The notes below the pieces were generated by a model that worked only from the letters and a program-made list of their open reading frames with translations, searched no databases and was not told where the DNA came from. The position numbers and the translations under genes are program-made. From contig NC_013512.1 of assembly GCF_000024885.1 (NCBI RefSeq), positions 1,302,001 through 1,366,000 of the forward strand: DNA of 64,000 bases. Reading direction: 5' to 3'. This document shows positions 1 to 64,000 of the stretch, one piece after another. How positions within the stretch are numbered: the first letter of the stretch is position 1; each line of letters opens with the position of its first letter. Source of the stretch: Sulfurospirillum deleyianum DSM 6946. GTDB taxonomy: Bacteria > Campylobacterota > Campylobacteria > Campylobacterales > Sulfurospirillaceae.

Positions 1-809
1 CTCTTAAAGCCTCTTTTTTTGGCTATACAGGTCCAAAAGATTTTGTAGTTTTAGAAATTCCCAAAGATAGAACCTATTACAGTGTCTCTTCCAATACCCT
101 TCTTCCTGTCTTTGAAGATCACAATGTCACACTCATCGACAGCAGTGGCGGAGTGGTAATCTTTCAACGTGACTGTGCGCTAATGGGCAAATCCAAGTTA
201 CTTGAAAATGCTTTTATAAAAGCCTTTCAAGAGAAAGCTCCTCACGTGCGTATTGAAGGAAAACCACACATTTTTATCAAACATTCTCTGCCTGAGGATT
301 TTATACGCTACGACCTTCATACCATAGAACTCTCTAACACAACTCTACGCAAAAACAATGGCTCTTTTTTTGCCACATTTAAAATTGCCAACAAAGAAAA
401 AAAACTCTATTTTTTCTACGAGATGAATGCTACCGCCCCTGTTTTTAAAGCAAAACATAATTTGCATAACGGTAAAATCCTCACATTTGATGACTATGAG
501 ACTGTTTGGCTACCACTCGATGATATTCCCCTTCGTGCTATCGTAGAAAAAATCCCTCAAAATGCTTTCGTGAAGGGAACATTACGGGAAGGACAGATTT
601 TAGCTGAGTATCATGTTGGCATTAAAAAAATGTTCTCTAAAAATGAACGCATCAAAACGCTTTTTAAAGAAGAAGGATTGGTTATCGAAATACAAGCGAC
701 GCTATTAAATGATGCAGATGTGGGTGATGTTGTGAAAATCAGAACCGAACAAGGCAAAGTTTTGAGTGCAAAAATTATATCTTCAAAAGAAGCGGTGATT
801 CTCGAATGA
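1..809 (+). CDS. flgA: Flagellar P-ring assembly chaperone FlgA (5' truncated by window edge)
   Basis: FlgA is a periplasmic chaperone for assembly of the flagellar P ring around the rod. The reading frame is open from position 3 to the stop at 807-809, so the gene begins before the window. An internal GTG at 153 gives only a 218-residue fragment and is not the real start. The C-terminal ~130 residues, from about APVFKAKHNLHNGKILT, have the pattern of the SAF/FlgA domain, including the late GDVVKIRTEQGKVLSAKI stretch typical of FlgA. The stop overlaps the ubiX start (ATGA), so the two are translationally coupled. Its location ahead of ubiX-coaD-tmk matches the order I recall in Campylobacter. 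The family call is firm; the N-terminus and signal peptide cannot be seen. Confidence 0.87.
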   Translation, partial: LKASFFGYTGPKDFVVLEIPKDRTYYSVSSNTLLPVFEDHNVTLIDSSGGVVIFQRDCALMGKSKLLENAFIKAFQEKAPHVRIEGKPHIFIKHSLPEDFIRYDLHTIELSNTTLRKNNGSFFATFKIANKEKKLYFFYEMNATAPVFKAKHNLHNGKILTFDDYETVWLPLDDIPLRAIVEKIPQNAFVKGTLREGQILAEYHVGIKKMFSKNERIKTLFKEEGLVIEIQATLLNDADVGDVVKIRTEQGKVLSAKIISSKEAVILE

Positions 810-1333
810 AAAAAATAGTCATTGGCATCAGTGGTGCTAGCGGTGTAGAATTGGGTTTAAAGTTTCTGCGTGCCCTTCCTTTAGAGATTGAAAAGTACCT
901 CATTGTCTCAGACCATGCAAACGTCGTCTTTCAAAAAGAGTCCAATACAACCCTTCTTGATGATAACAATATCGGTGCCATAACAGCTTCAGGTTCTTTT
1001 AAAACAGATGCTATGGCGATTATTCCTTGCAGTATGAATACCTTAGCAAAAATCAGTTATGGTATAGCCGATAATTTATTAACCAGAAGTGCTGCTGTGA
1101 TGATTAAAGAAAAACGCCCTCTTCTACTAGCCCCTAGAGAAATGCCTTTTTCACCCATTGCGTTAGAAAATATGCTTAAACTCTCCGCCATTGGGGTTCA
1201 TATAGCGCCACCTGTTTTAGGATACTATGCCCAAACAACCACCCTTGAAGCAATGGAAAATTTTTTAATCGGAAAATGGTTTGATCTTTTAGGCATTGAA
1301 CACACACTTTTTCCACGATGGGAGGGAGCATGA
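806..1333 (+). CDS. ubiX: UbiX-family flavin prenyltransferase
   Basis: UbiX enzymes attach a dimethylallyl group to FMN, making the prenylated FMN cofactor required by UbiD-type decarboxylases. The 175-residue protein opens with the nucleotide-binding GISGASG motif (residues 7-13). It also carries the usual PCSMNTLAKI and RPLLLAPREMPFS blocks, and its length is close to the family norm. It overlaps flgA by 4 bases and coaD by 4 bases. A UbiD-type decarboxylase lies at 35822-37630, so the cofactor maker and user are both in the window but unlinked. In organisms using the futalosine menaquinone route these pairs are called MqnM/MqnL; assigning this gene to that route is inference. Confidence 0.9.
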   Translation: MKKIVIGISGASGVELGLKFLRALPLEIEKYLIVSDHANVVFQKESNTTLLDDNNIGAITASGSFKTDAMAIIPCSMNTLAKISYGIADNLLTRSAAVMIKEKRPLLLAPREMPFSPIALENMLKLSAIGVHIAPPVLGYYAQTTTLEAMENFLIGKWFDLLGIEHTLFPRWEGA

Positions 1334-1812
1334 GAGTTGCGATTTATCCAGGGACATTTGATCCCATTACGAACGGACATATGGATGTCATTAAACGTGC
1401 GCGAAAACTCTTTGATAAAGTCTTAGTTGCGGTTGCCCTCTCTGAGGACAAACGTCCACTCTTTGACATTCAAACACGTGTCAAAATGGTTGAATCTGCT
1501 ATTTGCGATTTAGAAGGTGTTGAAGTAGAGCCCTTTGATGGATTATTGGTTAATTTTTCAAAATCCAAAGATATCCGTGTCATGATACGAGGACTTCGTG
1601 CGGTCAGTGACTTTGAGTTTGAACTTCAAATGGGCTACGCCAACGCCTCTTTATGGAGTGAGATAGAAACAGTTTATTTGATGCCGAGCCTTAAAAATGC
1701 GTTTATTAGCTCCTCAGTGGTTCGAAGTATCGCAAAACACGGTGGCGATATTGCCCATTTAGTGCCTGAAGCGATTCAACCTTATATCAAAAGCAGGTTT
1801 ACATGTATGTAA
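1330..1812 (+). CDS. coaD: Phosphopantetheine adenylyltransferase
   Basis: CoaD transfers AMP from ATP to 4'-phosphopantetheine, the penultimate step of coenzyme A synthesis. The 160-residue product starts MRVAIYPGTFDPITNGH, whose TNGH (residues 14-17) is the nucleotidyltransferase HxGH-type motif. A C-terminal ISSSVVR block matches the second ATP-binding signature. An ATG at 1318 is in frame, but GGAGGG at 1321-1326 is an ideal ribosome binding site for the ATG at 1330, so I place the start there. That start overlaps the ubiX stop as ATGA. The 3' end overlaps the tmk start by 10 bases. One copy of the TACATGTA palindrome (1800-1807) sits across this junction. Confidence 0.95.
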   Translation: MRVAIYPGTFDPITNGHMDVIKRARKLFDKVLVAVALSEDKRPLFDIQTRVKMVESAICDLEGVEVEPFDGLLVNFSKSKDIRVMIRGLRAVSDFEFELQMGYANASLWSEIETVYLMPSLKNAFISSSVVRSIAKHGGDIAHLVPEAIQPYIKSRFTCM

Positions 1813-2387
1813 TTTTTGAAGGTGTGGATACTTCAGGAAAAAGTACCCAAGTTTCTCTTTTTGCCAAACGTCATCCACACGTCCATGCAACCAAAGAACC
1901 AGGAGGAACGCCAACGGGTTCCAAACTACGTGAAATGCTTTTGGGTGGAGAACTCAAAGGTTCATTCAATGCAGAGCTTTTTCTCTTTTTAGCTGACCGT
2001 GCGTTTCATTATGATACCGTTGTTAAACCTTTACGACACGAAAAAATAGTAATGAGTGATCGAGGATTTTTATCAGGTATTGCATACGCTTGTGCTAACC
2101 ATAGCGATATCGATGGTACTTTTTTACTCCAAATGAATCGTTTAGCGCTAGAGGAAGATTATCCTGAAAAAATGGTTCTTTTTGTGAGCAATGAACATCT
2201 CATCAAAGAGCGTTTGGGGATGAAAGAACACGATGCGATTGAAGAGCGTGGTGTAAGCTATTTGTTACAGATTCAAGATATAATGCGCCGTGTTGCAAAA
2301 ACCTTACCTATTAAGGTTTTAGAAGTCGATGCCGCACAAGATATCGAAACACTTTACAGACAGATTGAGGAATTTTTAAATGATTAA
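1803..2387 (+). CDS. tmk: Thymidylate kinase
   Basis: This kinase phosphorylates dTMP to dTDP with ATP. The 194-residue protein begins MYVIFEGVDTSGKSTQ, with the P-loop at residues 7-15. It continues with the KEPGGTPTG substrate loop and the SDRGFLSGIAY (DR) motif. Length is within the usual 190-215 range, and overlaps with coaD (10 bp) and hisS (8 bp) indicate one operon. The start codon lies inside a copy of the iterated palindrome, whose central ATG is itself in another frame; the tmk ATG at 1803 follows directly from that sequence. No conventional Shine-Dalgarno is obvious, so initiation probably relies on coupling to coaD translation. Confidence 0.93.
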   Translation: MYVIFEGVDTSGKSTQVSLFAKRHPHVHATKEPGGTPTGSKLREMLLGGELKGSFNAELFLFLADRAFHYDTVVKPLRHEKIVMSDRGFLSGIAYACANHSDIDGTFLLQMNRLALEEDYPEKMVLFVSNEHLIKERLGMKEHDAIEERGVSYLLQIQDIMRRVAKTLPIKVLEVDAAQDIETLYRQIEEFLND

Positions 2388-3588
2388 TGCTTTACGTGGA
2401 ATGAAAGATACACTATCCCCTGAAAATGAAGTGTATGACTATATTATAAAGACGTGTACACGCATCGCACACCGCTATGGATTTTCATTGATTGAAACGC
2501 CTATCTTAGAAGAGACCGCACTCTTTAAACGCAGTGTTGGAGAGAGCAGCGATATTGTAGGTAAAGAGATGTACCAATTTAGAGACAAAGGGGACAATGA
2601 TGTCTGTTTGCGTCCTGAGGGTACCGCAGGTGTGGTTAGAGCGTTTATTCAACAAAAATATGACAAAGCAGGTGGCACAAGACGCTTCTTTTATCATGGA
2701 CCTATGTTTCGTTATGAGAGACCTCAAAAAGGACGTTTACGCCAATTTCACCAATTTGGTGTAGAAAGTTTTGGCGAAGCGGATGTCAGAGAAGATGCAA
2801 CGATTATTTTAATGCTTAAAACAATGTTAGATGCTTTAGACATTGGGTATAGCTTGGAAATCAACTCCCTAGGATGCCCCTCTTGTATGCCAACATATCG
2901 CTCAAAGTTAGTCACTTTTTTAGAAAACACGGAAGGCTTATGCGAGGATTGCGAACGAAGAAAACTTACCAATCCTATTCGTGTATTGGATTGTAAAAAT
3001 GAACACTGTAAAACCTTGCTCAAAAATGCACCGTTAATTATTGAGCATTTATGCCTTACATGTAAAGAAGATTTTGAGACATTAAAACGTATTTTAGACA
3101 CATTTGAGATCTCCTACCACGTCAATCCAAAATTGGTTCGAGGGTTGGATTATTATTCTAAAACAGCTTTTGAATTTGTCAGTTCTGAAATTGGCGCACA
3201 AAGCGCTATTGCAGGAGGTGGACGTTATGATAGGTTGGTTGAGTTTTTAGATGGTAAAGCCACACCTGCGGTAGGATTTGCGATGGGAATTGAGCGTTTG
3301 ATGGATTTAGTCAAGATGCCAGAACCAACACGTGAGGGATATTATATCGGTGCTTTGTGTGATGAGGCTCTAGATGTCGTTTTTAGACTGGTAGAGACTA
3401 AGCGCCTTGAAGCAAAAGTTTTAACCCATTATGAGGCAAAATCACTGAAAAATCATCTTAAACTAGCCGATAAAAATGAAGCAAAATTTTGCGTGTGCAT
3501 TGGAGAAGATGAACTGGCTAAGAACACGGTTTGGATTAAAGATTTAGAGAGTAAAGAAGAAAAAATTATCGCTATGGCACAATTTTAA
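2380..3588 (+). CDS. hisS: Histidyl-tRNA synthetase
   Basis: This class II synthetase charges tRNA-His. The 402-residue sequence shows motif 2 (GPMFRYERPQKGRLRQFHQ), the HisRS-specific LVRGLDYYSKT (HisA) block, AGGGRYD and motif 3 (AVGFAMGIERL), then an anticodon-binding C-terminal domain. A four-cysteine insertion (CPSC, CEDCE, CKTLL, CLTC) between residues ~165 and 230 is typical of many bacterial HisRS. It overlaps tmk by 8 bases and precedes speA by 11 bases. One palindrome copy at 3056-3067 encodes its LTCK. Confidence 0.96.
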   Translation: MINALRGMKDTLSPENEVYDYIIKTCTRIAHRYGFSLIETPILEETALFKRSVGESSDIVGKEMYQFRDKGDNDVCLRPEGTAGVVRAFIQQKYDKAGGTRRFFYHGPMFRYERPQKGRLRQFHQFGVESFGEADVREDATIILMLKTMLDALDIGYSLEINSLGCPSCMPTYRSKLVTFLENTEGLCEDCERRKLTNPIRVLDCKNEHCKTLLKNAPLIIEHLCLTCKEDFETLKRILDTFEISYHVNPKLVRGLDYYSKTAFEFVSSEIGAQSAIAGGGRYDRLVEFLDGKATPAVGFAMGIERLMDLVKMPEPTREGYYIGALCDEALDVVFRLVETKRLEAKVLTHYEAKSLKNHLKLADKNEAKFCVCIGEDELAKNTVWIKDLESKEEKIIAMAQF

Positions 3589-3599
3589 GGAGCACAACA

Positions 3600-5450
3600 T
3601 TGGATTATGGTATTAAAACGTGGGGAAACGACAACTTCTTTATTGAAGATGGTAAAGTAAAAGTCAATACAGGGTGTGAACCCTCTTTGATGGAGATTAT
3701 TCAAGAAATTCGAAAAGATGGCATTCGAGGTCCCATTTTACTTCGGTTCCCACATCTAATCCAAAAACAGATTCGCATGATTTACAAAAGTTTTTCGGAT
3801 GCGAAAAGAGAGTTTAATTACGAGGGAAGTTTTAATGCGGTCTACCCTCTTAAAGTCAACCAATTTCCCAACTTTGTCAAAAACCTTGTCTCTTTAGGCC
3901 AAAAATATAACTACGGTCTTGAGGCAGGTTCCAAAGCAGAGTTGCTTCTAGCCATGGCATACAACAATCCTAATGCGCCCATTACGGTGAATGGTTTTAA
4001 AGATAACGAGATGATTTCTTTAGGGTTTATCGCTGCGGAGATGGGACATAACATCACCCTTACGATTGAAGGTATTAATGAGCTTGAGAGTATTATCTCT
4101 ATCGCAAAAGATCGTTTTGGATGTGTGCCTAACATTGGTCTTCGTATTCGCCTGCATAGCTCAGGCATTGGTATTTGGGCAAAAAGTGGAGGAATTAACT
4201 CTAAATTTGGGTTAACCTCCACGGAGCTTTTAGAAGCGGTCAATATGATTCGTGATGCCAATTTACTTGAAAAATTTACGATGATTCATTTTCATATTGG
4301 CTCACAAATTACTGATATCGCGCCATTAAAAAAAGCACTAAGAGAAGCGGGAAATATCTATGCAGAACTTTGCCGTATGGGGGCAACCAATCTTAGAGCA
4401 ATCAATCTTGGCGGTGGTTTGGCGGTGGAGTATTCTCAACATAAAACAACCCTACATAAAAACTACTCTTTAAGTGAATATGCCAATGACGTTGTCTATC
4501 TTTTAAAAGATATTGCTAATCGTAAAAATGTTTCAGAACCTGATATTTTTATTGAATCAGGTCGCTTTGTTGCGGCGCACCATGCCGTTTTAGTCGCCCC
4601 CGTTTTAGAGCTTTTTTCACAAGAATATACCGATCAAAAGTTGCATCTCAAAGAGAACAACCCTCCTCTCATTCAAGAATTATTTGATTTATTTAACACC
4701 ATGAATCGAAAAAATGCCCTCGAATTTTTGCACGATAGTATTGATCATATGGAATCACTACTCACTCTTTTTGATTTGGGTTATATTGATTTACAAGACC
4801 GTTCAAACACAGAAATTTTGGTCAATCTCATTATTAAAAAAGCGGTAGGATTGATTGCCGATAAAAAATTAAATGAGATTTTAGACATTCAAGACCGTGT
4901 GCAAGAGCGTTATTTAGTCAATTTCTCATTGTTCCAAAGTCTGCCTGATTTTTGGGGCATTGAGCAAACATTCCCTGTCATGCCTTTGGATAGGCTCGAT
5001 GAAACACCCACACGATCGGCTTCTTTATGGGATATTACCTGCGATAGCGATGGTGAAATTGGCTTTAACACCGAAACCCCTCTCTTCTTACACGATGTAG
5101 ATATTAAAAATCGTGACTACTTTTTGGGCTTTTTCTTAGTAGGAGCTTATCAAGAAGTTTTAGGAATGAAACACAACTTGTTTACCCATCCAACAGAAGC
5201 CACTGTCATCATTGATGATGATGGATTTGAAATTCAAAACATGCTGGAATCTCAAAGCATTAGCGATATTTTAGAAGACCTTGATTATGACATCAGAGAG
5301 GTGCAAGAAAACCTTAATGAGCGTATTGAAGCCTCTGATATTATCAGCGAAAAAGAGAAAAAATATATTTTAGGTGAAATTTATCTTTTCTTAAATGACA
5401 ATGGATATCTAAAAACCATCAATAGCAATGAAGGCGTAAACTATGAGTAA
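3600..5450 (+). CDS. speA: Biosynthetic arginine decarboxylase
   Basis: SpeA is a PLP enzyme (fold III, alanine-racemase-like barrel) that decarboxylates arginine to agmatine for polyamine synthesis. The cofactor lysine is K85 in FNAVYPLKVNQF. Other family blocks are HFHIGSQI, NLGGGLAVEY and the C-terminal WDITCDSDG. At 616 residues it is full length. The start is a TTG at 3600, chosen because AAGGAG (3587-3592) lies 7 bases upstream, and because MDYGIKTWG corresponds to the start of close relatives. It overlaps the cysE start by 8 bases. Operon position between hisS and cysE matches Campylobacter, as I recall. Confidence 0.95.
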   Translation: MDYGIKTWGNDNFFIEDGKVKVNTGCEPSLMEIIQEIRKDGIRGPILLRFPHLIQKQIRMIYKSFSDAKREFNYEGSFNAVYPLKVNQFPNFVKNLVSLGQKYNYGLEAGSKAELLLAMAYNNPNAPITVNGFKDNEMISLGFIAAEMGHNITLTIEGINELESIISIAKDRFGCVPNIGLRIRLHSSGIGIWAKSGGINSKFGLTSTELLEAVNMIRDANLLEKFTMIHFHIGSQITDIAPLKKALREAGNIYAELCRMGATNLRAINLGGGLAVEYSQHKTTLHKNYSLSEYANDVVYLLKDIANRKNVSEPDIFIESGRFVAAHHAVLVAPVLELFSQEYTDQKLHLKENNPPLIQELFDLFNTMNRKNALEFLHDSIDHMESLLTLFDLGYIDLQDRSNTEILVNLIIKKAVGLIADKKLNEILDIQDRVQERYLVNFSLFQSLPDFWGIEQTFPVMPLDRLDETPTRSASLWDITCDSDGEIGFNTETPLFLHDVDIKNRDYFLGFFLVGAYQEVLGMKHNLFTHPTEATVIIDDDGFEIQNMLESQSISDILEDLDYDIREVQENLNERIEASDIISEKEKKYILGEIYLFLNDNGYLKTINSNEGVNYE

Positions 5451-6156
5451 GATTTCATTGTGGGCGCATATTAAAGAGGATTTTGTACAACCTCTTTTAC
5501 AAGACCCTGCAATTAACTCCAAAATAGAACTTTTTTTCAACTATCCAGGTGTCTGGGCAGTGGTCAATTACCGTATGGCACACGCTTTACATGTAAAAGG
5601 GTTTCGTACCTTAGCACGTGTAATTATGGGTATTTCACAGATAATCACCAATATTGATATTCACCCTGCTTGTACCATTGGACGGCGTGTCTTTTTAGAC
5701 CATGCTTTTGGCGTAGTCATCGGTGAAACAGCCATTGTTGGAGATGATGTGCTGATTTACCAAGGCGTCACTTTAGGCGGGGTAAGTTTAGCACGAGGCA
5801 TGAAACGGCATCCAACCATTGGAAATAAAACCGTTATTGGCTCAGGGGCAAAAGTCTTAGGCGATATTCACATAGGAGAAAACTGCCGTATCGGCTCTAA
5901 CTCTGTGGTTGTCAAAAGCATCCCTGATGACTCAACGGCAGTGGGGATTCCTGCTCGTATTATTGAAAAAGGGCGTGATAAAAATCCTATGGCACACAAT
6001 AAAATCCCCGATATCAATAAAGAACTTTTCATCTATATGTTTAAACGTATCAAAATTTTGGAAGAAGCTGTTTTGAAGAGCCATCATGATGCTAAAGTGA
6101 AAGATGATGAACTTGAGAGTATCTATAAATGTTACCTTGAATCGGTCAAAGAATAA
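5443..6156 (+). CDS. cysE: Serine O-acetyltransferase
   Basis: CysE makes O-acetylserine from serine and acetyl-CoA, feeding cysteine synthase. The 237-residue protein has an N-terminal helical part and the left-handed beta-helix of hexapeptide repeats. Recognisable blocks are DIHPACTIGRRVFLDHAFG, VVIGETAIVGDDVLIYQGV and TIGNKTVIGSGAKVLGDI. The ATG overlaps the speA stop. Its tail, after about residue 190, is charged and species-variable. Cysteine synthase and an Rrf2 regulator are 40 kb away (45667-47026). A full 12-bp TTTACATGTAAA at 5586-5597 encodes LHVK here. Confidence 0.95.
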   Translation: MSKISLWAHIKEDFVQPLLQDPAINSKIELFFNYPGVWAVVNYRMAHALHVKGFRTLARVIMGISQIITNIDIHPACTIGRRVFLDHAFGVVIGETAIVGDDVLIYQGVTLGGVSLARGMKRHPTIGNKTVIGSGAKVLGDIHIGENCRIGSNSVVVKSIPDDSTAVGIPARIIEKGRDKNPMAHNKIPDINKELFIYMFKRIKILEEAVLKSHHDAKVKDDELESIYKCYLESVKE

Positions 6157-6189
6157 AACTTTTTTGGAATGAAATAGTTAATTTTTCGC

Positions 6190-6195
6190 TATAAT
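6190..6195 (+). promoter_or_regulatory. -10 box for aspC
   Basis: TATAAT preceded by the GC dinucleotide and a T-rich stretch, as in epsilonproteobacterial sigma-70 promoters. It is 31 bases before the aspC ATG; an AGGGGAAG ribosome binding site lies between. No clear -35 is expected in this group. Confidence 0.6.
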
Positions 6196-6225
6196 CTGCA
6201 CGATATTTTTACAGGGGAAGTCTTC

Positions 6226-7395
6226 ATGCTATCAAAAAGAGTTCAAGTTTTATCACCATCTTTGACGCTAGCTATCACAGCATTAGCAAGAGATCTTAAA
6301 GCACAAGGAAAAGATATCCTTAGCTTTTCAGCAGGTGAACCCGATTTTGACACACCACAACGTGTTAAAGATGCCGCTATTGAAGCCATTAAAAATGGTT
6401 TTTCAAAATATACTGCTGTTGCAGGTACGCCTGAAGTCTTAAAAGCGATTGCTGGAAAACTAAAGCGTGAAAATAATCTCGACTACACACCTTCTCAAAT
6501 TGTTGTCAACGTAGGCGCAAAGCACTCGTTGTTTAACATTTTCCAAGCGATTATTGATGAAGGAGATGAGGTTATTATTCCTTCTCCTTATTGGGTCACT
6601 TACCCTGAAATTGTCAAATATTCAGGTGGTATCCCTGTGTATATTGAAACCGATGAATCCACAGATTTTAAAATCACACCTGCACAACTCAAAGCAGCTA
6701 TTACACCTAAAACAAAAGTGTTGTTGTTTAACACTCCATCCAATCCAACCGGTTCAGTTTATTCAAAAGCTGATTTAGAAGGTATTGCGGAGGTTCTAAA
6801 AGGAACCAATATTTTAGTGGTTTCAGATGAAATGTATGAAAAGATTTTATTTGACAATCTAAAATTCACCTCAGTTGCATCTATCAGTGAAGATATGTAC
6901 AACCGAACCATTACGGTTAATGGTCTGAGTAAATCCGTGGCGATGCCCGGATGGCGTTTTGGTTATCTGGCTTGTCCCATCAAAGAGATTGTCAATGCGA
7001 TTGTGGATTTACAAGGTCAAAGCACTTCAAACATCAACTCGATCACTCAAAAAGCTGCCATTCCTGCCTTAGAAGGTGATGTCGATGCTGATATTGAAGC
7101 AATGCGTGTTGCATTTGAGAGACGTCGTAACATGGCATATGAACTGTTGAGTAATATCCAAGGATTGAGTGTTGTTAAACCTGCGGGTGCTTTTTACCTT
7201 TATGTCAATACCAAAGCGATTGAAAATGATTCGATGAAATTTTGTTCAAAACTCCTTGAAGAGACAGGTGTTGCTGTTGTTCCTGGACTGGGATTTGGAA
7301 CAGAGGGCTATTTTAGACTCTCTTTTGCAACCGATGATGCTACCATCAAAGAAGGCATTGCTCGAATTAAATCTTTTGTTGAAAATTACAAATAA
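6226..7395 (+). CDS. aspC: Class I/II aspartate aminotransferase
   Basis: This PLP-dependent aminotransferase (fold I) interconverts aspartate/oxaloacetate and glutamate/2-oxoglutarate. The 389-residue protein shows SAGEPDFDTP, NTPSNPTGSVYS, VVSDEMYEKI and the PLP lysine K236 in NGLSKSVAMPGWRFGY, followed by GTEGYFRLSFA near the C-terminus. This is the Ib-subgroup pattern (AspB type). It has its own -10 box and follows cysE by 69 bases. A weak hairpin follows it at 7409-7428. Substrate range within the subgroup cannot be read from sequence. Confidence 0.93.
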   Translation: MLSKRVQVLSPSLTLAITALARDLKAQGKDILSFSAGEPDFDTPQRVKDAAIEAIKNGFSKYTAVAGTPEVLKAIAGKLKRENNLDYTPSQIVVNVGAKHSLFNIFQAIIDEGDEVIIPSPYWVTYPEIVKYSGGIPVYIETDESTDFKITPAQLKAAITPKTKVLLFNTPSNPTGSVYSKADLEGIAEVLKGTNILVVSDEMYEKILFDNLKFTSVASISEDMYNRTITVNGLSKSVAMPGWRFGYLACPIKEIVNAIVDLQGQSTSNINSITQKAAIPALEGDVDADIEAMRVAFERRRNMAYELLSNIQGLSVVKPAGAFYLYVNTKAIENDSMKFCSKLLEETGVAVVPGLGFGTEGYFRLSFATDDATIKEGIARIKSFVENYK

Positions 7396-7408
7396 CGCTT
7401 CTTTTAAA

Positions 7409-7428
7409 GGGTACTTAAAAAAGTACCC
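7409..7428 (+). terminator. Possible terminator after aspC
   Basis: An 8-bp perfect stem (GGGTACTT / AAGTACCC) with an AAAA loop, 13 bases after the aspC stop. The following T-run is interrupted (TCCTTT), so termination strength is uncertain. Confidence 0.45.
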
Positions 7429-7504
7429 TCCTTTAAAAACTTCTCAAAAAAGTCTAATAGCTTTGCTAAAATTACCACATTATTTTGACCGATAAAGGAC
7501 AGAC

Positions 7505-8701
7505 ATGAACAAATATGTCATCACACTTGCAAACACCTGTTTAGGGTGTAAGAAACCTTCATGCCAAAAAGGGTGCCCTGTTCAAACCCCAATTCCTGAG
7601 ATGATTCGTCTCTTTTTAGCAGGTGAAATTAAAAAAGCAGGTCAAATGCTTTTTGAAAACAATCCACTTTCTGTTATCTGCTCTTTGGTCTGCCCTCATG
7701 AAAAACATTGCGAGGGGCACTGTATTTTAAACAAAAAGGGAACGGCTGTGAGTGTGGGAAGTATTGAAAATTATATTTCTGAGCTTTACATCAATGATAA
7801 ACAGTTTGAAAAACCCATTCGGAATGGTCATAAAATCGCTATTATTGGTAGTGGTCCTGCAGGTATTGCTTTGGCATTTATTTTAGCGGCAAAAGGATAT
7901 GAAATCACCATGTACGATGCCAACGATAAAATCGGAGGTGTACTTCGTTATGGAATTCCGGATTTCAGACTCGATAAAACGATTTTAGATACGATAGAGA
8001 GTAAACTAGGTCAATTAGGAGTCATTATTCGACCTAATATTACCATTGGTAAGAATATTACCGTTGGGGATCTTTTCCGTGATGAATTTAAAGCCGTTTT
8101 TATTGGAACGGGCGTGTGGTCACCTAAAAAGCTAGGAATTAAAGGGGAGAGTTTAGGACACGTCCATTTTGCGATTGATTATCTTAAAAGTCCTTCGGTG
8201 TATCGTTTAGGGAAAAAAGTAGTGGTTTTAGGTGCTGGAAATGTGGCAATGGATGTAGCAAGAACAGCGATACGCAGTGGTGCGCAAGAGGTGATTGTGA
8301 TGTATCGTAAAGGCATGGAAGATATTCCTGCTTCTAAGCATGAAGTAGAATGCGCCAAAATGGATGGTGTCAAATTTGAACTCTACAAACAACCTATTGA
8401 AATTACAGAAGACGGAGTCAAATACCGAACCACTGATGAGCATCAAGAAGAGGGATTACTGAATGCAAATACTATTTTAATTGCCATCAGTCAAACTCCC
8501 AAAGACAATATCATTCAAGGTGCGAGAGAAATTGAAGTTGATGGAAAAGGTTTAGTCATTACCGATGAAAGTGGACATACAACCATGCAAGGAGTTTTTG
8601 CATCAGGGGATGTGGTAACGGGAGCAAGAACTGTTGTAGAAGCCGTTTCATTTTCAAAACGGGTTGCGATTGCGATAGAAGAGTATATTACTTCATTATA
8701 A
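7505..8701 (+). CDS. GltD-like NAD(P)H/FAD oxidoreductase (glutamate synthase small-subunit family)
   Basis: The 398-residue protein has the GltD architecture. An N-terminal cysteine-rich segment binds Fe-S clusters (CLGCKKPSCQKGCP at 12-25, and CSLVCPHEKHCEGHC around 58-72). It is followed by an FAD-binding IGSGPAGI block near residue 115 and a second Rossmann motif, VLGAGNVAMDVARTA. The family delivers electrons from NAD(P)H to a partner such as GltB, or acts as the beta subunit of Nfn or sulfide dehydrogenase complexes. No large subunit is adjacent. The ATG is preceded by AAAGGACAG. The gene stands alone between aspC and a terminator, so its partner is unknown. Confidence 0.82.
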   Translation: MNKYVITLANTCLGCKKPSCQKGCPVQTPIPEMIRLFLAGEIKKAGQMLFENNPLSVICSLVCPHEKHCEGHCILNKKGTAVSVGSIENYISELYINDKQFEKPIRNGHKIAIIGSGPAGIALAFILAAKGYEITMYDANDKIGGVLRYGIPDFRLDKTILDTIESKLGQLGVIIRPNITIGKNITVGDLFRDEFKAVFIGTGVWSPKKLGIKGESLGHVHFAIDYLKSPSVYRLGKKVVVLGAGNVAMDVARTAIRSGAQEVIVMYRKGMEDIPASKHEVECAKMDGVKFELYKQPIEITEDGVKYRTTDEHQEEGLLNANTILIAISQTPKDNIIQGAREIEVDGKGLVITDESGHTTMQGVFASGDVVTGARTVVEAVSFSKRVAIAIEEYITSL

Positions 8702-8746
8702 AAGAGGTTTACATGTAACGCTTTACATGTAAGCCTCTTTTGTTTT
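8700..8746. terminator. Bidirectional terminator built from two TACATGTA palindromes
   Basis: An 18-bp stem (8700-8717 with 8724-8741, one G-U wobble) with a 6-base loop, followed by GTTTTT. It lies between the convergent GltD-like gene and the unknown gene ending at 8749. Each arm contains one copy of the iterated palindrome (8708-8719 and 8722-8733). Confidence 0.85.
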
Positions 8747-8748
8747 TA

Positions 8749-8994
8749 TTATTTTGATTCAGCGTTAAAACGCTCTTTTGCTTCTTTAAGCGCATTAATC
8801 AATTCATCAATATTTTCATAGGGAATATGCGCTTTCCAATCTGGCTCTTGCGCACTGTTTTTCAATGAAATTCCAATACTCACAACAGGAAATGAACCAT
8901 TTCCATAAGGCTCTTCTAAATGTGATACGGAAATCATGCCATGTTTTGTTCCCGCCAAAGCAATTTTTGTTAGTACTGTATTTTTTCCACCCAT
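8749..8994 (-). CDS. Small conserved-looking protein of unknown function
   Basis: An 81-residue soluble protein starting MGGKNTVLTKIALAG. I do not recognise a family. It has no signal peptide, cysteine pair or membrane segment, and it ends in a charged helix (INALKEAKERFNAESK). A longer frame extends to 9057 but would overlap the end of lpxD by 53 bases. AAAGGA lies just before the ATG at 8994, which fixes this start. It is the last gene of the ilvB-ilvH-lpxD transcription unit and ends at a bidirectional terminator. Confidence 0.7.
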   Translation of the reverse strand: MGGKNTVLTKIALAGTKHGMISVSHLEEPYGNGSFPVVSIGISLKNSAQEPDWKAHIPYENIDELINALKEAKERFNAESK

Positions 8995-9004
8995 TCTGAA
9001 TCCT

Positions 9005-9958
9005 TTAATTCTTTTTGAAAAATCGAGCAAGTTTGGCATTATTTTTGAGCCATTCACTTTGCAATGTCAGAGGAAATCCACCATAGACCTTGCCTCCCTC
9101 GATTGATTTTGAAACGCCACCACGTGCTGCAATCGTTGCAAAATCACCAATTTCTAAATGTCCAGCTGTGGCACTTTGTCCACCCATAACAACATTGCGA
9201 CCTAACTTACTCGAACCTGCAAGTCCCGCTTGTGCTACGATAATGCTGTAGGCACCAACTTCACAGTTATGTCCTATTTGCACAAGGTTGTCTATTTTTG
9301 TCCCTTTTTTAATGATGGTTGAGCCAAAAACAGCACGATCAATCGTACTATTAGCTCCAATTTCTACCTCTTCTTCCAAAATAACATTACCATGATGGTA
9401 AATTTTAACATGTTCTCCCGTCTTAGTATGCGCATAACCAAAACCATCACTCCCAATGACAGCTCCTGCTTGTATCATACAAGAATCTCCGATGATAGCG
9501 TTATCATAAATAACCACATTAGGATAAATAGTGACATTTTTTCCAATACGCACATCCGCACCAATACTTACATTGGGCATAATATAACTCCCCTCTTCTA
9601 CCACACTACGACTGCCAATACTCACATGATGGGAAACATGAGCTTTGGGAGAAATATTTGAAGGCATAGACGTATCAAAAGGGGCTTTGGCAAAGAGTTT
9701 ACTCGCATATGCCATACTCAAGTAGGGATTGTCACTCACTAAAAGACGACAATGAGAAGGAACAAAACCTTCAAAAGCAGGACTAACAATAACCGCTCCT
9801 GCTTTCGTTGTTTTTAAATCATCTAAGAGTTTTGGATCAGATAAGAAAGAGATATGCTCAGATGTGGCATCTTTAAGAGGTGCAAAAGAACGCACCTCCT
9901 TATCTTCTCCCTCAAAGGCTAACTGCATGGTTTGCGCTAAAAAACTAAGCTTCATCAT
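9005..9958 (-). CDS. lpxD: UDP-3-O-acylglucosamine N-acyltransferase
   Basis: LpxD adds the N-linked acyl chain in lipid A synthesis. The 317-residue protein has an N-terminal uridine-binding domain (~1-100), then a hexapeptide-repeat beta-helix (about 100-270) with the catalytic-histidine region [21 protein letters not shown] short C-terminal helix ends [13 protein letters not shown]. Two adjacent ATGs (9958 and 9955) are possible starts, the first overlapping the ilvH stop as TAATG. Position after ilvH matches the Campylobacter order as I recall it. A second lipid A gene, lpxK, is at 63016. Confidence 0.95.
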
Positions 9959-10428
9959 TACATATCCAATGCGACAGAACCGCTTCTGACAATATCCGTA
10001 GGATTATATTTTTTCACTGCTTTTAAAAAGTTATCAATGCGATCATAATCATCAGCTACCATGATGACTATCGACTCTTCCCCACTGCTTGCAATCGTTC
10101 CATTATACGCTTTAAGCATCGCATCCAATCCATTAAAATCTTCACTAAGTGGAATTTTGACCAGTGCCATCTCTTTTTCAACAAACTGTCCTGACTCGAT
10201 GACCTTGTAGGTTGGAATCAATTTATGCAACTGCTTCACAATTTGTTCTAAAACATGCTCGTTACCTGAGGTAACAATGGTTAAACGTGAGAGATTGGTT
10301 TTAGGAATAGGCGCGACGGTTAAGGAGTCAATATTGTATCCACGTCCTGCAAAAAGCCCAGAAATACGAGATAAAACACCATCCTCATTTAAGACAATAA
10401 CCGATAAAACTCTTCTGGTATATTCCAT
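9958..10428 (-). CDS. ilvH: Acetolactate synthase small (regulatory) subunit
   Basis: This is the regulatory subunit of acetohydroxyacid synthase, giving valine feedback control. The 156-residue protein has an N-terminal ACT domain ([25 protein letters not shown], quoted in part: [16 protein letters not shown]) and a C-terminal ACT-like domain. It follows the large subunit by three bases and overlaps lpxD by one, so the three are an operon. Confidence 0.95.
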
Positions 10429-10431
10429 CTC

Positions 10432-12123
10432 TTACTCCTTGTACTCAAGCATCATGTTATACAAAGTTCCACCCGCTGGAACCATTGGTAAAACATTTTC
10501 AAAGCGATCAACATTCACATCAATCATACAGACAACATTTGAAGCAACGGCCTCTTCAAAGGCTTTGTCAAACTCTTCTTTGGTTTTAACCCTAAACCCA
10601 CGTCCTCCAAAACTCTCCACCAATTTTACAAAATCAGGTTGCATGGTTAAGTCGGTAGAAGAGTAACGTTTGTCATAAAAGAAAGTTTGCCATTGGCGAA
10701 CCATTCCTAAAAATTGATTATTTAAAATGACATTGATGACAGGTATACGACTCTCAACGGCTGTCATCAGCTCTTGAATGTTCATCAAAATCGAACCATC
10801 CCCTGTAAAATTGACAACCGCTTTATCAGGCATTGCCACTTTGGCACCCAAAGCAGCTGGAAGTCCATACCCCATCGTACCTAAACCTCCACTGGTAAGC
10901 CATTGTCTAGGGTAAGAGAAGGGATAAAACTGTGCCGTCCACATTTGGTGTTGTCCCACATCCGTACAGATAACTGCTTTGTCACCTAAAATCTCTCCTA
11001 CACGCTCAATCGCCCATTGCGGTTTAATGACCTCGTTAGAATCTTCGTATTTTAAAGGATGAATTTCATTGTAGCGATTTAACAGATCTCGCCATGGTTT
11101 ATACTTTTCCTCTTTAACATGCTCTTTGGCTAAAGGCATCATCGCCTCAATAACATTTTTCAAATCCCCAACAATCGGATAATCAATCGGAACAATTTTA
11201 CCGATGCTACTAGGGTCAATATCGACATGAATAATTTTGGCATGTTTTGCAAATTCGCTGAGTTTTCCTGTAACCCTATCATCAAAACGAGCACCAAATG
11301 CAATCATCAAATCAGCTTCACTCATCGCCATATTCGCACTATAACAGCCATGCATTCCAAGCATACCAAGAAGCAGTGGATTATCATGACCCATAACACC
11401 ACGTGCCATTAAAGTTTCAACCGCAGGAATACCACACAAAGCCGCTAATTCTCTAATTTCAGATGCTGCGTCTGAATGAATCGCTCCACCACCAATATAT
11501 AAAACAGGACGTTTTGACGCAACAATCGCCTCAATAGCCTTTTTAATTTGGCGAGGATTGCCTTTGTAGGTTGGCTTATACGTTTGCATTTTAATATCAG
11601 TTGGATAAGCAAAATGTCCCATTTGAGCTGTAACATCTTTAGGAATATCCACATGTACAGGACCCGGTCTGCCACTTCTTGCGATATAAAATGCCTCTTT
11701 TAAAATACGTGGCAAATCTTTAACATGCTTCACCAAATAGTTGTGTTTAACACACGGACGGCTAATACCCACTGCATCAATCTCTTGAAACGCATCTGTT
11801 CCAATCATACTAATAGGAACCTGCCCGCTAATCACCACCATAGGAATCGAATCCATATAGGCTGTTGCTAACCCTGTTACAGCGTTGGTGAAACCAGGAC
11901 CACTGGTCACAAAGGCAACCCCTACTTCCCCACTGGCTCTTGCATAACCATCGGCTGCGTGAATCGCTGCTTGTTCGTGCCTTGTTAAAATATGTTTAAA
12001 ATGGTTTTGTTTATACACTTCATCATAAACATTCATAATCGCACCACCAGGATAGCCAAAGACGACGCTGACGTTCTCCTTCCGTAGTGCTTCAATGACC
12101 ATTTGGGAACCGCTTAACTCCAT
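10432..12123 (-). CDS. ilvB: Acetolactate synthase large (catalytic) subunit
   Basis: This ThDP enzyme condenses two pyruvates, or pyruvate and 2-oxobutyrate, in the first common step of valine, leucine and isoleucine synthesis. The 563-residue protein carries FGYPGGAIMNVYDE at the N-terminus, RHEQAAIHAADGYARASG with the catalytic glutamate, and the ThDP motif GDGSILMNIQEL. The frame is open to 12138, but that upstream ATG lies in the ribosome binding site (AAAGGAGAGG) of the ATG at 12123, which I choose. The nearest -10 box is about 310 bases upstream, implying a long leader that carries 74-bp tandem repeats. Confidence 0.96.
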   Translation of the reverse strand: MELSGSQMVIEALRKENVSVVFGYPGGAIMNVYDEVYKQNHFKHILTRHEQAAIHAADGYARASGEVGVAFVTSGPGFTNAVTGLATAYMDSIPMVVISGQVPISMIGTDAFQEIDAVGISRPCVKHNYLVKHVKDLPRILKEAFYIARSGRPGPVHVDIPKDVTAQMGHFAYPTDIKMQTYKPTYKGNPRQIKKAIEAIVASKRPVLYIGGGAIHSDAASEIRELAALCGIPAVETLMARGVMGHDNPLLLGMLGMHGCYSANMAMSEADLMIAFGARFDDRVTGKLSEFAKHAKIIHVDIDPSSIGKIVPIDYPIVGDLKNVIEAMMPLAKEHVKEEKYKPWRDLLNRYNEIHPLKYEDSNEVIKPQWAIERVGEILGDKAVICTDVGQHQMWTAQFYPFSYPRQWLTSGGLGTMGYGLPAALGAKVAMPDKAVVNFTGDGSILMNIQELMTAVESRIPVINVILNNQFLGMVRQWQTFFYDKRYSSTDLTMQPDFVKLVESFGGRGFRVKTKEEFDKAFEEAVASNVVCMIDVNVDRFENVLPMVPAGGTLYNMMLEYKE

Positions 12124-12159
12124 GACCTCTCCTTTCATATTTTTAATAACGGCTTTTGA

Positions 12160-12334
12160 GCAAAGCTCAAAAACCTACGTTGCACTTGCCGCTAAAGCTT
12201 GCCTCTTGCGAGGCAGAATATTTTACATGTAACGCAAAGCTCAAAAACCTACGTTGCACTTGGCGCTAAAGCTTGCCTCTTACGAGGCAGAATATTTTAC
12301 ATGTAACGCAAAGCTCAAAAACCTACGTTGCACT
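12160..12334. repeat. 74-bp tandem repeat, 2.4 copies
   Basis: Units at 12160-12233 and 12234-12307 differ at two positions; a 27-base partial third copy covers 12308-12334. Each unit opens with GCAAAGCTCAAAAA and CCTACGTTGCACTT. It then contains a short hairpin (GCCTC, 4-base loop, GAGGC) and ends with the palindrome TTTACATGTAAC. The period is not a multiple of three. The array lies in the probable 5' leader of ilvB. Confidence 0.92.
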
Positions 12335-12432
12335 CCAACTTACCAATATCTTTACATGTAAAAGGGACAGAAAGTAAAAAATTTTTGATTATTTACCTTT
12401 TGTAGCATTTACAGTCTGTAAAAAAGTGGGTT

Positions 12433-12438
12433 ATTATA
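12433..12438 (-). promoter_or_regulatory. -10 box, probable ilvBH promoter
   Basis: GCTATAAT on the minus strand, the form seen before other genes here. It would start transcription near 12426 and give ilvB an untranslated leader of about 300 bases. Confidence 0.5.
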
Positions 12439-12494
12439 GCAAAGAAATATTAAACTTTTCGAACACTATGCCCTAAACAACGCAGGTTTACTTT

Positions 12495-12641
12495 CTTAAA
12501 TTAGACTTCTTGCAAAACACATTTTGTAAGAAGGAAAAGCACTAAGGGTACGTGGGCTTTTGACCAAAGAAAGAACAGTGTTAACGTAGCCCTTAGCGCT
12601 TTGCTTGAAAGGCATGTTAAGAGTTCTGTAAGAACTCTATT
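12495..12641 (-). repeat. Dispersed 3'-end repeat element, copy 1 (after gppA)
   Basis: Read on the minus strand it begins at the gppA stop with a 7-bp hairpin (GAGTTCT, TAC loop, AGAACTC). It continues with GCAAAGCGC, CTACGTTAACACT, AAAGCCCACG and GTGCTTTTCCTTCTT, and ends with a long A/T-rich hairpin (TTCTTACAAAA / TTTTGCAAGAA) and CTAATTTAAG. It aligns end to end with 16992-17152, in the same orientation relative to the preceding gene. It is non-coding and may act as a terminator or RNA element. Confidence 0.85.
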
Positions 12642-13548
12642 AAAAGATTCTAACCTTACCTTGACAATGAGCCAGTGCAACACCTTCACGCAGACCATCA
12701 TCAATAACCACACAACGATCAAAACCCAATTTCCGCATAATCGCTTTGACAATTAAAATTCCCACAACGATCAAATCCCTGCGATTAGTACCTGTGTAAC
12801 GTTCTGCATCTTCATGATTTAACGCAATAAGCTTTGTATACGCTTGATCAAAATCTTTTACATATAATACTTTTCCATTGACTTTCGATGCGTCATAATG
12901 CGCATAATCAAGCCCCTCTAAAAAAGCAGCAACGGTCGTAGGTGTTCCAGCAGTTGTTACTAATTGTAAATAATTCTCTTCAATTCCACCCTCTTTAGGA
13001 AGAAAATCCTCAATGGACTCTACAATACGTGTTACATTTTGTTCAATATCTGTTCGATACTGTTCGGCTACACTGATAATGCCAAAAGGGAAACTTTTTG
13101 TAGTTTTTTCGCCATTTTTACAAAAAATAAGTTCAGTAGAACCACCGCCTAAATCAAATAAAGCATACGTATGCGCAGCAAATCCTTCTCTTTGGAGCGC
13201 ATGCTCAATCGCTAAAGAGGTAAAATACGCCTCTTGTTCGCCTGAAATAATCTCAAAATTAAGCCCAAAACGACGTTTTATCTCTTCTAAAATTTCTTGT
13301 GAATTCAAAGCAACACGCATGGCTTGGGTGGTCACACAAACAGAAGGTTCATGCTTGAAATCAAAAAGAGAAGAAGCCTCTTCGAGCGCTGAAAAAATAG
13401 CTCTTTGCGCCTCTTCACCAATACGCATGGTCGCATGTAACTCTTTAGCCGTACGCACAATCTTCTCGTACGTTCTAACTTTTACACGCTTTTGACACTC
13501 TATTTCAACAATACGTAACGTATTGGAGCCTAAATCGCACGCAATCAT
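12640..13548 (-). CDS. Ppx/GppA-family exopolyphosphatase / pppGpp phosphohydrolase
   Basis: These actin-fold phosphatases hydrolyse polyphosphate or convert pppGpp to ppGpp. The 302-residue product starts MIACDLGSNTLRIVEIE, the phosphate-1 loop, and contains the phosphate-2 motif FDLGGGSTELIF. It ends with RRDLIVVGILIVKAIM and DDGLREGVAL blocks. A longer frame runs to 13695, but its extra 49 residues are unrelated to the family and overlap the upstream small gene. The ATG at 13548 overlaps that gene's TGA. It lacks the C-terminal HD domain of longer GppA proteins. The repeat element begins at its stop codon. Confidence 0.85.
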   Translation of the reverse strand: MIACDLGSNTLRIVEIECQKRVKVRTYEKIVRTAKELHATMRIGEEAQRAIFSALEEASSLFDFKHEPSVCVTTQAMRVALNSQEILEEIKRRFGLNFEIISGEQEAYFTSLAIEHALQREGFAAHTYALFDLGGGSTELIFCKNGEKTTKSFPFGIISVAEQYRTDIEQNVTRIVESIEDFLPKEGGIEENYLQLVTTAGTPTTVAAFLEGLDYAHYDASKVNGKVLYVKDFDQAYTKLIALNHEDAERYTGTNRRDLIVVGILIVKAIMRKLGFDRCVVIDDGLREGVALAHCQGKVRIF

Positions 13549-13763
13549 CTTCGACCACGAAACAATTTTACAAGTCCCCAAAAAATCAAGCGAATAAATC
13601 CAATCACTGCATAAACAATAAACGTATAAAGCAAAGGATGATACGGCTGATGGGACATCAACTGTTGAAAATGCTCGATAGGATGGGAAATCCATTGGTT
13701 CATATGTATACCTAACGCTAAAAATACTAACAATAATAGAAAAATAAAAAACTCTTTTTTCAT
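13545..13763 (-). CDS. Small membrane protein of unknown function
   Basis: A 72-residue protein with two hydrophobic segments (about residues 5-21 and 46-66, LLYTFIVYAVIGFIRLIFWG), separated by a histidine-rich loop (HPIEHFQQLMSHQPYHP), ending in basic residues KLFRGRR. I recognise no family. Its stop overlaps the start of the Ppx/GppA gene as ATGA, so the two are coupled. An inner-membrane location with both termini on the same side is inferred. Confidence 0.65.
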   Translation of the reverse strand: MKKEFFIFLLLLVFLALGIHMNQWISHPIEHFQQLMSHQPYHPLLYTFIVYAVIGFIRLIFWGLVKLFRGRR

Positions 13764-13890
13764 AACACGTGCTTCACTTTCGAATAAGAATAGAGGATGG
13801 ATTTTAAGAAAAAGTAGCTTAAGAGGAGGTTTTTTGATGTTACATAGTCGCTATATTTTCAGAAAATTATAAACAAGTAAAATTATTAAG

Positions 13891-13896
13891 TATAAT
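13891..13896 (+). promoter_or_regulatory. -10 box for the SQR-like operon
   Basis: TATAAT in a very AT-rich stretch, 73 bases before the preferred ATG at 13969. A palindromic AT context (AAATTATTAAGTATAATTTT) surrounds it. Confidence 0.45.
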
Positions 13897-13968
13897 TTTA
13901 TTAACCAAGGAAAACCTCAGATTGTTGGAAGTAGAATGGGGGAACACAACAAAAAGGACGGACAATCT

Positions 13969-15438
13969 ATGAAAAACGACAAAATCATAGAAGAGATACT
14001 TCGTGATCTTGAAAAACAGGAGAGTGGCCTTTCTCGCCGTGAAGCGATGAAACTTCTAGCCCTCTCTCCAATGGTAGCTGGTATTGTAGGAAGCAGTGCA
14101 ACTGCAACTTCTGCAAAGGCAGCTTCAAATGCAATAGGAAAAATCGTCATTGTTGGTGGAGGACTCGCAGGTGTTGCAACCGCCGCTAAGCTTACGCACA
14201 ACCTTTCAAATCCAGACATTACGATTATTGAACCTAACCCAACATCTGTTTCATACCAGCCAGGACAAACCCTCATTGCAGCCGGTGTTTGGCAAAAGAG
14301 TGATATCACCTATGAAACTGAAAAATTCATTCCTAAAGGGGTCAAGTGGATTCAAGACTGGGTGGTAGAATTTAATCCTGACGCCAATAAAGTGATTTTG
14401 AAAAATGGTACAGAAGTCAGTTATGACTATTTGATTGTAGCCACAGGTTTAATGCTCAACTTTGGCGCGATTAAAGGGCTTGAAGGTGAGATAACCTCTT
14501 CGGGGGAGAATAGCATTGTTAAAAAGAAAATAGGTAAAGAGGGAGTTTACTCTATCTATTTTGCAGACGGTGCCGTTGATACCTACAAAGGCATTCAAGA
14601 GTTAATTGCTAAGGCTAAGGCACACAAAGGCAGTGAAAAACTACAAGCGATTTTTACAGACCCAGACACTGCGATTAAGTGTGGTGGTGCGCCTAAAAAA
14701 ATCATGTATATCGCCCATGATTTATTGAGTAAAGCGGGTGTGAGAGATAAAGTGGAGTTGACCTTCTGCCCTTCAGGTGATAAAATGTTTGGTGTACCTG
14801 AGTACCATGAAGCTATTTTAAAACAGTTCCAGGTTAGAGACTTTAAATGGGAATACAAAACCAATCTTGTGGCAATCGACACGGATAAAAAAATAGCAAC
14901 GTTTGAGAAAAAATGGCTTGAAAAAGGCGAATACGACGAAGATTTAGAAGAATACACCATGGTGGTTAAAAGCCAAAATGTTGAGAAAAAATATGACTTT
15001 ATTCATATCACGCCACCGCAAAAAGCCTCTGACATTGTTGGCAAATCGCCTCTTGGTTCTAGCAAAGGGTGGATGCCTGTGGTGAAAGAGACCTTGCAAC
15101 ATGTCACCTATAAAAATGTCTTTGGAATTGGGGATATTGCAGCGCTTCCTATGGGAAAAACAGGTGGAAGTGCGAGAAAACAGTATGGCGTTGTCGTAGA
15201 TAATCTCATCGCCGTGATGGAGAAAAAAGAGAAATTACCTGCTGCCTATGATGGTTATACGGTGTGTCCATTGGTTACAAGTATAGGCACTATTATGATG
15301 GCAGAGTTTAACTGGACGGCGAAACCAACGCCTTCGTTTCCACTTGATCCAACACAAGAACGATGGATATGGTGGTTAGTGAAAGTTTATGCCTTAAAAC
15401 CAATGACAATTTACGGCATGCTCTCAGGTCGTGCTTAA
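13969..15438 (+). CDS. Tat-exported sulfide:quinone oxidoreductase / FccB-like flavoprotein
   Basis: A 489-residue FAD oxidoreductase of the SQR/flavocytochrome c sulfide dehydrogenase group, expected to oxidise sulfide in the periplasm. Residues ~1-55 are a twin-arginine leader: SRREAMKLLALSP, then an Ala/Ser-rich cleavage region. FAD binding is at KIVIVGGGLAGVATAAKL. Family cysteines occur in DTAIKCGGAPKK, LTFCPSGDK and YDGYTVCPLVTSIGTIMMAEF. An in-frame ATG at 13936 is possible, but AAGGACGGA just before 13969 favours the latter. It is followed by a cytochrome c lipoprotein and a cytochrome b-c protein in the same direction, a plausible electron path. Substrate is inferred from family, not shown. 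Confidence 0.8.
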   Translation: MKNDKIIEEILRDLEKQESGLSRREAMKLLALSPMVAGIVGSSATATSAKAASNAIGKIVIVGGGLAGVATAAKLTHNLSNPDITIIEPNPTSVSYQPGQTLIAAGVWQKSDITYETEKFIPKGVKWIQDWVVEFNPDANKVILKNGTEVSYDYLIVATGLMLNFGAIKGLEGEITSSGENSIVKKKIGKEGVYSIYFADGAVDTYKGIQELIAKAKAHKGSEKLQAIFTDPDTAIKCGGAPKKIMYIAHDLLSKAGVRDKVELTFCPSGDKMFGVPEYHEAILKQFQVRDFKWEYKTNLVAIDTDKKIATFEKKWLEKGEYDEDLEEYTMVVKSQNVEKKYDFIHITPPQKASDIVGKSPLGSSKGWMPVVKETLQHVTYKNVFGIGDIAALPMGKTGGSARKQYGVVVDNLIAVMEKKEKLPAAYDGYTVCPLVTSIGTIMMAEFNWTAKPTPSFPLDPTQERWIWWLVKVYALKPMTIYGMLSGRA

Positions 15439-15467
15439 TGAAACAGATGATACAAAAAGGACTAAAA

Positions 15468-15819
15468 ATGAAAAAAATCAATGTAGCATTATCGCTGATG
15501 GTTGCCCTTGTCGTGTTAAGTGGTTGTGATTCGAAGCCAAAAGAAGAAGTAAAATCGTATAAATATACCACGGATGTTGTCTATAAAGAGACATGTCTGC
15601 ATTGCCACGGTACAAAAGGTGAAGGTGTAGCGGAGAAAAAAAGCCCTGCTATCAACAAACTGACTGTTTGATATCAAAAATGGAGGCTTGGGTCAATCCA
15701 CCGCCAGCGAGCATGAAGTGATGGAACACAACATGAAAAAACTGGCTGAAAAAGGGTATGACTACGACATTAAAGCGATGGCAAACTATATCTACAATAG
15801 CTTTCATCCCGCTCAATAA
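15468..15819 (+). pseudogene. Monoheme c-type cytochrome lipoprotein interrupted by a frameshift
   Basis: Frame 0 starts at ATG 15468 (AAAAAGG upstream) with a lipoprotein signal ending LVVLSGC and a heme site CLHCH, then reaches TGA at 15669-15671 after 67 residues. The expected remainder is in the +1 frame from 15664: LFDIKNGGLGQS, then HEVMEHNMKKLAEKGY and IYNSF, ending TAA at 15817. The MEHN methionine is the likely distal heme ligand. A +1 slip at GTT-TGA would join the two parts seamlessly, but a small indel (real or a sequencing error) is the simpler reading. It lies between the SQR-like gene and the cytochrome b-c gene. Confidence 0.75.
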
Positions 15820-15830
15820 AACGGATACGG

Positions 15831-16994
15831 ATGTTTTTTAAATCTCATAGAGCGCAAAAAACATCCTCCTCTTCCATGAATCATACACCGCCTCAAACGT
15901 ATGTTTTTGTATGGCCTTTGTGTACGCGCATTATCCATTGGATTATTGCGCTCTCTTTTTTCTTCTCGTTTATCACATCCTTTTTTTATCCTCTTTTTAA
16001 ATGGCATGTTGCCTTTGGATTTATCTTTGGGATTGTTTTGCTTTTTAGAATTATTTGGGGATTTATCGGACCTTCGTATGCTAAATTTAAAACTTTTAAA
16101 CTCAGTTTTGAGGCTTTAAAATTCTATTTTGTTGAAAAAATTCAAAACCGATGGCGTAAAATCTATGCAGGACACAATGCCGCATCAAGCTGGTTTACGC
16201 TGATTGTCTTAACGCTTGGAAGCTTCATTGTTTTGAGCGGATTTATGTTGCAAGGAGTGCAAGAAGCCAGCGGTCTTTTTGCCTTTTTAAATCCTTCTTA
16301 TTTTTCACACGCTTTCACGCTTTCCTTTTTTCATCAAGCCTTTTCCTACCTGCTTCTTTCCTGTGCCATCGTACATATTTTGGGTGTTTTGATTGAACAG
16401 TTTTACCACAAAACAGAGATGGTTTTTGCCATGATTACGGGATATAAAAAAGCAGAAGGCAAAACAACGCACATCTCAATGCGTTTACAATTTTTTGCCT
16501 ATGGCATTATCTTTTTATGCCTTGCAATCCTTTTACATGTAAAGATAAATCCAACGACAATACTCACACAAAGCCATTTTGAAAATCGTGATTTTAAAGC
16601 AGAACATTTAGCCTATGAGCGCTGTGAAAAATGTCATAAAACCTACCCTCCTTTTATGTTACCCAAAGATTCATGGGTGAGGCTTATGGGAGGTTTAGAG
16701 AACCATTTTGGAGAAAAAATCACAGAACATAACATCACTAAAGCAGACCAAAAAAGCATTGAAGCCTATCTTGTTGCCAACAGTGCAGAACACTCTAGCC
16801 ATAAACTTGCCTTCAACACCCTACACTCTTTAGGTGAACTTCGTCCCCTTTCTATGCGAAAAGTCCCGTACTGGAGAGAGATTCACAAAAATATTCCCAT
16901 GCCAACAGACGTTAAAAATGGTTCTAACTGCTTTGCTTGTCATACCAACTTTGAGTATGGCATTTTAGATAAAGCGCATATCAAGCTCCATTAG
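15831..16994 (+). CDS. Cytochrome b561-type membrane protein fused to a diheme cytochrome c domain
   Basis: The 387-residue protein has an N-terminal di-heme b561/hydrogenase-type membrane domain. Hydrophobic segments fall at about 28-52, 58-80, 118-142, 165-190 and 218-240, with histidines in RIIHWII, FKWHVAFG, FFHQAF and AIVHILGV. A C-terminal periplasmic DHC-like domain follows, with heme motifs CEKCH (from residue 265) and CFACH (from 367). Such proteins pass electrons between the quinone pool and periplasmic cytochromes. It starts 11 bases after the broken cytochrome c. A palindrome at 16532-16543 encodes LHVK just after the last membrane segment. Its TAG stop is the first base triplet of the 3'-end repeat. 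Confidence 0.82.
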   Translation: MFFKSHRAQKTSSSSMNHTPPQTYVFVWPLCTRIIHWIIALSFFFSFITSFFYPLFKWHVAFGFIFGIVLLFRIIWGFIGPSYAKFKTFKLSFEALKFYFVEKIQNRWRKIYAGHNAASSWFTLIVLTLGSFIVLSGFMLQGVQEASGLFAFLNPSYFSHAFTLSFFHQAFSYLLLSCAIVHILGVLIEQFYHKTEMVFAMITGYKKAEGKTTHISMRLQFFAYGIIFLCLAILLHVKINPTTILTQSHFENRDFKAEHLAYERCEKCHKTYPPFMLPKDSWVRLMGGLENHFGEKITEHNITKADQKSIEAYLVANSAEHSSHKLAFNTLHSLGELRPLSMRKVPYWREIHKNIPMPTDVKNGSNCFACHTNFEYGILDKAHIKLH

Positions 16995-17152
16995 AGTTCT
17001 TGCAGAACTCCTGACACGCCTTTAAAGCAAAGCTCAAAACGCAGTTTCTGTGAAAAGGCTACGTTAACACTAGGTTTTTTTTGGCAAAAAGCCCACGCAC
17101 CTTTGGTGCTTTTCCTTCTTGCAAAATTAATTTTGCAAAAAGTCTATTTAAG
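16992..17152 (+). repeat. Dispersed 3'-end repeat element, copy 2 (after the cytochrome b-c gene)
   Basis: It begins with the TAG stop and a 7-bp hairpin (GAGTTCT, TGC loop, AGAACTC). It continues with GCAAAGCTCAAAA, a ~17-base segment absent from copy 1, CTACGTTAACACT, AAAAAGCCCACG, a small hairpin GCACC-TTT-GGTGC, CTTTTCCTTCTT and a perfect 20-base palindrome TTGCAAAATT/AATTTTGCAA, ending CTATTTAAG. Arm differences from copy 1 often keep pairing. The same orientation and position directly after a stop codon suggest a 3'-UTR or terminator role. Confidence 0.85.
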
Positions 17153-17221
17153 TTCTTCATAAACCACCTTCTACAAAAACGCTATCCATAAGATAAAATT
17201 TTTTTAGAATCATCTTTTGGC

Positions 17222-17227
17222 TATAAT
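17222..17227 (+). promoter_or_regulatory. -10 box for pdxJ
   Basis: GGCTATAATCG, 28 bases before the pdxJ ATG. GCAAAGGAAG supplies the ribosome binding site. Confidence 0.6.
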
Positions 17228-17254
17228 CGCTTAAAACAGAGCAAAGGAAGACAA

Positions 17255-18034
17255 ATGCTTTTAGGTATAAATATTGATCATATTGCGGTGCTTAGAGAAG
17301 CGAGAAAAGTCAACGACCCTGATCCTTTGGATGCCATCTCTTTAGTGAAACGTTCAGGAGCGGATCAAATTACCATTCATCTAAGAGAAGACCGCCGTCA
17401 CATCAATGATGATGATGCTTCTAAAATCATTCAAAACGCACAACTTCCTGTTAATTTAGAGTGTTCTATTAATGAAGAGATTATTGAAAAAGTTTTAGAA
17501 CTTCGTCCACACCGTGCAACATTAGTTCCTGAAAAACGTGAAGAAGTGACAACGGAGGGAGGGCTAGATGTGTATAAAAACCAAACACGTATCACAGATA
17601 TCGCCAAACGTTTAGCCAAAGAGCATATTGAACTTTCACTCTTTATTGACCCAACAAGCGCTATGATAGAAGCATCTCAACAAACAGGCGCTCAATGGGT
17701 AGAACTGCATACGGGTCTTTATGCCAACATTTACGCCATGCTCTACTCTAACCTCTCTCGCTCAGCACATAGCATTAAAGCCTTAGAATTAGACAGAGAA
17801 TCCTTACATGTAAAGCTAATTGAAGCCACGCATGAACTTGAAATGGCAGCTAAATATGCTCATCAATTAGGGCTTAAAGTAGCAGCAGGGCATGGATTAA
17901 ACTACCACAATGTCAAACGTATTGTACAAATTAAAGAAATTTGCGAACTGAACATTGGACAGAGCATCATCGCACGCTCTGTTTTTGTTGGGTTTGAAAG
18001 CGCTATCAAAGAGATGTTAGGATTGTTACGATGA
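17255..18034 (+). CDS. pdxJ: Pyridoxine 5'-phosphate synthase
   Basis: PdxJ condenses 1-deoxyxylulose 5-phosphate with the PdxA product to form pyridoxine 5'-phosphate in the DXP-dependent vitamin B6 route. The 259-residue TIM barrel starts LLGINIDHIAVLREAR and shows IHLREDRRHI, VPEKREEVTTEGGLDV and AAGHGLNYHNV, all family signatures. It overlaps pdxA by four bases. A palindrome variant at 17803-17814 encodes LHVK (SLHVKLIEATHE). Confidence 0.96.
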   Translation: MLLGINIDHIAVLREARKVNDPDPLDAISLVKRSGADQITIHLREDRRHINDDDASKIIQNAQLPVNLECSINEEIIEKVLELRPHRATLVPEKREEVTTEGGLDVYKNQTRITDIAKRLAKEHIELSLFIDPTSAMIEASQQTGAQWVELHTGLYANIYAMLYSNLSRSAHSIKALELDRESLHVKLIEATHELEMAAKYAHQLGLKVAAGHGLNYHNVKRIVQIKEICELNIGQSIIARSVFVGFESAIKEMLGLLR

Positions 18035-18966
18035 AAAAAATAGCGATTAGCATTGGGGATTTAAATGGAATTGGTCTGGAAATTGCGCTAAGAGCGCATG
18101 ATGAAGTTAAAAAGCTGTGCCAACCGATTTATTGTATTAATGAAAATATGCTAGGTTGGGGGGCTGCGCTTTTAGGCTTAGATGTTCCTTTGGATTTTGA
18201 GATACGAGATTGTGGCAAAGTTTTTGAAATTGAAGCAGGTGTCTGTTCAGCAGAAGCGGGAGAGAGTTCGTATGACTCTTTTATTACTGCTGTGGCTTTG
18301 GCTAAAAGTAATGAAGTCAGTGGCATTGTCACCCTTCCTATTAACAAAGAGTCATGGGCAATGGCAGGACTGGAGTACAAAGGTCATACCGATGCACTCA
18401 GTGATTTATTGGGTTGTGAAGCGATTATGATGCTAGGATGTGAGGAGATGTTTACCATTTTATACACCCATCATATTCCTTTGTGTGATGTTCCGCATGA
18501 AATCAAAGCAAAAAAACTCAAACCTTTTTTACTCAAAGTCTATGAAGAGCTAGGGGAAGATAAAATCGCTGTCTTAGGACTGAACCCACATGCGGGAGAT
18601 AATGGTGTCATTGGAGGAGAAGAAGAGGAGATTAAAAAAGCGATTGCAAAAGCAAACCACTTTTTAGAGCGTGAAGTCTTTATAGGACCTTTAGTTCCTG
18701 ATATGGCATTTACCAAAGCCAATCGTGAGAAATTTCGCTACTTCGTCTGTATGTATCACGATCAAGGACTGATTCCACTCAAAGCACTCTATTTTGATGA
18801 AAGCATTAATGTAAGCCTCAATGCAGGCGTTGTTCGAACATCCGTCGATCATGGAACAGCATTTGATATTGCCTATAAAGATGCACATCCCTCAATACTC
18901 AGTTACGTAAATGCGATTAAAGAAGCAGTTAAACTCGCTAATGGAAAAAAATTACTTACATTTTAG
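18031..18966 (+). CDS. pdxA: 4-hydroxythreonine-4-phosphate dehydrogenase
   Basis: PdxA oxidises 4-phosphohydroxythreonine with NAD to the amino-ketone used by PdxJ. The 311-residue protein starts KKIAISIGDLNGIGLEI and has the metal-binding KGHTDAL and MYHDQGLIPLKAL motifs, plus GVVRTSVDHGTAFDIAYKD near the end. It is coupled to pdxJ (ATGA overlap). Its end overlaps the oppositely oriented mnmH by 11 bases, leaving no room for a terminator. Confidence 0.96.
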   Translation: MKKIAISIGDLNGIGLEIALRAHDEVKKLCQPIYCINENMLGWGAALLGLDVPLDFEIRDCGKVFEIEAGVCSAEAGESSYDSFITAVALAKSNEVSGIVTLPINKESWAMAGLEYKGHTDALSDLLGCEAIMMLGCEEMFTILYTHHIPLCDVPHEIKAKKLKPFLLKVYEELGEDKIAVLGLNPHAGDNGVIGGEEEEIKKAIAKANHFLEREVFIGPLVPDMAFTKANREKFRYFVCMYHDQGLIPLKALYFDESINVSLNAGVVRTSVDHGTAFDIAYKDAHPSILSYVNAIKEAVKLANGKKLLTF

Positions 18967-19984
18967 AATCAGATAACGAAGAGAGTTTTACATGTAAAGA
19001 TTTGAGCGTTTCTAAAGCGCTCTTTTCTTCGTTATTTTCAAGCGACATATCGTTATGCTGAGGTTTTTTATAGACCCTATCGTAATACTCCACTAAAAGC
19101 ATCGCTACCACTTTTTCAAGGTCATGATGCTCATACGCTTCCAAAATCGCTTCTTTTATATTTTTTTGAATGTAAGGGGTGATTTTATACATCGCATGAT
19201 AAAAAAACTCAGGGCTCATCGTTTGATAATCATTTAAAATACGTTGAATACGCTGTTCTAATGGCGCAAAAACTTCAACACGAAACCCTTGATGAATACG
19301 TTGATACAGCAGTGAAGGAATGGTACATCTACCCATTTTTTTACTTTCTGCTTCCACAAAAATATACGATTCTGGCGGCAATGCTCGAAGCCTCTCGTAC
19401 AAATGATTTTCAAAACTCTTTTGGCTAGGCTGAATTCCTTTGATACTTCCAAAACTTGAACCTAAATGATTGGCAAGAGATTCAAGGTCTAAAGAAGAGG
19501 AGAGTTTTTGAAGCAACTCACTTTTTCCGCAGCCTGTATTGCCACCTAAGACAATAAAACGGTTGTGGGGCAAATGTTCTAAGTAATTTAAAACATGGTA
19601 GCGATAACGTTTATAGCCACCTTGAAGACGAAATACCTGATAGCCAATATGAGAGAGAATGATAGCCAGAGAACTTGACCTAAGCCCTCCTTTAGCACAA
19701 TAAATACCTATTTTTGAACCTATTTTATAGGCTCTACCAATCTCCATTAAATGACGTGCAGCATTAAGGCAGATATAGTGTGCCCCTAAAAGCTTTGCAT
19801 CGTTATGCGACACTTGTTTATAAACCGTTCCTACTTCATGATGTTCCGCGTCATTTAACGCATAATAATTAGAAGCACTAGGGATATGGGATTCATTAAA
19901 CTCTTTAGGGCTTCGTGCATCAATAAGCAAATCAAAAGAGGATTTTTGCGCTATAAACGCCTCAATCTCTAAATCCTTTAGCAT
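18956..19984 (-). CDS. mnmH: tRNA 2-selenouridine synthase
   Basis: MnmH (SelU/YbbB) replaces sulfur with selenium at the wobble 2-thiouridine of certain tRNAs, using selenophosphate, through a geranylated intermediate. The 342-residue protein has an N-terminal rhodanese domain (LLIDARSPKEF; catalytic C96 in IGIYCAKGGLRSSS) and a P-loop GGNTGCGKS (147-155), the expected two-domain layout. The motif is YCAKGG rather than the common CWRGG. It lies at the end of the trpC-HIT operon, as in Campylobacter from memory. It implies a selenophosphate synthetase elsewhere in the genome. A palindrome at 18987-18998 encodes LHVK near the C-terminus. Confidence 0.92.
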   Translation of the reverse strand: MLKDLEIEAFIAQKSSFDLLIDARSPKEFNESHIPSASNYYALNDAEHHEVGTVYKQVSHNDAKLLGAHYICLNAARHLMEIGRAYKIGSKIGIYCAKGGLRSSSLAIILSHIGYQVFRLQGGYKRYRYHVLNYLEHLPHNRFIVLGGNTGCGKSELLQKLSSSLDLESLANHLGSSFGSIKGIQPSQKSFENHLYERLRALPPESYIFVEAESKKMGRCTIPSLLYQRIHQGFRVEVFAPLEQRIQRILNDYQTMSPEFFYHAMYKITPYIQKNIKEAILEAYEHHDLEKVVAMLLVEYYDRVYKKPQHNDMSLENNEEKSALETLKSLHVKLSSLSDSKM

Positions 19985-20469
19985 GAAAGATACTTTGGAA
20001 TCAAACCTTTAAGATGTGTGTAGATTTTTTCAAAATCAGCCCCATAAACTCTGCTATCCGCAATGGTGGTAATAAAGTTGGTATCACCTAACCAGCGAGG
20101 AATCACATGATAATGAATATGTTCAGCAATGCCCGCTCCACCACTTTTACCTAAATTCATTCCTAAATTCACTCCTTGCGCTCCAATGCCCTCTTTTAAA
20201 AGAACAATACAACGCTGCACAATGAAAGAGATATGCATCCACACTTCAGGACTTAACGCTTCAACACAGTCAGTATGGTGGTGCGGAATTACCATAAAAT
20301 GCCCAGGAGAGTACGGGTAACGATTCATAACAATAAAACAGTGTTCATCACGGTAAAGTACATGATGTTCTTCATCTTTTTGGGGATGGTTTGTAATATT
20401 ACAAAAAACACATCCTTCTGGTTTTTCACTAAAATAAGCACTGCGCCATGGTGCGTACATATAATCCAT
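19978..20469 (-). CDS. HIT-family hydrolase
   Basis: A 163-residue histidine-triad protein, probably a nucleotide phosphorylase/hydrolase acting on Ap4A-like substrates. The triad is HIHYHVIPRW. An N-terminal CVFCNI motif with a later histidine resembles the zinc site of this branch. A TTG at 20472 is also in frame, but the ATG at 20469 overlaps the trpC stop (TGATG), and AAGG sits 7 bases upstream of it. Overlap with mnmH is 7 bases. Confidence 0.88.
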   Translation of the reverse strand: MDYMYAPWRSAYFSEKPEGCVFCNITNHPQKDEEHHVLYRDEHCFIVMNRYPYSPGHFMVIPHHHTDCVEALSPEVWMHISFIVQRCIVLLKEGIGAQGVNLGMNLGKSGGAGIAEHIHYHVIPRWLGDTNFITTIADSRVYGADFEKIYTHLKGLIPKYLSC

Positions 20470-21257
20470 CAATCTACCTTTTTTATCGCACGAAGAGAAG
20501 CTTCTATGTCATCTTCTCGCATAAAATACTCTCCAATTAAAAACGCATCTGCACCGACCTGACTTAGATGCTTAATAGTCTCTTTATCATTCAAGCCACT
20601 CTCTGCGACAATAATTTTATTTTGAGGAATCAGGGGCATCAGCTTTTCCGTTAAACTCATATCCATCTCAAACGTCTCTAAATTTCGATGGTTTATCCCG
20701 ATAATATTAGCTCCCGCATACATCGCTTTGACTAAATCTTCTTTGTCATGTATTTCGACTAAAACTTCTAGTCCAAGTCGTAATGCATACTCCAATAAAT
20801 GCTTAAGTTCAGTTTTACTCAGCGCTTTTGCAATCAATAAAATAAAATCAGCCCCATATACAAGCGCTTCTAAGATTTGATACTCATCAATAATAAAATC
20901 TTTACGCAACAAAGGGGTTGGAACATAACGGCGAATTTGAGTGAGGTATTCTAAGTTGCCTTTAAAATAGTGTGGCTCCGTGAGTACAGAGATAGCATCA
21001 GCGCCTCCAAGTTCATACGCCTTAGCAATCATCAAAGGGTCAAAATCCTCTTTAATAATTCCCTTACTTGGACTTGCCTTTTTGACTTCAGCAATAATGC
21101 GATAAGGGTTTTGTGGGGTCGCTTTCAGGTAGGGCTTTACATCACGAGGCATAAAAGGGTTGAAGGCAAGGCTTCTTCCCAACCAATCCATCGTGTACTC
21201 TTTTTTCTTTTTCTCTAAATCCTCACGTGTACGCTTAATAATCTCATCTAAAATCAT
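20469..21257 (-). CDS. trpC: Indole-3-glycerol phosphate synthase
   Basis: TrpC closes the indole ring of carboxyphenylaminodeoxyribulose phosphate in tryptophan synthesis. The 262-residue TIM barrel shows [49 protein letters not shown] and VAESGLN. The frame extends to 21278, but the ATG at 21257 overlaps the stop of the upstream TPR gene (TAATG), and MILDEII is the usual family start. It is monofunctional, with no fused TrpF, and stands apart from other trp genes. Confidence 0.95.
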
Positions 21258-22522
21258 TATTTTTTCTCTTCTAAACATTTTTTAATAGCATTAAGGTGTT
21301 CCAAAACTTCTTCTTCCATAATCGACTCACCCAACTCTTTGATGATTTCATACGCCTTTTCACATTGTCCAATCTTGTAGTATCCCCATGCCAATGAGTC
21401 AAGATAAAAAGGAGAATTGGGTTCCATTTTAAGGGCTTCTTGAACTAAACTAATCCCTTTTTCAATCTGCATATCATGGTCAATCAACAAATAACCATAA
21501 TAGTTAAAATAGACCGAATCCCGTAAAACACTCGTCACTTCTTCAAATTTACTGGCAATCGACTGAAGCACTTCAGCCGTTAAATCATTCTTATGCAACT
21601 CATATTCATAAATAGCCATTTTTCCCAAATAATCAAGATTTTTACTCTCATTGTACAAACGCTCTGCCAATGTATAGGCATCTAAAAAACGTTTTTGTGT
21701 CGCATAAATGTGTAAAAGCATATCTTGATTGTAGGGAGTTTCTTGCAGAAAATCAATGGCACCTTTTGTATCTTTCATATACAACATCAATTCTATAATT
21801 TTTTTAGACAACTCTTCATTTTGATGCTCTTTATAGAGCTTTTTATAAGTTGCAATTAAGCCTTGTACATTGCGTTCTCGTCCATAAATCTCAATCAATT
21901 TAAAACACGTTTTATTGCCACAGCCTTCCATATTGGCATAAGTTTCTAAATGTGCGATAGCATCATCCCTACGATCCAAAAAGCGGTATTGTAACTCAAC
22001 AATGTTAATGAGTAAATCCTCAGACTGTTCTTGTTTATAGGCACTTTCAAAATACTTAAGTGCTAGATCATACGCTTTCATTTGAAGGTATAAATTCCCA
22101 GCGATACTTAAATGTTGAACACTTTTATCGTGTGCGATGAGTTTTAAAATCTCTTTTTCTGCTTCTTCGTAGCGTTTTTCTTTCACCAACTGCCCAACCC
22201 ACAAACGGTTAAAGTTTTTCTCATCAGGGTATTTTTGAAGCCCTTCTTGAATGAGCGTGGACGCATCAGGCTCGCCTAAAACAAACGCCAGTCCAGCATC
22301 TTCCATCAAATAAACTTTTTTTTGACTCTGTTCATACAAAAGATGGTAAATTTTTCTAGCATTGACATAATCACCATTTTGTTGGTAATTCAAAGCTTGC
22401 AAAATAAGATTGTCTTCTTCTTCAAACACTTTTTTAGTGGTTTCATTAAGCACAACAACCTCTTTTGTGCTACATCCTACGACTAAAAAGAGAACGACTA
22501 TAAGCGAATAATACCGGGACAT
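21257..22522 (-). CDS. TPR-repeat lipoprotein
   Basis: A 421-residue predicted lipoprotein with signal peptide and lipobox ([15 protein letters not shown]), followed by helical repeats of the TPR/Sel1 kind across most of the chain, for example [33 protein letters not shown] and [19 protein letters not shown]. The family is seen in Campylobacterota next to trpC, but its function is not known to me; protein scaffolding at the membrane is a guess. The start lies 25 bases inside the preceding cysteine-cluster gene. Confidence 0.82.
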
Positions 22523-22878
22523 TCTGAAACTACCTCGTCAATGTTTTCTTTAAAATATTCCCAAAAAGGAAAGGTTCGACACTGAGATGGACGCACGTCA
22601 TAGATGGAACAACTCTTTTTTGCTCTATCAAAAAAGATACACCCATACCCATCTTCATACGCAACCTCTTTAATCGTGAAACGATAGCGAATTTTTAGTA
22701 AATAGTTATTGATAAACGTCTCTTTTGTTAATAAAAGTTTTTCAGCCATGGCTGCTATCTCTAAGGGCGTCACCCAAATGTATCCGCTTTCGCCTATACA
22801 ACAGCGTCCTTCACAACTTTGACACGCTTTGGGATTGAAGGCATAAGGATAATTTTCACAATAGATTAATTCGTCCAT
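22498..22878 (-). CDS. YkgJ-type zinc/iron-chelating cysteine cluster protein
   Basis: A 126-residue protein with the UPF0153/YkgJ pattern: CQSCEGRCC near residue 19, then CSIYDVRPSQCRTFPFWE and a final SECPG. The cysteines are thought to bind a metal or Fe-S centre. Function in the cell is unknown. It overlaps both neighbours (13 bases with the methyltransferase and 25 with the TPR gene), so it belongs to the same operon. Confidence 0.85.
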   Translation of the reverse strand: MDELIYCENYPYAFNPKACQSCEGRCCIGESGYIWVTPLEIAAMAEKLLLTKETFINNYLLKIRYRFTIKEVAYEDGYGCIFFDRAKKSCSIYDVRPSQCRTFPFWEYFKENIDEVVSECPGIIRL

Positions 22879-23567
22879 TCAAGACTCTTTGTTTGGGAAT
22901 GTTTAAAAATTGCTTGAGCTTCTTCGCTCATCTCATTTTGCTGATACATCATTAAAGGTGCGTGGATTTTGCACAATGATTTTGAATTTTTACGTGCACT
23001 AACCAACACCAAAGAGGCTTCTTTATCCTCTTTAGGGTGAACGAAACGGAGCGCTTCAACGCTGAGTTTATTTTCAAGCAAAGCATGCATAACGTTGCCT
23101 AATTGTTTAGCATCATAGCAGAAACAAAAATAACCACGATTGGAGAGATTTTTACTGACCTTTTTCACAAAGGCCTCAAAAGGTAACGCACTACTATAAC
23201 GACTTAAGCGCAGGGATTCATTCTCGCTTTTGACAACACCTTGATGATAAAAAGGAGGATTTGAAATGATAAAATCAAATTTAAACTCAAAACGCTCCTC
23301 TAAAAAATCCTTACATGTAAACGCTTCCATCTCTAAATGATTGGCTAAGGCATTGGCGTGTGCAATCTCACAATTTTTAGCTTGAATATCCAAAAGATGT
23401 ACCTCTAAAGTAGGAAAATCACGTTTGAGCAAAAGTCCTAAGATGCCACATCCACATCCAACATCTAAAACCCTCCCTTTGGGTTTAAGGCGTGCGATAA
23501 AATCGTATAAAAAAAGGGTGTCACTGTTATAGCGATACCCTTCGTTGGGTTGAAAGAGTGTCAGCAT
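22866..23567 (-). CDS. SAM-dependent methyltransferase, TrmN6-like
   Basis: A 233-residue class I methyltransferase with SAM motif VLDVGCGCGILGLLL and the N6-adenine catalytic motif NPPFYHQG. The combination and length resemble TrmN6 (YfiC), which methylates A37 of tRNA-Val, but small rRNA or protein methyltransferases share the motif. It starts on the base that ends the coiled-coil gene. A palindrome variant at 23310-23321 encodes FTCK. Confidence 0.8.
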   Translation of the reverse strand: MLTLFQPNEGYRYNSDTLFLYDFIARLKPKGRVLDVGCGCGILGLLLKRDFPTLEVHLLDIQAKNCEIAHANALANHLEMEAFTCKDFLEERFEFKFDFIISNPPFYHQGVVKSENESLRLSRYSSALPFEAFVKKVSKNLSNRGYFCFCYDAKQLGNVMHALLENKLSVEALRFVHPKEDKEASLVLVSARKNSKSLCKIHAPLMMYQQNEMSEEAQAIFKHSQTKSLEWTN

Positions 23568-25918
23568 TAGCGATAAACCTTGATTTGGAACCCTCTTGCC
23601 TTATCCAATTCAATGTTCGAAAGAGCATAGCTGATTTTTGCACCCTCTCCAAGCTGTTCTGTTACCAAATCACCTCCAGCTTTCGCTCTGGCTTTTCCTA
23701 AACCAATGTTTGCCAATCCACTGATGCGATCAATCTCGCTCTCTTCAACACCCATTTTTTTACTCTTAATCAATTTTAAAGAAGCAAATCCACCATTATC
23801 GACAATGGGAGTTACCTCAAAAAAGTATGAAGTATCGTATTGCGATAAAAAGGCTTTGACTTCATTGTGGCATTGACGAGAAATCGCATTGACCCCTGTT
23901 CCCATATCCGTACACGTAATTTGACTCACATAACTGAGCTTTTCACTCTTCTTCGTTACAGGAGCTGGTTGCGATGGCACTGCCACACTTTTTTTAAGAG
24001 CATTTTCTTTGGCATTCAGTGCTTCCAAATATGCCATCTCTTTTTGTTTTAGCTCCTCTTTGAGCTTTACATGTAAAGCCTCTTTCTCTTTCACCTCATC
24101 GTAAAGTTTTTTGAGTTTGACCTCACTTTCACGCTGTTCTTTTTCCATCATCGCTAGTTTTGAATTTAAGGCTACCACTTCATTACTGTGTTCCAAAGCA
24201 CGTGTGGATTTTGCCTCTTCTTTTTTTACATGTAACGCTTCTAATGCCTTCTCTTTCTCTTTGAGACTCTCTTTAAGCTCCACAATCAACACATGCGCTT
24301 CTTTAAGTTTGCTCATCTCTTCTTTTTGATTTTTATCGCTTTGTTGATTAAGAAGGGCTAGATTTGCTTTGAGCGTTTTTAACTCTTGTTCATACGTTTG
24401 CGTTTGAAGGCTTAAAGCATCATTGGTTCGTACCAACTCTTCATTTTGATGTTTCATCCGATCATAATTCTCTTGTGCTGTTGTTTTATATTCATTCAGC
24501 TGTTTATCCAGTTGCAAGAGTAATTCTTGTTTATAACGATCAAAATGTGCTATTTTTTCATTGAAAATACGGTAATTTTTATTGTGTGTTTTGTTACTCT
24601 CTTCCAGACGTTTTTGCACTTCAGTTTCAAAATTTTGCGTTTGAGCTTCCAGAGTAGCAACCTTGCTTTCTAACGCTTTAATTTTTCCCTCTTTTTGCGT
24701 GCTTCCTTCCATCTCTTTTGTCAAAGAAGCCTCTAAGCCTTGAATGCGTTTTTGACTCGCTTCCTCACCCTCTTTTTGCGTTGAGACCAATGCATCGTAA
24801 CGTTTTTTCTCCTCTTCAAGATAGTGCTTAAACTTCTCAAAATCTTTCTCATTTTCCAACATTAATGCTTCAATGTGCTTTTTCGCACTGGCAAGTTCAG
24901 CGATGAGTTGCTTTTGCTTCTCTTCCTGAGTCGTCACCTTTTTTAAAGCCTCCGCCTCTTTTGCCGCCAATGCCTCTTTCTCTTTGGCAAGCTGTTGAAC
25001 ATACTCCGCTTTTAAACGCTCTATCTCTTCTTTTTGTTCACGAATCAGTTGCTGTCGTTTTTCTTCTGCTTCGGTGAGTTTTTGTGCCTCTTTTTCTAAA
25101 GCAACGCCTCTTTCTTTCAGCTGATTCTCTTTTTCGCCCAACTGCTTTGTATGCTCTTCCTCTTTTAAACGCAATTTCTCATATAATTGAGTAATTTCTA
25201 CTTTGAGTGTAGCGATATTTTTCTCATAAGGAGAGCGTTTAGCCTCTTCTTCTTCACGTACTTTTTGAAGTTCTTTTTCATGGGTAGAGAGTACTTCTTG
25301 TTGTTTGCGTTCAAAAGAGAGTATCTCTGATTTGAGTTTATTGTTTTCACTGTTTGAATTTTGAGAAAGTAGAACATTCTCTTTTTGAAGTTCATTGAGT
25401 TTTAGTGTCAATTCACTGATATTTTTAAAATGCTGTTCTTCTGCCTCACTTAAACGTGCTGTACTCTTCTCCATCCATCCTTTTTTCTCCTCATCGAATA
25501 CTTGTTGCTGTGCCTCTAGTTTTCGCATGAGTTCATCTTTATCCGTTGCCATTAAAAGATTATCATGATGTAAAAAAAGTAATGTCTTCTGTAAACGAGC
25601 CACCATGCGTTTTAAATCATGCATGGTTAACGCATCTTCTGGAATTTTTTTTCCAAAATCATCCACATAATGCTCTAATTCTAAATTCTCTTCTTTACTT
25701 TGTGCCAGTGTCGCCTCTTTGTCAATGTAGCGCTTTTGTAGCTCAAGAGGCAAATCACTAAACTTAACATCTTTTTTAGGAATATAATTCTCACCTAACT
25801 CGTCAAAAGAGACACCATCAAAATTACCCAATGAGTAGGAGGCGATGCCTCCTGCAACCACAACAGAACCTAAAAAGAGATTGAGCCATTGCGAAGAAGA
25901 GAGCGTTTTTTTAAACAT
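23567..25918 (-). CDS. Membrane-anchored giant coiled-coil protein of unknown function
   Basis: A 783-residue protein. A single N-terminal membrane segment (about 12-30, NLFLGSVVVAGGIASYSLG) is followed by an extremely Glu/Lys/Gln-rich coiled coil from about 85 to 660. A compact C-terminal domain (~670-783) has two cysteines (ITCTDMG and RQCHNEV) and a GLGKARAKAGGDLV stretch faintly like OmpA-type peptidoglycan-binding domains. I cannot assign a function. Topology suggests an inner-membrane anchor with a long periplasmic rod. Two palindromes (24066, 24225) encode LHVK within the rod. Automated annotation as Uso1-like would rest on coiled-coil composition only. Confidence 0.8.
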   Translation of the reverse strand: MFKKTLSSSQWLNLFLGSVVVAGGIASYSLGNFDGVSFDELGENYIPKKDVKFSDLPLELQKRYIDKEATLAQSKEENLELEHYVDDFGKKIPEDALTMHDLKRMVARLQKTLLFLHHDNLLMATDKDELMRKLEAQQQVFDEEKKGWMEKSTARLSEAEEQHFKNISELTLKLNELQKENVLLSQNSNSENNKLKSEILSFERKQQEVLSTHEKELQKVREEEEAKRSPYEKNIATLKVEITQLYEKLRLKEEEHTKQLGEKENQLKERGVALEKEAQKLTEAEEKRQQLIREQKEEIERLKAEYVQQLAKEKEALAAKEAEALKKVTTQEEKQKQLIAELASAKKHIEALMLENEKDFEKFKHYLEEEKKRYDALVSTQKEGEEASQKRIQGLEASLTKEMEGSTQKEGKIKALESKVATLEAQTQNFETEVQKRLEESNKTHNKNYRIFNEKIAHFDRYKQELLLQLDKQLNEYKTTAQENYDRMKHQNEELVRTNDALSLQTQTYEQELKTLKANLALLNQQSDKNQKEEMSKLKEAHVLIVELKESLKEKEKALEALHVKKEEAKSTRALEHSNEVVALNSKLAMMEKEQRESEVKLKKLYDEVKEKEALHVKLKEELKQKEMAYLEALNAKENALKKSVAVPSQPAPVTKKSEKLSYVSQITCTDMGTGVNAISRQCHNEVKAFLSQYDTSYFFEVTPIVDNGGFASLKLIKSKKMGVEESEIDRISGLANIGLGKARAKAGGDLVTEQLGEGAKISYALSNIELDKARGFQIKVYR

Positions 25919-25926
25919 CCAAAACC

Positions 25927-26886
25927 TTAACTATGGTGTGTTTTTAACATATGTGTAACAATATAATACGCGTGATTTAAAGCAATAGCAATGCTTCCAC
26001 CGCTTTTTACTGCAATATCACCCGCAAGGTATAACCCTTTTGTTTTCGTCTCATAGTTTTCATCAAATTCAGCCTTACCCTCTTCCGTGAAAGTAATACC
26101 GCATTTTTTGAGAAAATCAATCGGGGTTGTACCGCCAATCGCATAAATCACTCTATCATACACCGTATCGTACCCATCCGTAAAGTGGACTTTAGGCAAA
26201 CCATTTTCATTTTCAATACTCACAATATCCATTCCCAAACGCAATCTGAGTTTTTCTTGACCATTGTATTCTTGAATCATTTGAAGGTTAATATCATTGA
26301 GTCTGCTAAAGCTCTCTCTTCTGTAATTTAATGTAATGTTATTGGTTTTTGAGAGTTCAAGGGCGTACTCTACCGCAGAGTTTCCCCCACCCACGATTAA
26401 AATTTTCTCATTTTGGGAGCATTTATCGAGATTGAAATTGATACGCTCTTTAAGAGAAAGAGGCAACGTATAGTCTGGTTTATTGGGTTTTCCCATCGTT
26501 CCAATGGCAATGACAACGTACTTGGCTACATACCCTGCTTTACTGGTCACAATACGAAATTCATCCCCTATTTTGCTGATACTCTCAACCTCACTGTTAA
26601 ATGCGGTATCAATTTCGCCTTTATCAAGCAGAGAATCAAAATAGTTCAGTGTACTCTCTTTGGTGCCATCACGAAAATCAATGCTACCTTCTAGTTTAAC
26701 CTCTTGCCCTTTGTAGTTTTTATCAACACGTTTATTATCTTTATAAAATTTACGAATGGTTTGGGAGTGGTTATCCCCTTTTTCAATCATCAAAATATTT
26801 TCAATACCCAACACCTTTGCTTCAACCGCAGCGCCAATGCCACCAGGTCCACCACCAATGATCACCAGATCATATATTTCATGCAT
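25927..26886 (-). CDS. fqrB: NAD(P)H flavin oxidoreductase, FqrB / YpdA-like
   Basis: A 319-residue thioredoxin-reductase-fold protein with FAD motif VIIGGGPGGIGAAVEA and NAD(P) motif ILIVGGGNSAVEYALEL, ending GLYLAGDIAVKSGGSIAIALNH. It lacks the CxxC of thioredoxin reductase. In Helicobacter the orthologue-type protein HP1164 was described as flavodoxin:quinone reductase FqrB, and Cj0559 next to proA looks equivalent; that match is from memory of order and sequence style. Bacillithiol-type reductase YpdA is a related alternative. It has its own -10 box and is divergent from proA. Confidence 0.72.
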   Translation of the reverse strand: MHEIYDLVIIGGGPGGIGAAVEAKVLGIENILMIEKGDNHSQTIRKFYKDNKRVDKNYKGQEVKLEGSIDFRDGTKESTLNYFDSLLDKGEIDTAFNSEVESISKIGDEFRIVTSKAGYVAKYVVIAIGTMGKPNKPDYTLPLSLKERINFNLDKCSQNEKILIVGGGNSAVEYALELSKTNNITLNYRRESFSRLNDINLQMIQEYNGQEKLRLRLGMDIVSIENENGLPKVHFTDGYDTVYDRVIYAIGGTTPIDFLKKCGITFTEEGKAEFDENYETKTKGLYLAGDIAVKSGGSIAIALNHAYYIVTHMLKTHHS

Positions 26887-26923
26887 GATATTTTCCTTAT
26901 TTTTTTATCTTTATTAAGGTGGA

Positions 26924-26929
26924 TTATAG
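26924..26929 (-). promoter_or_regulatory. -10 box for fqrB
   Basis: GCTATAATCC on the minus strand, 38 bases before the fqrB ATG, in the divergent fqrB/proA interval. Confidence 0.55.
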
Positions 26930-27005
26930 CGTGGACATACTTATGACATATTAAATATAAAAAGTGTAAAATCCAACGAAATTATCGCATAAGAAAGGTC
27001 GTTTC

Positions 27006-28241
27006 GTGCAAACATTTTTAGAACATTCCAAAGAAGCCAGTCGGGTGATTGCCACACTTGATCCGAAAACCAAATGTGATGTTTTACTGGCAATGGCAGA
27101 TGCCCTTGAGAAGAGTAGTGAACGTATTATCCATGAAAATCAAAACGATTTAGTTGAGGGTGAGAAAAATGGCTTAAGTGCCGCACTTATGGACAGACTT
27201 TTGCTCAATCCTAAACGTATCGCCGAGATGGCAAAAGCGATTCGAGAAATCGCAGCGCTCAAAGAGCCTGTGGGGCGAGTATTAGAGGGTTGGGTTGTGC
27301 CTAGTGGGCTTCGCATTGAAAAAGTGAGCATTCCTATTGGGGTGGTGGCGATTATTTATGAGAGCCGTCCTAATGTCACCAGTGATACCGCAGCGCTTTG
27401 TTTTAAAAGTGGTAATGCCTGTGTGCTCAAAGGGGGCAAAGAAGCACATCATAGCAACACCATCATTGCCACCATTTTACAAGAGGTTTTAGAAGCATAT
27501 GGGCTTCCTAAAGCCATCATCTCTCTTTTGCCTGATGCGAGTCGTGAGGGGGTTGCAAAGCTCATCAAAATGGATAAATACGTCGATGTCATTATTCCAC
27601 GAGGGGGTGAGGCGCTGATTCGTTATGTGAGTGAAAATGCGACCATTCCTGTGGTCAAACACGATAAAGGGGTGTGTCATACTTTTGTGGATAAAGACGC
27701 TAACCTAGAGCAAGCCATTGCTATTGTGTTAAATGCCAAATGCCAACGCCCTAGTGCGTGTAATGCGCTTGAAACCCTTTTGGTACACAAAGCGATTGCT
27801 TCTACGTTTTTACCACCGATGAAAGAAGCATTGGATGCTGCTGGTGCCCAAATGAAAGGGTGCGAACACACACAAGCGCTTTTACATGTAAGCCTTGCAA
27901 GTGATGAAGATTACCACACAGAACACCTGCGCAATGCTTTAAATATTAAAATTGTTGCGGATGTAGATGAAGCGATTGCACATATTGCACGGTATGGTTC
28001 ATCGCACTCTGAGGCGATTTTAAGTGAAAACTATACCACGGCGGAGCGCTTTTTAAATGAAGTGGACGCAGCGAGTGTTTATGTGAACGCCTCTACACGC
28101 TTTACCGATGGTGGCGAGTTTGGCTTTGGTGCGGAAGTAGGCATTAGCACCAATAAACTCCATGCCAGAGGACCTATGGGCATTAATGATTTGACAACCT
28201 ATAAGTTCAAAGTCTATGGCAAAGGGCAAATTCGCACATGA
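27006..28241 (+). CDS. proA: Gamma-glutamyl phosphate reductase
   Basis: ProA reduces gamma-glutamyl phosphate to the semialdehyde in proline synthesis. The 411-residue aldehyde-dehydrogenase-fold protein carries IYESRPNVTSDTAALC, IIPRGGEALI and the catalytic cysteine block KCQRPSACNALETLL. The start is GTG at 27006, preceded by AAAGG; no better in-frame ATG lies nearby. It overlaps the ABC ATPase gene by four bases. A palindrome variant at 27881-27892 encodes LHVS. Confidence 0.96.
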   Translation: MQTFLEHSKEASRVIATLDPKTKCDVLLAMADALEKSSERIIHENQNDLVEGEKNGLSAALMDRLLLNPKRIAEMAKAIREIAALKEPVGRVLEGWVVPSGLRIEKVSIPIGVVAIIYESRPNVTSDTAALCFKSGNACVLKGGKEAHHSNTIIATILQEVLEAYGLPKAIISLLPDASREGVAKLIKMDKYVDVIIPRGGEALIRYVSENATIPVVKHDKGVCHTFVDKDANLEQAIAIVLNAKCQRPSACNALETLLVHKAIASTFLPPMKEALDAAGAQMKGCEHTQALLHVSLASDEDYHTEHLRNALNIKIVADVDEAIAHIARYGSSHSEAILSENYTTAERFLNEVDAASVYVNASTRFTDGGEFGFGAEVGISTNKLHARGPMGINDLTTYKFKVYGKGQIRT

Positions 28242-28819
28242 GCCATGAGGTTTTGCGCATTGACAACCTCTCATTTGGCTATACCAAAGAGAGGATTTTG
28301 TATGACAATTTTTCTTTACATGTAAAACAAGGTGAAGTCGTGGCGATTGTGGGTGAAAGCGGTAGTGGAAAAAGTACTCTGTTTGAACTGATTACAAGGA
28401 ACCTTAAAGTACAAAAAGGAGAGATTTATGCCACTTCACTCTCTCAAATTTTTCAAGACCCTTACACCTCTTTTCATCCAACGTACACCATTTTCAACCA
28501 AATCAAAGATGTGGTTACCTCTCTTGAAGAACTGCCTATGTTGTTAGAATCTCTTCATTTGGAGAGCTCTTTGTTAGAGAAAAAACCGCATCAACTTAGC
28601 GGTGGGCAGTTACAGCGATGTTCTATTTTACGAGCATTGCTGATGAAGCCAAAGCTACTTTTAGCGGATGAACCCACCTCTGCTTTAGATAATATCACCA
28701 GCTTGCATGTCATGCAGTTGCTGATGAAAACGTTAGATAGTGTGGGTATTTTACTCATTACCCACGATAAAGCACTGGCACAATGGTGCAGCGATAAAAT
28801 CATTGAATTAAAACCTTAA
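28238..28819 (+). CDS. Orphan ABC transporter ATPase
   Basis: A 193-residue ATP-binding cassette with Walker [10 protein letters not shown], signature [11 protein letters not shown], Walker [13 protein letters not shown] and switch ITHD. The Q-loop context ([16 protein letters not shown]) resembles oligopeptide/nickel DppD-NikE type ATPases, but the chain is far shorter than those, lacking the C-terminal extension. No permease or binding protein is adjacent; it is coupled to proA and followed by dedA. Substrate is unknown. A palindrome at 28315-28326 encodes LHVK. Confidence 0.8.
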
Positions 28820-28833
28820 CACATAGGAAGTAT

Positions 28834-29439
28834 ATGCACGCAATAATTGATTGGATTGTACAAACGGTTGGCGCTTTAGGCTATTTTGGTATTTTTGCCA
28901 TGATGTTTTTAGAGAGTAGTTTTTTCCCTTTTCCCTCAGAGGTTGTGATGATTCCTGCTGGGTATTTAAGTTCCAAAGGAGAGATGAACCTCTTTTTGGC
29001 GATTGCGTGTGGCATTGTAGGGAGTATCGCAGGTGCGCTATTTAATTACTATATCGCTGTCAAATTAGGCAGACGACTCCTTTTAAAATACGGACATTAT
29101 GTCTTCTTCACCAAAGAAACCCTCGATAAAGTTGAAACATTTTTTAAAGCTCACGGCTCTTTTTCAACCCTTAGCGGACGATTGATTCCTGTGATTCGAC
29201 AATACATCTCGCTTCCTGCGGGACTTGCTCGTATGCATTTGGGGCTGTTTAGTTTTTACACAGGCGTGGGTGCGGGGATTTGGGTGAGCATTTTAGCGTT
29301 ACTGGGATACTACTTTGGAGAAAACCAATCCCTTTTAGAAGAGAACTTACATACGATTACGCTATGGGTTATTGGATTTGTCATTCTTATTGCGGGAATT
29401 TATATTGGCTTACAGCAAAAGAAAAAACGTAAACGATAG
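28834..29439 (+). CDS. DedA-family membrane protein
   Basis: A 201-residue DedA/SNARE-associated membrane protein with the E-rich N-terminal [18 protein letters not shown] re-entrant motif and the [20 protein letters not shown] motif. Four to five hydrophobic segments are visible. DedA proteins act in undecaprenyl phosphate or phospholipid recycling across the inner membrane; which lipid applies here is unknown. It is 14 bases after the ABC ATPase gene and ends at a palindrome-pair terminator. Confidence 0.88.
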
Positions 29440-29440
29440 G

Positions 29441-29480
29441 CTTTACATGTAAAGAGTTTTATCTTTACATGTAAAAAGGT
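29441..29480. terminator. Palindrome-pair terminator between dedA and the DAHP synthase gene
   Basis: Two full TTTACATGTAAA copies (29442-29453 and 29464-29475) separated by 10 bases can pair as a 13-bp stem, followed on the plus strand by a T-rich run (GGTTTT). The site separates convergent genes ending at 29439 and 29486, the same arrangement as at 8700. Confidence 0.65.
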
Positions 29481-29485
29481 TTTAA

Positions 29486-30847
29486 CTACGCTAAAAAGCG
29501 CTGACGAGCTGCTTTGAGAGAGTCCGCAATCAAAAAGGCAAGCTCTAAAGCTTGGTTGGCATTAAGACGTGGGTCACACTGGGTGTGGTAACGACACGCA
29601 AGGTTTTCTTCGGTAATCTCTTGTGCACCACCGATACACTCTGTCACATCTTGACCTGTCATCTCTAAGTGAACGCCACCAGGGAAGGTGCCCTCTTCCT
29701 CATGGACTTTAAAAAAGCCCTTCACTTCACGTAGGACTTCATCAAACGAGCGTGTTTTATAGTTGTTGGATGCTTTGATGGTGTTGCCATGCATCGGATC
29801 AATACTCCAAAGAACTTGTTTGCCCGCTGCTTTGACCGCACGGACGAGTTTTGGGAATTCGGTTTCAATCTTATCCGCACCCATACGCACAATGATATTT
29901 AAACGCCCTGCTTCATTTTCGGGATTGAGTTTTTCGACCAATGCCATCAAACCTTCCACTGTGGTAGTAGGTCCTGCTTTAATGCCAATCGGATTTTTCA
30001 CACCACTTAAAAACTCCACATGCGCTTCATCGACATTGCGTGTACGATCGCCAATCCAAAGCATATGCGCCGAACAATCATACCAATCGCCTGTCAAACT
30101 ATCTTGTCGTGTCAAAGCTTCCTCATAATTGAGTAAAAGCGCTTCATGGGAAGTATAAACGACGGTTTCGTTAATATTAGGTGTATTCGTAGAGGTAATG
30201 CCACACGCTTCCATAAACGCTAAAGTCTCAGAGATGCGCTCACAAAGGTGTTTGTATCTATCTCCCAAAGGGCTTTCAGAAACAAAACCCAACGTCCATT
30301 TATGAACCTGATGTAAATCCGCCAAACCACCACGAGAAAAGGCACGAAGGAGGTTCATCGTTGCGGCTGATTGGTTGTAGGCTTTGAGCATTCGCTTTGG
30401 ATTTGGAACACGGGATTCTTCAGTAAAATCAATATCATTGATAATATCACCACGGTAACTTGGAAGTTTCACCCCATTAAGCTCTTCATAATCACTGGAA
30501 CGTGGTTTTGCAAATTGCCCTGCTAAACGCCCTACTTTAACGATGGGACAACCGCCCGCAAACGTTAAAACAACCGCCATTTGAAGCATCACTTTAAACA
30601 TATCACGAATATTGACCGCATTAAATTCAGCAAAACTCTCCGCACAATCGCCACCTTGAAGTAAAAAGGCTTTTCCATGCACCACATCAGCCAAAGATGC
30701 TTTAAGTTGTCTCACTTCACCTGCAAAAACAAGAGGAGGATATTTGCTTAGTTCTTGCTCTACACTTTTTAAACTCTCTTGATTGGTGTAGGTGGGTTGT
30801 TGCTTAATTGGTTTTTCTCTCCATGATGAACGCGTCCAAGAACTCAT
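29486..30847 (-). CDS. aroF: 3-deoxy-7-phosphoheptulonate synthase, class II
   Basis: This enzyme condenses PEP and erythrose 4-phosphate, the first step of the shikimate pathway. The 453-residue protein is the class II (plant-like) form: N-terminal [43 protein letters not shown]-like [37 protein letters not shown] and [15 protein letters not shown]. The length is full. It has its own promoter (-10 at 30875) and ends at a palindrome-pair terminator. Confidence 0.95.
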
Positions 30848-30874
30848 AAAAGACCCTTATATGTGATTTTCTTT

Positions 30875-30880
30875 ATTATA
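30875..30880 (-). promoter_or_regulatory. -10 box for the DAHP synthase gene
   Basis: TATAAT on the minus strand, 28 bases before the ATG at 30847. AAGGGTC gives a modest ribosome binding site. Confidence 0.5.
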
Positions 30881-30917
30881 ATTGAATTGGCTTTAAAGAG
30901 AATTGAATGGATTGGCG

Positions 30918-33032
30918 CTATGAGGATGTCTTAAACTGAGAGACAGTTTTACTCAGCGAATTGACATGGTGCGTCACACTGTCTGAAATGGTTTTTACGT
31001 GTCTATTAAGACGCGTTATTTCATAGACTTCACTGCTAATGGCATCGGCGTGTTGCATCGTATTTTTTGAGTCTTCATAAATCTGATAAATATCGCCTTT
31101 CATGGATAAAATCACCTCTTTTTGATCGACTAAAATCGTGTCAATACTTTTTAAAGATTGCATCGAAATTTCAACACCTTTATCAACGCTCTGATTGACA
31201 TGTTGCATACTTAAAAGCGCATCATTCACATTTTCGTTAATATGCCGTACAATCGATTCAATGCGTACAGTAGCCTTATCGGTCATATCGGCTAGTTTTC
31301 TCACCTCTTCTGCCACCACCGCAAAGCCACGTCCTTGCTCCCCCGCACGACTCGCTTCCACTGCGGCATTTAAAGAGAGGAGATTGGTTTTATCGGTAAT
31401 ATCTTTAATCGTTTCAATCATCGAAGAAACCTCTGCGACATTTTGCTCCAAAGTGCACATAATCTGTGTGGTATCGCTCGCAATCACTTTAATATTTCCA
31501 ATAGAAACCTCTACCTGTCCTAAGTTTTCAGCCACTTGCGTTTGTGTCTGCTCGATTTTTTGACTCATCTCGTTTGCTTTCGTGACAGAGTTTTGAATCG
31601 AGTGATTTTGGGTTTGAATATGCAAAGCAATATTTTGAATACTTTGCCCAATCTGTTCAATTTTCTTTCCACTCATCACAATCGTATTGGTGAGATGTTG
31701 ATTGAGGTTGAGCAAGTTGAGAAGCGATGTTTTTGTTTTCTTTAAAATAGCATCAAAAATATCAATCACACTGTTAATCCAAATCGCCGTACGGCGGTTT
31801 TCATCTTTAGGAAAGACATGAAGAGAGGCACGTTTTGTAATATCCCCATCCCCTTCAACAAAACTTTGCAATAACGCTCTAAGCGATGCATATTGGGTAA
31901 AAAATTCTGAGAGTTCCTTGCCCATCATACTTAAAATCATCAAAAGTGAAGCAAAGGTAATCAACCCGACCTCTTGGAAATGACTCAAAAAAGGCATAAA
32001 CGTAAATGTAAAGAGATACGCACTGGGAATAAAAATACCAATGAGAATTCCCATTTTCGCATAAATTTTATGACGAAATTGCATCATGTCATACACTTCT
32101 AATAAATCACCCTCGCACATCATGCCCCATTTATCCAAACTATAAGGCAAACTAAACGTAATCCCTTTACCAACAACAGGAATTCCTCGATAATCGGCAT
32201 ATCCAGGATAGGCACAAAAGAGATTTTCTCCCTTCTTAATTGTATTGGCAACCCCTTGATGAAGCGTGTTTGTCGCAGGATCATTAAATATAATCTCAAA
32301 TTCCGTATGTTCTTTAATCGAAATAACCCCATGAGACGTATTGACCCCTTCTTTGAGATTTTCACCAAAACTAAAGGTATTGTCCTCAAAACGTGAACGA
32401 GAAAGTGCAGTGCCTGTTTTAACATTTTTACTAAAATAAGGCTCAATCATAAAAAGATAGTTATCCCCAGATTCTTTAAAAATATGCCCCGCTTCTCGTT
32501 GTATCAAGTCACTTAACGTATCATTCGCCACCCGTGCAATCAAAACATAACTTTCATTCTTACATGTAAACTGTTTCATAAACGCTAACGTTACACGATC
32601 ATGAAAAGAAGAGTTTTTAGATTGAAAGAAAGACGTATCATCGTCTATATAAGGACCAAAAAGAAGCTGAGTACTGCCTAATAAAGTATAATCAATGGCT
32701 TCACAAAAACCATTTTCACTATAGGGATACTCTCTAGGCGATCGTGTGGATGAACTCCAAACCATCTTTTTAGAGCTATCCACCACAAAATACTCTAAAA
32801 TGGATTCACTGAGTTTTTCTTGCTCCCTTAGCACTTGAGTCATGTCACTTTCCGCTTCCATCAACAAGGTAGCACTGTTTTCCACTTCACGCCATATCTC
32901 ATGACTCCATGTCAGCAAAAGACGTTTACGGGTATGGGCAATCCCTTCAAAAGCTGTTTCTACTGCATGTAGCATTTTTTTATTGCGAAGCCATTTGGGT
33001 AAAATGTTCCATTTCTCTTTCAATGAAAGCAT
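30918..33032 (-). CDS. Methyl-accepting chemotaxis protein with no N-terminal membrane segment
   Basis: A 704-residue chemoreceptor. The C-terminal signalling hairpin is clear ([20 protein letters not shown] at about 551-570, then [12 protein letters not shown]). Two adjacent hydrophobic segments lie mid-protein (about 327-349 and 353-370), followed by a short HAMP-like stretch. The first ~325 residues look like a Cache/PDC-type sensor, ending [16 protein letters not shown], but I see no membrane segment before them. As written, the sensor would be cytoplasmic. The ligand is unknown. A palindrome variant at 32559-32570 encodes FTCK. Confidence 0.85.
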
Positions 33033-33289
33033 TCAAAACTCCTCTTGCTATTTTGATTCAATGTTCATCTATTCCAAGAACATTTCTAAGAGAAAAATAA
33101 GTTCAAAAACCTCAAAAAAGGTATTTTGCTCTCTTTTTATCCTAAAACTATACAAGAAAATAATCATTTATTATGATTAAAAAATAATCAACTAAAAACC
33201 AAAACAAATTTTACGCAAAAAGAAGTAACGTCTGTTGAAAATCTTATGTTAAAATGCAGCCAATTTAGTTTTACATGTAAGGATGGTAG

Positions 33290-33736
33290 ATGGAACATTT
33301 AATTCCTGTTTTGATGGTTGTGGGAATGGTTGCCTTTATTTTAATCAAGCAAATAGGCAAAATTACCACGAAGCTTGATACGTTTTCTAAAGAGGATTCA
33401 CACAATCGCTATGCTCAGTTTTCCAGCGTGATTCAAGAACACGTACGTGCCATTAAAAACAGTCTGGATAGCACAAAAATGGTTGAAGAACGCCCTTACC
33501 TCTTACGTGAAGGCAAAGAAGAAACAGAAGCCTTGGAGATACTTTCTGATTATATTCGTAAACTCGTCTTTTTTGAAACCCTTATGGCAAAGCAAAAAAA
33601 TGCTCAGGAGATTGAAGCAGAACTCTTTGAAATTTTAAATGGATTAGAAAACTTTTTAAAGACGTACTGTGTTGATGGCGAAACACTGAGCGAAACACTC
33701 AGAGATCGTTTACTCGAAGCCTATGAAACACTTTAA
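33290..33736 (+). CDS. Membrane-anchored helical protein of unknown function
   Basis: A 148-residue protein with one N-terminal hydrophobic segment (about 4-20, LIPVLMVVGMVAFILI), followed by a charged, helix-rich region. I recognise no domain. AAGGATGG before the ATG fits a ribosome binding site, and the palindrome copy at 33270-33281 overlaps it (TTTACATGTAAGGA). A likely -10 (TAAAAT) lies at 33250. It is transcribed alone, ending at the hairpin at 33762. Confidence 0.65.
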   Translation: MEHLIPVLMVVGMVAFILIKQIGKITTKLDTFSKEDSHNRYAQFSSVIQEHVRAIKNSLDSTKMVEERPYLLREGKEETEALEILSDYIRKLVFFETLMAKQKNAQEIEAELFEILNGLENFLKTYCVDGETLSETLRDRLLEAYETL

Positions 33737-33761
33737 AACAACACTAAAATAAAGTTGCCGT

Positions 33762-33785
33762 AAGTAGGTTTTTTAAAACCTACTT
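33762..33785. terminator. Bidirectional terminator between 33290-33736 and the convergent gene
   Basis: An inverted repeat with 11-bp arms (AAGTAGGTTTT / AAAACCTACTT), rich in A/T at its centre, spanning the gap between two convergent genes and overlapping the stop of the minus-strand one. Confidence 0.65.
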
Positions 33786-34328
33786 CGCATGGCGCATCAA
33801 TGTTTCAACCGCACACTCAACTCTTTGAGGCAAATCTTTTGCTTCATAATCCACAAAGTCTATTTGAACTTTATAAACCAACACCTCTTCTACCATCACA
33901 TTTAAGACCAAATATCCACGGTAAAGTTTACTCTCTTTTGTTTTTTTACCAGGATGTTCCATATCGTTTTCATAGACTAAAATAGCCATATTTACCTTGG
34001 GTGTACCACTTTTTTTCTCTTTAGCATACCCCGCTAAGGCATCATTCACACGACTCCTTGTCTCTTCAAGATTTACATAGGTAAAAAGTGTTGATGGACT
34101 ATAGGTTGCTTTTTCTGCGCTAATACTGCTTTCAAAAGCACCCGCTTGAATCGCTTTTAAAGCCTTTTGAAATGGATCAGATTCATATATTTTTTCAAAA
34201 ACAACCACCTCTTTATGACACGGTAACGCTGAAAGTTTCGCTTTTGAAGTCATTTTGGTATAAATACCCTCACCAATAAAATAGACCACCAAAAGACCTA
34301 AAACAATAAACAAAATTTTTTTAGACAT
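33780..34328 (-). CDS. Membrane-anchored protein of unknown function
   Basis: A 182-residue protein with an N-terminal hydrophobic segment (residues 5-21, ILFIVLGLLVVYFIGEG) and a presumed periplasmic body of about 155 residues. No family is recognised. It contains two widely spaced cysteines (LPCHKEV and VECAVE). It lies downstream of desulforubrerythrin but is separated from it by a strong hairpin, so it may have its own transcription. Function is unknown. Confidence 0.65.
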   Translation of the reverse strand: MSKKILFIVLGLLVVYFIGEGIYTKMTSKAKLSALPCHKEVVVFEKIYESDPFQKALKAIQAGAFESSISAEKATYSPSTLFTYVNLEETRSRVNDALAGYAKEKKSGTPKVNMAILVYENDMEHPGKKTKESKLYRGYLVLNVMVEEVLVYKVQIDFVDYEAKDLPQRVECAVETLMRHAK

Positions 34329-34346
34329 AATAAGACTCTTTTGAAG

Positions 34347-34366
34347 AAGGAGGCATATGCCTCCTT
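34347..34366 (-). terminator. Hairpin after the desulforubrerythrin gene
   Basis: A perfect 20-base palindrome with arms AAGGAGGCAT / ATGCCTCCTT, five bases past the gene's stop on the minus strand. The downstream T-run is weak (CTTC), so it may be a leaky terminator. Its AAGGAGG also resembles a ribosome binding site but is too far from the 34328 start. Confidence 0.55.
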
Positions 34367-34370
34367 GAAG

Positions 34371-35021
34371 TTAAATACCCAAATCTTGGCGTTTGAAATA
34401 CTCTTGACCGACTTTACACAATGGACAGGCTTTGGGTGCTTTTTTGCCACGGTGAATATGCCCACACACTTCACATACCCAAATTTCCTCTTCTTCATCG
34501 CTGAAAAAGCCATCTTCTTTCATTGCATCCTGCAAGGCTTTGTATTCACGTTCATGCTCTACTTCCACTTTTCCAATGGCATTGAACAAACGTGCAAGCT
34601 CTTTATGCCCCTCTTCTTCTGCAATTTTTGCAAAACTAGGATACATAATGGTATGTTCATAATTCTCACCCGCCATAGCGCTATCAAGGTTTTTGAGTGT
34701 GATTTCAGTTTCTGCGCCATCAACCAATTTATGGTACGCTTTAAACTCTGCACGTGCATGCCATTTTTCATTTTCTGCGGCTTCTCTAAAATGGCGAGCA
34801 ACGGCATGCCAACCCTCTTCTTGTGCGATATCTGCGAACAAATCGTATTTGTTACGTGCTTGAGACTCACCCGCAAACGCTTTCATCAAATTCACTGCGG
34901 TCAAATCGCTCGTCGTACAGGTCATCGCTTCTCCACAACAAACCAACTTTCCACCACCCACGTGCTGAACTTCAACCTCATTACCACATTTACTGCATTT
35001 ATACGTTTCGTACTGTCTCAT
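34371..35021 (-). CDS. Desulforubrerythrin (desulforedoxin-rubrerythrin-rubredoxin fusion)
   Basis: A 216-residue three-domain peroxidase. Residues 1-36 form a desulforedoxin-like FeCys4 site (C9, C12, C28, C29). Residues ~40-180 are the four-helix di-iron domain with repeated glutamate motifs ([23 protein letters not shown]). Residues ~183-216 are rubredoxin (CEVCGHIH and CPLCKVG). This layout is that of the Campylobacter jejuni desulforubrerythrin (Rrc/Drb), which reduces hydrogen peroxide. A strong AAGGAGG precedes the ATG. It supports oxidative-stress defence in a microaerophile or anaerobe. Confidence 0.92.
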
Positions 35022-35107
35022 CTTTCCTCCTTATTGGGTGTAAAAATATTATCTTAGACTATCTTGACTTAATTTACAACTAAACATTAGATGATAAAAA
35101 TTATTGC

Positions 35108-35701
35108 TTATAAAATACCTTTCTCTTTAAAAAAAGTCTCTATTGCTTTAAGAGAAAAAGCTTTATCGTAGGTAAAAAGTTCTTGCCACGTTTTTTCTTC
35201 TAAGCCATTTTTTGTCTCAATGCCATATTTTTGTTTTGCTTCTTCCACAAACTCTATAGTAAAACTCAGTAAAAGGGCATATTGTGAGGCGGTGAGTTGT
35301 TTGAGTAAATCAAATAAACGGTAGTAATTGACCATTTTTTTACTTGATTCCTCGCCCATACGAAGCGACCAAATGCGCCCAGCAAACTCATGCTGATAGA
35401 CAACACCATTGCGTGTTTCCAGTGAAAAGGCTCTAAAAGCATGAAGAAGTTCTTGTTTGGGAATGTAGTGGTGGATATCATAAAAGAAAAGATAGATACT
35501 GAGTAAAAAAAGGTCTTCCACACAAGGCGCATACGCTTTGATTTCAAGACAAGTCTCTTTTTCGACATCAAGCTGCATCTTCAAATAAGCAAGATGTTTC
35601 ACCCGCCAATTCTCTTTTTCTTTAACTCTTTTTTGCCACTCTATTAACGTAGGACGAGGAATATGGTAACGCTCAACTAAAGGCTTGTAAGACATCTGCA
35701 T
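35108..35701 (-). CDS. Unknown protein with possible N-terminal helix-turn-helix
   Basis: A 197-residue soluble protein. The first ~25 residues (YKPLVERYHIPRPTLIEWQKR) look like a helix-turn-helix with a recognition-helix TLIEW. The rest is helical and rich in aromatic residues, without recognisable motifs. GCAGGAG before the ATG supports the start. It is monocistronic between rubrerythrin and ubiD. DNA binding is a guess. Confidence 0.6.
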   Translation of the reverse strand: MQMSYKPLVERYHIPRPTLIEWQKRVKEKENWRVKHLAYLKMQLDVEKETCLEIKAYAPCVEDLFLLSIYLFFYDIHHYIPKQELLHAFRAFSLETRNGVVYQHEFAGRIWSLRMGEESSKKMVNYYRLFDLLKQLTASQYALLLSFTIEFVEEAKQKYGIETKNGLEEKTWQELFTYDKAFSLKAIETFFKEKGIL

Positions 35702-35763
35702 TTTCTTACTCCTGCTTAGAATTCTTCTATTCTAATACGTTTTAAACCAGAGTGCAAGGATTT

Positions 35764-35811
35764 CTAAAAAATGTATATCATTCTTTAAAATTAAAAAAGA
35801 ATGATATACAT
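35764..35811 (-). terminator. Strong intrinsic terminator after ubiD
   Basis: Arms of 16 bases (35771-35786 with 35796-35811, ATGTATATCATTCTTT and its complement) around a 9-base loop, followed on the minus strand by TTTTTTAG. It closes the large heme/isoprenoid operon. Confidence 0.88.
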
Positions 35812-35821
35812 AAAAGTAACA

Positions 35822-37630
35822 CTAAATATGAAAGTGTTTTAAAAATGCAGGATTATTTTCAATCAAACCACGCTGAATGAGAGTTTGGATAACCTTTTGG
35901 TCACAATCGGTATCTTTAGGCCACTCCCTTGTATACCCATCTAAGCTATTTTTAGTGGTTGCATCCACCCCAATAAAAGCCTCATCCACAAAAATATCAC
36001 GCAGTGCATCAATGTTATTAACCACACGCCAAACCAGCATGTACGCATTCTCCACATCGTTTCCAGTGGCATCCACCATAAAAACTAATTTCATATGCTC
36101 ACGTAAAGGCTTTAACGCTTCATAAACCGCTTTGCCTACCCTCTTCTTTTCTATGCTAATGACCGTAATCGGTGTTTTGGTGTGGGTTTTATACTGTTTA
36201 AGCGCACATGCTTCAGGAACAAGTACTTTGACTTTTTCCAAAAGGGCTTCATCGCTTAAAAGCACTTTGGAAGGCTCACTCACTATCTCACCTGTACAAT
36301 CCACGCCTAATTTTCCACCAAAAAGCGCATTGGGAGACGCATGATCTAAGGCATCACACACACCCTCGCTAATGAGCAGTGTTTTACTACTCACTCTATC
36401 AAGTATATAATCACTTACCTTCTCATAATCTTCCAAATCAGGGGCGTTTTCATCGACAAAAATGGCATGTTTGACAAAACTCATCTGCCCAACACCCCAA
36501 AACGCATGCATAAACTGTTTCGCATGTCCGGGGTAAAGCACATTCATCTTCGCCAAAATAAGGTTATGAAACACGCCATTTTCAGGCATATTATAATCCA
36601 TCAAATCAGGTGCTGTGGTTTTTAAAAGCGGTAAGAAAATGCGCTCTGTCGCCCAACCCATGTATTTATCTTCCAGTGGCGGTTTTCCTACAACGGTGGC
36701 TTGGTAAATGGGTTTATCTTTACATGTAATGCAGCTCACATCCAGCACAGGATACGGCTCTTTGAGCGTATAATAGCCTGTATGGTCACCAAAAGGTCCC
36801 TCGATTTCCATCTTTTCAACATCCACCCACCCCTCAATGACAATATCCACATCCTCAGGAATGTAAATGGGATTGGTGAGTGATTTCACAAGGCGAGCAT
36901 TTTTATCTTTAATGAATCCATAGAGTAAAAGCTCAAACATGCCTATTGGCATCGGCGCTTGACCGCACCAAATATAAAGTGGGTCTCCACCAATTCCAAT
37001 ACTCACAGGCATTTTTTGCCCTGCTTTTTTATATTCGTGGAAGAAATGAGCGCTGTCTTTATGAATCTGCCAGTGCATTCCTAAACGGTTTTTATCGTAG
37101 ACTTGCAGGCGATACATGCCTAGATTTTGCTTCGTACCATCTAAACTTTGCGTATAGACCTGCCCCATGGTAATGAAAGGACCACCATCTTCACTCCACG
37201 TTGTCAGGATAGGAAAATCATAGAGATTTGGCTCGGTGTAAACTTTCGTTTGGCAAACACCTTTGCCTTTAAGACGTTTAGGCAACGCATTTTTCAAATT
37301 AAAAAGCGTTCCCAACATTCCCATTTTATCCATAAACGATGTAGGCGGTTTCATGTGCATTAACGCTTCTATCTGTTGGGCGACATCATTGGGATTTTTA
37401 CCAAAAATAAGCTCGGTAGCTTTAGTAGAACCAAACACATTCATGAGCACAGGGATATCAAAGCTTTTACCCAGACGTTTGCTGACAGGTTTGGTAAATA
37501 AAAGCGCACGAGAGTCCTCTTTTTTTACCTCGACATACGCCAAGTGAGGAATTTCTAAGTCAATATCTAGTTCTTCATCAATAACACGTAAAAGATTATT
37601 TTCACGTAAAAGCGCTATGATTCGTTGCAT
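35822..37630 (-). CDS. ubiD: UbiD-family prenyl-FMN decarboxylase (probable menaquinone branch, MqnL-type)
   Basis: UbiD enzymes reversibly decarboxylate aromatic acids using prenylated FMN made by UbiX. The 602-residue protein has the blocks GMYRLQVYDKNRLGMHWQIH, VSIGIGGDPLYIWC, EGPFGDHTGYYTL and DATGNDVENAY. The prFMN-binding E-R-E elements lie in the region around EGPFGDHTG. It sits at the end of an operon with hemC and a polyprenyl diphosphate synthase. In menaquinone-using Campylobacterota the physiological substrate is probably a futalosine-pathway naphthoate; that assignment is inference. A palindrome at 36719 encodes ITCK. Confidence 0.88.
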   Translation of the reverse strand: MQRIIALLRENNLLRVIDEELDIDLEIPHLAYVEVKKEDSRALLFTKPVSKRLGKSFDIPVLMNVFGSTKATELIFGKNPNDVAQQIEALMHMKPPTSFMDKMGMLGTLFNLKNALPKRLKGKGVCQTKVYTEPNLYDFPILTTWSEDGGPFITMGQVYTQSLDGTKQNLGMYRLQVYDKNRLGMHWQIHKDSAHFFHEYKKAGQKMPVSIGIGGDPLYIWCGQAPMPIGMFELLLYGFIKDKNARLVKSLTNPIYIPEDVDIVIEGWVDVEKMEIEGPFGDHTGYYTLKEPYPVLDVSCITCKDKPIYQATVVGKPPLEDKYMGWATERIFLPLLKTTAPDLMDYNMPENGVFHNLILAKMNVLYPGHAKQFMHAFWGVGQMSFVKHAIFVDENAPDLEDYEKVSDYILDRVSSKTLLISEGVCDALDHASPNALFGGKLGVDCTGEIVSEPSKVLLSDEALLEKVKVLVPEACALKQYKTHTKTPITVISIEKKRVGKAVYEALKPLREHMKLVFMVDATGNDVENAYMLVWRVVNNIDALRDIFVDEAFIGVDATTKNSLDGYTREWPKDTDCDQKVIQTLIQRGLIENNPAFLKHFHI

Positions 37631-37639
37631 ACCTACCCT

Positions 37640-38584
37640 TTAAAAAATTTCGCTGAGTGCTATTTTCTCCGCACGTGCTAACAACTCCTTAGCCCCTTTG
37701 TCGATGACCTTTTGCGCTAAAACTTTACCCAGTGTTTCAAACTCTTCTCGTTTTCCACTCATAACTTCACACATCATCTGCGAGCCATCAGGAAGACCCA
37801 AAATTGCTTTTACATGTAAACTCTCTTGCGTGACTTCGGCATTCACCCCAATAGGCACTTGACACCCGCCCTCTAAGAGCGTCACAAAATCACGTTCGAC
37901 TCTTGTCTCAATCATCGCATCCTCATCTTTCAACACAGAAACCAAACGCTCTACTTCAGCATTATCGACAATTTCAATGCCCAAAGCCGCCTGTCCGGAA
38001 GCGGGTATCATCACCTCTTTTGAAATAGGGGTAAAATAACGCACTTCTTCTTGAAGTCCTAAACGTTTAATCCCAGCACTTGCCAAAATAATCGCATCAA
38101 ATTCACCCTCTTTAAGTTTTCGAATACGGGTATTGACATTGCCACGAAGGTTTTTAATGACAAAATCAGGACGAAGCTTTAAAAGTTGCATACGACGTCT
38201 AAGACTGGTTGTTCCAACAACTGCACCCTGAGGCAAATCCTCTAAACACCCATACTTTTCAGAGAGCATCGCATCTCTCACATCTTCACGTTTGGTAATC
38301 ACGCCTAATTTTAAGCCTTCGGGGAACTCCATCGGTACATCTTTAAGACTGTGCACGGCAATATGCGCTTCCCCTCTTAGCATCGCTTCTTCAAGTTCTT
38401 TGGTAAAAAGCCCTTTTCCCCCAATTTTAGCCAATGGCGTATCTAAGATTTTATCGCCTTTAGTCATCATAATCGAAAGTTCCACTGCTAAGTGAGGATG
38501 CGCTTTTTCAAGTTCCGCTTTGACATGCTCTGACTGCCAAAGGGCAAGTTTACTACCACGGGTCGCAATAATTAATTTTTTCAT
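37640..38584 (-). CDS. hemC: Hydroxymethylbilane synthase (porphobilinogen deaminase)
   Basis: HemC polymerises four porphobilinogens for heme synthesis. The 314-residue protein starts [19 protein letters not shown] and shows [26 protein letters not shown] and the dipyrromethane-cofactor cysteine in [14 protein letters not shown] codon directly precedes the ATG at 38584 and could also initiate. It lies 9 bases upstream of ubiD. A palindrome at 37809-37820 encodes LHVK. Confidence 0.96.
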
Positions 38585-38596
38585 CACTTTCTCTTT

Positions 38597-38950
38597 TTAA
38601 TGGGATTTAAACAGGGTTGTTTTTAAACTTTGAGCACTCTCAAGTTCAATAAAATCTTTACTTAACACTACACCATCAGTAAAGACGATATCATTCATGC
38701 TGATACGCTTCTGTTCTGGTTTCGTTAAAAGAACATCTACTCGAATCAAATAAGCCCTCCAAGGCTTTCTCTGCGGTAAATCTTCTTTTTGTAAAATGGT
38801 CACTTTATCAAGCGTATAATTGGCGTTGGAAGCGACACTTTTTTCTAAAAAATCAATAACCTTCACATCCACCACATCAAACTCTTCTGCGTAGGCACTC
38901 ATCAAAAAAAATGTACTACTTAGAGCGATGCTCATCAATAACTTCAACAT
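38597..38950 (-). CDS. Small periplasmic protein of unknown function
   Basis: A 117-residue protein with a clear signal peptide ([18 protein letters not shown], cleavage before EEF). The mature ~95 residues are probably beta-rich, with no recognised motif. It overlaps the end of fxsA by 35 bases and precedes hemC by 12, so it is part of the operon. Function is unknown. Confidence 0.68.
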   Translation of the reverse strand: MLKLLMSIALSSTFFLMSAYAEEFDVVDVKVIDFLEKSVASNANYTLDKVTILQKEDLPQRKPWRAYLIRVDVLLTKPEQKRISMNDIVFTDGVVLSKDFIELESAQSLKTTLFKSH

Positions 38951-39341
38951 CGATGATTTCCTCCTCTTTAAGCTGTGGATTTTTACTCCTAAAATGAGGC
39001 GGTTCTTTTTTTACATGTAAAAGCTTTGACGCGATTAAGGTCGCAAATGCGCTAAATTGCAATAAAAGTCCTACAATATCGCTGAAAAAGCCAGGAATAA
39101 TCAACAATAAGGCCCCTACAAAGGACCACAGATTCAAACGCTCAAATGACTCAACACTAATCTCTCCTTGCATTAAAGCCTGCATATTTTGCATCAAGGT
39201 TAAACGCATATTCGCAAGCAATACAAATCCTACAATGGCAGAAAAAACAATCTCTCCAAACGTCGCAAATGCGCCAATAGCTGAAGAGATATTAACACTT
39301 ACGAACACTTCGATAAAGAGATAGATGAGAAAATATTTCAC
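38916..39341 (-). CDS. fxsA: FxsA-family membrane protein
   Basis: A 141-residue FxsA-like protein with four hydrophobic segments and the family motif [18 protein letters not shown]. FxsA is an inner-membrane protein that in E. coli counters phage F exclusion; its general role is unknown. It overlaps proS by four bases. The cytoplasmic tail is acidic. The palindrome at 39010-39021 encodes LHVK just after the last membrane segment. Confidence 0.85.
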
Positions 39342-41041
39342 GCTAAGAGTTCCCTTAGTTTTAAGAGTGCTTCTTCTTTTTTCACGACTGTTTTTTCTAA
39401 TGTTTTACGCTCAACAATCTCCACAAAACCCTCTTCGAGCTCCTTACCCACAATCAGCGCATACGGAAGTCCTATGAGCTCATAATCTTTCATTTTAAAG
39501 CCAAAACGCTCATTTCTATCATCTAAAAGCACACTTAAACGCTCTTGCATCAAAGCACTATAAATCTCCTCAGCATACGCACTTTGTGCCTCATCTTTGC
39601 TGTTAGAGACAATAATATCTAAGAGGTATGGAGCGGTTTGCTTGTTCCAAATACACCCTTTCTCATCGTGGCTTGCCTCGATCATCACCGCTACCAAACG
39701 ACTCACACCCACACCATAACATCCCATGTAAAAAGGTTGTGCTTTGCCATTTTTATCTAAAAAGGTTGCGCCCATCGCTTTGGCGTATTTTTGTCCCAGT
39801 TGGAAAATATGCCCGACTTCAATCCCTTTGGTAATGCCGAGTCTACCACCACAACACGCACACACATCGCCTTCTTTGACCGCAACAAGGTCTGCATATC
39901 GCTCTTCTTTGAAGTTAAACATCCCCACACCGACCATGTGATAATCCACCTCATTTGCCCCACAAATAAGGTTCTTTGCCTCTTTAAGTTCTAAATCTAT
40001 GTAAAATTTTACACATTCTAGCCCCACAGGTCCGATAAATCCTGCTTTTAAGCCTGCTCGCTCCACCTCTTCAAGACTAGCATCGACCAAATCAAGCGCA
40101 CCACACGCATTTTGCGCTTTGGTCTCTTGCAGTTCATCATTGCCACGTACAAAGAAAACAACGACCTCTTCTTTATCAACGTAAATTGCTTTTTTAACCA
40201 CGGCTTTAATGCTGTAAAAGGCATCCACTTTAAAGAAGTTACACACATCTTCAATCGTTTTCATATCAGGTGTTTTAAATTTAGAGAGATTGGCTTCTGG
40301 TGCTTCAAGCGTGGTCGTTTTAGGAGCACGTTTAGCCGCTTCAATATTCGCCGCATACGAACACTGTTCACACACCACAATGTCATCTTCACCGTTTTGT
40401 GCCAATACCATAAACTCTTTACTACCACTTCCCCCAATCGCACCGCTATCAGCCTCAACCGCTCTAAAATCAAGTCCCAAACGATTAAAAATCTTCGTAT
40501 AAGTTTGCTCCATCACGTCAAATTCAGCTTTCATACTCGCTTCATCCTCATGAAAGCTATACCCATCTTTCATAATGAACTCACGACCCCTTAAAAGCCC
40601 AAAACGAGGACGTGCCTCATCACGGAATTTTGTCGTAATTTGATACAAATGTAATGGAAGCTGTTTATAACTGTTAATGCGATTTCTCACGATATCTACA
40701 ACCACCTCTTCATGGGTTGGTCCTAGTACAAACTCATTCTCTTTTCTATCTTTAATGCGACATAACTCTTTGCCAAAGACATCATAGCGTCCACTTTGTT
40801 TCCAAAGCTCAGCTGGACTGACCACACCCATTTGAATCTCTTGAGCACCCGTTTCATCCATCTCTTCTTTGACAACATTTCTGATTTTATCCAGAACGAT
40901 TTTTCCCATTGGCAAAAAATTATAGAGTCCACTGCCCACTTGAACAATAAACCCGCCTCGCACCAAATACTGATGGCTTGGAAGCGTTGCATCCTTTGGC
41001 GCATCTTTGGTTGTTGGTGCATATAGCTTTGAAAATTTCAT
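39338..41041 (-). CDS. proS: Prolyl-tRNA synthetase (bacterial type)
   Basis: A class II synthetase that charges tRNA-Pro. The 567-residue protein is the bacterial form with an editing insertion between motifs 2 and 3. Motifs include [55 protein letters not shown] and [14 protein letters not shown]. It abuts hemA and overlaps fxsA. Confidence 0.97.
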
Positions 41042-42342
41042 TATTTCACTCCCATTTGGTATTCACATTTGTATAAATTCATACGTTTTGTTTGGTCTTC
41101 ATTGATGTTAAAAATATATTGAATCGCTTGGACAATCGTATCGGCTTCTGGCTTTTCAGCAACATCTTTAAGATTTTTAGTCGCAGAGTGCAAAAAGGCA
41201 TTAAAAGCATGATGAAGCACCTTAGAGACCTGTTCTTGAAGTTCCTCTGGGATGTAGCCTTTCTTAATCGCTTTTTCTAACTCATGTATTGAACACTCTT
41301 TAGCATGGTCACGAATCTCTTTAATAATAGGATCCACACACATGCTTTGAAGCCATTTAAAAAAGTCCATGGTTGAGCGCCCCACAATCGAGTAGGCAAT
41401 TTTAGCTTGCTCTTCTCGAAGCGACATATTTTTACTCACAATCTCTTCTAAATCATCCACCGCATAAACATGCAAATCTTTATACCCCTGCACTTCAATA
41501 TCACGAGGTACTGCTATATCAAACCAATAGCGTGAGAACTCACGCTCTTCAACCATATCATCGGTAATGACACTATGAGGTGCTCCCGTAGCAGAAAAAA
41601 CCAAACGGTAACGGTTAATGTACTCGGTAAGTTTAGCATACGGAGCAACGGTAGCAAGCTCCCCTAATTCTGAAGCTAAAGCTTGTGCATGTTCAAGGTT
41701 ACGGTTGATAATAATAATATTAACTCCATTGGCGATTAAATGCTTTGCCGCAAGCTGACTCATCTCGCCAGCTCCCACGACAAGCGCAGTTAAGCCTCCA
41801 AGATTTCCTAACAAATCTTTCGCTTTACTCACCGCAACACTCGAAACAGAGACGGGACTTTTAGAGATATCCGTACGGCTACGCACTTCTGCGGCACAGC
41901 GAAACGCATGGTGCATCGCACGACCTAGTTTTTGCGCACAGTAGCCATTTTCAAACGCAAATTTAAACGCATCTTTGAGTTGCCCTGCAATTTGTGTCTC
42001 TCCAATGACCAAACTATCCAAAGAAGAACAGACGCTAAAGAGATGATGAATCGCTCCATTATCTTCGTAAATATCTGCTCTACCTTCTAACTCTTCTCGT
42101 GAGATGGTTGAGATAGCACTTAAATGAGCAAAAATAGAGTGCAAAGAAGCCTGACAATCAACCACACTCGCAATCACTTCCACACGGTTACATGTAGAGA
42201 GTAAAATCACTTCATTCACAGATTCACAGGCAACCAATGCTGCCATAAAATTCCGACTCTTCTCTTCAGTGTTAAATGCCAATTTTTCTCGAATAGAAAT
42301 ATCAGTATTTTTATGGGTAAAGCTAATGGTAAGATAATGCAT
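41041..42342 (-). CDS. hemA: Glutamyl-tRNA reductase
   Basis: HemA reduces glutamyl-tRNA to glutamate-1-semialdehyde, the committed step of the C5 route to heme. The 433-residue protein shows the catalytic-cysteine block [31 protein letters not shown], and an NADPH site [15 protein letters not shown]. It shares one base with both neighbours. A variant palindrome (42188-42197) lies within the STCNR coding region. Confidence 0.96.
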
Positions 42343-43238
42343 TAAAAATTCCTTTCTATCATCTCTTTCATAATCGAACTAAGTCCCACATCGTCCTCAT
42401 CTTTAATGGCATCTAACGCCTCCAAACCTAACGCTTTTGCATACGCAATAGCATCCATCAAAGCATCGGTTTCATGCATTTTTGCTTTAATCCACGCACT
42501 CTGTTCATCAGTGAGTTCTACTTGAAATAAAGAGCACAAGTAAGTTTGATCTTCGGGGGTTAATTTGTGATACATGTAAAGATAAGGTAAGGTTGTTTTT
42601 CCCTCTTTAAAATCATTGAGCGAGGGTTTGCCCAACACTTCACTGCTTTGAGTAATATCTAAGATATCATCAATAATCTGAAACGCAAGTCCTAAATTTT
42701 TGCCATAAAGTGCGTAAATATCGCCATTTTTACCACTCAGCAGTGCAGCAGCTTTAGCAGAGGCTTCAATAAGTGAGGCGGTTTTTTTATAAATCATATC
42801 AAAGTAAAGCGTTTCGCTCTCATTAAAACCGTGTGAAAGATCCACATCTAAAAGCTCACCGACAGAAAGAAGTGCTACCGCATTGGAAATCGTAAAAGCG
42901 ACTTCTTGTGGCATATGTGTGAGTTCACTAAACCCTTTTGAGTAGAGAATATCGCCTAACATAATGGCGGTTTTATTGCCAAATAACGCATTGATGGAAG
43001 ATTCACCCCGTCTGGTAAAGGCATCATCAATCACATCATCATGCAGTAAACTTGCCGCATGAATCAGCTCTACAATCGCCGCCAATTTTAAAGAAGCCTC
43101 ACTCACGCCTGCAATTTTTAAAATCAATTTTGCGCGTAAACGCTTCCCTTTTGGAACCCTATGCAAGAGTTCAACACTACGTACATCGCCTAAAGAAGCG
43201 ACCATCTCTACCATTAAGTTTTCGACTTTTTCTAACAC
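42342..43238 (-). CDS. ispB: Polyprenyl diphosphate synthase
   Basis: A 298-residue trans-prenyltransferase that builds the quinone side chain by condensing isopentenyl diphosphates. First aspartate-rich motif LLHDDVIDDAFTRRG; second IIDDILDITQ. The small-residue region before the first motif suggests a long-chain product, but the length is not determined. Co-transcription with ubiD fits menaquinone synthesis. The TACATGTA core at 42571 encodes YMYH. Confidence 0.9.
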   Translation of the reverse strand: MLEKVENLMVEMVASLGDVRSVELLHRVPKGKRLRAKLILKIAGVSEASLKLAAIVELIHAASLLHDDVIDDAFTRRGESSINALFGNKTAIMLGDILYSKGFSELTHMPQEVAFTISNAVALLSVGELLDVDLSHGFNESETLYFDMIYKKTASLIEASAKAAALLSGKNGDIYALYGKNLGLAFQIIDDILDITQSSEVLGKPSLNDFKEGKTTLPYLYMYHKLTPEDQTYLCSLFQVELTDEQSAWIKAKMHETDALMDAIAYAKALGLEALDAIKDEDDVGLSSIMKEMIERNF

Positions 43239-43246
43239 CTACAATC

Positions 43247-43708
43247 CTACGGTTTCTTTTTGGGTCTAAATTCAACTTCAATGCGTTGTGCATTATCTTC
43301 TATAAATATATCTAAAATTCCCTCACGATTCCTTTGATCAAAGTCAGCAAAAACAATTCTAGCGTAGGTTTGCGCCACCATTTTATTTTCACCATCAGGC
43401 AAAAGAGGAATCACAATACTTTTTAAAGGATATTTTTTTTCCAACACATACTGTGTCGGATAGCCTCTATAGTTGACTAAAAGCGTCAACATATTATTGG
43501 TAAAGAGTGTCCAACGTAACTTCAGAAGATACTCATTATTTGGATTTTCTGCCGTTGGTTTTTTAGTCACCTCTTTACGATTAATCAACACCAACCCGAC
43601 TTCATCTTTTTTAAGTACAAACTGATGTTGGTACTCGTACTCTATTGGCGCTGCAAAGAGTGAAAACGTACTTAAAAAGATGCTTAAAACTACACAAACC
43701 TTACTCAT
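43247..43708 (-). CDS. Exported protein of unknown function
   Basis: A 153-residue protein with a signal peptide (VVLSIFLSTFSLFAAP) and a mature beta-rich body with basic C-terminus RPKKKP. The position directly before ispB matches an exported protein, Cj0540, in Campylobacter as I recall. It overlaps the DUF2018 gene by 8 bases. No motif suggests a role. Confidence 0.72.
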   Translation of the reverse strand: MSKVCVVLSIFLSTFSLFAAPIEYEYQHQFVLKKDEVGLVLINRKEVTKKPTAENPNNEYLLKLRWTLFTNNMLTLLVNYRGYPTQYVLEKKYPLKSIVIPLLPDGENKMVAQTYARIVFADFDQRNREGILDIFIEDNAQRIEVEFRPKKKP

Positions 43709-43979
43709 TTTGGCTTAAAATCTCTCCCATAAGCGCAATGAACAAGTCTTGATTGCGTTCTAGAACAGTATCACTCTTTTCTAAAAGGGTGGATTGAATC
43801 TCTTTTTCAAGAACCTCTTCACCCAAATGCTGTTCTAAGAGAAGTTCCATTGCATTGTAACGGTCGATGCATTGTAGCAATTTATTTTTAACAATCTCTC
43901 TATTTGCATGAAAAAGAATGTCAAAAAATTTACTTTGCGGTGTTCCTATTAAAAAATCATCGTCCTCTTCATTAAACAT
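43701..43979 (-). CDS. DUF2018 / HP0242-like knotted small protein
   Basis: A 92-residue helical protein. The framing GTPQSKFFDILFHANREI near the N-terminus and the C-terminal ALMGEILSQNE resemble Helicobacter pylori HP0242 (DUF2018), a small dimer with an intertwined fold whose function is unknown. The similarity is from memory. It is the first gene of the operon running to ubiD, with AAAGGGG before the ATG. Confidence 0.7.
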   Translation of the reverse strand: MFNEEDDDFLIGTPQSKFFDILFHANREIVKNKLLQCIDRYNAMELLLEQHLGEEVLEKEIQSTLLEKSDTVLERNQDLFIALMGEILSQNE

Positions 43980-44011
43980 CTACACCCCTTTATCGTACTC
44001 AAGAAGAAGGG

Positions 44012-44017
44012 ATTATA
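44012..44017 (-). promoter_or_regulatory. -10 box for the DUF2018-ispB-hemA-proS-hemC-ubiD operon
   Basis: GTTATAATCC on the minus strand, 33 bases before the ATG at 43979. Confidence 0.55.
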
Positions 44018-44073
44018 ACGTTTCTCTTCTGAAAAACGCCTTCCCTATGGTGAGTGTTTTTCTCTCCTTATAC

Positions 44074-44090
44074 ACTAACAGTATGTTAGT
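44074..44090. promoter_or_regulatory. Candidate operator: 17-bp inverted repeat
   Basis: Perfect 7-bp arms ACTAACA / TGTTAGT with a GTA spacer, about 57 bases upstream of the minus-strand -10 at 44012 and ~245 bases upstream of the metY -35. It could be a regulator site; no regulator is assigned. Confidence 0.35.
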
Positions 44091-44335
44091 TGAAGTTTAA
44101 AAACTAAAGCTTTTACCATTTCTAAAAAAGCCTTAAAAACGATGTTTACATATAATTATGTGTATAATAATCTGTAAAATTTAGTGCGTTAGTCAAGAGA
44201 TGCAATGAAATACTTTATGTATTATTTTACCTCTTTTTTCTTTTTACATGTAAAGAACAAAAAGGGTAAAAACGCCCTCCTCTCTTTGAAAAATAGATCC
44301 CTGTTTTTTAATTACTACTTTTCTGATAAAGTTAC

Positions 44336-44364
44336 TTGACATTAAAAAAGAATTGTTCTATACT
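44336..44364 (+). promoter_or_regulatory. Near-consensus sigma-70 promoter for metY-rrf2-cysK
   Basis: TTGACA (44336-44341), 17-base spacer, TATACT (44359-44364), 30 bases before the metY ATG. A full -35 is unusual in this phylum and suggests a strong promoter needing repression, plausibly by the Rrf2 protein encoded in the operon. Confidence 0.78.
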
Positions 44365-44394
44365 TCTGGCAAGAAAACCAAAAAAGGATAAACT

Positions 44395-45657
44395 ATGCAT
44401 CAAGAAACATTGGCACTTCATTTCGGATACGATAAACAAAGTTTTGGGGCGATGTCTGTTCCTGTTTACCAAACAACCGCCTACGATTTTGGTTCTGCAG
44501 AAACAGCAGCAAATCGTTTTGCACTCAAAGAGTTAGGCCCTATTTATACACGACTGAACAATCCCACAACCGATGTTCTTGAGTCTCGTATCGCAGCGGT
44601 TGAAAACGGTGGCGCAGCGATTGCAACCGCAAGTGGTCAAGCGGCTATTTTTTATGCGGTTGCCAACCTCGCAGAAGTGGGCGATAACATCATTGTGGCA
44701 AAAAAAGTCTATGGAGGCTCCACCAGCCTTTTAACGCACACACTCAAACGTTTTGGCATTGAAGCAAGAGTCTTTGAGAGCGATGAAGCAGATGATTTGG
44801 AAGCCCTTGTCGATGAGAAAACCAAAGCCATCTTTTTTGAATCCCTCTCCAACCCGCAAATTGCGATTCCAAACATTGAAAAAATTGTTGCGGTGGCGCA
44901 AAAATACAACATTATCTCTATTTGTGATAATACCGTTGCTACCCCTATTCTTTTCCAGCCTTTTGCACATGGTATTGATGTGAGTGTGCACAGTGCGAGT
45001 AAATACATTAACGGTCAAGGAAGTGCTATTGGTGGTCTTGTGGTAGAAGCTAAAGGGCTTAATGCCAAACTCATTGGCAACCCTCGTTATCCACAATTTA
45101 ATGAGCCTGATGAGAGTTATCATGGGTTGGTCTATGCGGATTTGCCCTTTCCTATCTTTTCACTCAGGATTCGCCTTTCACTCATTCGAGACATTGGAGC
45201 GACCATCTCGCCTTATAACGCATGGTTACTCATTCAAGGGCTTGAAACCCTTTCTCTTCGAGTCAAAGAACACTCACGCAATGCCTATAAAATAGCGAAA
45301 TTTTTAGCGTCGCATCCAAAAGTTAAAAAAGTCTCCTATCCGGGGCTTGAAAGTGATGCTTTACATATAAGAGCCAAACAGTACTTTAAAGAGGCGCAAA
45401 CATCGGGACTTTTGAGCTTTGAAGTGGAAGATTTTGAATTTGCTAAACATATTTTAAACAGCACCAAACTCTTCTCCGTGGTGGTGAATATTGGCGATTC
45501 TAAATCCATTATTACCCATCCAGCCAGCACCACACACCAACAACTTTCACATGAAGAGCTTGAACTTGCAGGAGTAAAAGAGGGACTCATTCGTTTAAGT
45601 ATTGGGCTTGAAAATGCCGATGATTTGATTGAAGATTTAAGCAAAGCGTTAGGTTAA
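44395..45657 (+). CDS. metY: O-acetylhomoserine sulfhydrylase
   Basis: MetY, a PLP enzyme of the Cys/Met metabolism family, makes homocysteine from O-acetylhomoserine and sulfide. The 420-residue protein has the PVYQTTAYDFGSAETAANRF start and the family PLP-lysine block SVHSASKYINGQGSAIGG. A TRLNNPTTDVLE block and the C-terminal HPASTTHQQLS and GLIRLSIGLE also match. It is the first gene of an operon with an Rrf2 regulator and cysK, all sulfide-assimilation functions. Confidence 0.93.
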   Translation: MHQETLALHFGYDKQSFGAMSVPVYQTTAYDFGSAETAANRFALKELGPIYTRLNNPTTDVLESRIAAVENGGAAIATASGQAAIFYAVANLAEVGDNIIVAKKVYGGSTSLLTHTLKRFGIEARVFESDEADDLEALVDEKTKAIFFESLSNPQIAIPNIEKIVAVAQKYNIISICDNTVATPILFQPFAHGIDVSVHSASKYINGQGSAIGGLVVEAKGLNAKLIGNPRYPQFNEPDESYHGLVYADLPFPIFSLRIRLSLIRDIGATISPYNAWLLIQGLETLSLRVKEHSRNAYKIAKFLASHPKVKKVSYPGLESDALHIRAKQYFKEAQTSGLLSFEVEDFEFAKHILNSTKLFSVVVNIGDSKSIITHPASTTHQQLSHEELELAGVKEGLIRLSIGLENADDLIEDLSKALG

Positions 45658-45666
45658 GGAGAAGCC

Positions 45667-46080
45667 ATGTCATTACTTTCAACCAAAGGTATGTATGGTC
45701 TAAGTGCCATGTACCAGCTCTTTTTAGCCAAAAGCAGTAAACCTCTGCAAATTAAAGAGATTTCAACACGGGCTGAAATCCCTCAAAATTATCTGGAGCA
45801 ACTCTTGATTTTATTGCGTCAAGCAGGACTGGTTAACAGTGTTAGAGGGGCGTACGGTGGCTATTTATTGGCTAAAGCAGCAGAGAATATTTTGATTAAA
45901 GATATTTTGATTGCACTAGAGGGAAATCTACTCGTCATTGATGGTGAGATAAAAGATCCTGTTTTACGCATTTTTTACGAAGAGTGCACCGCTAAGTTGC
46001 AAGAAATTTTCAATGTGCCTTTATCGGAATTTGACCTATACGCTGAGCGTTTAAGTCATCAATTAAACTATAGCATCTAA
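45667..46080 (+). CDS. Rrf2-family regulator, CymR-like (no Fe-S cysteines)
   Basis: A 137-residue winged-helix regulator: N-terminal STKGMYGLSAMYQLFLA, recognition region IPQNYLEQLLILLRQAGLV and wing VRGAYGGYLLAK. It has a single cysteine (EECTAKL), so it cannot hold the IscR/NsrR three-cysteine cluster. Encoded between metY and cysK, it is probably a cysteine-metabolism regulator. In Bacillus and Staphylococcus CymR represses sulfur genes in complex with CysK; that a similar complex forms here is inference. GGAGAAGCC precedes the ATG. Confidence 0.85.
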   Translation: MSLLSTKGMYGLSAMYQLFLAKSSKPLQIKEISTRAEIPQNYLEQLLILLRQAGLVNSVRGAYGGYLLAKAAENILIKDILIALEGNLLVIDGEIKDPVLRIFYEECTAKLQEIFNVPLSEFDLYAERLSHQLNYSI

Positions 46081-46096
46081 TTTAAAGGAGATGAAT

Positions 46097-47026
46097 ATGT
46101 ACGCACATAATGTTACCGAACTCATCGGAAATACCCCCCTTGTAAAACTAAATCATGCGTCTAACGCTTCAAATACGCTCATTTTAGGTAAATGTGAATT
46201 TTTAAATCCTTCGCATTCAGTGAAAGACCGTATCGGATTTCATATGATTAAAACAGCGCTTGAGAAAGGGCTTATCAACGAGACTTCTGTCATTATCGAA
46301 CCCACTAGCGGGAACACGGGCATTGGGTTGGCTACGGTATGTGCGAGTTTAGGCTTAAAACTTGTGCTTACCATGCCAAGTTCTATGAGTTTGGAACGCC
46401 GTAAACTCCTAGCTGCCTTAGGCGCTGAGCTGGTTTTAACGGAGCCAACCTTAGGGATGAAAGGTGCTGTTGATAAAGCCAATGAACTTTCCAAAGAGAT
46501 ACCAAACGCTTTTGTTCCACAGCAATTTGCCAATGAGTCCAACCCAGCGATTCATTATCAAACCACTGCTGAGGAGATTTGGAGAGACACCGAGGGCAAA
46601 GTCGATATTTTTATTGCCGCGGTGGGGACAGGAGGAACGATTACAGGTACAGGGAAGCGTCTTAAAGAGCTAAATCCCAACATCCAAATCATCGCCGTCG
46701 AGCCAGAAACTTCCCCCGTGCTTTCAGGTGGAAATCCAGGCCCTCATAAAATTCAAGGCATTGGTGCAGGATTTGTTCCTTCTGTTTTAGACACAAAAAT
46801 TTATAACGAAGTGGTCAAAGTGAGCTATGAAAATGCCATAGAAACTTCACGAGACCTTGCGAAAAAAGAAGGGCTCTTAGTGGGAATTTCAGCAGGAGCT
46901 AACGTTTATGTTACCTCTGAAGTTGCGAAAAGAGCTGAAAATAAGGGGAAAACCATTGTCACCATTTTATGTGACACGGGTGAGCGTTATTTGAGTGCGG
47001 GATTGTACGAATATAAAGAGTCGTAA
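46097..47026 (+). CDS. cysK: Cysteine synthase (O-acetylserine sulfhydrylase)
   Basis: CysK makes cysteine from O-acetylserine and sulfide using PLP. The 309-residue protein has the PLP-lysine block NPSHSVKDRIGFHM, the substrate loop PTSGNTGIGLA, the glycine loop AAVGTGGTITGTG, and C-terminal LCDTGERYLS. The first in-frame ATG (46091) directly follows AAAGGAG, so that motif must serve the ATG at 46097, which I choose. It is 16 bases after the Rrf2 gene. Confidence 0.95.
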   Translation: MYAHNVTELIGNTPLVKLNHASNASNTLILGKCEFLNPSHSVKDRIGFHMIKTALEKGLINETSVIIEPTSGNTGIGLATVCASLGLKLVLTMPSSMSLERRKLLAALGAELVLTEPTLGMKGAVDKANELSKEIPNAFVPQQFANESNPAIHYQTTAEEIWRDTEGKVDIFIAAVGTGGTITGTGKRLKELNPNIQIIAVEPETSPVLSGGNPGPHKIQGIGAGFVPSVLDTKIYNEVVKVSYENAIETSRDLAKKEGLLVGISAGANVYVTSEVAKRAENKGKTIVTILCDTGERYLSAGLYEYKES

Positions 47027-47098
47027 AAGGACTTTTTACCTTTACATGTAAAAGATTCTGTGCTACTATGTGGGTATCAATTTCGAAGGCAAACGTGC

Positions 47099-47878
47099 AT
47101 GAAAAAGATACCCAGCAAACTGATTAAAAATCCTCTTCTAATAGGTTTCATCGCACTCATGCTCAATCTTATTATTAGTACCATTCCTCTTCTTTTTTTA
47201 TATGAAAATTATCAACAAGCGCATCAAAGCTTAACCCATTTAGAAACCTTTTTTAATTATCTCAATTTCATTGAACTCACGCTTCTTTATGCTCTCTTTT
47301 TTTCATTCATTTTTGCAAGCGTTATTGCGCTTTTCTCTTTTTTTCTTAAAAAATCTTACCTTCAAATTGAAGAGCTCTCCCATTTTGATGGACTCACCAA
47401 ACTCTACAACCGTCTCATGTTTGTCACCCTTTTTCAAAAAGAGATTCAAAAAGTTAAGCGCTCAAAAAAATGCCTCTTTTTGGTTATTATTGATTTAGAT
47501 GATTTTAAATCCATTAACGACAATTTTGGACACCTTATTGGTGATTTAGCGATTAAAACAACCGCTTCCACATTAAAAACCATTTTACGTAACTCAGATA
47601 CGATTGGTCGTTTTGGTGGTGATGAGTTTGTGATTTGCATTGTGGATCATGACAAAGACGCTGCTTCACACACCGTTAATCGTATCTTAAATGAATTTAA
47701 CCAAAAAAGTCTCCCCATCACACGCAATGACCAACCACATGAACTGCACATTAACCTAAGCATTGGTTATACCATGTATAAAATAGAAGATGATTTTACA
47801 ACCATGCTCCAACGTGCCGATCAAGCGCTTTATATCTCCAAAGAAGCAGGTAAAAATACCGCAACTTTTTTAGCCTAA
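47099..47878 (+). CDS. Membrane-bound diguanylate cyclase (GGDEF)
   Basis: A 259-residue protein with two hydrophobic segments (about 11-32 and 52-80) enclosing a very short periplasmic loop, then a GGDEF domain. The active site GGDEF is at 173-177, and an RNSD I-site lies five residues before it, so both catalysis of cyclic di-GMP synthesis and product inhibition are likely. The IDLDDFKSINDNFGH metal-binding block is intact. The frame opens at 47060, but AAGG fits the ATG at 47099, and MKKIPSKLIKN is a normal membrane-protein start. No sensory domain is visible. Confidence 0.88.
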   Translation: MKKIPSKLIKNPLLIGFIALMLNLIISTIPLLFLYENYQQAHQSLTHLETFFNYLNFIELTLLYALFFSFIFASVIALFSFFLKKSYLQIEELSHFDGLTKLYNRLMFVTLFQKEIQKVKRSKKCLFLVIIDLDDFKSINDNFGHLIGDLAIKTTASTLKTILRNSDTIGRFGGDEFVICIVDHDKDAASHTVNRILNEFNQKSLPITRNDQPHELHINLSIGYTMYKIEDDFTTMLQRADQALYISKEAGKNTATFLA

Positions 47879-47954
47879 AAATGTAAATTCATACTTTTTA
47901 GAAGATTTACAAGCATTTGAAAAATCGTGCTACACTTTCAAAAAAGGCTCGAAG

Positions 47955-48488
47955 ATGAAACACTTTATAGGCGTATGCATGTTTGCATTAACACTGTTTG
48001 CAGGAGATAAAATGTCACTTTATGATTTTGAAGTTACCACGATTGAGGGGAAAAAAACAACACTGGAAGCTTACAAAGGCAAGGTTTTACTCATCGTCAA
48101 TGTTGCGAGTAAATGCGGTTTTACTTACCAATACGAAGGTTTGGAAAAACTCTACAAAACCTACAAAGACAAAGGCTTCGTTGTTTTAGGGTTCCCGTGC
48201 AATCAATTTTCAGAGCAAGAACCAGGCAATGAAGAGGAGATAAAAAACTTCTGCTCTTTAACCTACGATGTTACCTTTCCTATGTTCTCCAAAATTGATG
48301 TCAATGGAGCAAAGGCACATCCTTTGTATGTCTATCTTAAAAAAGAACAATCAGGATTTTTGGGGAGCGAGGGTATCAAATGGAATTTTACAAAATTCTT
48401 GGTCGATAAAAATGGACATGTCCTTGAGCGTTTTGCACCTACCACGAAACCTGAGAGTCTTGAGGAGACCATTAAGGGCTTATTGTAG
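47955..48488 (+). CDS. Glutathione peroxidase-family thiol peroxidase, exported
   Basis: A 177-residue GPx-fold peroxidase. The catalytic cysteine C54 is in VASKCGFTYQY, with glutamine in GFPCNQFSEQEPG and tryptophan in IKWNFTKFLVDK. An N-terminal hydrophobic leader (IGVCMFALTLFAG) suggests periplasmic location. If initiation were at the later ATG (48012) the protein would be cytoplasmic, but the leader is convincing. The electron donor is probably thioredoxin-like rather than glutathione, as for most bacterial members. Confidence 0.88.
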   Translation: MKHFIGVCMFALTLFAGDKMSLYDFEVTTIEGKKTTLEAYKGKVLLIVNVASKCGFTYQYEGLEKLYKTYKDKGFVVLGFPCNQFSEQEPGNEEEIKNFCSLTYDVTFPMFSKIDVNGAKAHPLYVYLKKEQSGFLGSEGIKWNFTKFLVDKNGHVLERFAPTTKPESLEETIKGLL

Positions 48489-48591
48489 GCATCCATTTTG
48501 GTTTGACCTTTTGAGCCTTTTTTTGCGCTAAACTCTTTACATGTAAAACACTTTCAACGACGCATTAATCAAGCTTTTACCCCTGCTTTTG

Positions 48592-48597
48592 TATAAT
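48592..48597 (+). promoter_or_regulatory. -10 box for valS
   Basis: TTTTGTATAATCG, 34 bases before the ATG at 48631. Its position rules out the longer valS frame starting at 48589. Confidence 0.65.
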
Positions 48598-48630
48598 CGC
48601 GTCAAACTAATGTATAAGGTACATAACTCC

Positions 48631-51261
48631 ATGAGCGAAAAAAGCACCGTTTACAATCCAAAAGAGATTGAAGAAAGTTACTATAAAATTTGGGAAAGCC
48701 GAGGCTATTTTGAAGTAGATGGCAACAAAGCCATTCAAGAAGAAGGTAAAAACTTCGCCATCATGATGCCCCCTCCCAATGTCACAGGAAGTTTACACAT
48801 CGGACATGCCCTCACTTTTACCCTGCAAGATATTATCACCCGTTTTAAACGTATGGATGGATTTAAAACCCTGTGGCAACCAGGCACAGACCATGCGGGT
48901 ATTGCCACACAAAACGTGGTTGAAAAACAACTCTTGAGCCAAGGCATTAAAAAAGAGGAGCTTGGACGTGAGAAGTTCTTAGAAAAAGTCTGGGAATGGA
49001 AAGCGTACAGTGGCGGACAAATTGTTCACCAAATGCGAAAGCTTGGTGTCTCTCCAGCGTGGAGCAGAGAGCGTTTTACGATGGATGAAGGACTTAAAAA
49101 TGCCGTTCGCAAATCCTTTGTGAAATGGTACGATGAGGGATTAATCGTTCGTGGTAACTACATGGTCAACTGGTGTACGCACGATGGTGCACTCAGTGAC
49201 ATTGAAGTGGAGTATGAGCAAAACAAAGGCAAACTCTACCACCTCAAATACTTCCTTAAAGATTCCAATGACTACCTCGTTGTAGCCACCACCCGTCCAG
49301 AGACCTACTTTGGTGACACGGCGGTCATGGTTCACCCTGAGGATGAGCGTTATCAACATCTTATTGGACACAAAGTGGTGCTTCCACTCATTGGTCGTGA
49401 AATCGAAATCATTGCGGATGAGCATGTCGATATGAGCTTTGGAACAGGATGTGTTAAAGTCACCCCCGCACACGATGTTAATGACTACGAAGTGGGCAAA
49501 CGCCATAACCTAGAGTTCATTACGATTTTTGATCCAAACGGCATTTTAAATGAGCAGTGTGGCGCATTTCAAGGCTTAGAGCGTTTGGAAGCTCGAGCAC
49601 CCATTATGGCAAAACTAGAATCAGAGGGCTTTGTCGATAAAGTCGAAGACTATGAAAATCAAGTGGGTCACTGCTACCGTTGTAAAAATGTCGTGGAGCC
49701 TTACATCTCAAAACAGTGGTTTGTTAAAAAAGAGATTGCTGAGGGTGCGATTGCAAAAGTCAATGAACATTTAGCGCAATTTTACCCAAGCCATTGGCTT
49801 AACTCCTACAATGCATGGATGAAAGAGTTACGTGATTGGTGTATTTCACGCCAACTTTGGTGGGGACATCAGATTCCTGTGTTTTATTGTGATGCGTGTG
49901 GGCATGAGTGGGCGAGTGAAAACGAAGTCGAACACACCTGCCCTAAATGCCAAAGCAAACAGATTCATCAAGACCCAGACGTACTTGATACATGGTTTAG
50001 CTCAGGCTTATGGCCATTTTCCACACTGGGTTGGGGCAATGGTGAAGCACTAAAAAATGAAAAGTGGTTTGAAAATGACCTCAAAGAGTTCTACCCTAAC
50101 ACGCTTTTAATTACAGGCTTTGATATTCTTTTCTTCTGGGTCGCTCGTATGATGTTCTCAGGTGAACACACCTTTAAAGAGCTTCCATTCAAAGACATTT
50201 ACCTGCATGCACTGGTAAAAGACGAACACGGTCAAAAAATGAGTAAAAGTAAAGGCAATGTCATCGACCCACTCGATAGCATCGCAGAGTACAGTGCCGA
50301 CACCCTTCGCTTTACCCTCGCCATCTTAGCCGTTCAAGGACGTGACATTAAACTAAGCTCTGAAAAACTAGAGCAAATTCGTAACTTTACCAACAAACTC
50401 TACAATGCTTCTCGTTTCTTACTGATGAATGCCTCCTCATTTGAAGATTTGGAAAAACTTGAAATCAAAACTGCTTTGGGCGCTTACATGAAGAGCCGTT
50501 TAGCCGTGGCGCAAGAAGAGGTACGTGAACACTTTAGTTCTTACCGCTTTAATGATGCCGCAACAACGCTTTACCGCTTTTTATGGGGTGAGTTTTGTGA
50601 CTGGGGTATTGAGCTAAGTAAAGCAGACAAGCCTGCGATTTTAGAGCTAGGTTCTATCTTTAAAGAGGCGATGAAACTCTTACATCCTTTTATGCCTTTT
50701 ATCTCAGAGTTTCTCTATCAAGAACTCTCCGACACCAACCTAGAAGAGAGCGAGTCCATCATGGTAAAATGCTATCCACGTGACTTAAAACGTGATGCAA
50801 GCATTGAGCAAACCTTTGAACTCGTCATTGAAGCCATTGTTGGCATTCGTCGTGCCAAAGCCAATATTGATTTAGCCAACAAAAAAATAGAACACGCTTA
50901 CATTAAAGTTGAGAACAACCAAAACCTTAAAGAAGCGATGAAATACATTAGTTTATTAGCAAAAGTTGAAAATATCGACTTTATAGAGACAAAAATTGCC
51001 AATGCAGCGACCGATGTTGGCGATAACGTTGAGGTGTTTATTCCACTCAATGGCGTCGATTTAAGCCCCATTATTGAACGCTTAAATAATCAAAAAATCA
51101 AACTTGAAAAAGAGATTCAAAAGCTAAGCGGTATGCTTTCAAACGAGCGCTTTGTCGCCAATGCTCCTAAAGAAGTCATTGCAGAAAATCAAAAAGGCTT
51201 GGATGATGCTAGAGCTAAAATGGCGAAAATTGACGCAGAATTAAGTTCTCTTGGAATGTAA
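48631..51261 (+). CDS. valS: Valyl-tRNA synthetase
   Basis: A class I synthetase charging tRNA-Val. The 876-residue protein has the HIGH motif as PPPNVTGSLHIGHALT, the KMSKS motif as GQKMSKSKGNVIDP, an editing domain, zinc-like cysteines (CDACGHEW and CPKCQS), and a C-terminal coiled-coil arm (KLEKEIQKLSGML). The start at 48631 (MSEKSTVYNPKEIE) follows from the -10 box at 48592. It ends at a strong terminator. Confidence 0.97.
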   Translation: MSEKSTVYNPKEIEESYYKIWESRGYFEVDGNKAIQEEGKNFAIMMPPPNVTGSLHIGHALTFTLQDIITRFKRMDGFKTLWQPGTDHAGIATQNVVEKQLLSQGIKKEELGREKFLEKVWEWKAYSGGQIVHQMRKLGVSPAWSRERFTMDEGLKNAVRKSFVKWYDEGLIVRGNYMVNWCTHDGALSDIEVEYEQNKGKLYHLKYFLKDSNDYLVVATTRPETYFGDTAVMVHPEDERYQHLIGHKVVLPLIGREIEIIADEHVDMSFGTGCVKVTPAHDVNDYEVGKRHNLEFITIFDPNGILNEQCGAFQGLERLEARAPIMAKLESEGFVDKVEDYENQVGHCYRCKNVVEPYISKQWFVKKEIAEGAIAKVNEHLAQFYPSHWLNSYNAWMKELRDWCISRQLWWGHQIPVFYCDACGHEWASENEVEHTCPKCQSKQIHQDPDVLDTWFSSGLWPFSTLGWGNGEALKNEKWFENDLKEFYPNTLLITGFDILFFWVARMMFSGEHTFKELPFKDIYLHALVKDEHGQKMSKSKGNVIDPLDSIAEYSADTLRFTLAILAVQGRDIKLSSEKLEQIRNFTNKLYNASRFLLMNASSFEDLEKLEIKTALGAYMKSRLAVAQEEVREHFSSYRFNDAATTLYRFLWGEFCDWGIELSKADKPAILELGSIFKEAMKLLHPFMPFISEFLYQELSDTNLEESESIMVKCYPRDLKRDASIEQTFELVIEAIVGIRRAKANIDLANKKIEHAYIKVENNQNLKEAMKYISLLAKVENIDFIETKIANAATDVGDNVEVFIPLNGVDLSPIIERLNNQKIKLEKEIQKLSGMLSNERFVANAPKEVIAENQKGLDDARAKMAKIDAELSSLGM

Positions 51262-51276
51262 AAAGCTTTACATGTA

Positions 51277-51314
51277 AAAAGGCTTAGCGGCCTTAAGCGC
51301 TAAGCCTTTTTTTT
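51277..51314. terminator. Terminator between valS and mogA
   Basis: A 13-bp stem (AAAAGGCTTAGCG / CGCTAAGCCTTTT), 8-base loop, and an eight-T run. It serves valS and, on the other strand, mogA. A palindrome copy (51267-51278) abuts its left arm. Confidence 0.9.
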
Positions 51315-51840
51315 ATGCTTTAGGGCGAAAAGGCTTCATTACCTCTTCGTTACATGTAAGATACGCCCCACCAATCAAATCAAGACAGTATGGCACCGCA
51401 GGAAACACAGCATCCAAACACTCACGAATCGATTTTGGTTTCCCTGGTAGATTAATGATTAAACTCTTACCTCGAATTCCCGCAGTTTGACGAGAGAGAA
51501 TCGCTGTTGGAACATACTTTAAACTCACTTGGCGCATCAGTTCCCCAAAACCTGGCATCATCTTCTCACACACCGCTTCTGTTGCTTCAGGCGTAACATC
51601 CCTAAGCGCTGGTCCTGTTCCACCTGTGGTCACAATAAGTGAGCAGCCTTGCACATCTGACATATCTTTTAAAGCCTCTTCAATCAGCGTTTGCTCATCA
51701 GGAATGACCTCATAAACACTCTCCCACTCAGAGCTTAAATACACGCTCAAAGTCTCTATAATCGCTTTTCCAGAGAGGTCTTCATACACACCCGCACTCG
51801 CACGATCTGAAACGGTTAAAATACCTATTTTTGCTTTCAT
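51313..51840 (-). CDS. mogA: Molybdopterin adenylyltransferase
   Basis: MogA activates molybdopterin with AMP before molybdate insertion. The 175-residue protein shows GILTVSDRASAGVYEDLSG, LIVTTGGTGPALRDVTPEA and LIINLPGKPKSIRECLDAVFP, the MoaB/Mog family blocks; the last favours MogA. It lies 10 bases downstream of hisD. Molybdenum cofactor supports respiratory reductases in this group. A palindrome variant overlaps at 51349-51360. Confidence 0.9.
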   Translation of the reverse strand: MKAKIGILTVSDRASAGVYEDLSGKAIIETLSVYLSSEWESVYEVIPDEQTLIEEALKDMSDVQGCSLIVTTGGTGPALRDVTPEATEAVCEKMMPGFGELMRQVSLKYVPTAILSRQTAGIRGKSLIINLPGKPKSIRECLDAVFPAVPYCLDLIGGAYLTCNEEVMKPFRPKA

Positions 51841-51850
51841 ACAAACGCTC

Positions 51851-53143
51851 CTATTTTTTCAAACGAACTCGTACACTTGCTTCATGCGCACCCAACCCTT
51901 CTGTATGGGCTAAAAGCGCACACGCCTCACCTATTTCTTCAATCCCTTGTTTGCTCATACTAATGATGGAAGAGCGCTTTAAGAAATTTTCAACCCCCAA
52001 AGGTGAGTAAAACTTAGCCGTTCCACCTGTGGGAAGCGTATGGTTTGGCCCTGCGATGTAATCTCCCATAGGCTCAGGCGTATAAGCACCCATAAAAATA
52101 GCCCCAGCGTGGCGAATTTTCGGCAATAAATCAAACGGATGCGATGTCACCACTTCTAAGTGCTCAGGGGCAATTTGATTCATCAAATCCACCGCTTCAT
52201 CCATGCTAGAAGTGACAATAATCGCCCCACGCTCTTTAATCGAAACCTCCGCAATCGCCTTGCGCTCTAATGTTTCAAGCCACGCATAGACTTCTGTTTT
52301 CGTTTTTTCAGCAATCTCTAAAGAAGGAGTAATCAAAATAGAACTTGCCATCTCATCGTGTTCGGCTTGGGAAAGCAAATCAATCGCTAAATGGTGAGGG
52401 TTTGCACTCTCATCCGCCAATACACCAATCTCACTAGGCCCTGCTATCATATCAATATTCACTTCACCAAAAACCAATTTTTTAGCCGTTGCAACAAAAA
52501 TGTTGCCAGGTCCCGTGATAACATCGACTTTAGGAATACTCTGCGTACCATACGCCATCGCCGCAATCGCACTTGCACCGCCTACTTTATACGCCTTTTT
52601 GATGCCACACAAATGCATCGCCGCCAAAAGCAGAGGATTAAGCTCATTATTGGGTGCAGGAGTACATACGACTATCTCTTTAACCCCTGCAACAAGGGCT
52701 GGAATGGCGTTCATTAAAAGAGAGCTTGGATACGCCGCTTTACCGCCAGGGATGTAAAGCCCCGCCCTATCCACAGGGGTTACTTTTTGTCCTAAAACCG
52801 TCCCATTATCTTCAAAATCAAGCCATGATTTTGGCATCATTTTTTCATGGTAGGTATAGATGCGCTGATATGCAAGTTCTAACGCTTCTCTGAGCTTTAC
52901 ATCCAGAGCATCATAGGCTTGTTTCATATCAGCGGTTTTCACTTCAAGGGCTTCATCATTTTCAACATACCATTTATCAAATTTTTCAATATGCGCCTTT
53001 ACTGCGCCATTACCTTGCTCTTTAATCTCAGCAATAATAGTTAACACGATTTTGGAGACATTTTCCATATCCATATGCCCACGACGTAAAAGTTCATCAA
53101 ATTGGGCTTTAAAATTTTCTTCATTCGTTTTTAAAAGTAACAT
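51851..53143 (-). CDS. hisD: Histidinol dehydrogenase
   Basis: HisD oxidises histidinol to histidine in two NAD-dependent steps with a zinc site. The 430-residue protein has YIPGGKAAYPSSLLMNAIPA, VDVITGPGNIFVATAKKLV, AIDLLSQAEHDEMASS and GPNHTLPTGGTAKFYSPL. It is 10 bases downstream of the PLP-enzyme gene and upstream of mogA. Other his genes are not linked. Confidence 0.97.
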   Translation of the reverse strand: MLLLKTNEENFKAQFDELLRRGHMDMENVSKIVLTIIAEIKEQGNGAVKAHIEKFDKWYVENDEALEVKTADMKQAYDALDVKLREALELAYQRIYTYHEKMMPKSWLDFEDNGTVLGQKVTPVDRAGLYIPGGKAAYPSSLLMNAIPALVAGVKEIVVCTPAPNNELNPLLLAAMHLCGIKKAYKVGGASAIAAMAYGTQSIPKVDVITGPGNIFVATAKKLVFGEVNIDMIAGPSEIGVLADESANPHHLAIDLLSQAEHDEMASSILITPSLEIAEKTKTEVYAWLETLERKAIAEVSIKERGAIIVTSSMDEAVDLMNQIAPEHLEVVTSHPFDLLPKIRHAGAIFMGAYTPEPMGDYIAGPNHTLPTGGTAKFYSPLGVENFLKRSSIISMSKQGIEEIGEACALLAHTEGLGAHEASVRVRLKK

Positions 53144-53153
53144 ATTTTCTCCT

Positions 53154-54032
53154 TCATAAGGTTTTAATTATAGTTTTTTTTCGCTTATAGCGTTCTTCCA
53201 TCGAGATATTACCCAAAAGGCCACCTTGATGGAGGTAAATAGGCTCTCCTTGAAGGTTAGGTAAATGCTCTAAAAATACACTCCAGCCAACAGGATCATA
53301 GAGCAAATCAAACTCAACACCCATTTCCACCTTCAATTTCTGCCATAATACATACAATTCTATGTATAATTTTCCATAATGGTACTTTTTTGAACCTTCC
53401 AAAATCGTAGGATACATCTTTAAAGAAGGCTCTACCATCTCCCACTGCTTTTGTAAATAAGCACTATTGCCAACCGTGTTACATGTAAAAACAGGAAATG
53501 GTAAATGCTTTTGTAAAAACAGTGCGGTGGTGCCTGTACCTGAGGGTAAAAAGAGATAAGGCTCTTTGAGCCCCGCTTGATGAACATCCTCTTTAAGTTC
53601 ATCGGCTAAACGTTTTATGCCCTCTTCCGCCTTGCTCTGGCGTCCACCTTCGCTTACATGTAAACTCTTCTCATCGATAAATTCAAGCGACGTTGCTTCC
53701 CTGTTAGACGACTCAATGAGACGCATCCCATTTTCTAAAGCAGCTTTATAATTGCCGATGGGATTTTCTCTTAAAAAAGATGGTACATGGTCACACACAT
53801 AGATAAACTCCCACCCTTTTAAACGAGCCAAAACAGAGAGTGAATACATAGCATTGGATTGATTGGAGCCTGAGCTTACCACACGCTTAATATGAGGAAA
53901 TTCATGCGTTAAAAAGTAGTGAAATTTTCGTGCTTTATTGCCTGAAAAATCAGGGTGCAACAGATCATCACGTTTAAGATAAAGGGTTCGATTTTGAAAA
54001 AAGTGTGATTGAAAAGCAGATGAAGAAAACAT
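53154..54032 (-). CDS. PLP-dependent ACC deaminase / D-cysteine desulfhydrase-family enzyme
   Basis: A 292-residue fold-II PLP enzyme of the AcdS/DcyD group, somewhat shorter than the usual 325-340. The cofactor lysine is probably in FSGNKARKFHYFL, with a glycine-rich phosphate loop LPSGTGTTALFL and SSGSNQSNAMYSL. Substrate (D-cysteine, ACC or another small amino acid) cannot be decided. Two palindrome variants are inside (53478, 53653). A palindrome-flanked terminator precedes it. Confidence 0.75.
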   Translation of the reverse strand: MFSSSAFQSHFFQNRTLYLKRDDLLHPDFSGNKARKFHYFLTHEFPHIKRVVSSGSNQSNAMYSLSVLARLKGWEFIYVCDHVPSFLRENPIGNYKAALENGMRLIESSNREATSLEFIDEKSLHVSEGGRQSKAEEGIKRLADELKEDVHQAGLKEPYLFLPSGTGTTALFLQKHLPFPVFTCNTVGNSAYLQKQWEMVEPSLKMYPTILEGSKKYHYGKLYIELYVLWQKLKVEMGVEFDLLYDPVGWSVFLEHLPNLQGEPIYLHQGGLLGNISMEERYKRKKTIIKTL

Positions 54033-54045
54033 CTTTACATGTAAA

Positions 54046-54075
54046 AAGGAGAAAGCCTTAAAAAGGCTTTCTCAA
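54046..54075 (-). terminator. Terminator after fbaA
   Basis: An 11-bp stem (GAGAAAGCCTT / AAGGCTTTCTC) with AAA loop just past the fbaA stop, followed on the minus strand by CCTTTTT. A palindrome copy (54034-54045) lies directly beyond. Confidence 0.82.
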
Positions 54076-54078
54076 AGA

Positions 54079-55155
54079 TTAATTACGATTCATACAATTA
54101 AGGTCTTCAAAGGCTTGAAGCAGACGATTTTTCACCGTTTCTTCACCAGAACGAAGCCATTTGCGTGGATCATAGTATTTTTTATTGGGTTTATCATCAC
54201 CCTCTGGGTTACCAATTTGTCCTTGAAGGTAAGCAGAATACTTTTCAACATACCCTTTTACCCCGTCCCAAAATGCCCATTGGGTATCAGTGTCAATGTT
54301 CATTTTAATGACACCATAACCAACTGCTTCACGAATATCAGCTAGTTCACTACCACTTCCGCCATGAAACACAAAATTGACAGGTTTCGCCTCTGTTTTA
54401 AATTTTTCCTCAATGTATTTTTGAGAATTATCTAAAATCTTGGGTGTTAAATGCACATTACCAGGTTTATAAACCCCATGCACATTACCAAAAGAAGCAG
54501 CAATGGTGAAATTTGGACTGACTTTCATAAGCTCTTCATACGCATACGCAACATCTTGAGGCTGCGTGTAGAGAGCTGAATTATCAAGACCTGTATTATC
54601 TACGCCATCTTCTTCGCCACCCGTACACCCTAGCTCTATCTCTAAAGTCATACCCATCTTACTCATACGTTTCAAATACGCCACACACGTTTGAATGTTC
54701 TCTTCCAAAGACTCTTCAGAGAGATCTAACATATGAGAGCTAAAAAGAGGTTTGCCTGTTTGTGCGAAATGTTTCTCACTCGCATCTAACAAACTATCAA
54801 TCCACGGTAGAAGTTTACGTGCGGCATGGTCTGTATGTAAAATAACAGGAACGCCATACGCTTCTGCTAAAGTATGAACATGTAGCGCACCACTAATGGC
54901 TCCAAGCACACCCGCTTGAAGTCCACTCACACCCTTACCCGCATAAAATTCAGCACCTCCATTAGAGAACTGAACAATCACAGGAGAATTGGCAACTTTT
55001 GCCGCTTCTAAAACTGCATTTACCGAGTTTGTTCCTACAACATTCACCGCAGGAAGGGCATACTGATTTGCTTTGGCAATCGCAAAGAGCTTCTGCAAAT
55101 CATCACCTGTCACAACCCCTGGTTTTATACAATCAAAAATTTTTGTGTTCAACAT
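54079..55155 (-). CDS. fbaA: Class II fructose-bisphosphate aldolase
   Basis: This zinc aldolase interconverts fructose 1,6-bisphosphate and two triose phosphates. The 358-residue length and blocks LHTDHAARKLLPW, LELGCTGGEEDGVD, FGNVHGVYKPGNV, VFHGGSGS and KMNIDTDTQWAFWDG are those of the class IIA (E. coli FbaA-like) form. It follows the PPIase gene by 12 bases, an order also seen in Campylobacter (peb4-fba), from memory. Confidence 0.96.
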   Translation of the reverse strand: MLNTKIFDCIKPGVVTGDDLQKLFAIAKANQYALPAVNVVGTNSVNAVLEAAKVANSPVIVQFSNGGAEFYAGKGVSGLQAGVLGAISGALHVHTLAEAYGVPVILHTDHAARKLLPWIDSLLDASEKHFAQTGKPLFSSHMLDLSEESLEENIQTCVAYLKRMSKMGMTLEIELGCTGGEEDGVDNTGLDNSALYTQPQDVAYAYEELMKVSPNFTIAASFGNVHGVYKPGNVHLTPKILDNSQKYIEEKFKTEAKPVNFVFHGGSGSELADIREAVGYGVIKMNIDTDTQWAFWDGVKGYVEKYSAYLQGQIGNPEGDDKPNKKYYDPRKWLRSGEETVKNRLLQAFEDLNCMNRN

Positions 55156-55167
55156 AAAACGCCCTTA

Positions 55168-55980
55168 TTATTTGATGGTTACTTTAGCACCCTGACGTAA
55201 TTTTTGCGCTTTATTGGCAACTTCAACACGGAATTTCTCCATTTTTAAACCATTTTCAATTTGTGGTTTAACCATCTCAAATGACGCTTTTTCAGCTGCT
55301 TTGGTATCTTCAACTAAAATAACATGGAAACCAAATTGTGTTTGAACAGGAGATTTTGTGTATTCACCTTTTTTAAGTGCAAACGCAGCGTCCGCAAAAG
55401 GTTTTACCATTTGATTAGCAGCGAACCAACCTAAATCGCCTCCGCCTTGACCGCTTGGTCCTGTTGATTTTGTCGTTGCAAGTTCAACAAATTTATCATT
55501 GAGTTTCTGACCACTGAGTCCACTCAATTCTTTAATCGCAGCTTTAGCCTCTTCTTCACTTTTAACTAAAATATGACGTGCTTTAACCGTTGCTGGTTGC
55601 ATAAATTTATCGGCATTTTTGTCATAATAATCTTTCACTTCTTTAGCATCTACTTTAACGTTATTGTAGATTTTTTTCATCCAAAGCTCTAAAGAAAGAT
55701 CCTCTTTGATACGCTTAAGTGCATCAGTATACTCTTTTTCTTTTTCCACACCACTTTTAACAGCTTCTTTGGTTAAAAGTTTACGCTCAACTGCTTGTTC
55801 AACAATTTTCTGTTTTGCATCAGCAGGAAGACTTTCAAACTTTGCACCTTGCATTGCTCGCATAAGCACAGCAATATCTTGATCGGTTACATCTTCACCA
55901 TTTACAGTTGCATACACAGCCGCATTTAAACTCATTCCAAGTACCGCACATGCAATACCACTTAAGATAACTTTTTTCAC
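55168..55980 (-). CDS. Periplasmic parvulin-type peptidyl-prolyl isomerase (PEB4/Cbf2-like)
   Basis: A 270-residue SurA-like chaperone. It has a signal peptide ([17 protein letters not shown]), an N-terminal helical chaperone part (~25-120), and a parvulin domain from [19 protein letters not shown] to [10 protein letters not shown] with [16 protein letters not shown]4 (Cbf2) of Campylobacter is the model: it helps fold outer-membrane proteins. A -10-like TAAAAT at 56012-56017 on the minus strand may be its promoter. Confidence 0.9.
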
Positions 55981-56068
55981 TTAAATCCTTTGTTGAAGTA
56001 ATTTGTGCATTTTATCCAAAATGATATTACGATTTCTTAAACAATATCTTAACTTCAATCTTTATCGG

Positions 56069-56074
56069 TATAAT
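56069..56074 (+). promoter_or_regulatory. -10 box for nth
   Basis: CGGTATAATTTT, 26 bases before the nth ATG, in the divergent PPIase/nth interval. Confidence 0.58.
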
Positions 56075-56099
56075 TTTCAGAAAAAATCGAAGAGTTAAA

Positions 56100-56741
56100 A
56101 TGAAAAAAGCAACACAAAAAGAGAGTGAAATGATTAAAGCGCTTTTTTTAGAGCATTTTCCCCAAGCTGTGACCGAACTCAACTATCGTAATCTCTATGA
56201 ACTTTTAGTCTCTGTTATGCTCTCCGCACAATGTACGGATAAGCGTGTGAACCTCATCACACCTGCTTTATTTGAGCGTTTTCCAACACCTTTTCATCTT
56301 GCCCACGCCAATCTTGATGAATTAAAATCACTCATCCATAGCTGTTCATTTTTTAATAATAAAGCCATTAACCTTATCAAAATGGCTCAAAAAGTCATGG
56401 AAACTTACGATGGGGAGATTCCCTTAGATGAAAAACAACTCATCGGACTCGCAGGGGTGGGACAAAAAACAGCCCATGTGGTGATGATAGAATACGCCAA
56501 TGCCAATCTTATGGCAGTCGATACCCACGTGTTTCGTGTCGCACACCGTTTGGGGTTAAGCAGTGCGAAAACGGCTCTTAAAACCGAAGAAGATTTGACC
56601 CAACGGTTTAAAAAAGATTTGGCAACACTCCATCAAGCGATGGTTCTCTTTGGCAGATATACCTGCAAAGCCATCAACCCGCTCTGTGAGAACTGTTTTT
56701 TAAAAGCGTATTGTAAAACGACACAGAGCTTTAAGGTCTAA
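56100..56741 (+). CDS. nth: Endonuclease III
   Basis: Nth is a DNA glycosylase/AP lyase for oxidised pyrimidines. The 213-residue protein has the helix-hairpin-helix region LIGLAGVGQKTAHVVM with the catalytic lysine, the aspartate in AVDTHVFRVAHRLG, and the [4Fe-4S] motif CKAINPLCENCFLKAYC (C-x6-C-x2-C-x5-C). It ends 6 bases before the convergent redoxin gene. Confidence 0.96.
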   Translation: MKKATQKESEMIKALFLEHFPQAVTELNYRNLYELLVSVMLSAQCTDKRVNLITPALFERFPTPFHLAHANLDELKSLIHSCSFFNNKAINLIKMAQKVMETYDGEIPLDEKQLIGLAGVGQKTAHVVMIEYANANLMAVDTHVFRVAHRLGLSSAKTALKTEEDLTQRFKKDLATLHQAMVLFGRYTCKAINPLCENCFLKAYCKTTQSFKV

Positions 56742-56747
56742 GACCTT

Positions 56748-57311
56748 TTAGCCTGTTACCGTATCTTTCCACTTAATGGAACATCCTTGTGAAGGGTGTT
56801 GGATTTTTGGAGCTTCTTGCTTACTAAAAAGAAGCATAATCGCTTCTCGCAAATCCTCTTCTTGAACACTCTTTTCATCTCTCCAATTATCATCTAATCT
56901 TCCGTGATAATACAATTTTCCCGCACTATCAAATAAAAACAGATCAGGTGTACATACCGCACCTAAACTTTTAGAAACCGTTTGTTCTTCATCAATAAGA
57001 TAAGGATATTCGATGAAAAGCTTTTCAATTTTATCAAGCATATGGGCTGGAGAATCCTCAGGATAGTTAGGATGGATATTTGGATTGATCGCAACGGTGG
57101 TAATATCTAGTTTTTTAGCAAATGCCGCCACGGCATTAAAGCGCTCCCAAATAGCGTTGGCATAAGGACAATGATTACACATAATGGCAATTAAAAAGCC
57201 CCCTTTACCATAGAGTGCTTGACTGCTATAACGCACACCTTTAGGGTCTGCTAACTCAAAATGCTCCAATGCTGTTCCTAGAGGAATAGTCTGCGAATGT
57301 ATCAGTGCCAT
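56748..57311 (-). CDS. Thioredoxin-fold redoxin (AhpC/TSA-like)
   Basis: A 187-residue cytoplasmic thioredoxin-fold protein with the characteristic IAIMCNHCPYANAIWERF motif (CxxC), a later VCTPDLFLFDSAGKLYYHGR block, and a C-terminal QGCSIKW cysteine. This branch is common in bacteria but biochemically little characterised; a peroxiredoxin or disulfide reductase role is inferred from fold. It lies 10 bases downstream of pepD. Confidence 0.85.
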   Translation of the reverse strand: MALIHSQTIPLGTALEHFELADPKGVRYSSQALYGKGGFLIAIMCNHCPYANAIWERFNAVAAFAKKLDITTVAINPNIHPNYPEDSPAHMLDKIEKLFIEYPYLIDEEQTVSKSLGAVCTPDLFLFDSAGKLYYHGRLDDNWRDEKSVQEEDLREAIMLLFSKQEAPKIQHPSQGCSIKWKDTVTG

Positions 57312-57321
57312 CTTTTTTTCC

Positions 57322-58608
57322 TTATTGTTTCATTATAATTGCTTCAACGACGCTAGCTGTGTGGTACACAGAAGCGATATCACACTCTTCATTTAAAGAG
57401 TGAGGATAGCGAATGGTAGGTCCAATGGAAACAGCTTCAATTTTTTTGTGCTGTGAAGCTATCAGCTCACCACACTCCAATCCTGCGTGAATGGCTTTAA
57501 AAGGAGCGTGTGGAAAAAAGAGTTGCATACTCTCTTGCACATCCCGTGCGAAAATGCTAACTTCAGGTTTCCATGCGCCATGCCATCCCTCTTGTTTTAC
57601 CTCAAACCCTAGCGCATGAAAAAAGGCATCTGTTTCATTGGCAAGTATAGCCAAATTTTCATCATCCATAGCACGTGCGGCACACGCTATACGAAGAGCG
57701 TTCTGCTCATAGGTGAGCGTTCCTAAGTTAATGCTCATCGATGGGATATCTAAGTTTCTATCCCACTCACGAACCCCCTGAGCAAAAGCACCCAATGCCT
57801 TAATAATCGCTTTTGATTCTACGATGCTATGCGTATACTCTGATGTTAAAAGAGGTTGAATACCTAAGCGTTTATCCTTTACATGTAAAGATTTTTCGGT
57901 TGCCACAACCGCCCAAGCACTGCGAGGAATAGCATTGCGCCTCTCACCACCGCCTAGTGCTACTATACGCAACCCTTCTTGTCCTAAAAGCTCATATCCT
58001 AAAGCCTTAATCGCTGAGGGGATTTTTTTATCGATATCCACCCCCGAATGTCCCCCTTGAAAATCAAACGCACGTATTTCATAGAGAGTATCGGTTGATT
58101 TTAGTGGCTCAAACGTCAAAGGCAAAGTTGCAATCACATCTACACCGCCTGCACATCCAATATAAATCTCTCCTGCTTCTTCAGCATCTAAATTTAAAAG
58201 CTTTGAAGCCTTTAAAGGAAGGGCTAAGTGCATCGCACCAATAAGTCCTACTTCTTCATCTACCGTAAAGAGACACTCTAAATGTGCGTGGCGCTCCATC
58301 GTCCAAAACATGATTGCCATACCCATACCATTATCCGCACCAAGCGTCGAGTTTTTGGCTTTTAAAACACCTTTGTCTTCTACAATCTCTATACGTTCTA
58401 CCTCACCAATACACACCATATCATAATGCGCTTGTAAGCAGAGTTTGGGTTCTCCTTTGTGACATAAAAGGTTGCCAATAGCATCTTCTTCCACAACAAA
58501 ACCACACCCTATCGCAAATCGCCTAATAAACTCTCGCATTTCTTGCGTATGATAACTGCACCGAGGAATGGCAGTAATAGCCCTAAAATGCTCTAAAATA
58601 CGTTCCAT
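57322..58608 (-). CDS. pepD: Aminoacyl-histidine dipeptidase (M20C, PepD-like)
   Basis: A 428-residue di-zinc dipeptidase. Metal and catalytic motifs: LQAHYDMV, GADNGMGMAI, TVDEEVGLIGA, LNLDAEEAGEIYIG and GGHSGVDIDK. The frame extends to 58632, but AAGGG seven bases before the ATG at 58608 decides the start (MERILEHFRAI). It hydrolyses Xaa-His and similar dipeptides in peptide catabolism. A palindrome at 57878-57889 encodes LHVK (SLHVKDKRLG). Confidence 0.93.
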   Translation of the reverse strand: MERILEHFRAITAIPRCSYHTQEMREFIRRFAIGCGFVVEEDAIGNLLCHKGEPKLCLQAHYDMVCIGEVERIEIVEDKGVLKAKNSTLGADNGMGMAIMFWTMERHAHLECLFTVDEEVGLIGAMHLALPLKASKLLNLDAEEAGEIYIGCAGGVDVIATLPLTFEPLKSTDTLYEIRAFDFQGGHSGVDIDKKIPSAIKALGYELLGQEGLRIVALGGGERRNAIPRSAWAVVATEKSLHVKDKRLGIQPLLTSEYTHSIVESKAIIKALGAFAQGVREWDRNLDIPSMSINLGTLTYEQNALRIACAARAMDDENLAILANETDAFFHALGFEVKQEGWHGAWKPEVSIFARDVQESMQLFFPHAPFKAIHAGLECGELIASQHKKIEAVSIGPTIRYPHSLNEECDIASVYHTASVVEAIIMKQ

Positions 58609-58653
58609 TTGAACCCTTGAAAATTTAATCAATGAAATGCTATTATAGCTACT

Positions 58654-58884
58654 ATGAAAACAATATTAATCCTTTTAACTGCACTGCTTCTTCAAGGTTG
58701 TCTCTATTTTAATGATCGGGGTGTCTCTCATCGTTATTACAATGGATGTAAAGAGTACTACGACAGTATGGGTATTTACCATAAAGAGTGCGACGAAAAC
58801 CTTGTTGAATATAAAACAGTCACAGATGGGGTTAAAAAAGGGGTTAAGAAAAGTGTTGAAACCAGTAGAGAACTGTTTGAATAG
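58654..58884 (+). CDS. Small lipoprotein of unknown function
   Basis: A 76-residue predicted lipoprotein: signal peptide and lipobox LLTALLLQGCLYFND, then a short tyrosine-rich body with two further cysteines (NGCKEYY, KECDEN) and a basic helix (GVKKGVKKSVETSRELFE). Divergent from pepD and 7 bases upstream of cmoB, probably co-transcribed with it. No family recognised. Confidence 0.72.
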   Translation: MKTILILLTALLLQGCLYFNDRGVSHRYYNGCKEYYDSMGIYHKECDENLVEYKTVTDGVKKGVKKSVETSRELFE

Positions 58885-58891
58885 AGCCTAA

Positions 58892-59794
58892 ATGTCCCCA
58901 CTTGATTCCCTGCGTACTGAACGCCTAAATTGGCTGACATGGAAAGATATTGCCCCTATGCGTCAAGCCCTTCAATCGCTTCCAAACATCGAACACACGC
59001 TTGTTACATGTAACGATTGTATCAGTATTGACTCTTTACATGTAAATGCTATGCAAAAAGAAATCATTCGTGAATGTGCCTTAGCGCTTCGTCCATGGCG
59101 CAAAGGTCCATTTGAACTTTTTGGGACGTTTATTGATACAGAATGGCAGAGTTTTATCAAATACAACCTTTTAGAACCCCACTTCCAACTAGAAGGAAAA
59201 ATCGTCGGTGACATTGGATGCAATAATGGCTACTATCTCTTTCGTATGCTCACCCAAAACCCAAAAAAACTGGTTGGATTTGACCCCTCCGCCCTCTATA
59301 AAACCCAATTTGATTTTATCAACCATTTCGTGAAAAGCGAGATTGTTTATGAAATGTTAGGGGTTGAACATCTCCCTTTGTATGAGCATAAATTTGACAT
59401 GCTCTTTTGTTTAGGGGTGCTTTATCATCGAAGTGATCCTATCGCCACACTTAAAGCACTCTATCAAGGCTTAAATCCCAATGGAGAACTGATTTTAGAT
59501 ACGTTTATGATTGAAGGGAACACCCCTGTGGCACTCACTCCTGCCAAAACGTACTCTAAAATTCCCAATGTCTATTTTGTCCCTACGATTCCAGCACTCC
59601 TAAACTGGCTAGAACGGGCTAAGTTTAGAGAGGTCGAAGTGCTTGAGGTTAAAAAAACGGATGCCCATGAGCAGAGAAAAACAGACTGGATTTATGGAGA
59701 GAGTTTAGAAAACTTTTTAGACCCCCATAATCCAGAGCTGACGATTGAAGGTTTTCCTGCTCCCAAACGTGTTTATATTAAAGCAAAACGTTAA
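58892..59794 (+). CDS. cmoB: tRNA U34 carboxymethyltransferase
   Basis: CmoB transfers carboxymethyl from carboxy-SAM to 5-hydroxyuridine at tRNA position 34. The 300-residue protein has [19 protein letters not shown], the SAM-fold [14 protein letters not shown], and [12 protein letters not shown], all CmoB signatures. The CmoA partner is not in this window. Two palindromes only 20 bases apart (59003-59014 and 59035-59046) lie in its 5' part, encoding VTCN and LHVN. Confidence 0.93.
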
Positions 59795-59843
59795 AAGAGA
59801 CGATTTGACTACACCCAATTATACAACAGCAAGGATGCTTTAA

Positions 59844-60386
59844 ATGGCAAAAAACAAAATGAGCTTAGCACAAGAAGCCCTCGATAAAATTCCCTCTTTT
59901 GAAGATGAAACAGAGAGTGTCGAGGAGCTTTTAAATGATGGTACCTTTCTTAACGATGAACTTAAAACCCATCAAAAAATCAAAACAACGTTTTCTGGCT
60001 CATTGGTCGAACTCAAAAAAAATAAAGCAAAAGTTATCTTACAAACCACGCACGAGATGAGTGTGGATGAATTTGGACTCATTCACAGCGGATTTATTTT
60101 TGGTGCAGCCGAATACGCTGCCATTGCAGCAGTTAATGAAGAAAATATCGTGATTATTGGGTGCAAAAGCAAATTTTTTGCACCCGCCAAAGTGGGAGAC
60201 CTTATTGTCTTAGAAGCACAAGGACGTTTTGAAGAAGCCCGTAAACGTGAAATCAAAGTCGTAGGATTTATCAATGAAATCAAAGTCTTTGAGGGCTTAT
60301 TTCACGCTATTATTCTTGAAAATCATATTTTGAAAACAAAAATTGATGAACTTCAAGCCAGTATGCAAGGTAAAGACTTTTCATAA
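59844..60386 (+). CDS. Hotdog-fold protein, thioesterase/FapR-like
   Basis: A 180-residue protein with a variable N-terminal 60 residues and a hotdog domain: a DEFGLIHSGFIFGAAEYAAIAAVN helix and the FFAPAKVGDLIVLEAQG strand pair (both quoted only in part as motifs). The pattern resembles FapR or PaaI-type hotdogs, but there is no DNA-binding HTH at the N-terminus. A role as acyl-CoA thioesterase or acyl sensor is inference. It ends overlapping the convergent MBL gene by 6 bases. Confidence 0.7.
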   Translation: MAKNKMSLAQEALDKIPSFEDETESVEELLNDGTFLNDELKTHQKIKTTFSGSLVELKKNKAKVILQTTHEMSVDEFGLIHSGFIFGAAEYAAIAAVNEENIVIIGCKSKFFAPAKVGDLIVLEAQGRFEEARKREIKVVGFINEIKVFEGLFHAIILENHILKTKIDELQASMQGKDFS

Positions 60387-60974
60387 AACACGAAGCCACT
60401 GGGGTATATTTTGACGTTCACTTTGAAGTGTTGTCGATGCCCCATGTCCAGGGTAAATCTTCCATGCTTCCTCAAGGTGTAAAAATTTTTCTAAACTATG
60501 TCGCATCTGCTTTGCATCACTGTACGGAAAATCATACCTTCCAATCGAATTTTTAAAGATAAAATCTCCACTAAAAAGGGCATCTTCTATCAAAATCGCA
60601 CTGCATCCTGGTGTATGTCCAGGAAAATGCAAAAAAGAGACCTCAATCCCTGCAATATCCAATTTTTCATCGGGTTCTACACAGACATCAGCTTTACTAG
60701 AAGGCGTTCCTTGCAAAAAAGGATCATTTTCCAACATAAAACAATCCTCTTTAGGGGCATAAATAGGAATATGCAGTGTTTTAGACAATGCTTCATTGCT
60801 CCAAACATGATCAAAATGACCATGGGTGTTTAAAATCGCCACAGGATTTTTCACTTCCGCTAAAACCCACGATGTTGCATTGACACCGGGGTCAATAATT
60901 AACTCTTTTCCATGAATAAAGACAATATAACAATTGGTCGCATACGCACCACACGCTTTACTTTTAATTTGCAT
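60381..60974 (-). CDS. Metallo-beta-lactamase-fold hydrolase
   Basis: A 197-residue MBL-fold protein of the glyoxalase-II-like group. Metal motifs: NTHGHFDHVWS, FPGHTPGCSA, FSGDFIF and YPGHG. It is shorter than true GloB and lacks its C-terminal domain, so hydroxyacylglutathione or a related thioester is a guess. Position divergent from nadE matches Cj0809c/Cj0810 as I recall. Confidence 0.87.
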   Translation of the reverse strand: MQIKSKACGAYATNCYIVFIHGKELIIDPGVNATSWVLAEVKNPVAILNTHGHFDHVWSNEALSKTLHIPIYAPKEDCFMLENDPFLQGTPSSKADVCVEPDEKLDIAGIEVSFLHFPGHTPGCSAILIEDALFSGDFIFKNSIGRYDFPYSDAKQMRHSLEKFLHLEEAWKIYPGHGASTTLQSERQNIPQWLRVL

Positions 60975-61072
60975 TTCTAAACTCTCTAAAGTATGATAAA
61001 ATTCGGAGTGATTTTATCACATTTAAGCTTGAATCCGCAAACCTTAAAAGAATGCATTAATTGTAGGTTTTG

Positions 61073-61078
61073 TATAAT
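61073..61078 (+). promoter_or_regulatory. -10 box for nadE
   Basis: TTTTGTATAATG. Transcription would begin near 61085, so translation cannot start at the upstream in-frame codons from 60993. Confidence 0.6.
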
Positions 61079-61112
61079 GATTCAAAAAACTACGCCAATA
61101 AAGGTCATTATT

Positions 61113-61880
61113 GTGAAGACATATGCATCACTCGAAAATCACCTCATCACTTTTTTACAACACGAGGTTAAAAAAGCAGGTTTTTCGAACGTTATCGTAG
61201 GGATTAGTGGTGGTGTTGATTCTGCTGTGGTTGCGGTCTTGGCACAAAAAGCATTCAAAGAGAATTTTTTAGCTCTTATGCTCCCTTCCTCCACTTCAAG
61301 CAAGGCAAGTTTAGAACATGCCACGGAACTGTGTGAAAAATTTGCTATTCGTGTTGAGAGGATACCCATTGGAGCACTCGCAGAGAGTTACTTTCACAAT
61401 GACCCACATGCGTCAAAACTGCGTATTGGAAACTTTTGTGCACGGATGCGTATGGCTGTTTTATATGATATCGCTGCACGAGAGCATGCTTTGGTTCTAG
61501 GAACAAGCAATAAAAGTGAAATTTTACTCGGATATGGAACGATTTTTGGAGACCTTGCGTGTGCTCTCAATCCTATCGGAGAACTCTTAAAAACAGAAAT
61601 TTTTGCCTTTGCAGAACACTTAGGTGTCCCCTCTTCTATTCTCAACAAAGCACCTTCTGCTGATTTGTGGGAAGGTCAAAAGGATGAGGAAGAGTTTGGG
61701 TTTAGTTATGCGCAGATTGATAAAGTTTTATTGACGTATTTAAAAGAGCACAAAAGTAAAGAAGAACTTCTTGCTTTAGGCTTTGATGCAACACTGGTTT
61801 CCATGATCTTTGAGCGTATGACAAAAAATGCGTTCAAAGGTAAACTCCCACTAATAGCCGACATATCAGCAATACACTAA
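61113..61880 (+). CDS. nadE: NAD+ synthetase (ammonia-dependent)
   Basis: NadE amidates deamido-NAD with ATP. The 255-residue protein has the PP-loop SGGVDS at 32-37, the GNFCARMRMAVLYDIA segment, and LVLGTSNKSEILLGYGT. There is no glutaminase domain. The frame is open from 60993, but a GTG at 61113 preceded by AAAGG, downstream of the -10 box, gives the usual family length and I choose it. It is followed after 9 bases by the DegT-like gene and then lpxK. Confidence 0.92.
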   Translation: MKTYASLENHLITFLQHEVKKAGFSNVIVGISGGVDSAVVAVLAQKAFKENFLALMLPSSTSSKASLEHATELCEKFAIRVERIPIGALAESYFHNDPHASKLRIGNFCARMRMAVLYDIAAREHALVLGTSNKSEILLGYGTIFGDLACALNPIGELLKTEIFAFAEHLGVPSSILNKAPSADLWEGQKDEEEFGFSYAQIDKVLLTYLKEHKSKEELLALGFDATLVSMIFERMTKNAFKGKLPLIADISAIH

Positions 61881-61889
61881 AGGAATCTT

Positions 61890-63023
61890 ATGAAAGAAAT
61901 ACCATTTTATAAACCATTTATCGACCAAAGAGAAAAAGCGTTAATCAACGAGGTTTTGGATTTAGAAAAAGCAAATAAAGTTGTTACTTTAGAGCAAGAG
62001 TTCATGAAGTACATTCCGTGTGGTGATGCTATTTCAACCGTTAATGGAACAGCGGCAATGCATCTTGCTATGTGTGCCTTAGACCTTAAACGGGGTGATA
62101 AAATCATCTGTTCTGTCAATGCGTTTCCCTCTGTTGCTGAAGTCATTAGGCATTTTGACGCAGAACCTATTTTTGTAGATATTGATAAAGATGATTTTAA
62201 CATTGACGTCGAGCAACTTGAAAATATCCTCAAAAACAATACGGCTAAAAAACTCAAAGGGGCTTTTATCAGCCATGTTGCAGGACAACCTGCTGAACTG
62301 GATAAAATTTATGCACTGGCAAAAGAGTACGATATTAAAATCGTTGAAGACGCAACAGCAGCCCTTGGTTCAACCTATAAAAATAAAAAAATCGGCTCTT
62401 TAGAAGCGGATATTACGGTTTTTCGTTTTAACCCACAAGCAAACTATTCGATTTCAAGTACAGGTATGTTAACGACAAAAGACCCTGAACTTGCCAGTCG
62501 TGCGAGATTGCTTCGCAATCATGCCATCGTAGGAGAAGGTTGGGATAAATTTGGTAACTTAGGTTATGTCTATGACGTCGTTGATATTGGTCTTAAATAC
62601 GACCTAAATGAACTCAATGCCGCTTTTGCGATTGGTCAGTTGGAAAAAAATGAACAGTTTATTGAGAGACGTTTGGAAATTGCAGATATCTACAACCGTG
62701 AACTTGCATCGTGCCCACATGTCTCAACTCCTGTGAAAAAACGAGATCATATCTACTCTCAATACATTATCAAAATTGATAAAAATCGAGATAATTTTGC
62801 CAAAGAGCTTAAAGAACGTGGCATTTATACTGCATTACACTATATTCCTATGCATTTACTAAGCTATTATAAACAGAAGTACAACTTACGTGTCAATGAT
62901 TTCCCAAGAGCCTTAAGCAATTATCAACAAATTTTATCATTGCCTATTTACTGTAGTCTCAATGACAAAGATGTACTCTATATTTGTGAGCAAATCAAAG
63001 AGATTGCTAAAAGCCGTGACTAA
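61890..63023 (+). CDS. DegT/DnrJ/EryC1/StrS-family protein lacking the PLP lysine
   Basis: A 377-residue fold-I protein: VNGTAAMHLAMCAL, HVAGQPAELDKIYALAKEY, VEDATAALGSTYKNKKIG, LLRNHAI and LNELNAAFAIGQLEKN are family blocks. The internal-aldimine site, normally F-x-F-x-x-x-K, reads VFRFNPQANYSISSTG, with Ala184 (codon GCA at 62439-62441) where lysine belongs and no lysine beside it. An ordinary sugar aminotransferase reaction is therefore unlikely; a dehydratase-like, PMP-dependent or non-catalytic role is possible. It lies between nadE and lpxK, which are adjacent in Campylobacter as I recall, and overlaps lpxK. Confidence 0.85.
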   Translation: MKEIPFYKPFIDQREKALINEVLDLEKANKVVTLEQEFMKYIPCGDAISTVNGTAAMHLAMCALDLKRGDKIICSVNAFPSVAEVIRHFDAEPIFVDIDKDDFNIDVEQLENILKNNTAKKLKGAFISHVAGQPAELDKIYALAKEYDIKIVEDATAALGSTYKNKKIGSLEADITVFRFNPQANYSISSTGMLTTKDPELASRARLLRNHAIVGEGWDKFGNLGYVYDVVDIGLKYDLNELNAAFAIGQLEKNEQFIERRLEIADIYNRELASCPHVSTPVKKRDHIYSQYIIKIDKNRDNFAKELKERGIYTALHYIPMHLLSYYKQKYNLRVNDFPRALSNYQQILSLPIYCSLNDKDVLYICEQIKEIAKSRD

Positions 63024-63954
63024 AAGATCCCGTCTTATTTTATGGGTAGAAGAGTATCTCTTTTACCCCTCCTCTTTTTTTCAAAAATTTCTCTCTTATC
63101 TTCTATTGCCCTTTAGTGTTATCTACTGTGGAATTGTTTTATGGAAGCGCTATCAAGGAGAAAAACACCAACGCTCTTTTAATATTCCTATTATTAGCAT
63201 TGGAAATTTAACCGTTGGAGGCAATGGAAAAACACCTTTTTGTATTGCCTTAGCACACGAATATGAAAATGTTGGCATTATTCTTCGAGGGTATGGTCGC
63301 AAATCTAAAGGTCTTATCTTAGTCTCTGATAGAGGTCAAGTTTTATGCGATACCATGGCAAGTGGGGATGAAGCCATGCTCTATGCCAAATCACTCCCTA
63401 AAGCAACAGTTATTGTGAGTGAAGACCGCATTGAAGCGATTCGTTTTGCAAAAAAACGGGGTGTGAAACTCATTTTTTTAGATGATGGCTTTTCGAAAAG
63501 TACTATTGCCAAAATTGATATTTTAATGAGGCCCTACCCTGAACCCACGAATACGTTTTGCCTTCCAAGTGGTCCGTATCGCGAACCCCGTTTTTTATAT
63601 GAACGTGCGGATCTCATCATTTCAGAGGAAAACGATTTTACTCGCCATGTTACGATTCTCAATCCTACATCACGTATGCTTTTAGTCACGGCTATTTCTA
63701 AACCCAGCAGACTTGATGCCTACCTCCCTGAGAATGTGATTGGTAAAATTGCCTTTGAAGACCATTACATGTACACCGAAAAAGAGCTTCTCTCCCTTCT
63801 TGAGACACATCAAGCCAGTTCGATATTAACGACGCAAAAAGATGCTGTTAAAATGACAACCTTTGATATTCCTCTCTCCATACTCAAGCTAGATATTGAG
63901 ATTTCAGAACAAACGAAGGGAAACATCAACACACTTTTAGCTCACCTAAGCTAA
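63016..63954 (+). CDS. lpxK: Tetraacyldisaccharide 4'-kinase
   Basis: LpxK phosphorylates the 4' position of the lipid A precursor at the inner membrane. The 312-residue protein has an N-terminal membrane-associated helix (about 22-43), the P-loop GGNGKT (68-73) within SIGNLTVGGNGKTPF, ILRGYGRKSKG and LDDGFSKS (usually LDDGFQH). The frame extends to 62962 inside the preceding gene. GTG at 63016, giving VTKRSRLILWVEEYLFYP, fits the family start, but no strong ribosome binding site is visible. A palindrome variant (63764) encodes HYMYT. Confidence 0.9.
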   Translation: MTKRSRLILWVEEYLFYPSSFFQKFLSYLLLPFSVIYCGIVLWKRYQGEKHQRSFNIPIISIGNLTVGGNGKTPFCIALAHEYENVGIILRGYGRKSKGLILVSDRGQVLCDTMASGDEAMLYAKSLPKATVIVSEDRIEAIRFAKKRGVKLIFLDDGFSKSTIAKIDILMRPYPEPTNTFCLPSGPYREPRFLYERADLIISEENDFTRHVTILNPTSRMLLVTAISKPSRLDAYLPENVIGKIAFEDHYMYTEKELLSLLETHQASSILTTQKDAVKMTTFDIPLSILKLDIEISEQTKGNINTLLAHLS

Positions 63955-63991
63955 AATAAATCCTCTCATCTATGATCCTAAAGGATACATC

Positions 63992-64000
63992 GTGCACAAA
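63992..64000 (+). CDS. Possible start of the next gene (cut by window edge)
   Basis: GTG CAC AAA preceded by AAAGGA at six bases. Only three codons are visible, so no product can be named. An ATG at 63972 in another frame is the alternative. Confidence 0.35.

Follow-up and report, generated by a model that had tools for sequence, protein, structure and literature searches.

A 74-bp tandem array upstream of ilvB in Sulfurospirillum deleyianum: a probable local duplication in an old and order-wide family of REP-like structured repeats

The window, by which we mean the whole 64,000-nucleotide stretch that was analyzed, covers positions 1302001-1366000 of the 2,306,351-bp single-contig genome of Sulfurospirillum deleyianum DSM 6946. 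On its minus strand lies ilvB, with ilvN and then lpxD downstream and an exopolyphosphatase-like gene upstream (Table 1). Between the ilvB start codon (ATG at 12123) and a minus-strand TATAAT sequence at 12438-12433 lies a tandem array, for which Tandem Repeats Finder reports, at 12160-12334, a period of 74, 2.4 copies and 98% matches without indels. Of the 74 positions of the two full units (12160-12233 and 12234-12307), 2 differ; the remaining 27 bp (12308-12334), a partial unit, show no difference. Each full unit ends in TTTTACATGTAAC, which includes the iterated palindrome TTACATGTAA. Tandem Repeats Finder and the unit comparison thus confirmed the description given in an earlier note, made from the sequence alone, of two nearly identical units and a partial one, each unit ending in the iterated palindrome. 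The same note had placed the array in a presumed ilvB leader, a placement supported by our comparison: since both TATAAT and the Shine-Dalgarno motif GGAGAGG are conserved in the leaders recovered from 21 species of the genus, the array presumably lies within the ilvB 5' UTR.

Table 1. Coordinates (window numbering) of the features discussed in the text
Feature	Position	Strand	Basis
ilvB, acetolactate synthase large subunit	10432..12123	-	NF006319, 1104 bits (cutoff 905)
Shine-Dalgarno region GAAAGGAGAGGTC (GGAGAGG)	12124..12136	-	near-identical in 21 species
Complete three-hairpin copy adjoining ilvB, read towards ilvB	12140..12217	-	covariance model R1, 92.3 bits, E 1.6e-26
Only complete hairpin 3 of the array (GGTTTTTGAGCTTTGCTCAAAAGCC), GTAG before it	12151..12175	-	sequence; helix covaries in relatives
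74-bp tandem array, 2.4 copies	12160..12334	-	Tandem Repeats Finder and unit comparison
Hairpin 1, copy nearest ilvB	12199..12216	-	stem scan and covariation
Second copy; hairpin 3 truncated in loop, GTTACATGTAA instead of right arm	12218..12291	-	R1, 62.3 bits, and sequence
TTACATGTAA palindrome, unit junction	12223..12232	none	sequence
Hairpin 1, second copy	12273..12290	-	stem scan
Third, partial copy: just GTAG and hairpin 3 left arm	12294..12345	-	nhmmer, E 3.2e-5
TTACATGTAA palindrome, second unit junction	12297..12306	none	sequence
TTTACATGTAAA palindrome upstream of array	12351..12362	none	palindrome count
-10 box TATAAT, presumed ilvB promoter	12433..12438	-	in 21/21 leaders recovered
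Type B multi-hairpin repeat, 3' end of exopolyphosphatase-like gene, GTAG and hairpin 3 core	12525..12660	+	
Type B element, 3' end of gene ending at 16994	16992..17123	-	
TTACATGTAA, examples	5586, 12351, 16532, 29442-29475, 59035		

Most of the 74-bp unit corresponds to a single copy of a dispersed three-hairpin element about 78 nt in length, which on the strand read into ilvB has the order TCTGCC, hairpin 1, GGCAAGCTTTAGYG, hairpin 2, ARCGTAG, hairpin 3 and CGT. Its linkers AGCTTTAG and CGTAG are near-invariant and its stems are free to vary. The copy adjoining ilvB reads, towards the gene, TCTGCCTC-GCAA-GAGGC-AAGCTTTAGCGGCAAGTGCAACGTAG-GTTTTTGAGC-TTT-GCTCAAAAGC-CGTTATTAAAAAT and is followed by the ribosome site; hairpin 3 is whole solely in this copy, the others in the array being cut in the loop and joined to GTTACATGTAA. 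When 30 sequences drawn from many genera were aligned without structural guidance (A7), the three hairpins were paired in 94.7% of cells and 13 of 19 pairs showed changes on both sides. The covariation score was 0.527, compared with 0.175 in shuffles (none of 500 reached the observed value), and covariation was lost when partners were slid by one to three columns. Hairpin 3 covaries within the genus too. GTAG stands before it in 94% of 207 copies, and the last G of this tag can pair. A search of the window against Rfam at gathering scores returned no match, nor did five loci carrying element copies at E values up to 1, and the repeat family appears to be uncatalogued.

A covariance model built from 23 copies recovered the element in 24 of 24 genomes of the genus, at 8-90 copies each. 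Related copies do occur elsewhere in the window genome, where the model returned 28 matches at E ≤ 0.001 and 29 at E ≤ 0.01, counts that take in a second type of element, type B (described below), which matches via a common hairpin 3. Order-wide, at least one match was found in 89 of 299 genomes and 24 of 81 genera. The matches listed from a scan with the linker pattern included Sulfurospirillum, Sulfuricurvum, Sulfurimonas, other Campylobacterota assemblies and one "Proteobacteria bacterium" record; one viral contig carried a match, and plasmids had none. By a simple ORF rule, which makes the counts approximate, the 207 distinct genus copies, grouped in 69 locus clusters, are in sense (107), convergent (42), antisense (32) or divergent (11) contexts, and the rest overlap a predicted ORF or are unclassified. 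Sense copies lie at a median of 26 nt past the upstream gene and 19 nt ahead of the downstream start. In other genera, sense and antisense copies are about equal in number (28 versus 31). A first reading, in which the element always occupied sense leaders, was dropped once the contexts had been counted, and copies are distributed like the GTAG REPs and unlike a dedicated leader RNA. Elsewhere too, two or three copies lie next to each other: 19 such arrays were counted in a set of 210 copies, at further genes and in further species, and the array in the window is therefore not exceptional in kind. At two loci of genome G062, L397 and L408, near-identical copies share an identical 30-bp upstream flank and each is followed by a tandem copy, a pair that possibly stems from recent duplication or transposition.

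The history of the array can be read from the 21 ilvB leaders recovered, in which copy number varies among related species, in line with the earlier note's suggestion of a possible hot spot for copy-number change. The leader is empty or lacks the element in eight (G001, G009, G010, G015, G016, G017, G018 and G031), one recognizable copy is present in three (G012, G013 and G035), four hold a relic without hairpin 3 (G004, G006, G008 and G032), and two have a long diverged leader (G002 and G033). In another three (G003, G005 and G014), a complete copy is accompanied by a decayed partial copy 74-75 bp off, and the window genome alone has, besides a partial copy, two that are nearly full. A tree of ilvB and hisG unites G014, G000, G003 and G005 in one clade (support 98/98), to which the partial-plus-complete state is common. 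The element is found at ilvB in two separate clades, which could reflect an ancestral presence followed by several losses, or two gains.

Because the three close relatives hold one copy and a decayed partial one 74-75 bp away, comparison of these sequences suggests a duplication via unequal crossover or slippage. By this comparison, the ilvB 5' UTR would host a copy of a dispersed element between a conserved promoter and a conserved ribosome-binding site, and the lineage of the window genome would beforehand have carried a truncated copy 74-75 bp from a complete one, as in the three relatives. One 74-bp unit would then have been added when these direct repeats underwent unequal crossover or replication slippage. 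The simplest path leads from the partial-plus-complete state through a duplication between the two identical stretches of 27 bp. Hence, we regard it as probable that the array arose when one copy of an intergenic element, dispersed in the Campylobacterales, GTAG-tagged and with three hairpins, was amplified locally.

The earlier note had further suggested that the array could alter leader folding and the expression of branched-chain amino acid genes. If so, it might be a cis-regulatory RNA leader of ilvB, similar to an attenuator or riboswitch, with the number of units tuning the response. Such a role fits with its position in the presumed 5' UTR, with a structure that covariation indicates to be real, with the presence of the element upstream of ilvB in two clades and with a leader that folds more stably than shuffles (z -2.41), even though the latter is expected of a leader made of a hairpin repeat. 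However, the leaders of eight of the 21 species are empty and those of four more carry only a truncated relic, with promoter and ribosome site unchanged, and in the genus the element stands beside unrelated genes in its 69 locus clusters, in both orientations. A stem scan of the ilvB leader found no coding-strand terminator, three-frame translation revealed by eye no obvious leader peptide rich in Val, Leu or Ile, and the lack of an Rfam match likewise speaks against this role. With the transcript start assumed about 7 nt after the -10 box, the predicted probability that the Shine-Dalgarno region is unpaired was 0.80 with one unit fewer, 0.94 as is and 0.84 with one unit more; thus, exposure did not fall with rising unit number, and this folding lends the proposed effect of the units no support. 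We therefore consider a cis-regulatory leader highly improbable, and a role in branched-chain amino acid expression is left unsupported by these comparisons. In these folding models, the element would probably act on ilvB passively, by giving a longer structured leader in which the ribosome site is left exposed. Two TTACATGTAA copies are able to pair around one unit.

A different question is whether the element is kept mainly as an RNA structure in transcripts, as an intercistronic mRNA stabilizer, rather than as mobile DNA. Several results in Sulfurospirillum favor such a role: G-U pairs outnumber A-C mismatches by 108:16 in sense copies, compared with 13:16 in antisense copies (p 0.006 in a permutation over locus clusters), orthologous sites show 29 compensatory changes in sense copies and 12 in antisense copies, and copies between divergent genes are scarce. 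Yet in an independent set from other genera the G-U excess of antisense copies (31:4) is the same as that of sense copies (27:4), which weakened wobble pairs as a proof of RNA-level selection, and strand-biased C-to-T mutation could add to the Sulfurospirillum result. Since the antisense copies of other genera match the sense copies in this respect, the structured strand is the GTAG strand whichever way it is transcribed, and the structure is intrinsic to the element, as would be expected if the element were handled in the form of single-stranded DNA or of an RNA of its own. The compensatory changes at orthologous sites still argue that, at some sites, the structure continues to be maintained once the element has inserted. 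Taken together, we find it rather unlikely that mRNA stabilization is the main reason for the persistence of the element.

With respect to mobility, orthologous sites with and without the element occur at ilvB, hisG and grpE-dnaK, and the hisG copy is missing in G015 and present in its near relatives G016 and G031. The filled and empty sites at hisG, ilvB and dnaK are too diverged to give exact borders for a test of target-site duplication and terminal inverted repeats. In Sulfurospirillum, nonorthologous copies from one genome have a similarity of 0.700, against 0.699 for copies from different genomes, so no recent transposition burst is seen and dispersal in this genus is old. In other genera, copies within an assembly are weakly more alike than copies of different assemblies (0.729 versus 0.700; 19 of 1000 shuffles).

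A REP moved by a RAYT (Y1) transposase would show GTAG followed by a hairpin, as do 94% of the copies, and would be placed intergenically like the GTAG REPs (PMC3733652). Candidate enzymes exist, as the window genome has a single-copy Y1_Tnp gene and Y1_Tnp genes are present in most of the genus genomes searched (PF01797). But at the 15 genus loci examined, the 1.5 kb on either side of the Y1 gene contain no element. Nor did tblastn detect a Y1 homologue when 365 loci, the majority of which surround element copies, were searched (1.78 Mb), and the 86%-complete assembly G001 lacks a Y1_Tnp match despite its 22 copies. Linkage to Y1/RAYT genes, by PF01797 loci and tblastn, hence yielded no element-moving enzyme, and we judge this route of dispersal quite unlikely. 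The Y1_Tnp (RAYT-like) gene of the window genome (L091, genome positions 310039-310365; 252 aa) is neighbored by gyrA-like and lactate/malate dehydrogenase-like genes, named from their translations. It has two TTACATGTAA sites inside, and neither repeat type flanks it. An apparent element match beside it (309761-309787) proved to be merely the common TTACATGTAA palindrome.

The block order GCAAAGC, CTACGTT, CACT, by which the earlier note had joined the tandem units and two elements at the 3' ends of genes into one family of three loci, occurs four times in the window (0 expected), at three tandem positions and at 12604-12577 on the minus strand; the second 3'-end element (17117-16992) has it with a longer gap. 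The relatedness of the units to both 3'-end elements was borne out, and the model of the tandem unit matches the latter at E values down to 6.5e-9. What they have in common is a core of about 40 nt that comprises GTAG, hairpin 3 and CGTG, such that the loci represent two element types with one hairpin module and not a single family. Type B, to which both 3'-end elements belong, is about 130 bp long, forms several hairpins and has about 23 copies in the window genome, at gene ends. It differs from the unit in its other hairpins and in its terminal TAGA hairpins, and it occurs in other families of the order too (L418 and L419). Both of its termini open with TAGA before a hairpin (12525-12660, 16992-17123 and L021-L043), and the termini appear to supply stop codons. 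One type B subfamily has an insertion inside hairpin 3.

The palindrome at the unit ends is a separate matter. Among the palindromic 10-mers of the window, TTACATGTAA leads by a wide margin, with 33 copies in 64 kb, in coding and noncoding sequence; no other TTACNNGTAA is present, and the 12-base form TTTACATGTAAA has 17 copies (0.00 expected). Sampled loci of most Sulfurospirillum genomes hold about 0.4-0.9 copies of TTACATGTAA per kb, with 0.16 for G035 and none for G009 or G011; in other Campylobacterota the density is about 0.05 per kb. As an iterated palindrome it resembles HIP1, and it may be linked to a methyltransferase found in some species only.

In conclusion, the 74-bp array is probably a local duplication in an old, order-wide, REP-like family of structured repeats and not a dedicated ilvB switch. 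Our broader picture is tentative, and we put it at somewhat below even chances: a three-hairpin family spanning the Campylobacterales and absent from Rfam may spread, or once have spread, as single-stranded DNA or RNA via an enzyme, in two modular types with one common GTAG-hairpin, and at some intercistronic sites its structure may be retained for its role in shaping mRNA. These results remove a plausible but unsupported story of ilvB regulation and bring to light a family of structured repeats that extends across an order of sulfur bacteria of environmental importance. Pairs of filled and empty sites at the same gene in related species make a REP-like effect on mRNA testable in natural strains.

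Attenuators of ilv operons and ilvB leader RNA motifs are positioned upstream of ilvB, as is the element. Unlike those attenuators, the array comes with neither an obvious leader peptide nor a coding-strand terminator, and the element occurs at many unrelated genes and is missing from many ilvB leaders of the genus. Like MITEs, it is short, dispersed and hairpin forming, with filled and empty sites, but no parent insertion sequence was found for it, and in contrast to recently mobile MITEs its copies at different sites of one Sulfurospirillum genome resemble one another no more than copies from different genomes do.

The element closely resembles the GTAG-tagged REPs and BIMEs, which are intergenic and lie mostly between codirectional and convergent genes (PMC3733652), and which the text of that paper does not describe for Sulfurospirillum. 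Unlike these REPs, which are 20-40 bp long with a single palindrome, the unit is about 78 nt long with two further hairpins and conserved linkers; it has no linked RAYT gene here, and it is found across the Campylobacterales. In common with them (PMC3733652), it has GTAG next to an imperfect hairpin, intergenic placement, clusters of copies, a preference for sites between codirectional or convergent genes with few between divergent ones and, in type B, ends that can supply stop codons. Like REP and BIME repeats, the element would thus be old and scattered, with one strand selected for hairpins, and would come and go without being bound to any one target gene.

Follow-up and report, generated by a model that had tools for sequence, protein, structure and literature searches.

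The repeat overlapping the stop codon of a cytochrome gene in Sulfurospirillum deleyianum DSM 6946 is copy 2 of a genus-wide MITE. We put the probability at roughly 87% that this family consists of non-autonomous elements, typically 136 bp long, which are moved in trans by an IS5-family transposase and which re-form TAG at stop codons through an ANT-type target combined with AG ends. The family is new and of IS5 type. Mobility, which the original prediction had raised only as a condition, is now backed by three lines of evidence: empty sites, duplicated targets and a partner IS.

The window analysed is the whole stretch of 64,000 nucleotides at positions 1,302,001 to 1,366,000 of contig NC_013512.1. 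In it the host gene (15831–16994, + strand), which by domain match encodes a fusion of a cytochrome b561-type membrane domain with a dihaem cytochrome c domain, ends with the codons CTC CAT TAG. Genome search and boundary comparison place copy 2 at 16993–17145 (+), a length of 153 bp, between two copies of an ATT target duplication at 16990–16992 and 17146–17148 (both +). The gene's own TAG (16992–16994, +) had been assigned entirely to the start of the element. The overlap is real, but the T is the last base of the left ATT, so that the element supplies only the AG, two of the three stop-codon bases; its first base is 16993 (AGAG...) rather than 16992, and its last is 17145. On the left, the terminal inverted repeat AGAGTTCTTGCAGAACTC lies at 16993–17010 (+) and is itself a hairpin; its right counterpart, with the family consensus AGACTTCTTGCAAAACTC, lies at 17128–17145 (−). 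A perfect 20-base palindrome had been noticed near the end of copy 2 and was located at 17119–17138 (no strand), within the right-end hairpin. Seventeen extra bases had also been noticed. They account for the difference between 153 and the usual 136 bp and align approximately to 17036–17052 (+), but they are not peculiar to copy 2: they mark a long subfamily, elements of 151–155 bp being found at 12 of 88 distinct sites. By consensus match alone, a hairpin resembling a terminator (GCACC-TTT-GGTGC, followed by TTTT) is present at 17097–17109 (+). The next gene downstream is pdxJ (17255–18034, +; ORF and domain match).

Copy 1 (12503–12638, −; 136 bp), delimited in the same way, can be aligned with copy 2 across the entire element and was matched by the copy 2 query at E = 8.9e-27 in a search of the own genome. 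It is preceded by ...TTT TAA T, confirming that its TAG directly follows a TAA. Its AAT duplication occupies 12639–12641 and, by boundary comparison, 12500–12502 (both −), and the AA of the former belongs to the TAA stop of a Ppx/GppA gene (12640–13695, −; domain match). A second hairpin-rich repeat adjoins copy 1 in near-tandem copies at 12150–12345 (−; GAGCTTTGC / GCCTCGTAAGAGGC / TTTACATGT). It has seven matches in the own genome, itself included, and its first hairpin is similar to the MITE core; a stretch of this kind at L105 was a weak match of the MITE model. At another site (L101 4900–5200 / L102 7700–7980) the same gene gap holds the MITE in one genome and an apparent member of this second repeat family in the relative.

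The S. deleyianum genome gave 27 matches to the copy 2 query, counting partial and self-palindrome matches, and holds about 25 copies, full or partial. Apart from copy 2 itself, the 23 best matches are 72–89% identical to it over the aligned part, and few copies therefore look recent. The element was present in all 24 genomes of the genus and, at the family level, in 26 of 44 genomes, that is in these 24 and in two of the 20 others; none was found in G034:C1:1-200. A 30-base core pattern matched 90 stretches in GTDB, and the 80 matches listed are named as Sulfurospirillum, Sulfurospirillaceae or unclassified Campylobacterales, Epsilonproteobacteria and Proteobacteria bins. The main form of 136 bp, with 69 copies measuring 134–138 bp, has the ends described above and lacks a transposase ORF, the features by which bacterial MITEs are recognised. 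Our literature search found no paper combining Sulfurospirillum and MITE. In one place (L002 / L013, G000 540992–541274) two copies follow each other head to tail, separated by ATT, a layout that insertion of one copy at the end of the other would give.

We compared the bases beside both ends of 124 distinct full-length copies. A 3-bp identity, mostly ANT, was seen in 76 of them, as against 32 on average, and never more than 46, over 2000 trials with shuffled pairing of the ends; duplications of 4–8 bp were seen in none of the 124, and a perfect duplication was missing in 48. ATT (41) and AAT (23) were the commonest. Merging orthologous copies left 88 distinct sites, 56 of them with a duplication, and these 56 gave the target logo Y-A-W-T-R, with T or C before the A in 93%, A in 93%, T in 93% and R after it in 60%. 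Flanks were compared in related genomes in 11 cases, two of which showed a clean empty site (L095 vs L096, L098 vs L097). The L103/L104 flanks shared nothing, one of two L100/L099 comparisons had the element in either genome, and the other comparisons were not clean (L086 vs L087 and L088, the other L100/L099, L101/L102, L089/L090, L091/L092, L093/L094). Duplications and empty sites together define the element as AGAG...GTCT and copy 2 as 16993–17145 with ATT on each side. The TAG...CTA seen at many ends had first brought to mind a TA duplication, as in a MITE of IS630/Tc1-mariner type with TAGA...TCTA ends. That duplication is excluded by the empty sites and by the 124 copies, which show 3 bp; insertions at TTT, AAA and CTT fit 3 bp and not TA, and the IS with the same ends is an ANT-duplicating member of the IS5 family, which makes the IS630/Tc1-mariner type very improbable. 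Elements derived from IS200/IS605 are not known to leave a target duplication, so that a palindromic element of this origin is ruled out by the 3-bp duplications.

A DDE_Tnp_1 family match was obtained in 10 of the 24 genus genomes. We found an IS of 916 bp with perfect AGACATCTTGCAAAACTC ends in G003, G004, G006, G011 and G022; with a relative of 67% identity in G005 this makes six of the 24 genomes. Some MITE copies, for example L016 and L018, have these 18 bases unchanged at their right end. All 19 distinct insertions of the 916-bp IS with intact ends showed ANT 3-bp duplications. Its two ORFs carry HTH_Tnp_4 and DDE_Tnp_4 domains and also matched DDE_Tnp_1; the NCBIfam IS5 model NF033581 matched at 1.4e-35 and 2.9e-13, each half ORF scoring under the full-length cut-off. 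By transposase type the IS belongs to the IS5 family. From the common ends and the common target rule we infer that its transposase moves the MITE, which appears to share only its ends with the 916-bp IS. In the S. deleyianum genome the 916-bp IS was not found, and the transposase loci examined there had no ends of the AGACATCTTGCAAAACTC type.

The ISL2 group uses ANT as its target, and the partner IS agrees with an ISL2-like assignment in its size, its two ORFs and its ANT target; the MITE differs from such an IS in having no transposase ORF. ERIC and similar repeats are intergenic, hairpin-rich and found in both orientations. The MITE resembles ERIC in these respects and is unlike it in having a 3-bp duplication and an identified partner IS. 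Among the ISL2-like members of the IS5 family, which are close to the present system, ISCaa2 likewise has 916 bp and two ORFs; it also shares the DDE transposase of IS5 type, a 3-bp target and inverted repeats some 20 bp long, whereas copies of ISCaa2 are reported to lack direct repeats (PMC3196728) and ANT duplications are present here. Among short elements, the MITE is similar to RUP of pneumococcus and Correia/NEMIS of Neisseria, which are likewise short, AT-rich, bounded by terminal inverted repeats and present in many copies, according to a review (PMC2229807). RUP is presumed there to owe its mobility to an IS acting in trans whose ends match its own, IS630-Spn1, with a TA target, and TA ends are given for most such short elements; the MITE described here differs in its 3-bp ANT target and its IS5-type partner.

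Under the favoured reading of a MITE moved in trans, the element enters a 3-bp target, mostly ANT in a Y-A-W-T-R context, and duplicates it, as the site comparisons show. Its ends, AGAG... and ...GTCT, would undergo the same staggered cut and joining as those of the partner IS. A stop codon with its adjoining bases often fits the target, as NAN-TAA or TAA-T. Where the T of the stop serves as the third target base, the AG of the element comes next and TAG is formed anew, whichever end of the element lies there, because both ends begin with AG after the target T. The protein usually remains unchanged or nearly so, and the insertion may be tolerated for that reason. Copy 2 sits in just this manner at the end of the cytochrome gene.

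We then counted stop codons at the junctions of the 88 sites. ORFs of at least 80 codons with their 3' end facing an element numbered 109, from which we dropped 11 that stop elsewhere inside the element and 24 that stop more than 50 nt away. Among the 74 remaining gene ends, 22 stop at the junction, using the target T and two element bases (TAG in 19, TAA in 3 with an altered element end), and 12 stop one base before the junction, the target overlapping the stop (10 TAA-T, 1 TAA-A, 1 TGA-T). Positions 7–50 downstream account for 37 stops, on average less than one per position. Junction stops were formed by the left end in 8 and the right end in 14 cases, and the class one base before was split 6 to 6. 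In the S. deleyianum genome 13 of 20 full-length copies lie at a stop in either way, L014 being counted with a one-base boundary shift. Joining the flanks of the 22 junction stops gave a stop at the same codon in 16 (12 TAA, 3 TAG, 1 TGA); in the other six, copy 2 included, removal of the element leaves no stop at that codon.

To what extent target preference explains these numbers was judged with two matrices. One, built from 33 MITE sites away from stops, predicts 12–13 junction stops and 6–7 stops one base before among the 74; the other, built from 19 IS targets, predicts 10–11 and 4–5. With 34 observed in both classes and 14–20 expected, P ranges from 4e-4 to 2e-7 depending on the model, and when the six ends without a former stop are excluded the excess is smaller (P from 0.008 to 3e-5). 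Target preference thus explains roughly half of the 22 plus 12 cases. The underlying set comprised 205 genes from the window and 12 further stretches rather than whole genomes, restricted in the corrected model to gene ends with room for an insertion (96–131 of the 205, depending on the margin). A first null model and its repeat with the IS matrix had predicted 27 and 31 of the 34. Both were rejected as too lenient, since positions 1–4 were counted for all 205 genes, including those overlapping the next gene. The excess beyond target preference may reflect survival of harmless insertions, limits of the matrix models or real targeting. No called ORF encloses any of the 130 full copies, which is a weak test, the element itself carrying stops. 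The suggestion that the element may insert in such a way that a stop is provided or preserved is therefore supported by the 22 junction stops, 16 of them at former stop codons, in a simpler mechanical form: as target preference and AG ends cover about half of the association, no insertion "so as to" achieve this is needed.

The comparison with relatives lacking the element, which had been proposed for the cytochrome, was run on four genes. The end residue was mostly the same or nearly the same. In the L141 gene (422 aa) all 21 element-free loci that extend to the 3' end share the final residue; a locus at a contig end and one distant paralogue had been left out. L325 and L326 contain AAAAAATAGATATTTTC, which is the L141 site minus element and duplication, with an uninterrupted TAG, so that insertion in the L141 site took place behind the T of TAG. 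Of the 23 other loci of the L191 gene we examined 18; the end residue is identical in 15 of these and lies two residues earlier in three. Among 23 loci of the L003 gene, the four nearest relatives (69–80% identical) have the same end residue, whereas the more distant loci, 19 in number, mostly extend a few residues further. Many orthologues of the L141 gene (L327, L328, L330, L331, L333–L338) carry a TTACATGTAA palindrome directly 3' of the stop codon, a motif that also occurs in other gaps of the genus.

None of 20 full-length orthologues of the cytochrome has the element in the 190 bases after the stop. When the flanks of copy 2 are joined at the ATT duplication they read CTC CAT TTA AGT TCT TCA TAA, with no stop at the position of the TAG codon, so that either four codons were lost or a T was gained beside the element. 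Insertion may thus have truncated the cytochrome, whose frame would formerly have run on through Leu-Ser-Ser-Ser to a stop, the element providing an earlier one. The five other junction stops without a former stop at that codon agree with this, and the distant relative L070 is as long as the four-codon extension. We regard truncation as possible but doubtful, since the near relatives free of the element are of the same length (L059, ...HIRRP*) or one residue longer (L057 and L058, ...HIHLPQ*), and an indel of a single T on the right side of the element would be enough to give TAA again. The former stop at copy 2 is ambiguous: near relatives end within one residue, yet removal of the insert leaves no stop there. 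In 11 of the 20 orthologues pdxJ starts 55–64 nt past the cytochrome stop. In the window this distance is 260 nt, of which element and duplication make up about 156. About 40 bases to the right of copy 2, beyond the element, have no counterpart in these 11 orthologous gaps; they lie within 17149–17195, between copy 2 and the pdxJ promoter region, and are absent from the gap of the near relatives.

A different account would see in the element a 3'-end module held at stop codons by selection, its hairpins terminating transcription or protecting mRNA. The terminator-like hairpin and the stop-codon excess above target preference speak for it, as does the interior structure. The element consensus folds into five hairpins, in which 92% of cells pair in an alignment of 50 copies, drawn from the 69 of 134–138 bp. 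Two-sided changes occur in 16 of 42 pairs, with 65 cells as against 21.4 +/- 3.4 in shuffles, which retain relatedness, and at most 14 in slid controls. The structure was drawn by hand from the consensus and then counted, so that it leans on the sequences used; automatic folding of 73 copies with RNAalifold gave a weak consensus (−3.9 kcal/mol), and Rfam gave no match in the window at the gathering score. Pairing is also kept in 31 distinct core-only copies, defined as model matches without either end, at 95%, 80% and 92% in the three core helices and with 70 two-sided changes as against about 31 in shuffles. The structure therefore appears to be maintained independently of the transposon ends, through selection on RNA or single-strand DNA or through quasi-palindrome repair.

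That such repair could also yield paired changes weakens the case for a 3'-end module, and the element shows little orientation preference: apart from the near-even use of both ends at stops, the genes neighbouring 130 full copies are oriented +/+ in 35 and −/− in 36 cases, which speaks against a one-way terminator role. The 25 core-only copies lean to the minus direction (13 −/−, 5 +/+), opposite to what a + strand terminator would call for. We therefore consider retention as a 3'-end module improbable. Similarly unlikely is an interior under selection of its own as a structured RNA or ssDNA module, which the transposon would deliver onto stop codons as a ready-made 3' untranslated region while leaving the protein unaltered, with end-less copies kept for their structured core.

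For the MITE moved in trans, the likeness between its target motif and the context of stop codons shows how a transposon can occupy these at little cost, its first two bases re-creating TAG. Landing on stop codons is a simple explanation for about 25 copies, full or partial, in a genome reported as 94% coding (PMC3035281). We found no report of a stop codon rebuilt by a transposon among the matches listed, judged by titles and the beginnings of abstracts. The mechanism makes a testable prediction for any other IS that combines an ANT-like target with AG ends, and it calls for caution in annotation, as the stop codons of several genes in the genus are partly transposon-derived. At L295–L297 and other loci, core-only copies have intact hairpins while both transposon ends are gone. 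Four copies (L279, L282, L286, L289) have lost one arm of the right-end palindrome and retain the terminal repeat, which is what an instability of long palindromes would lead one to expect.
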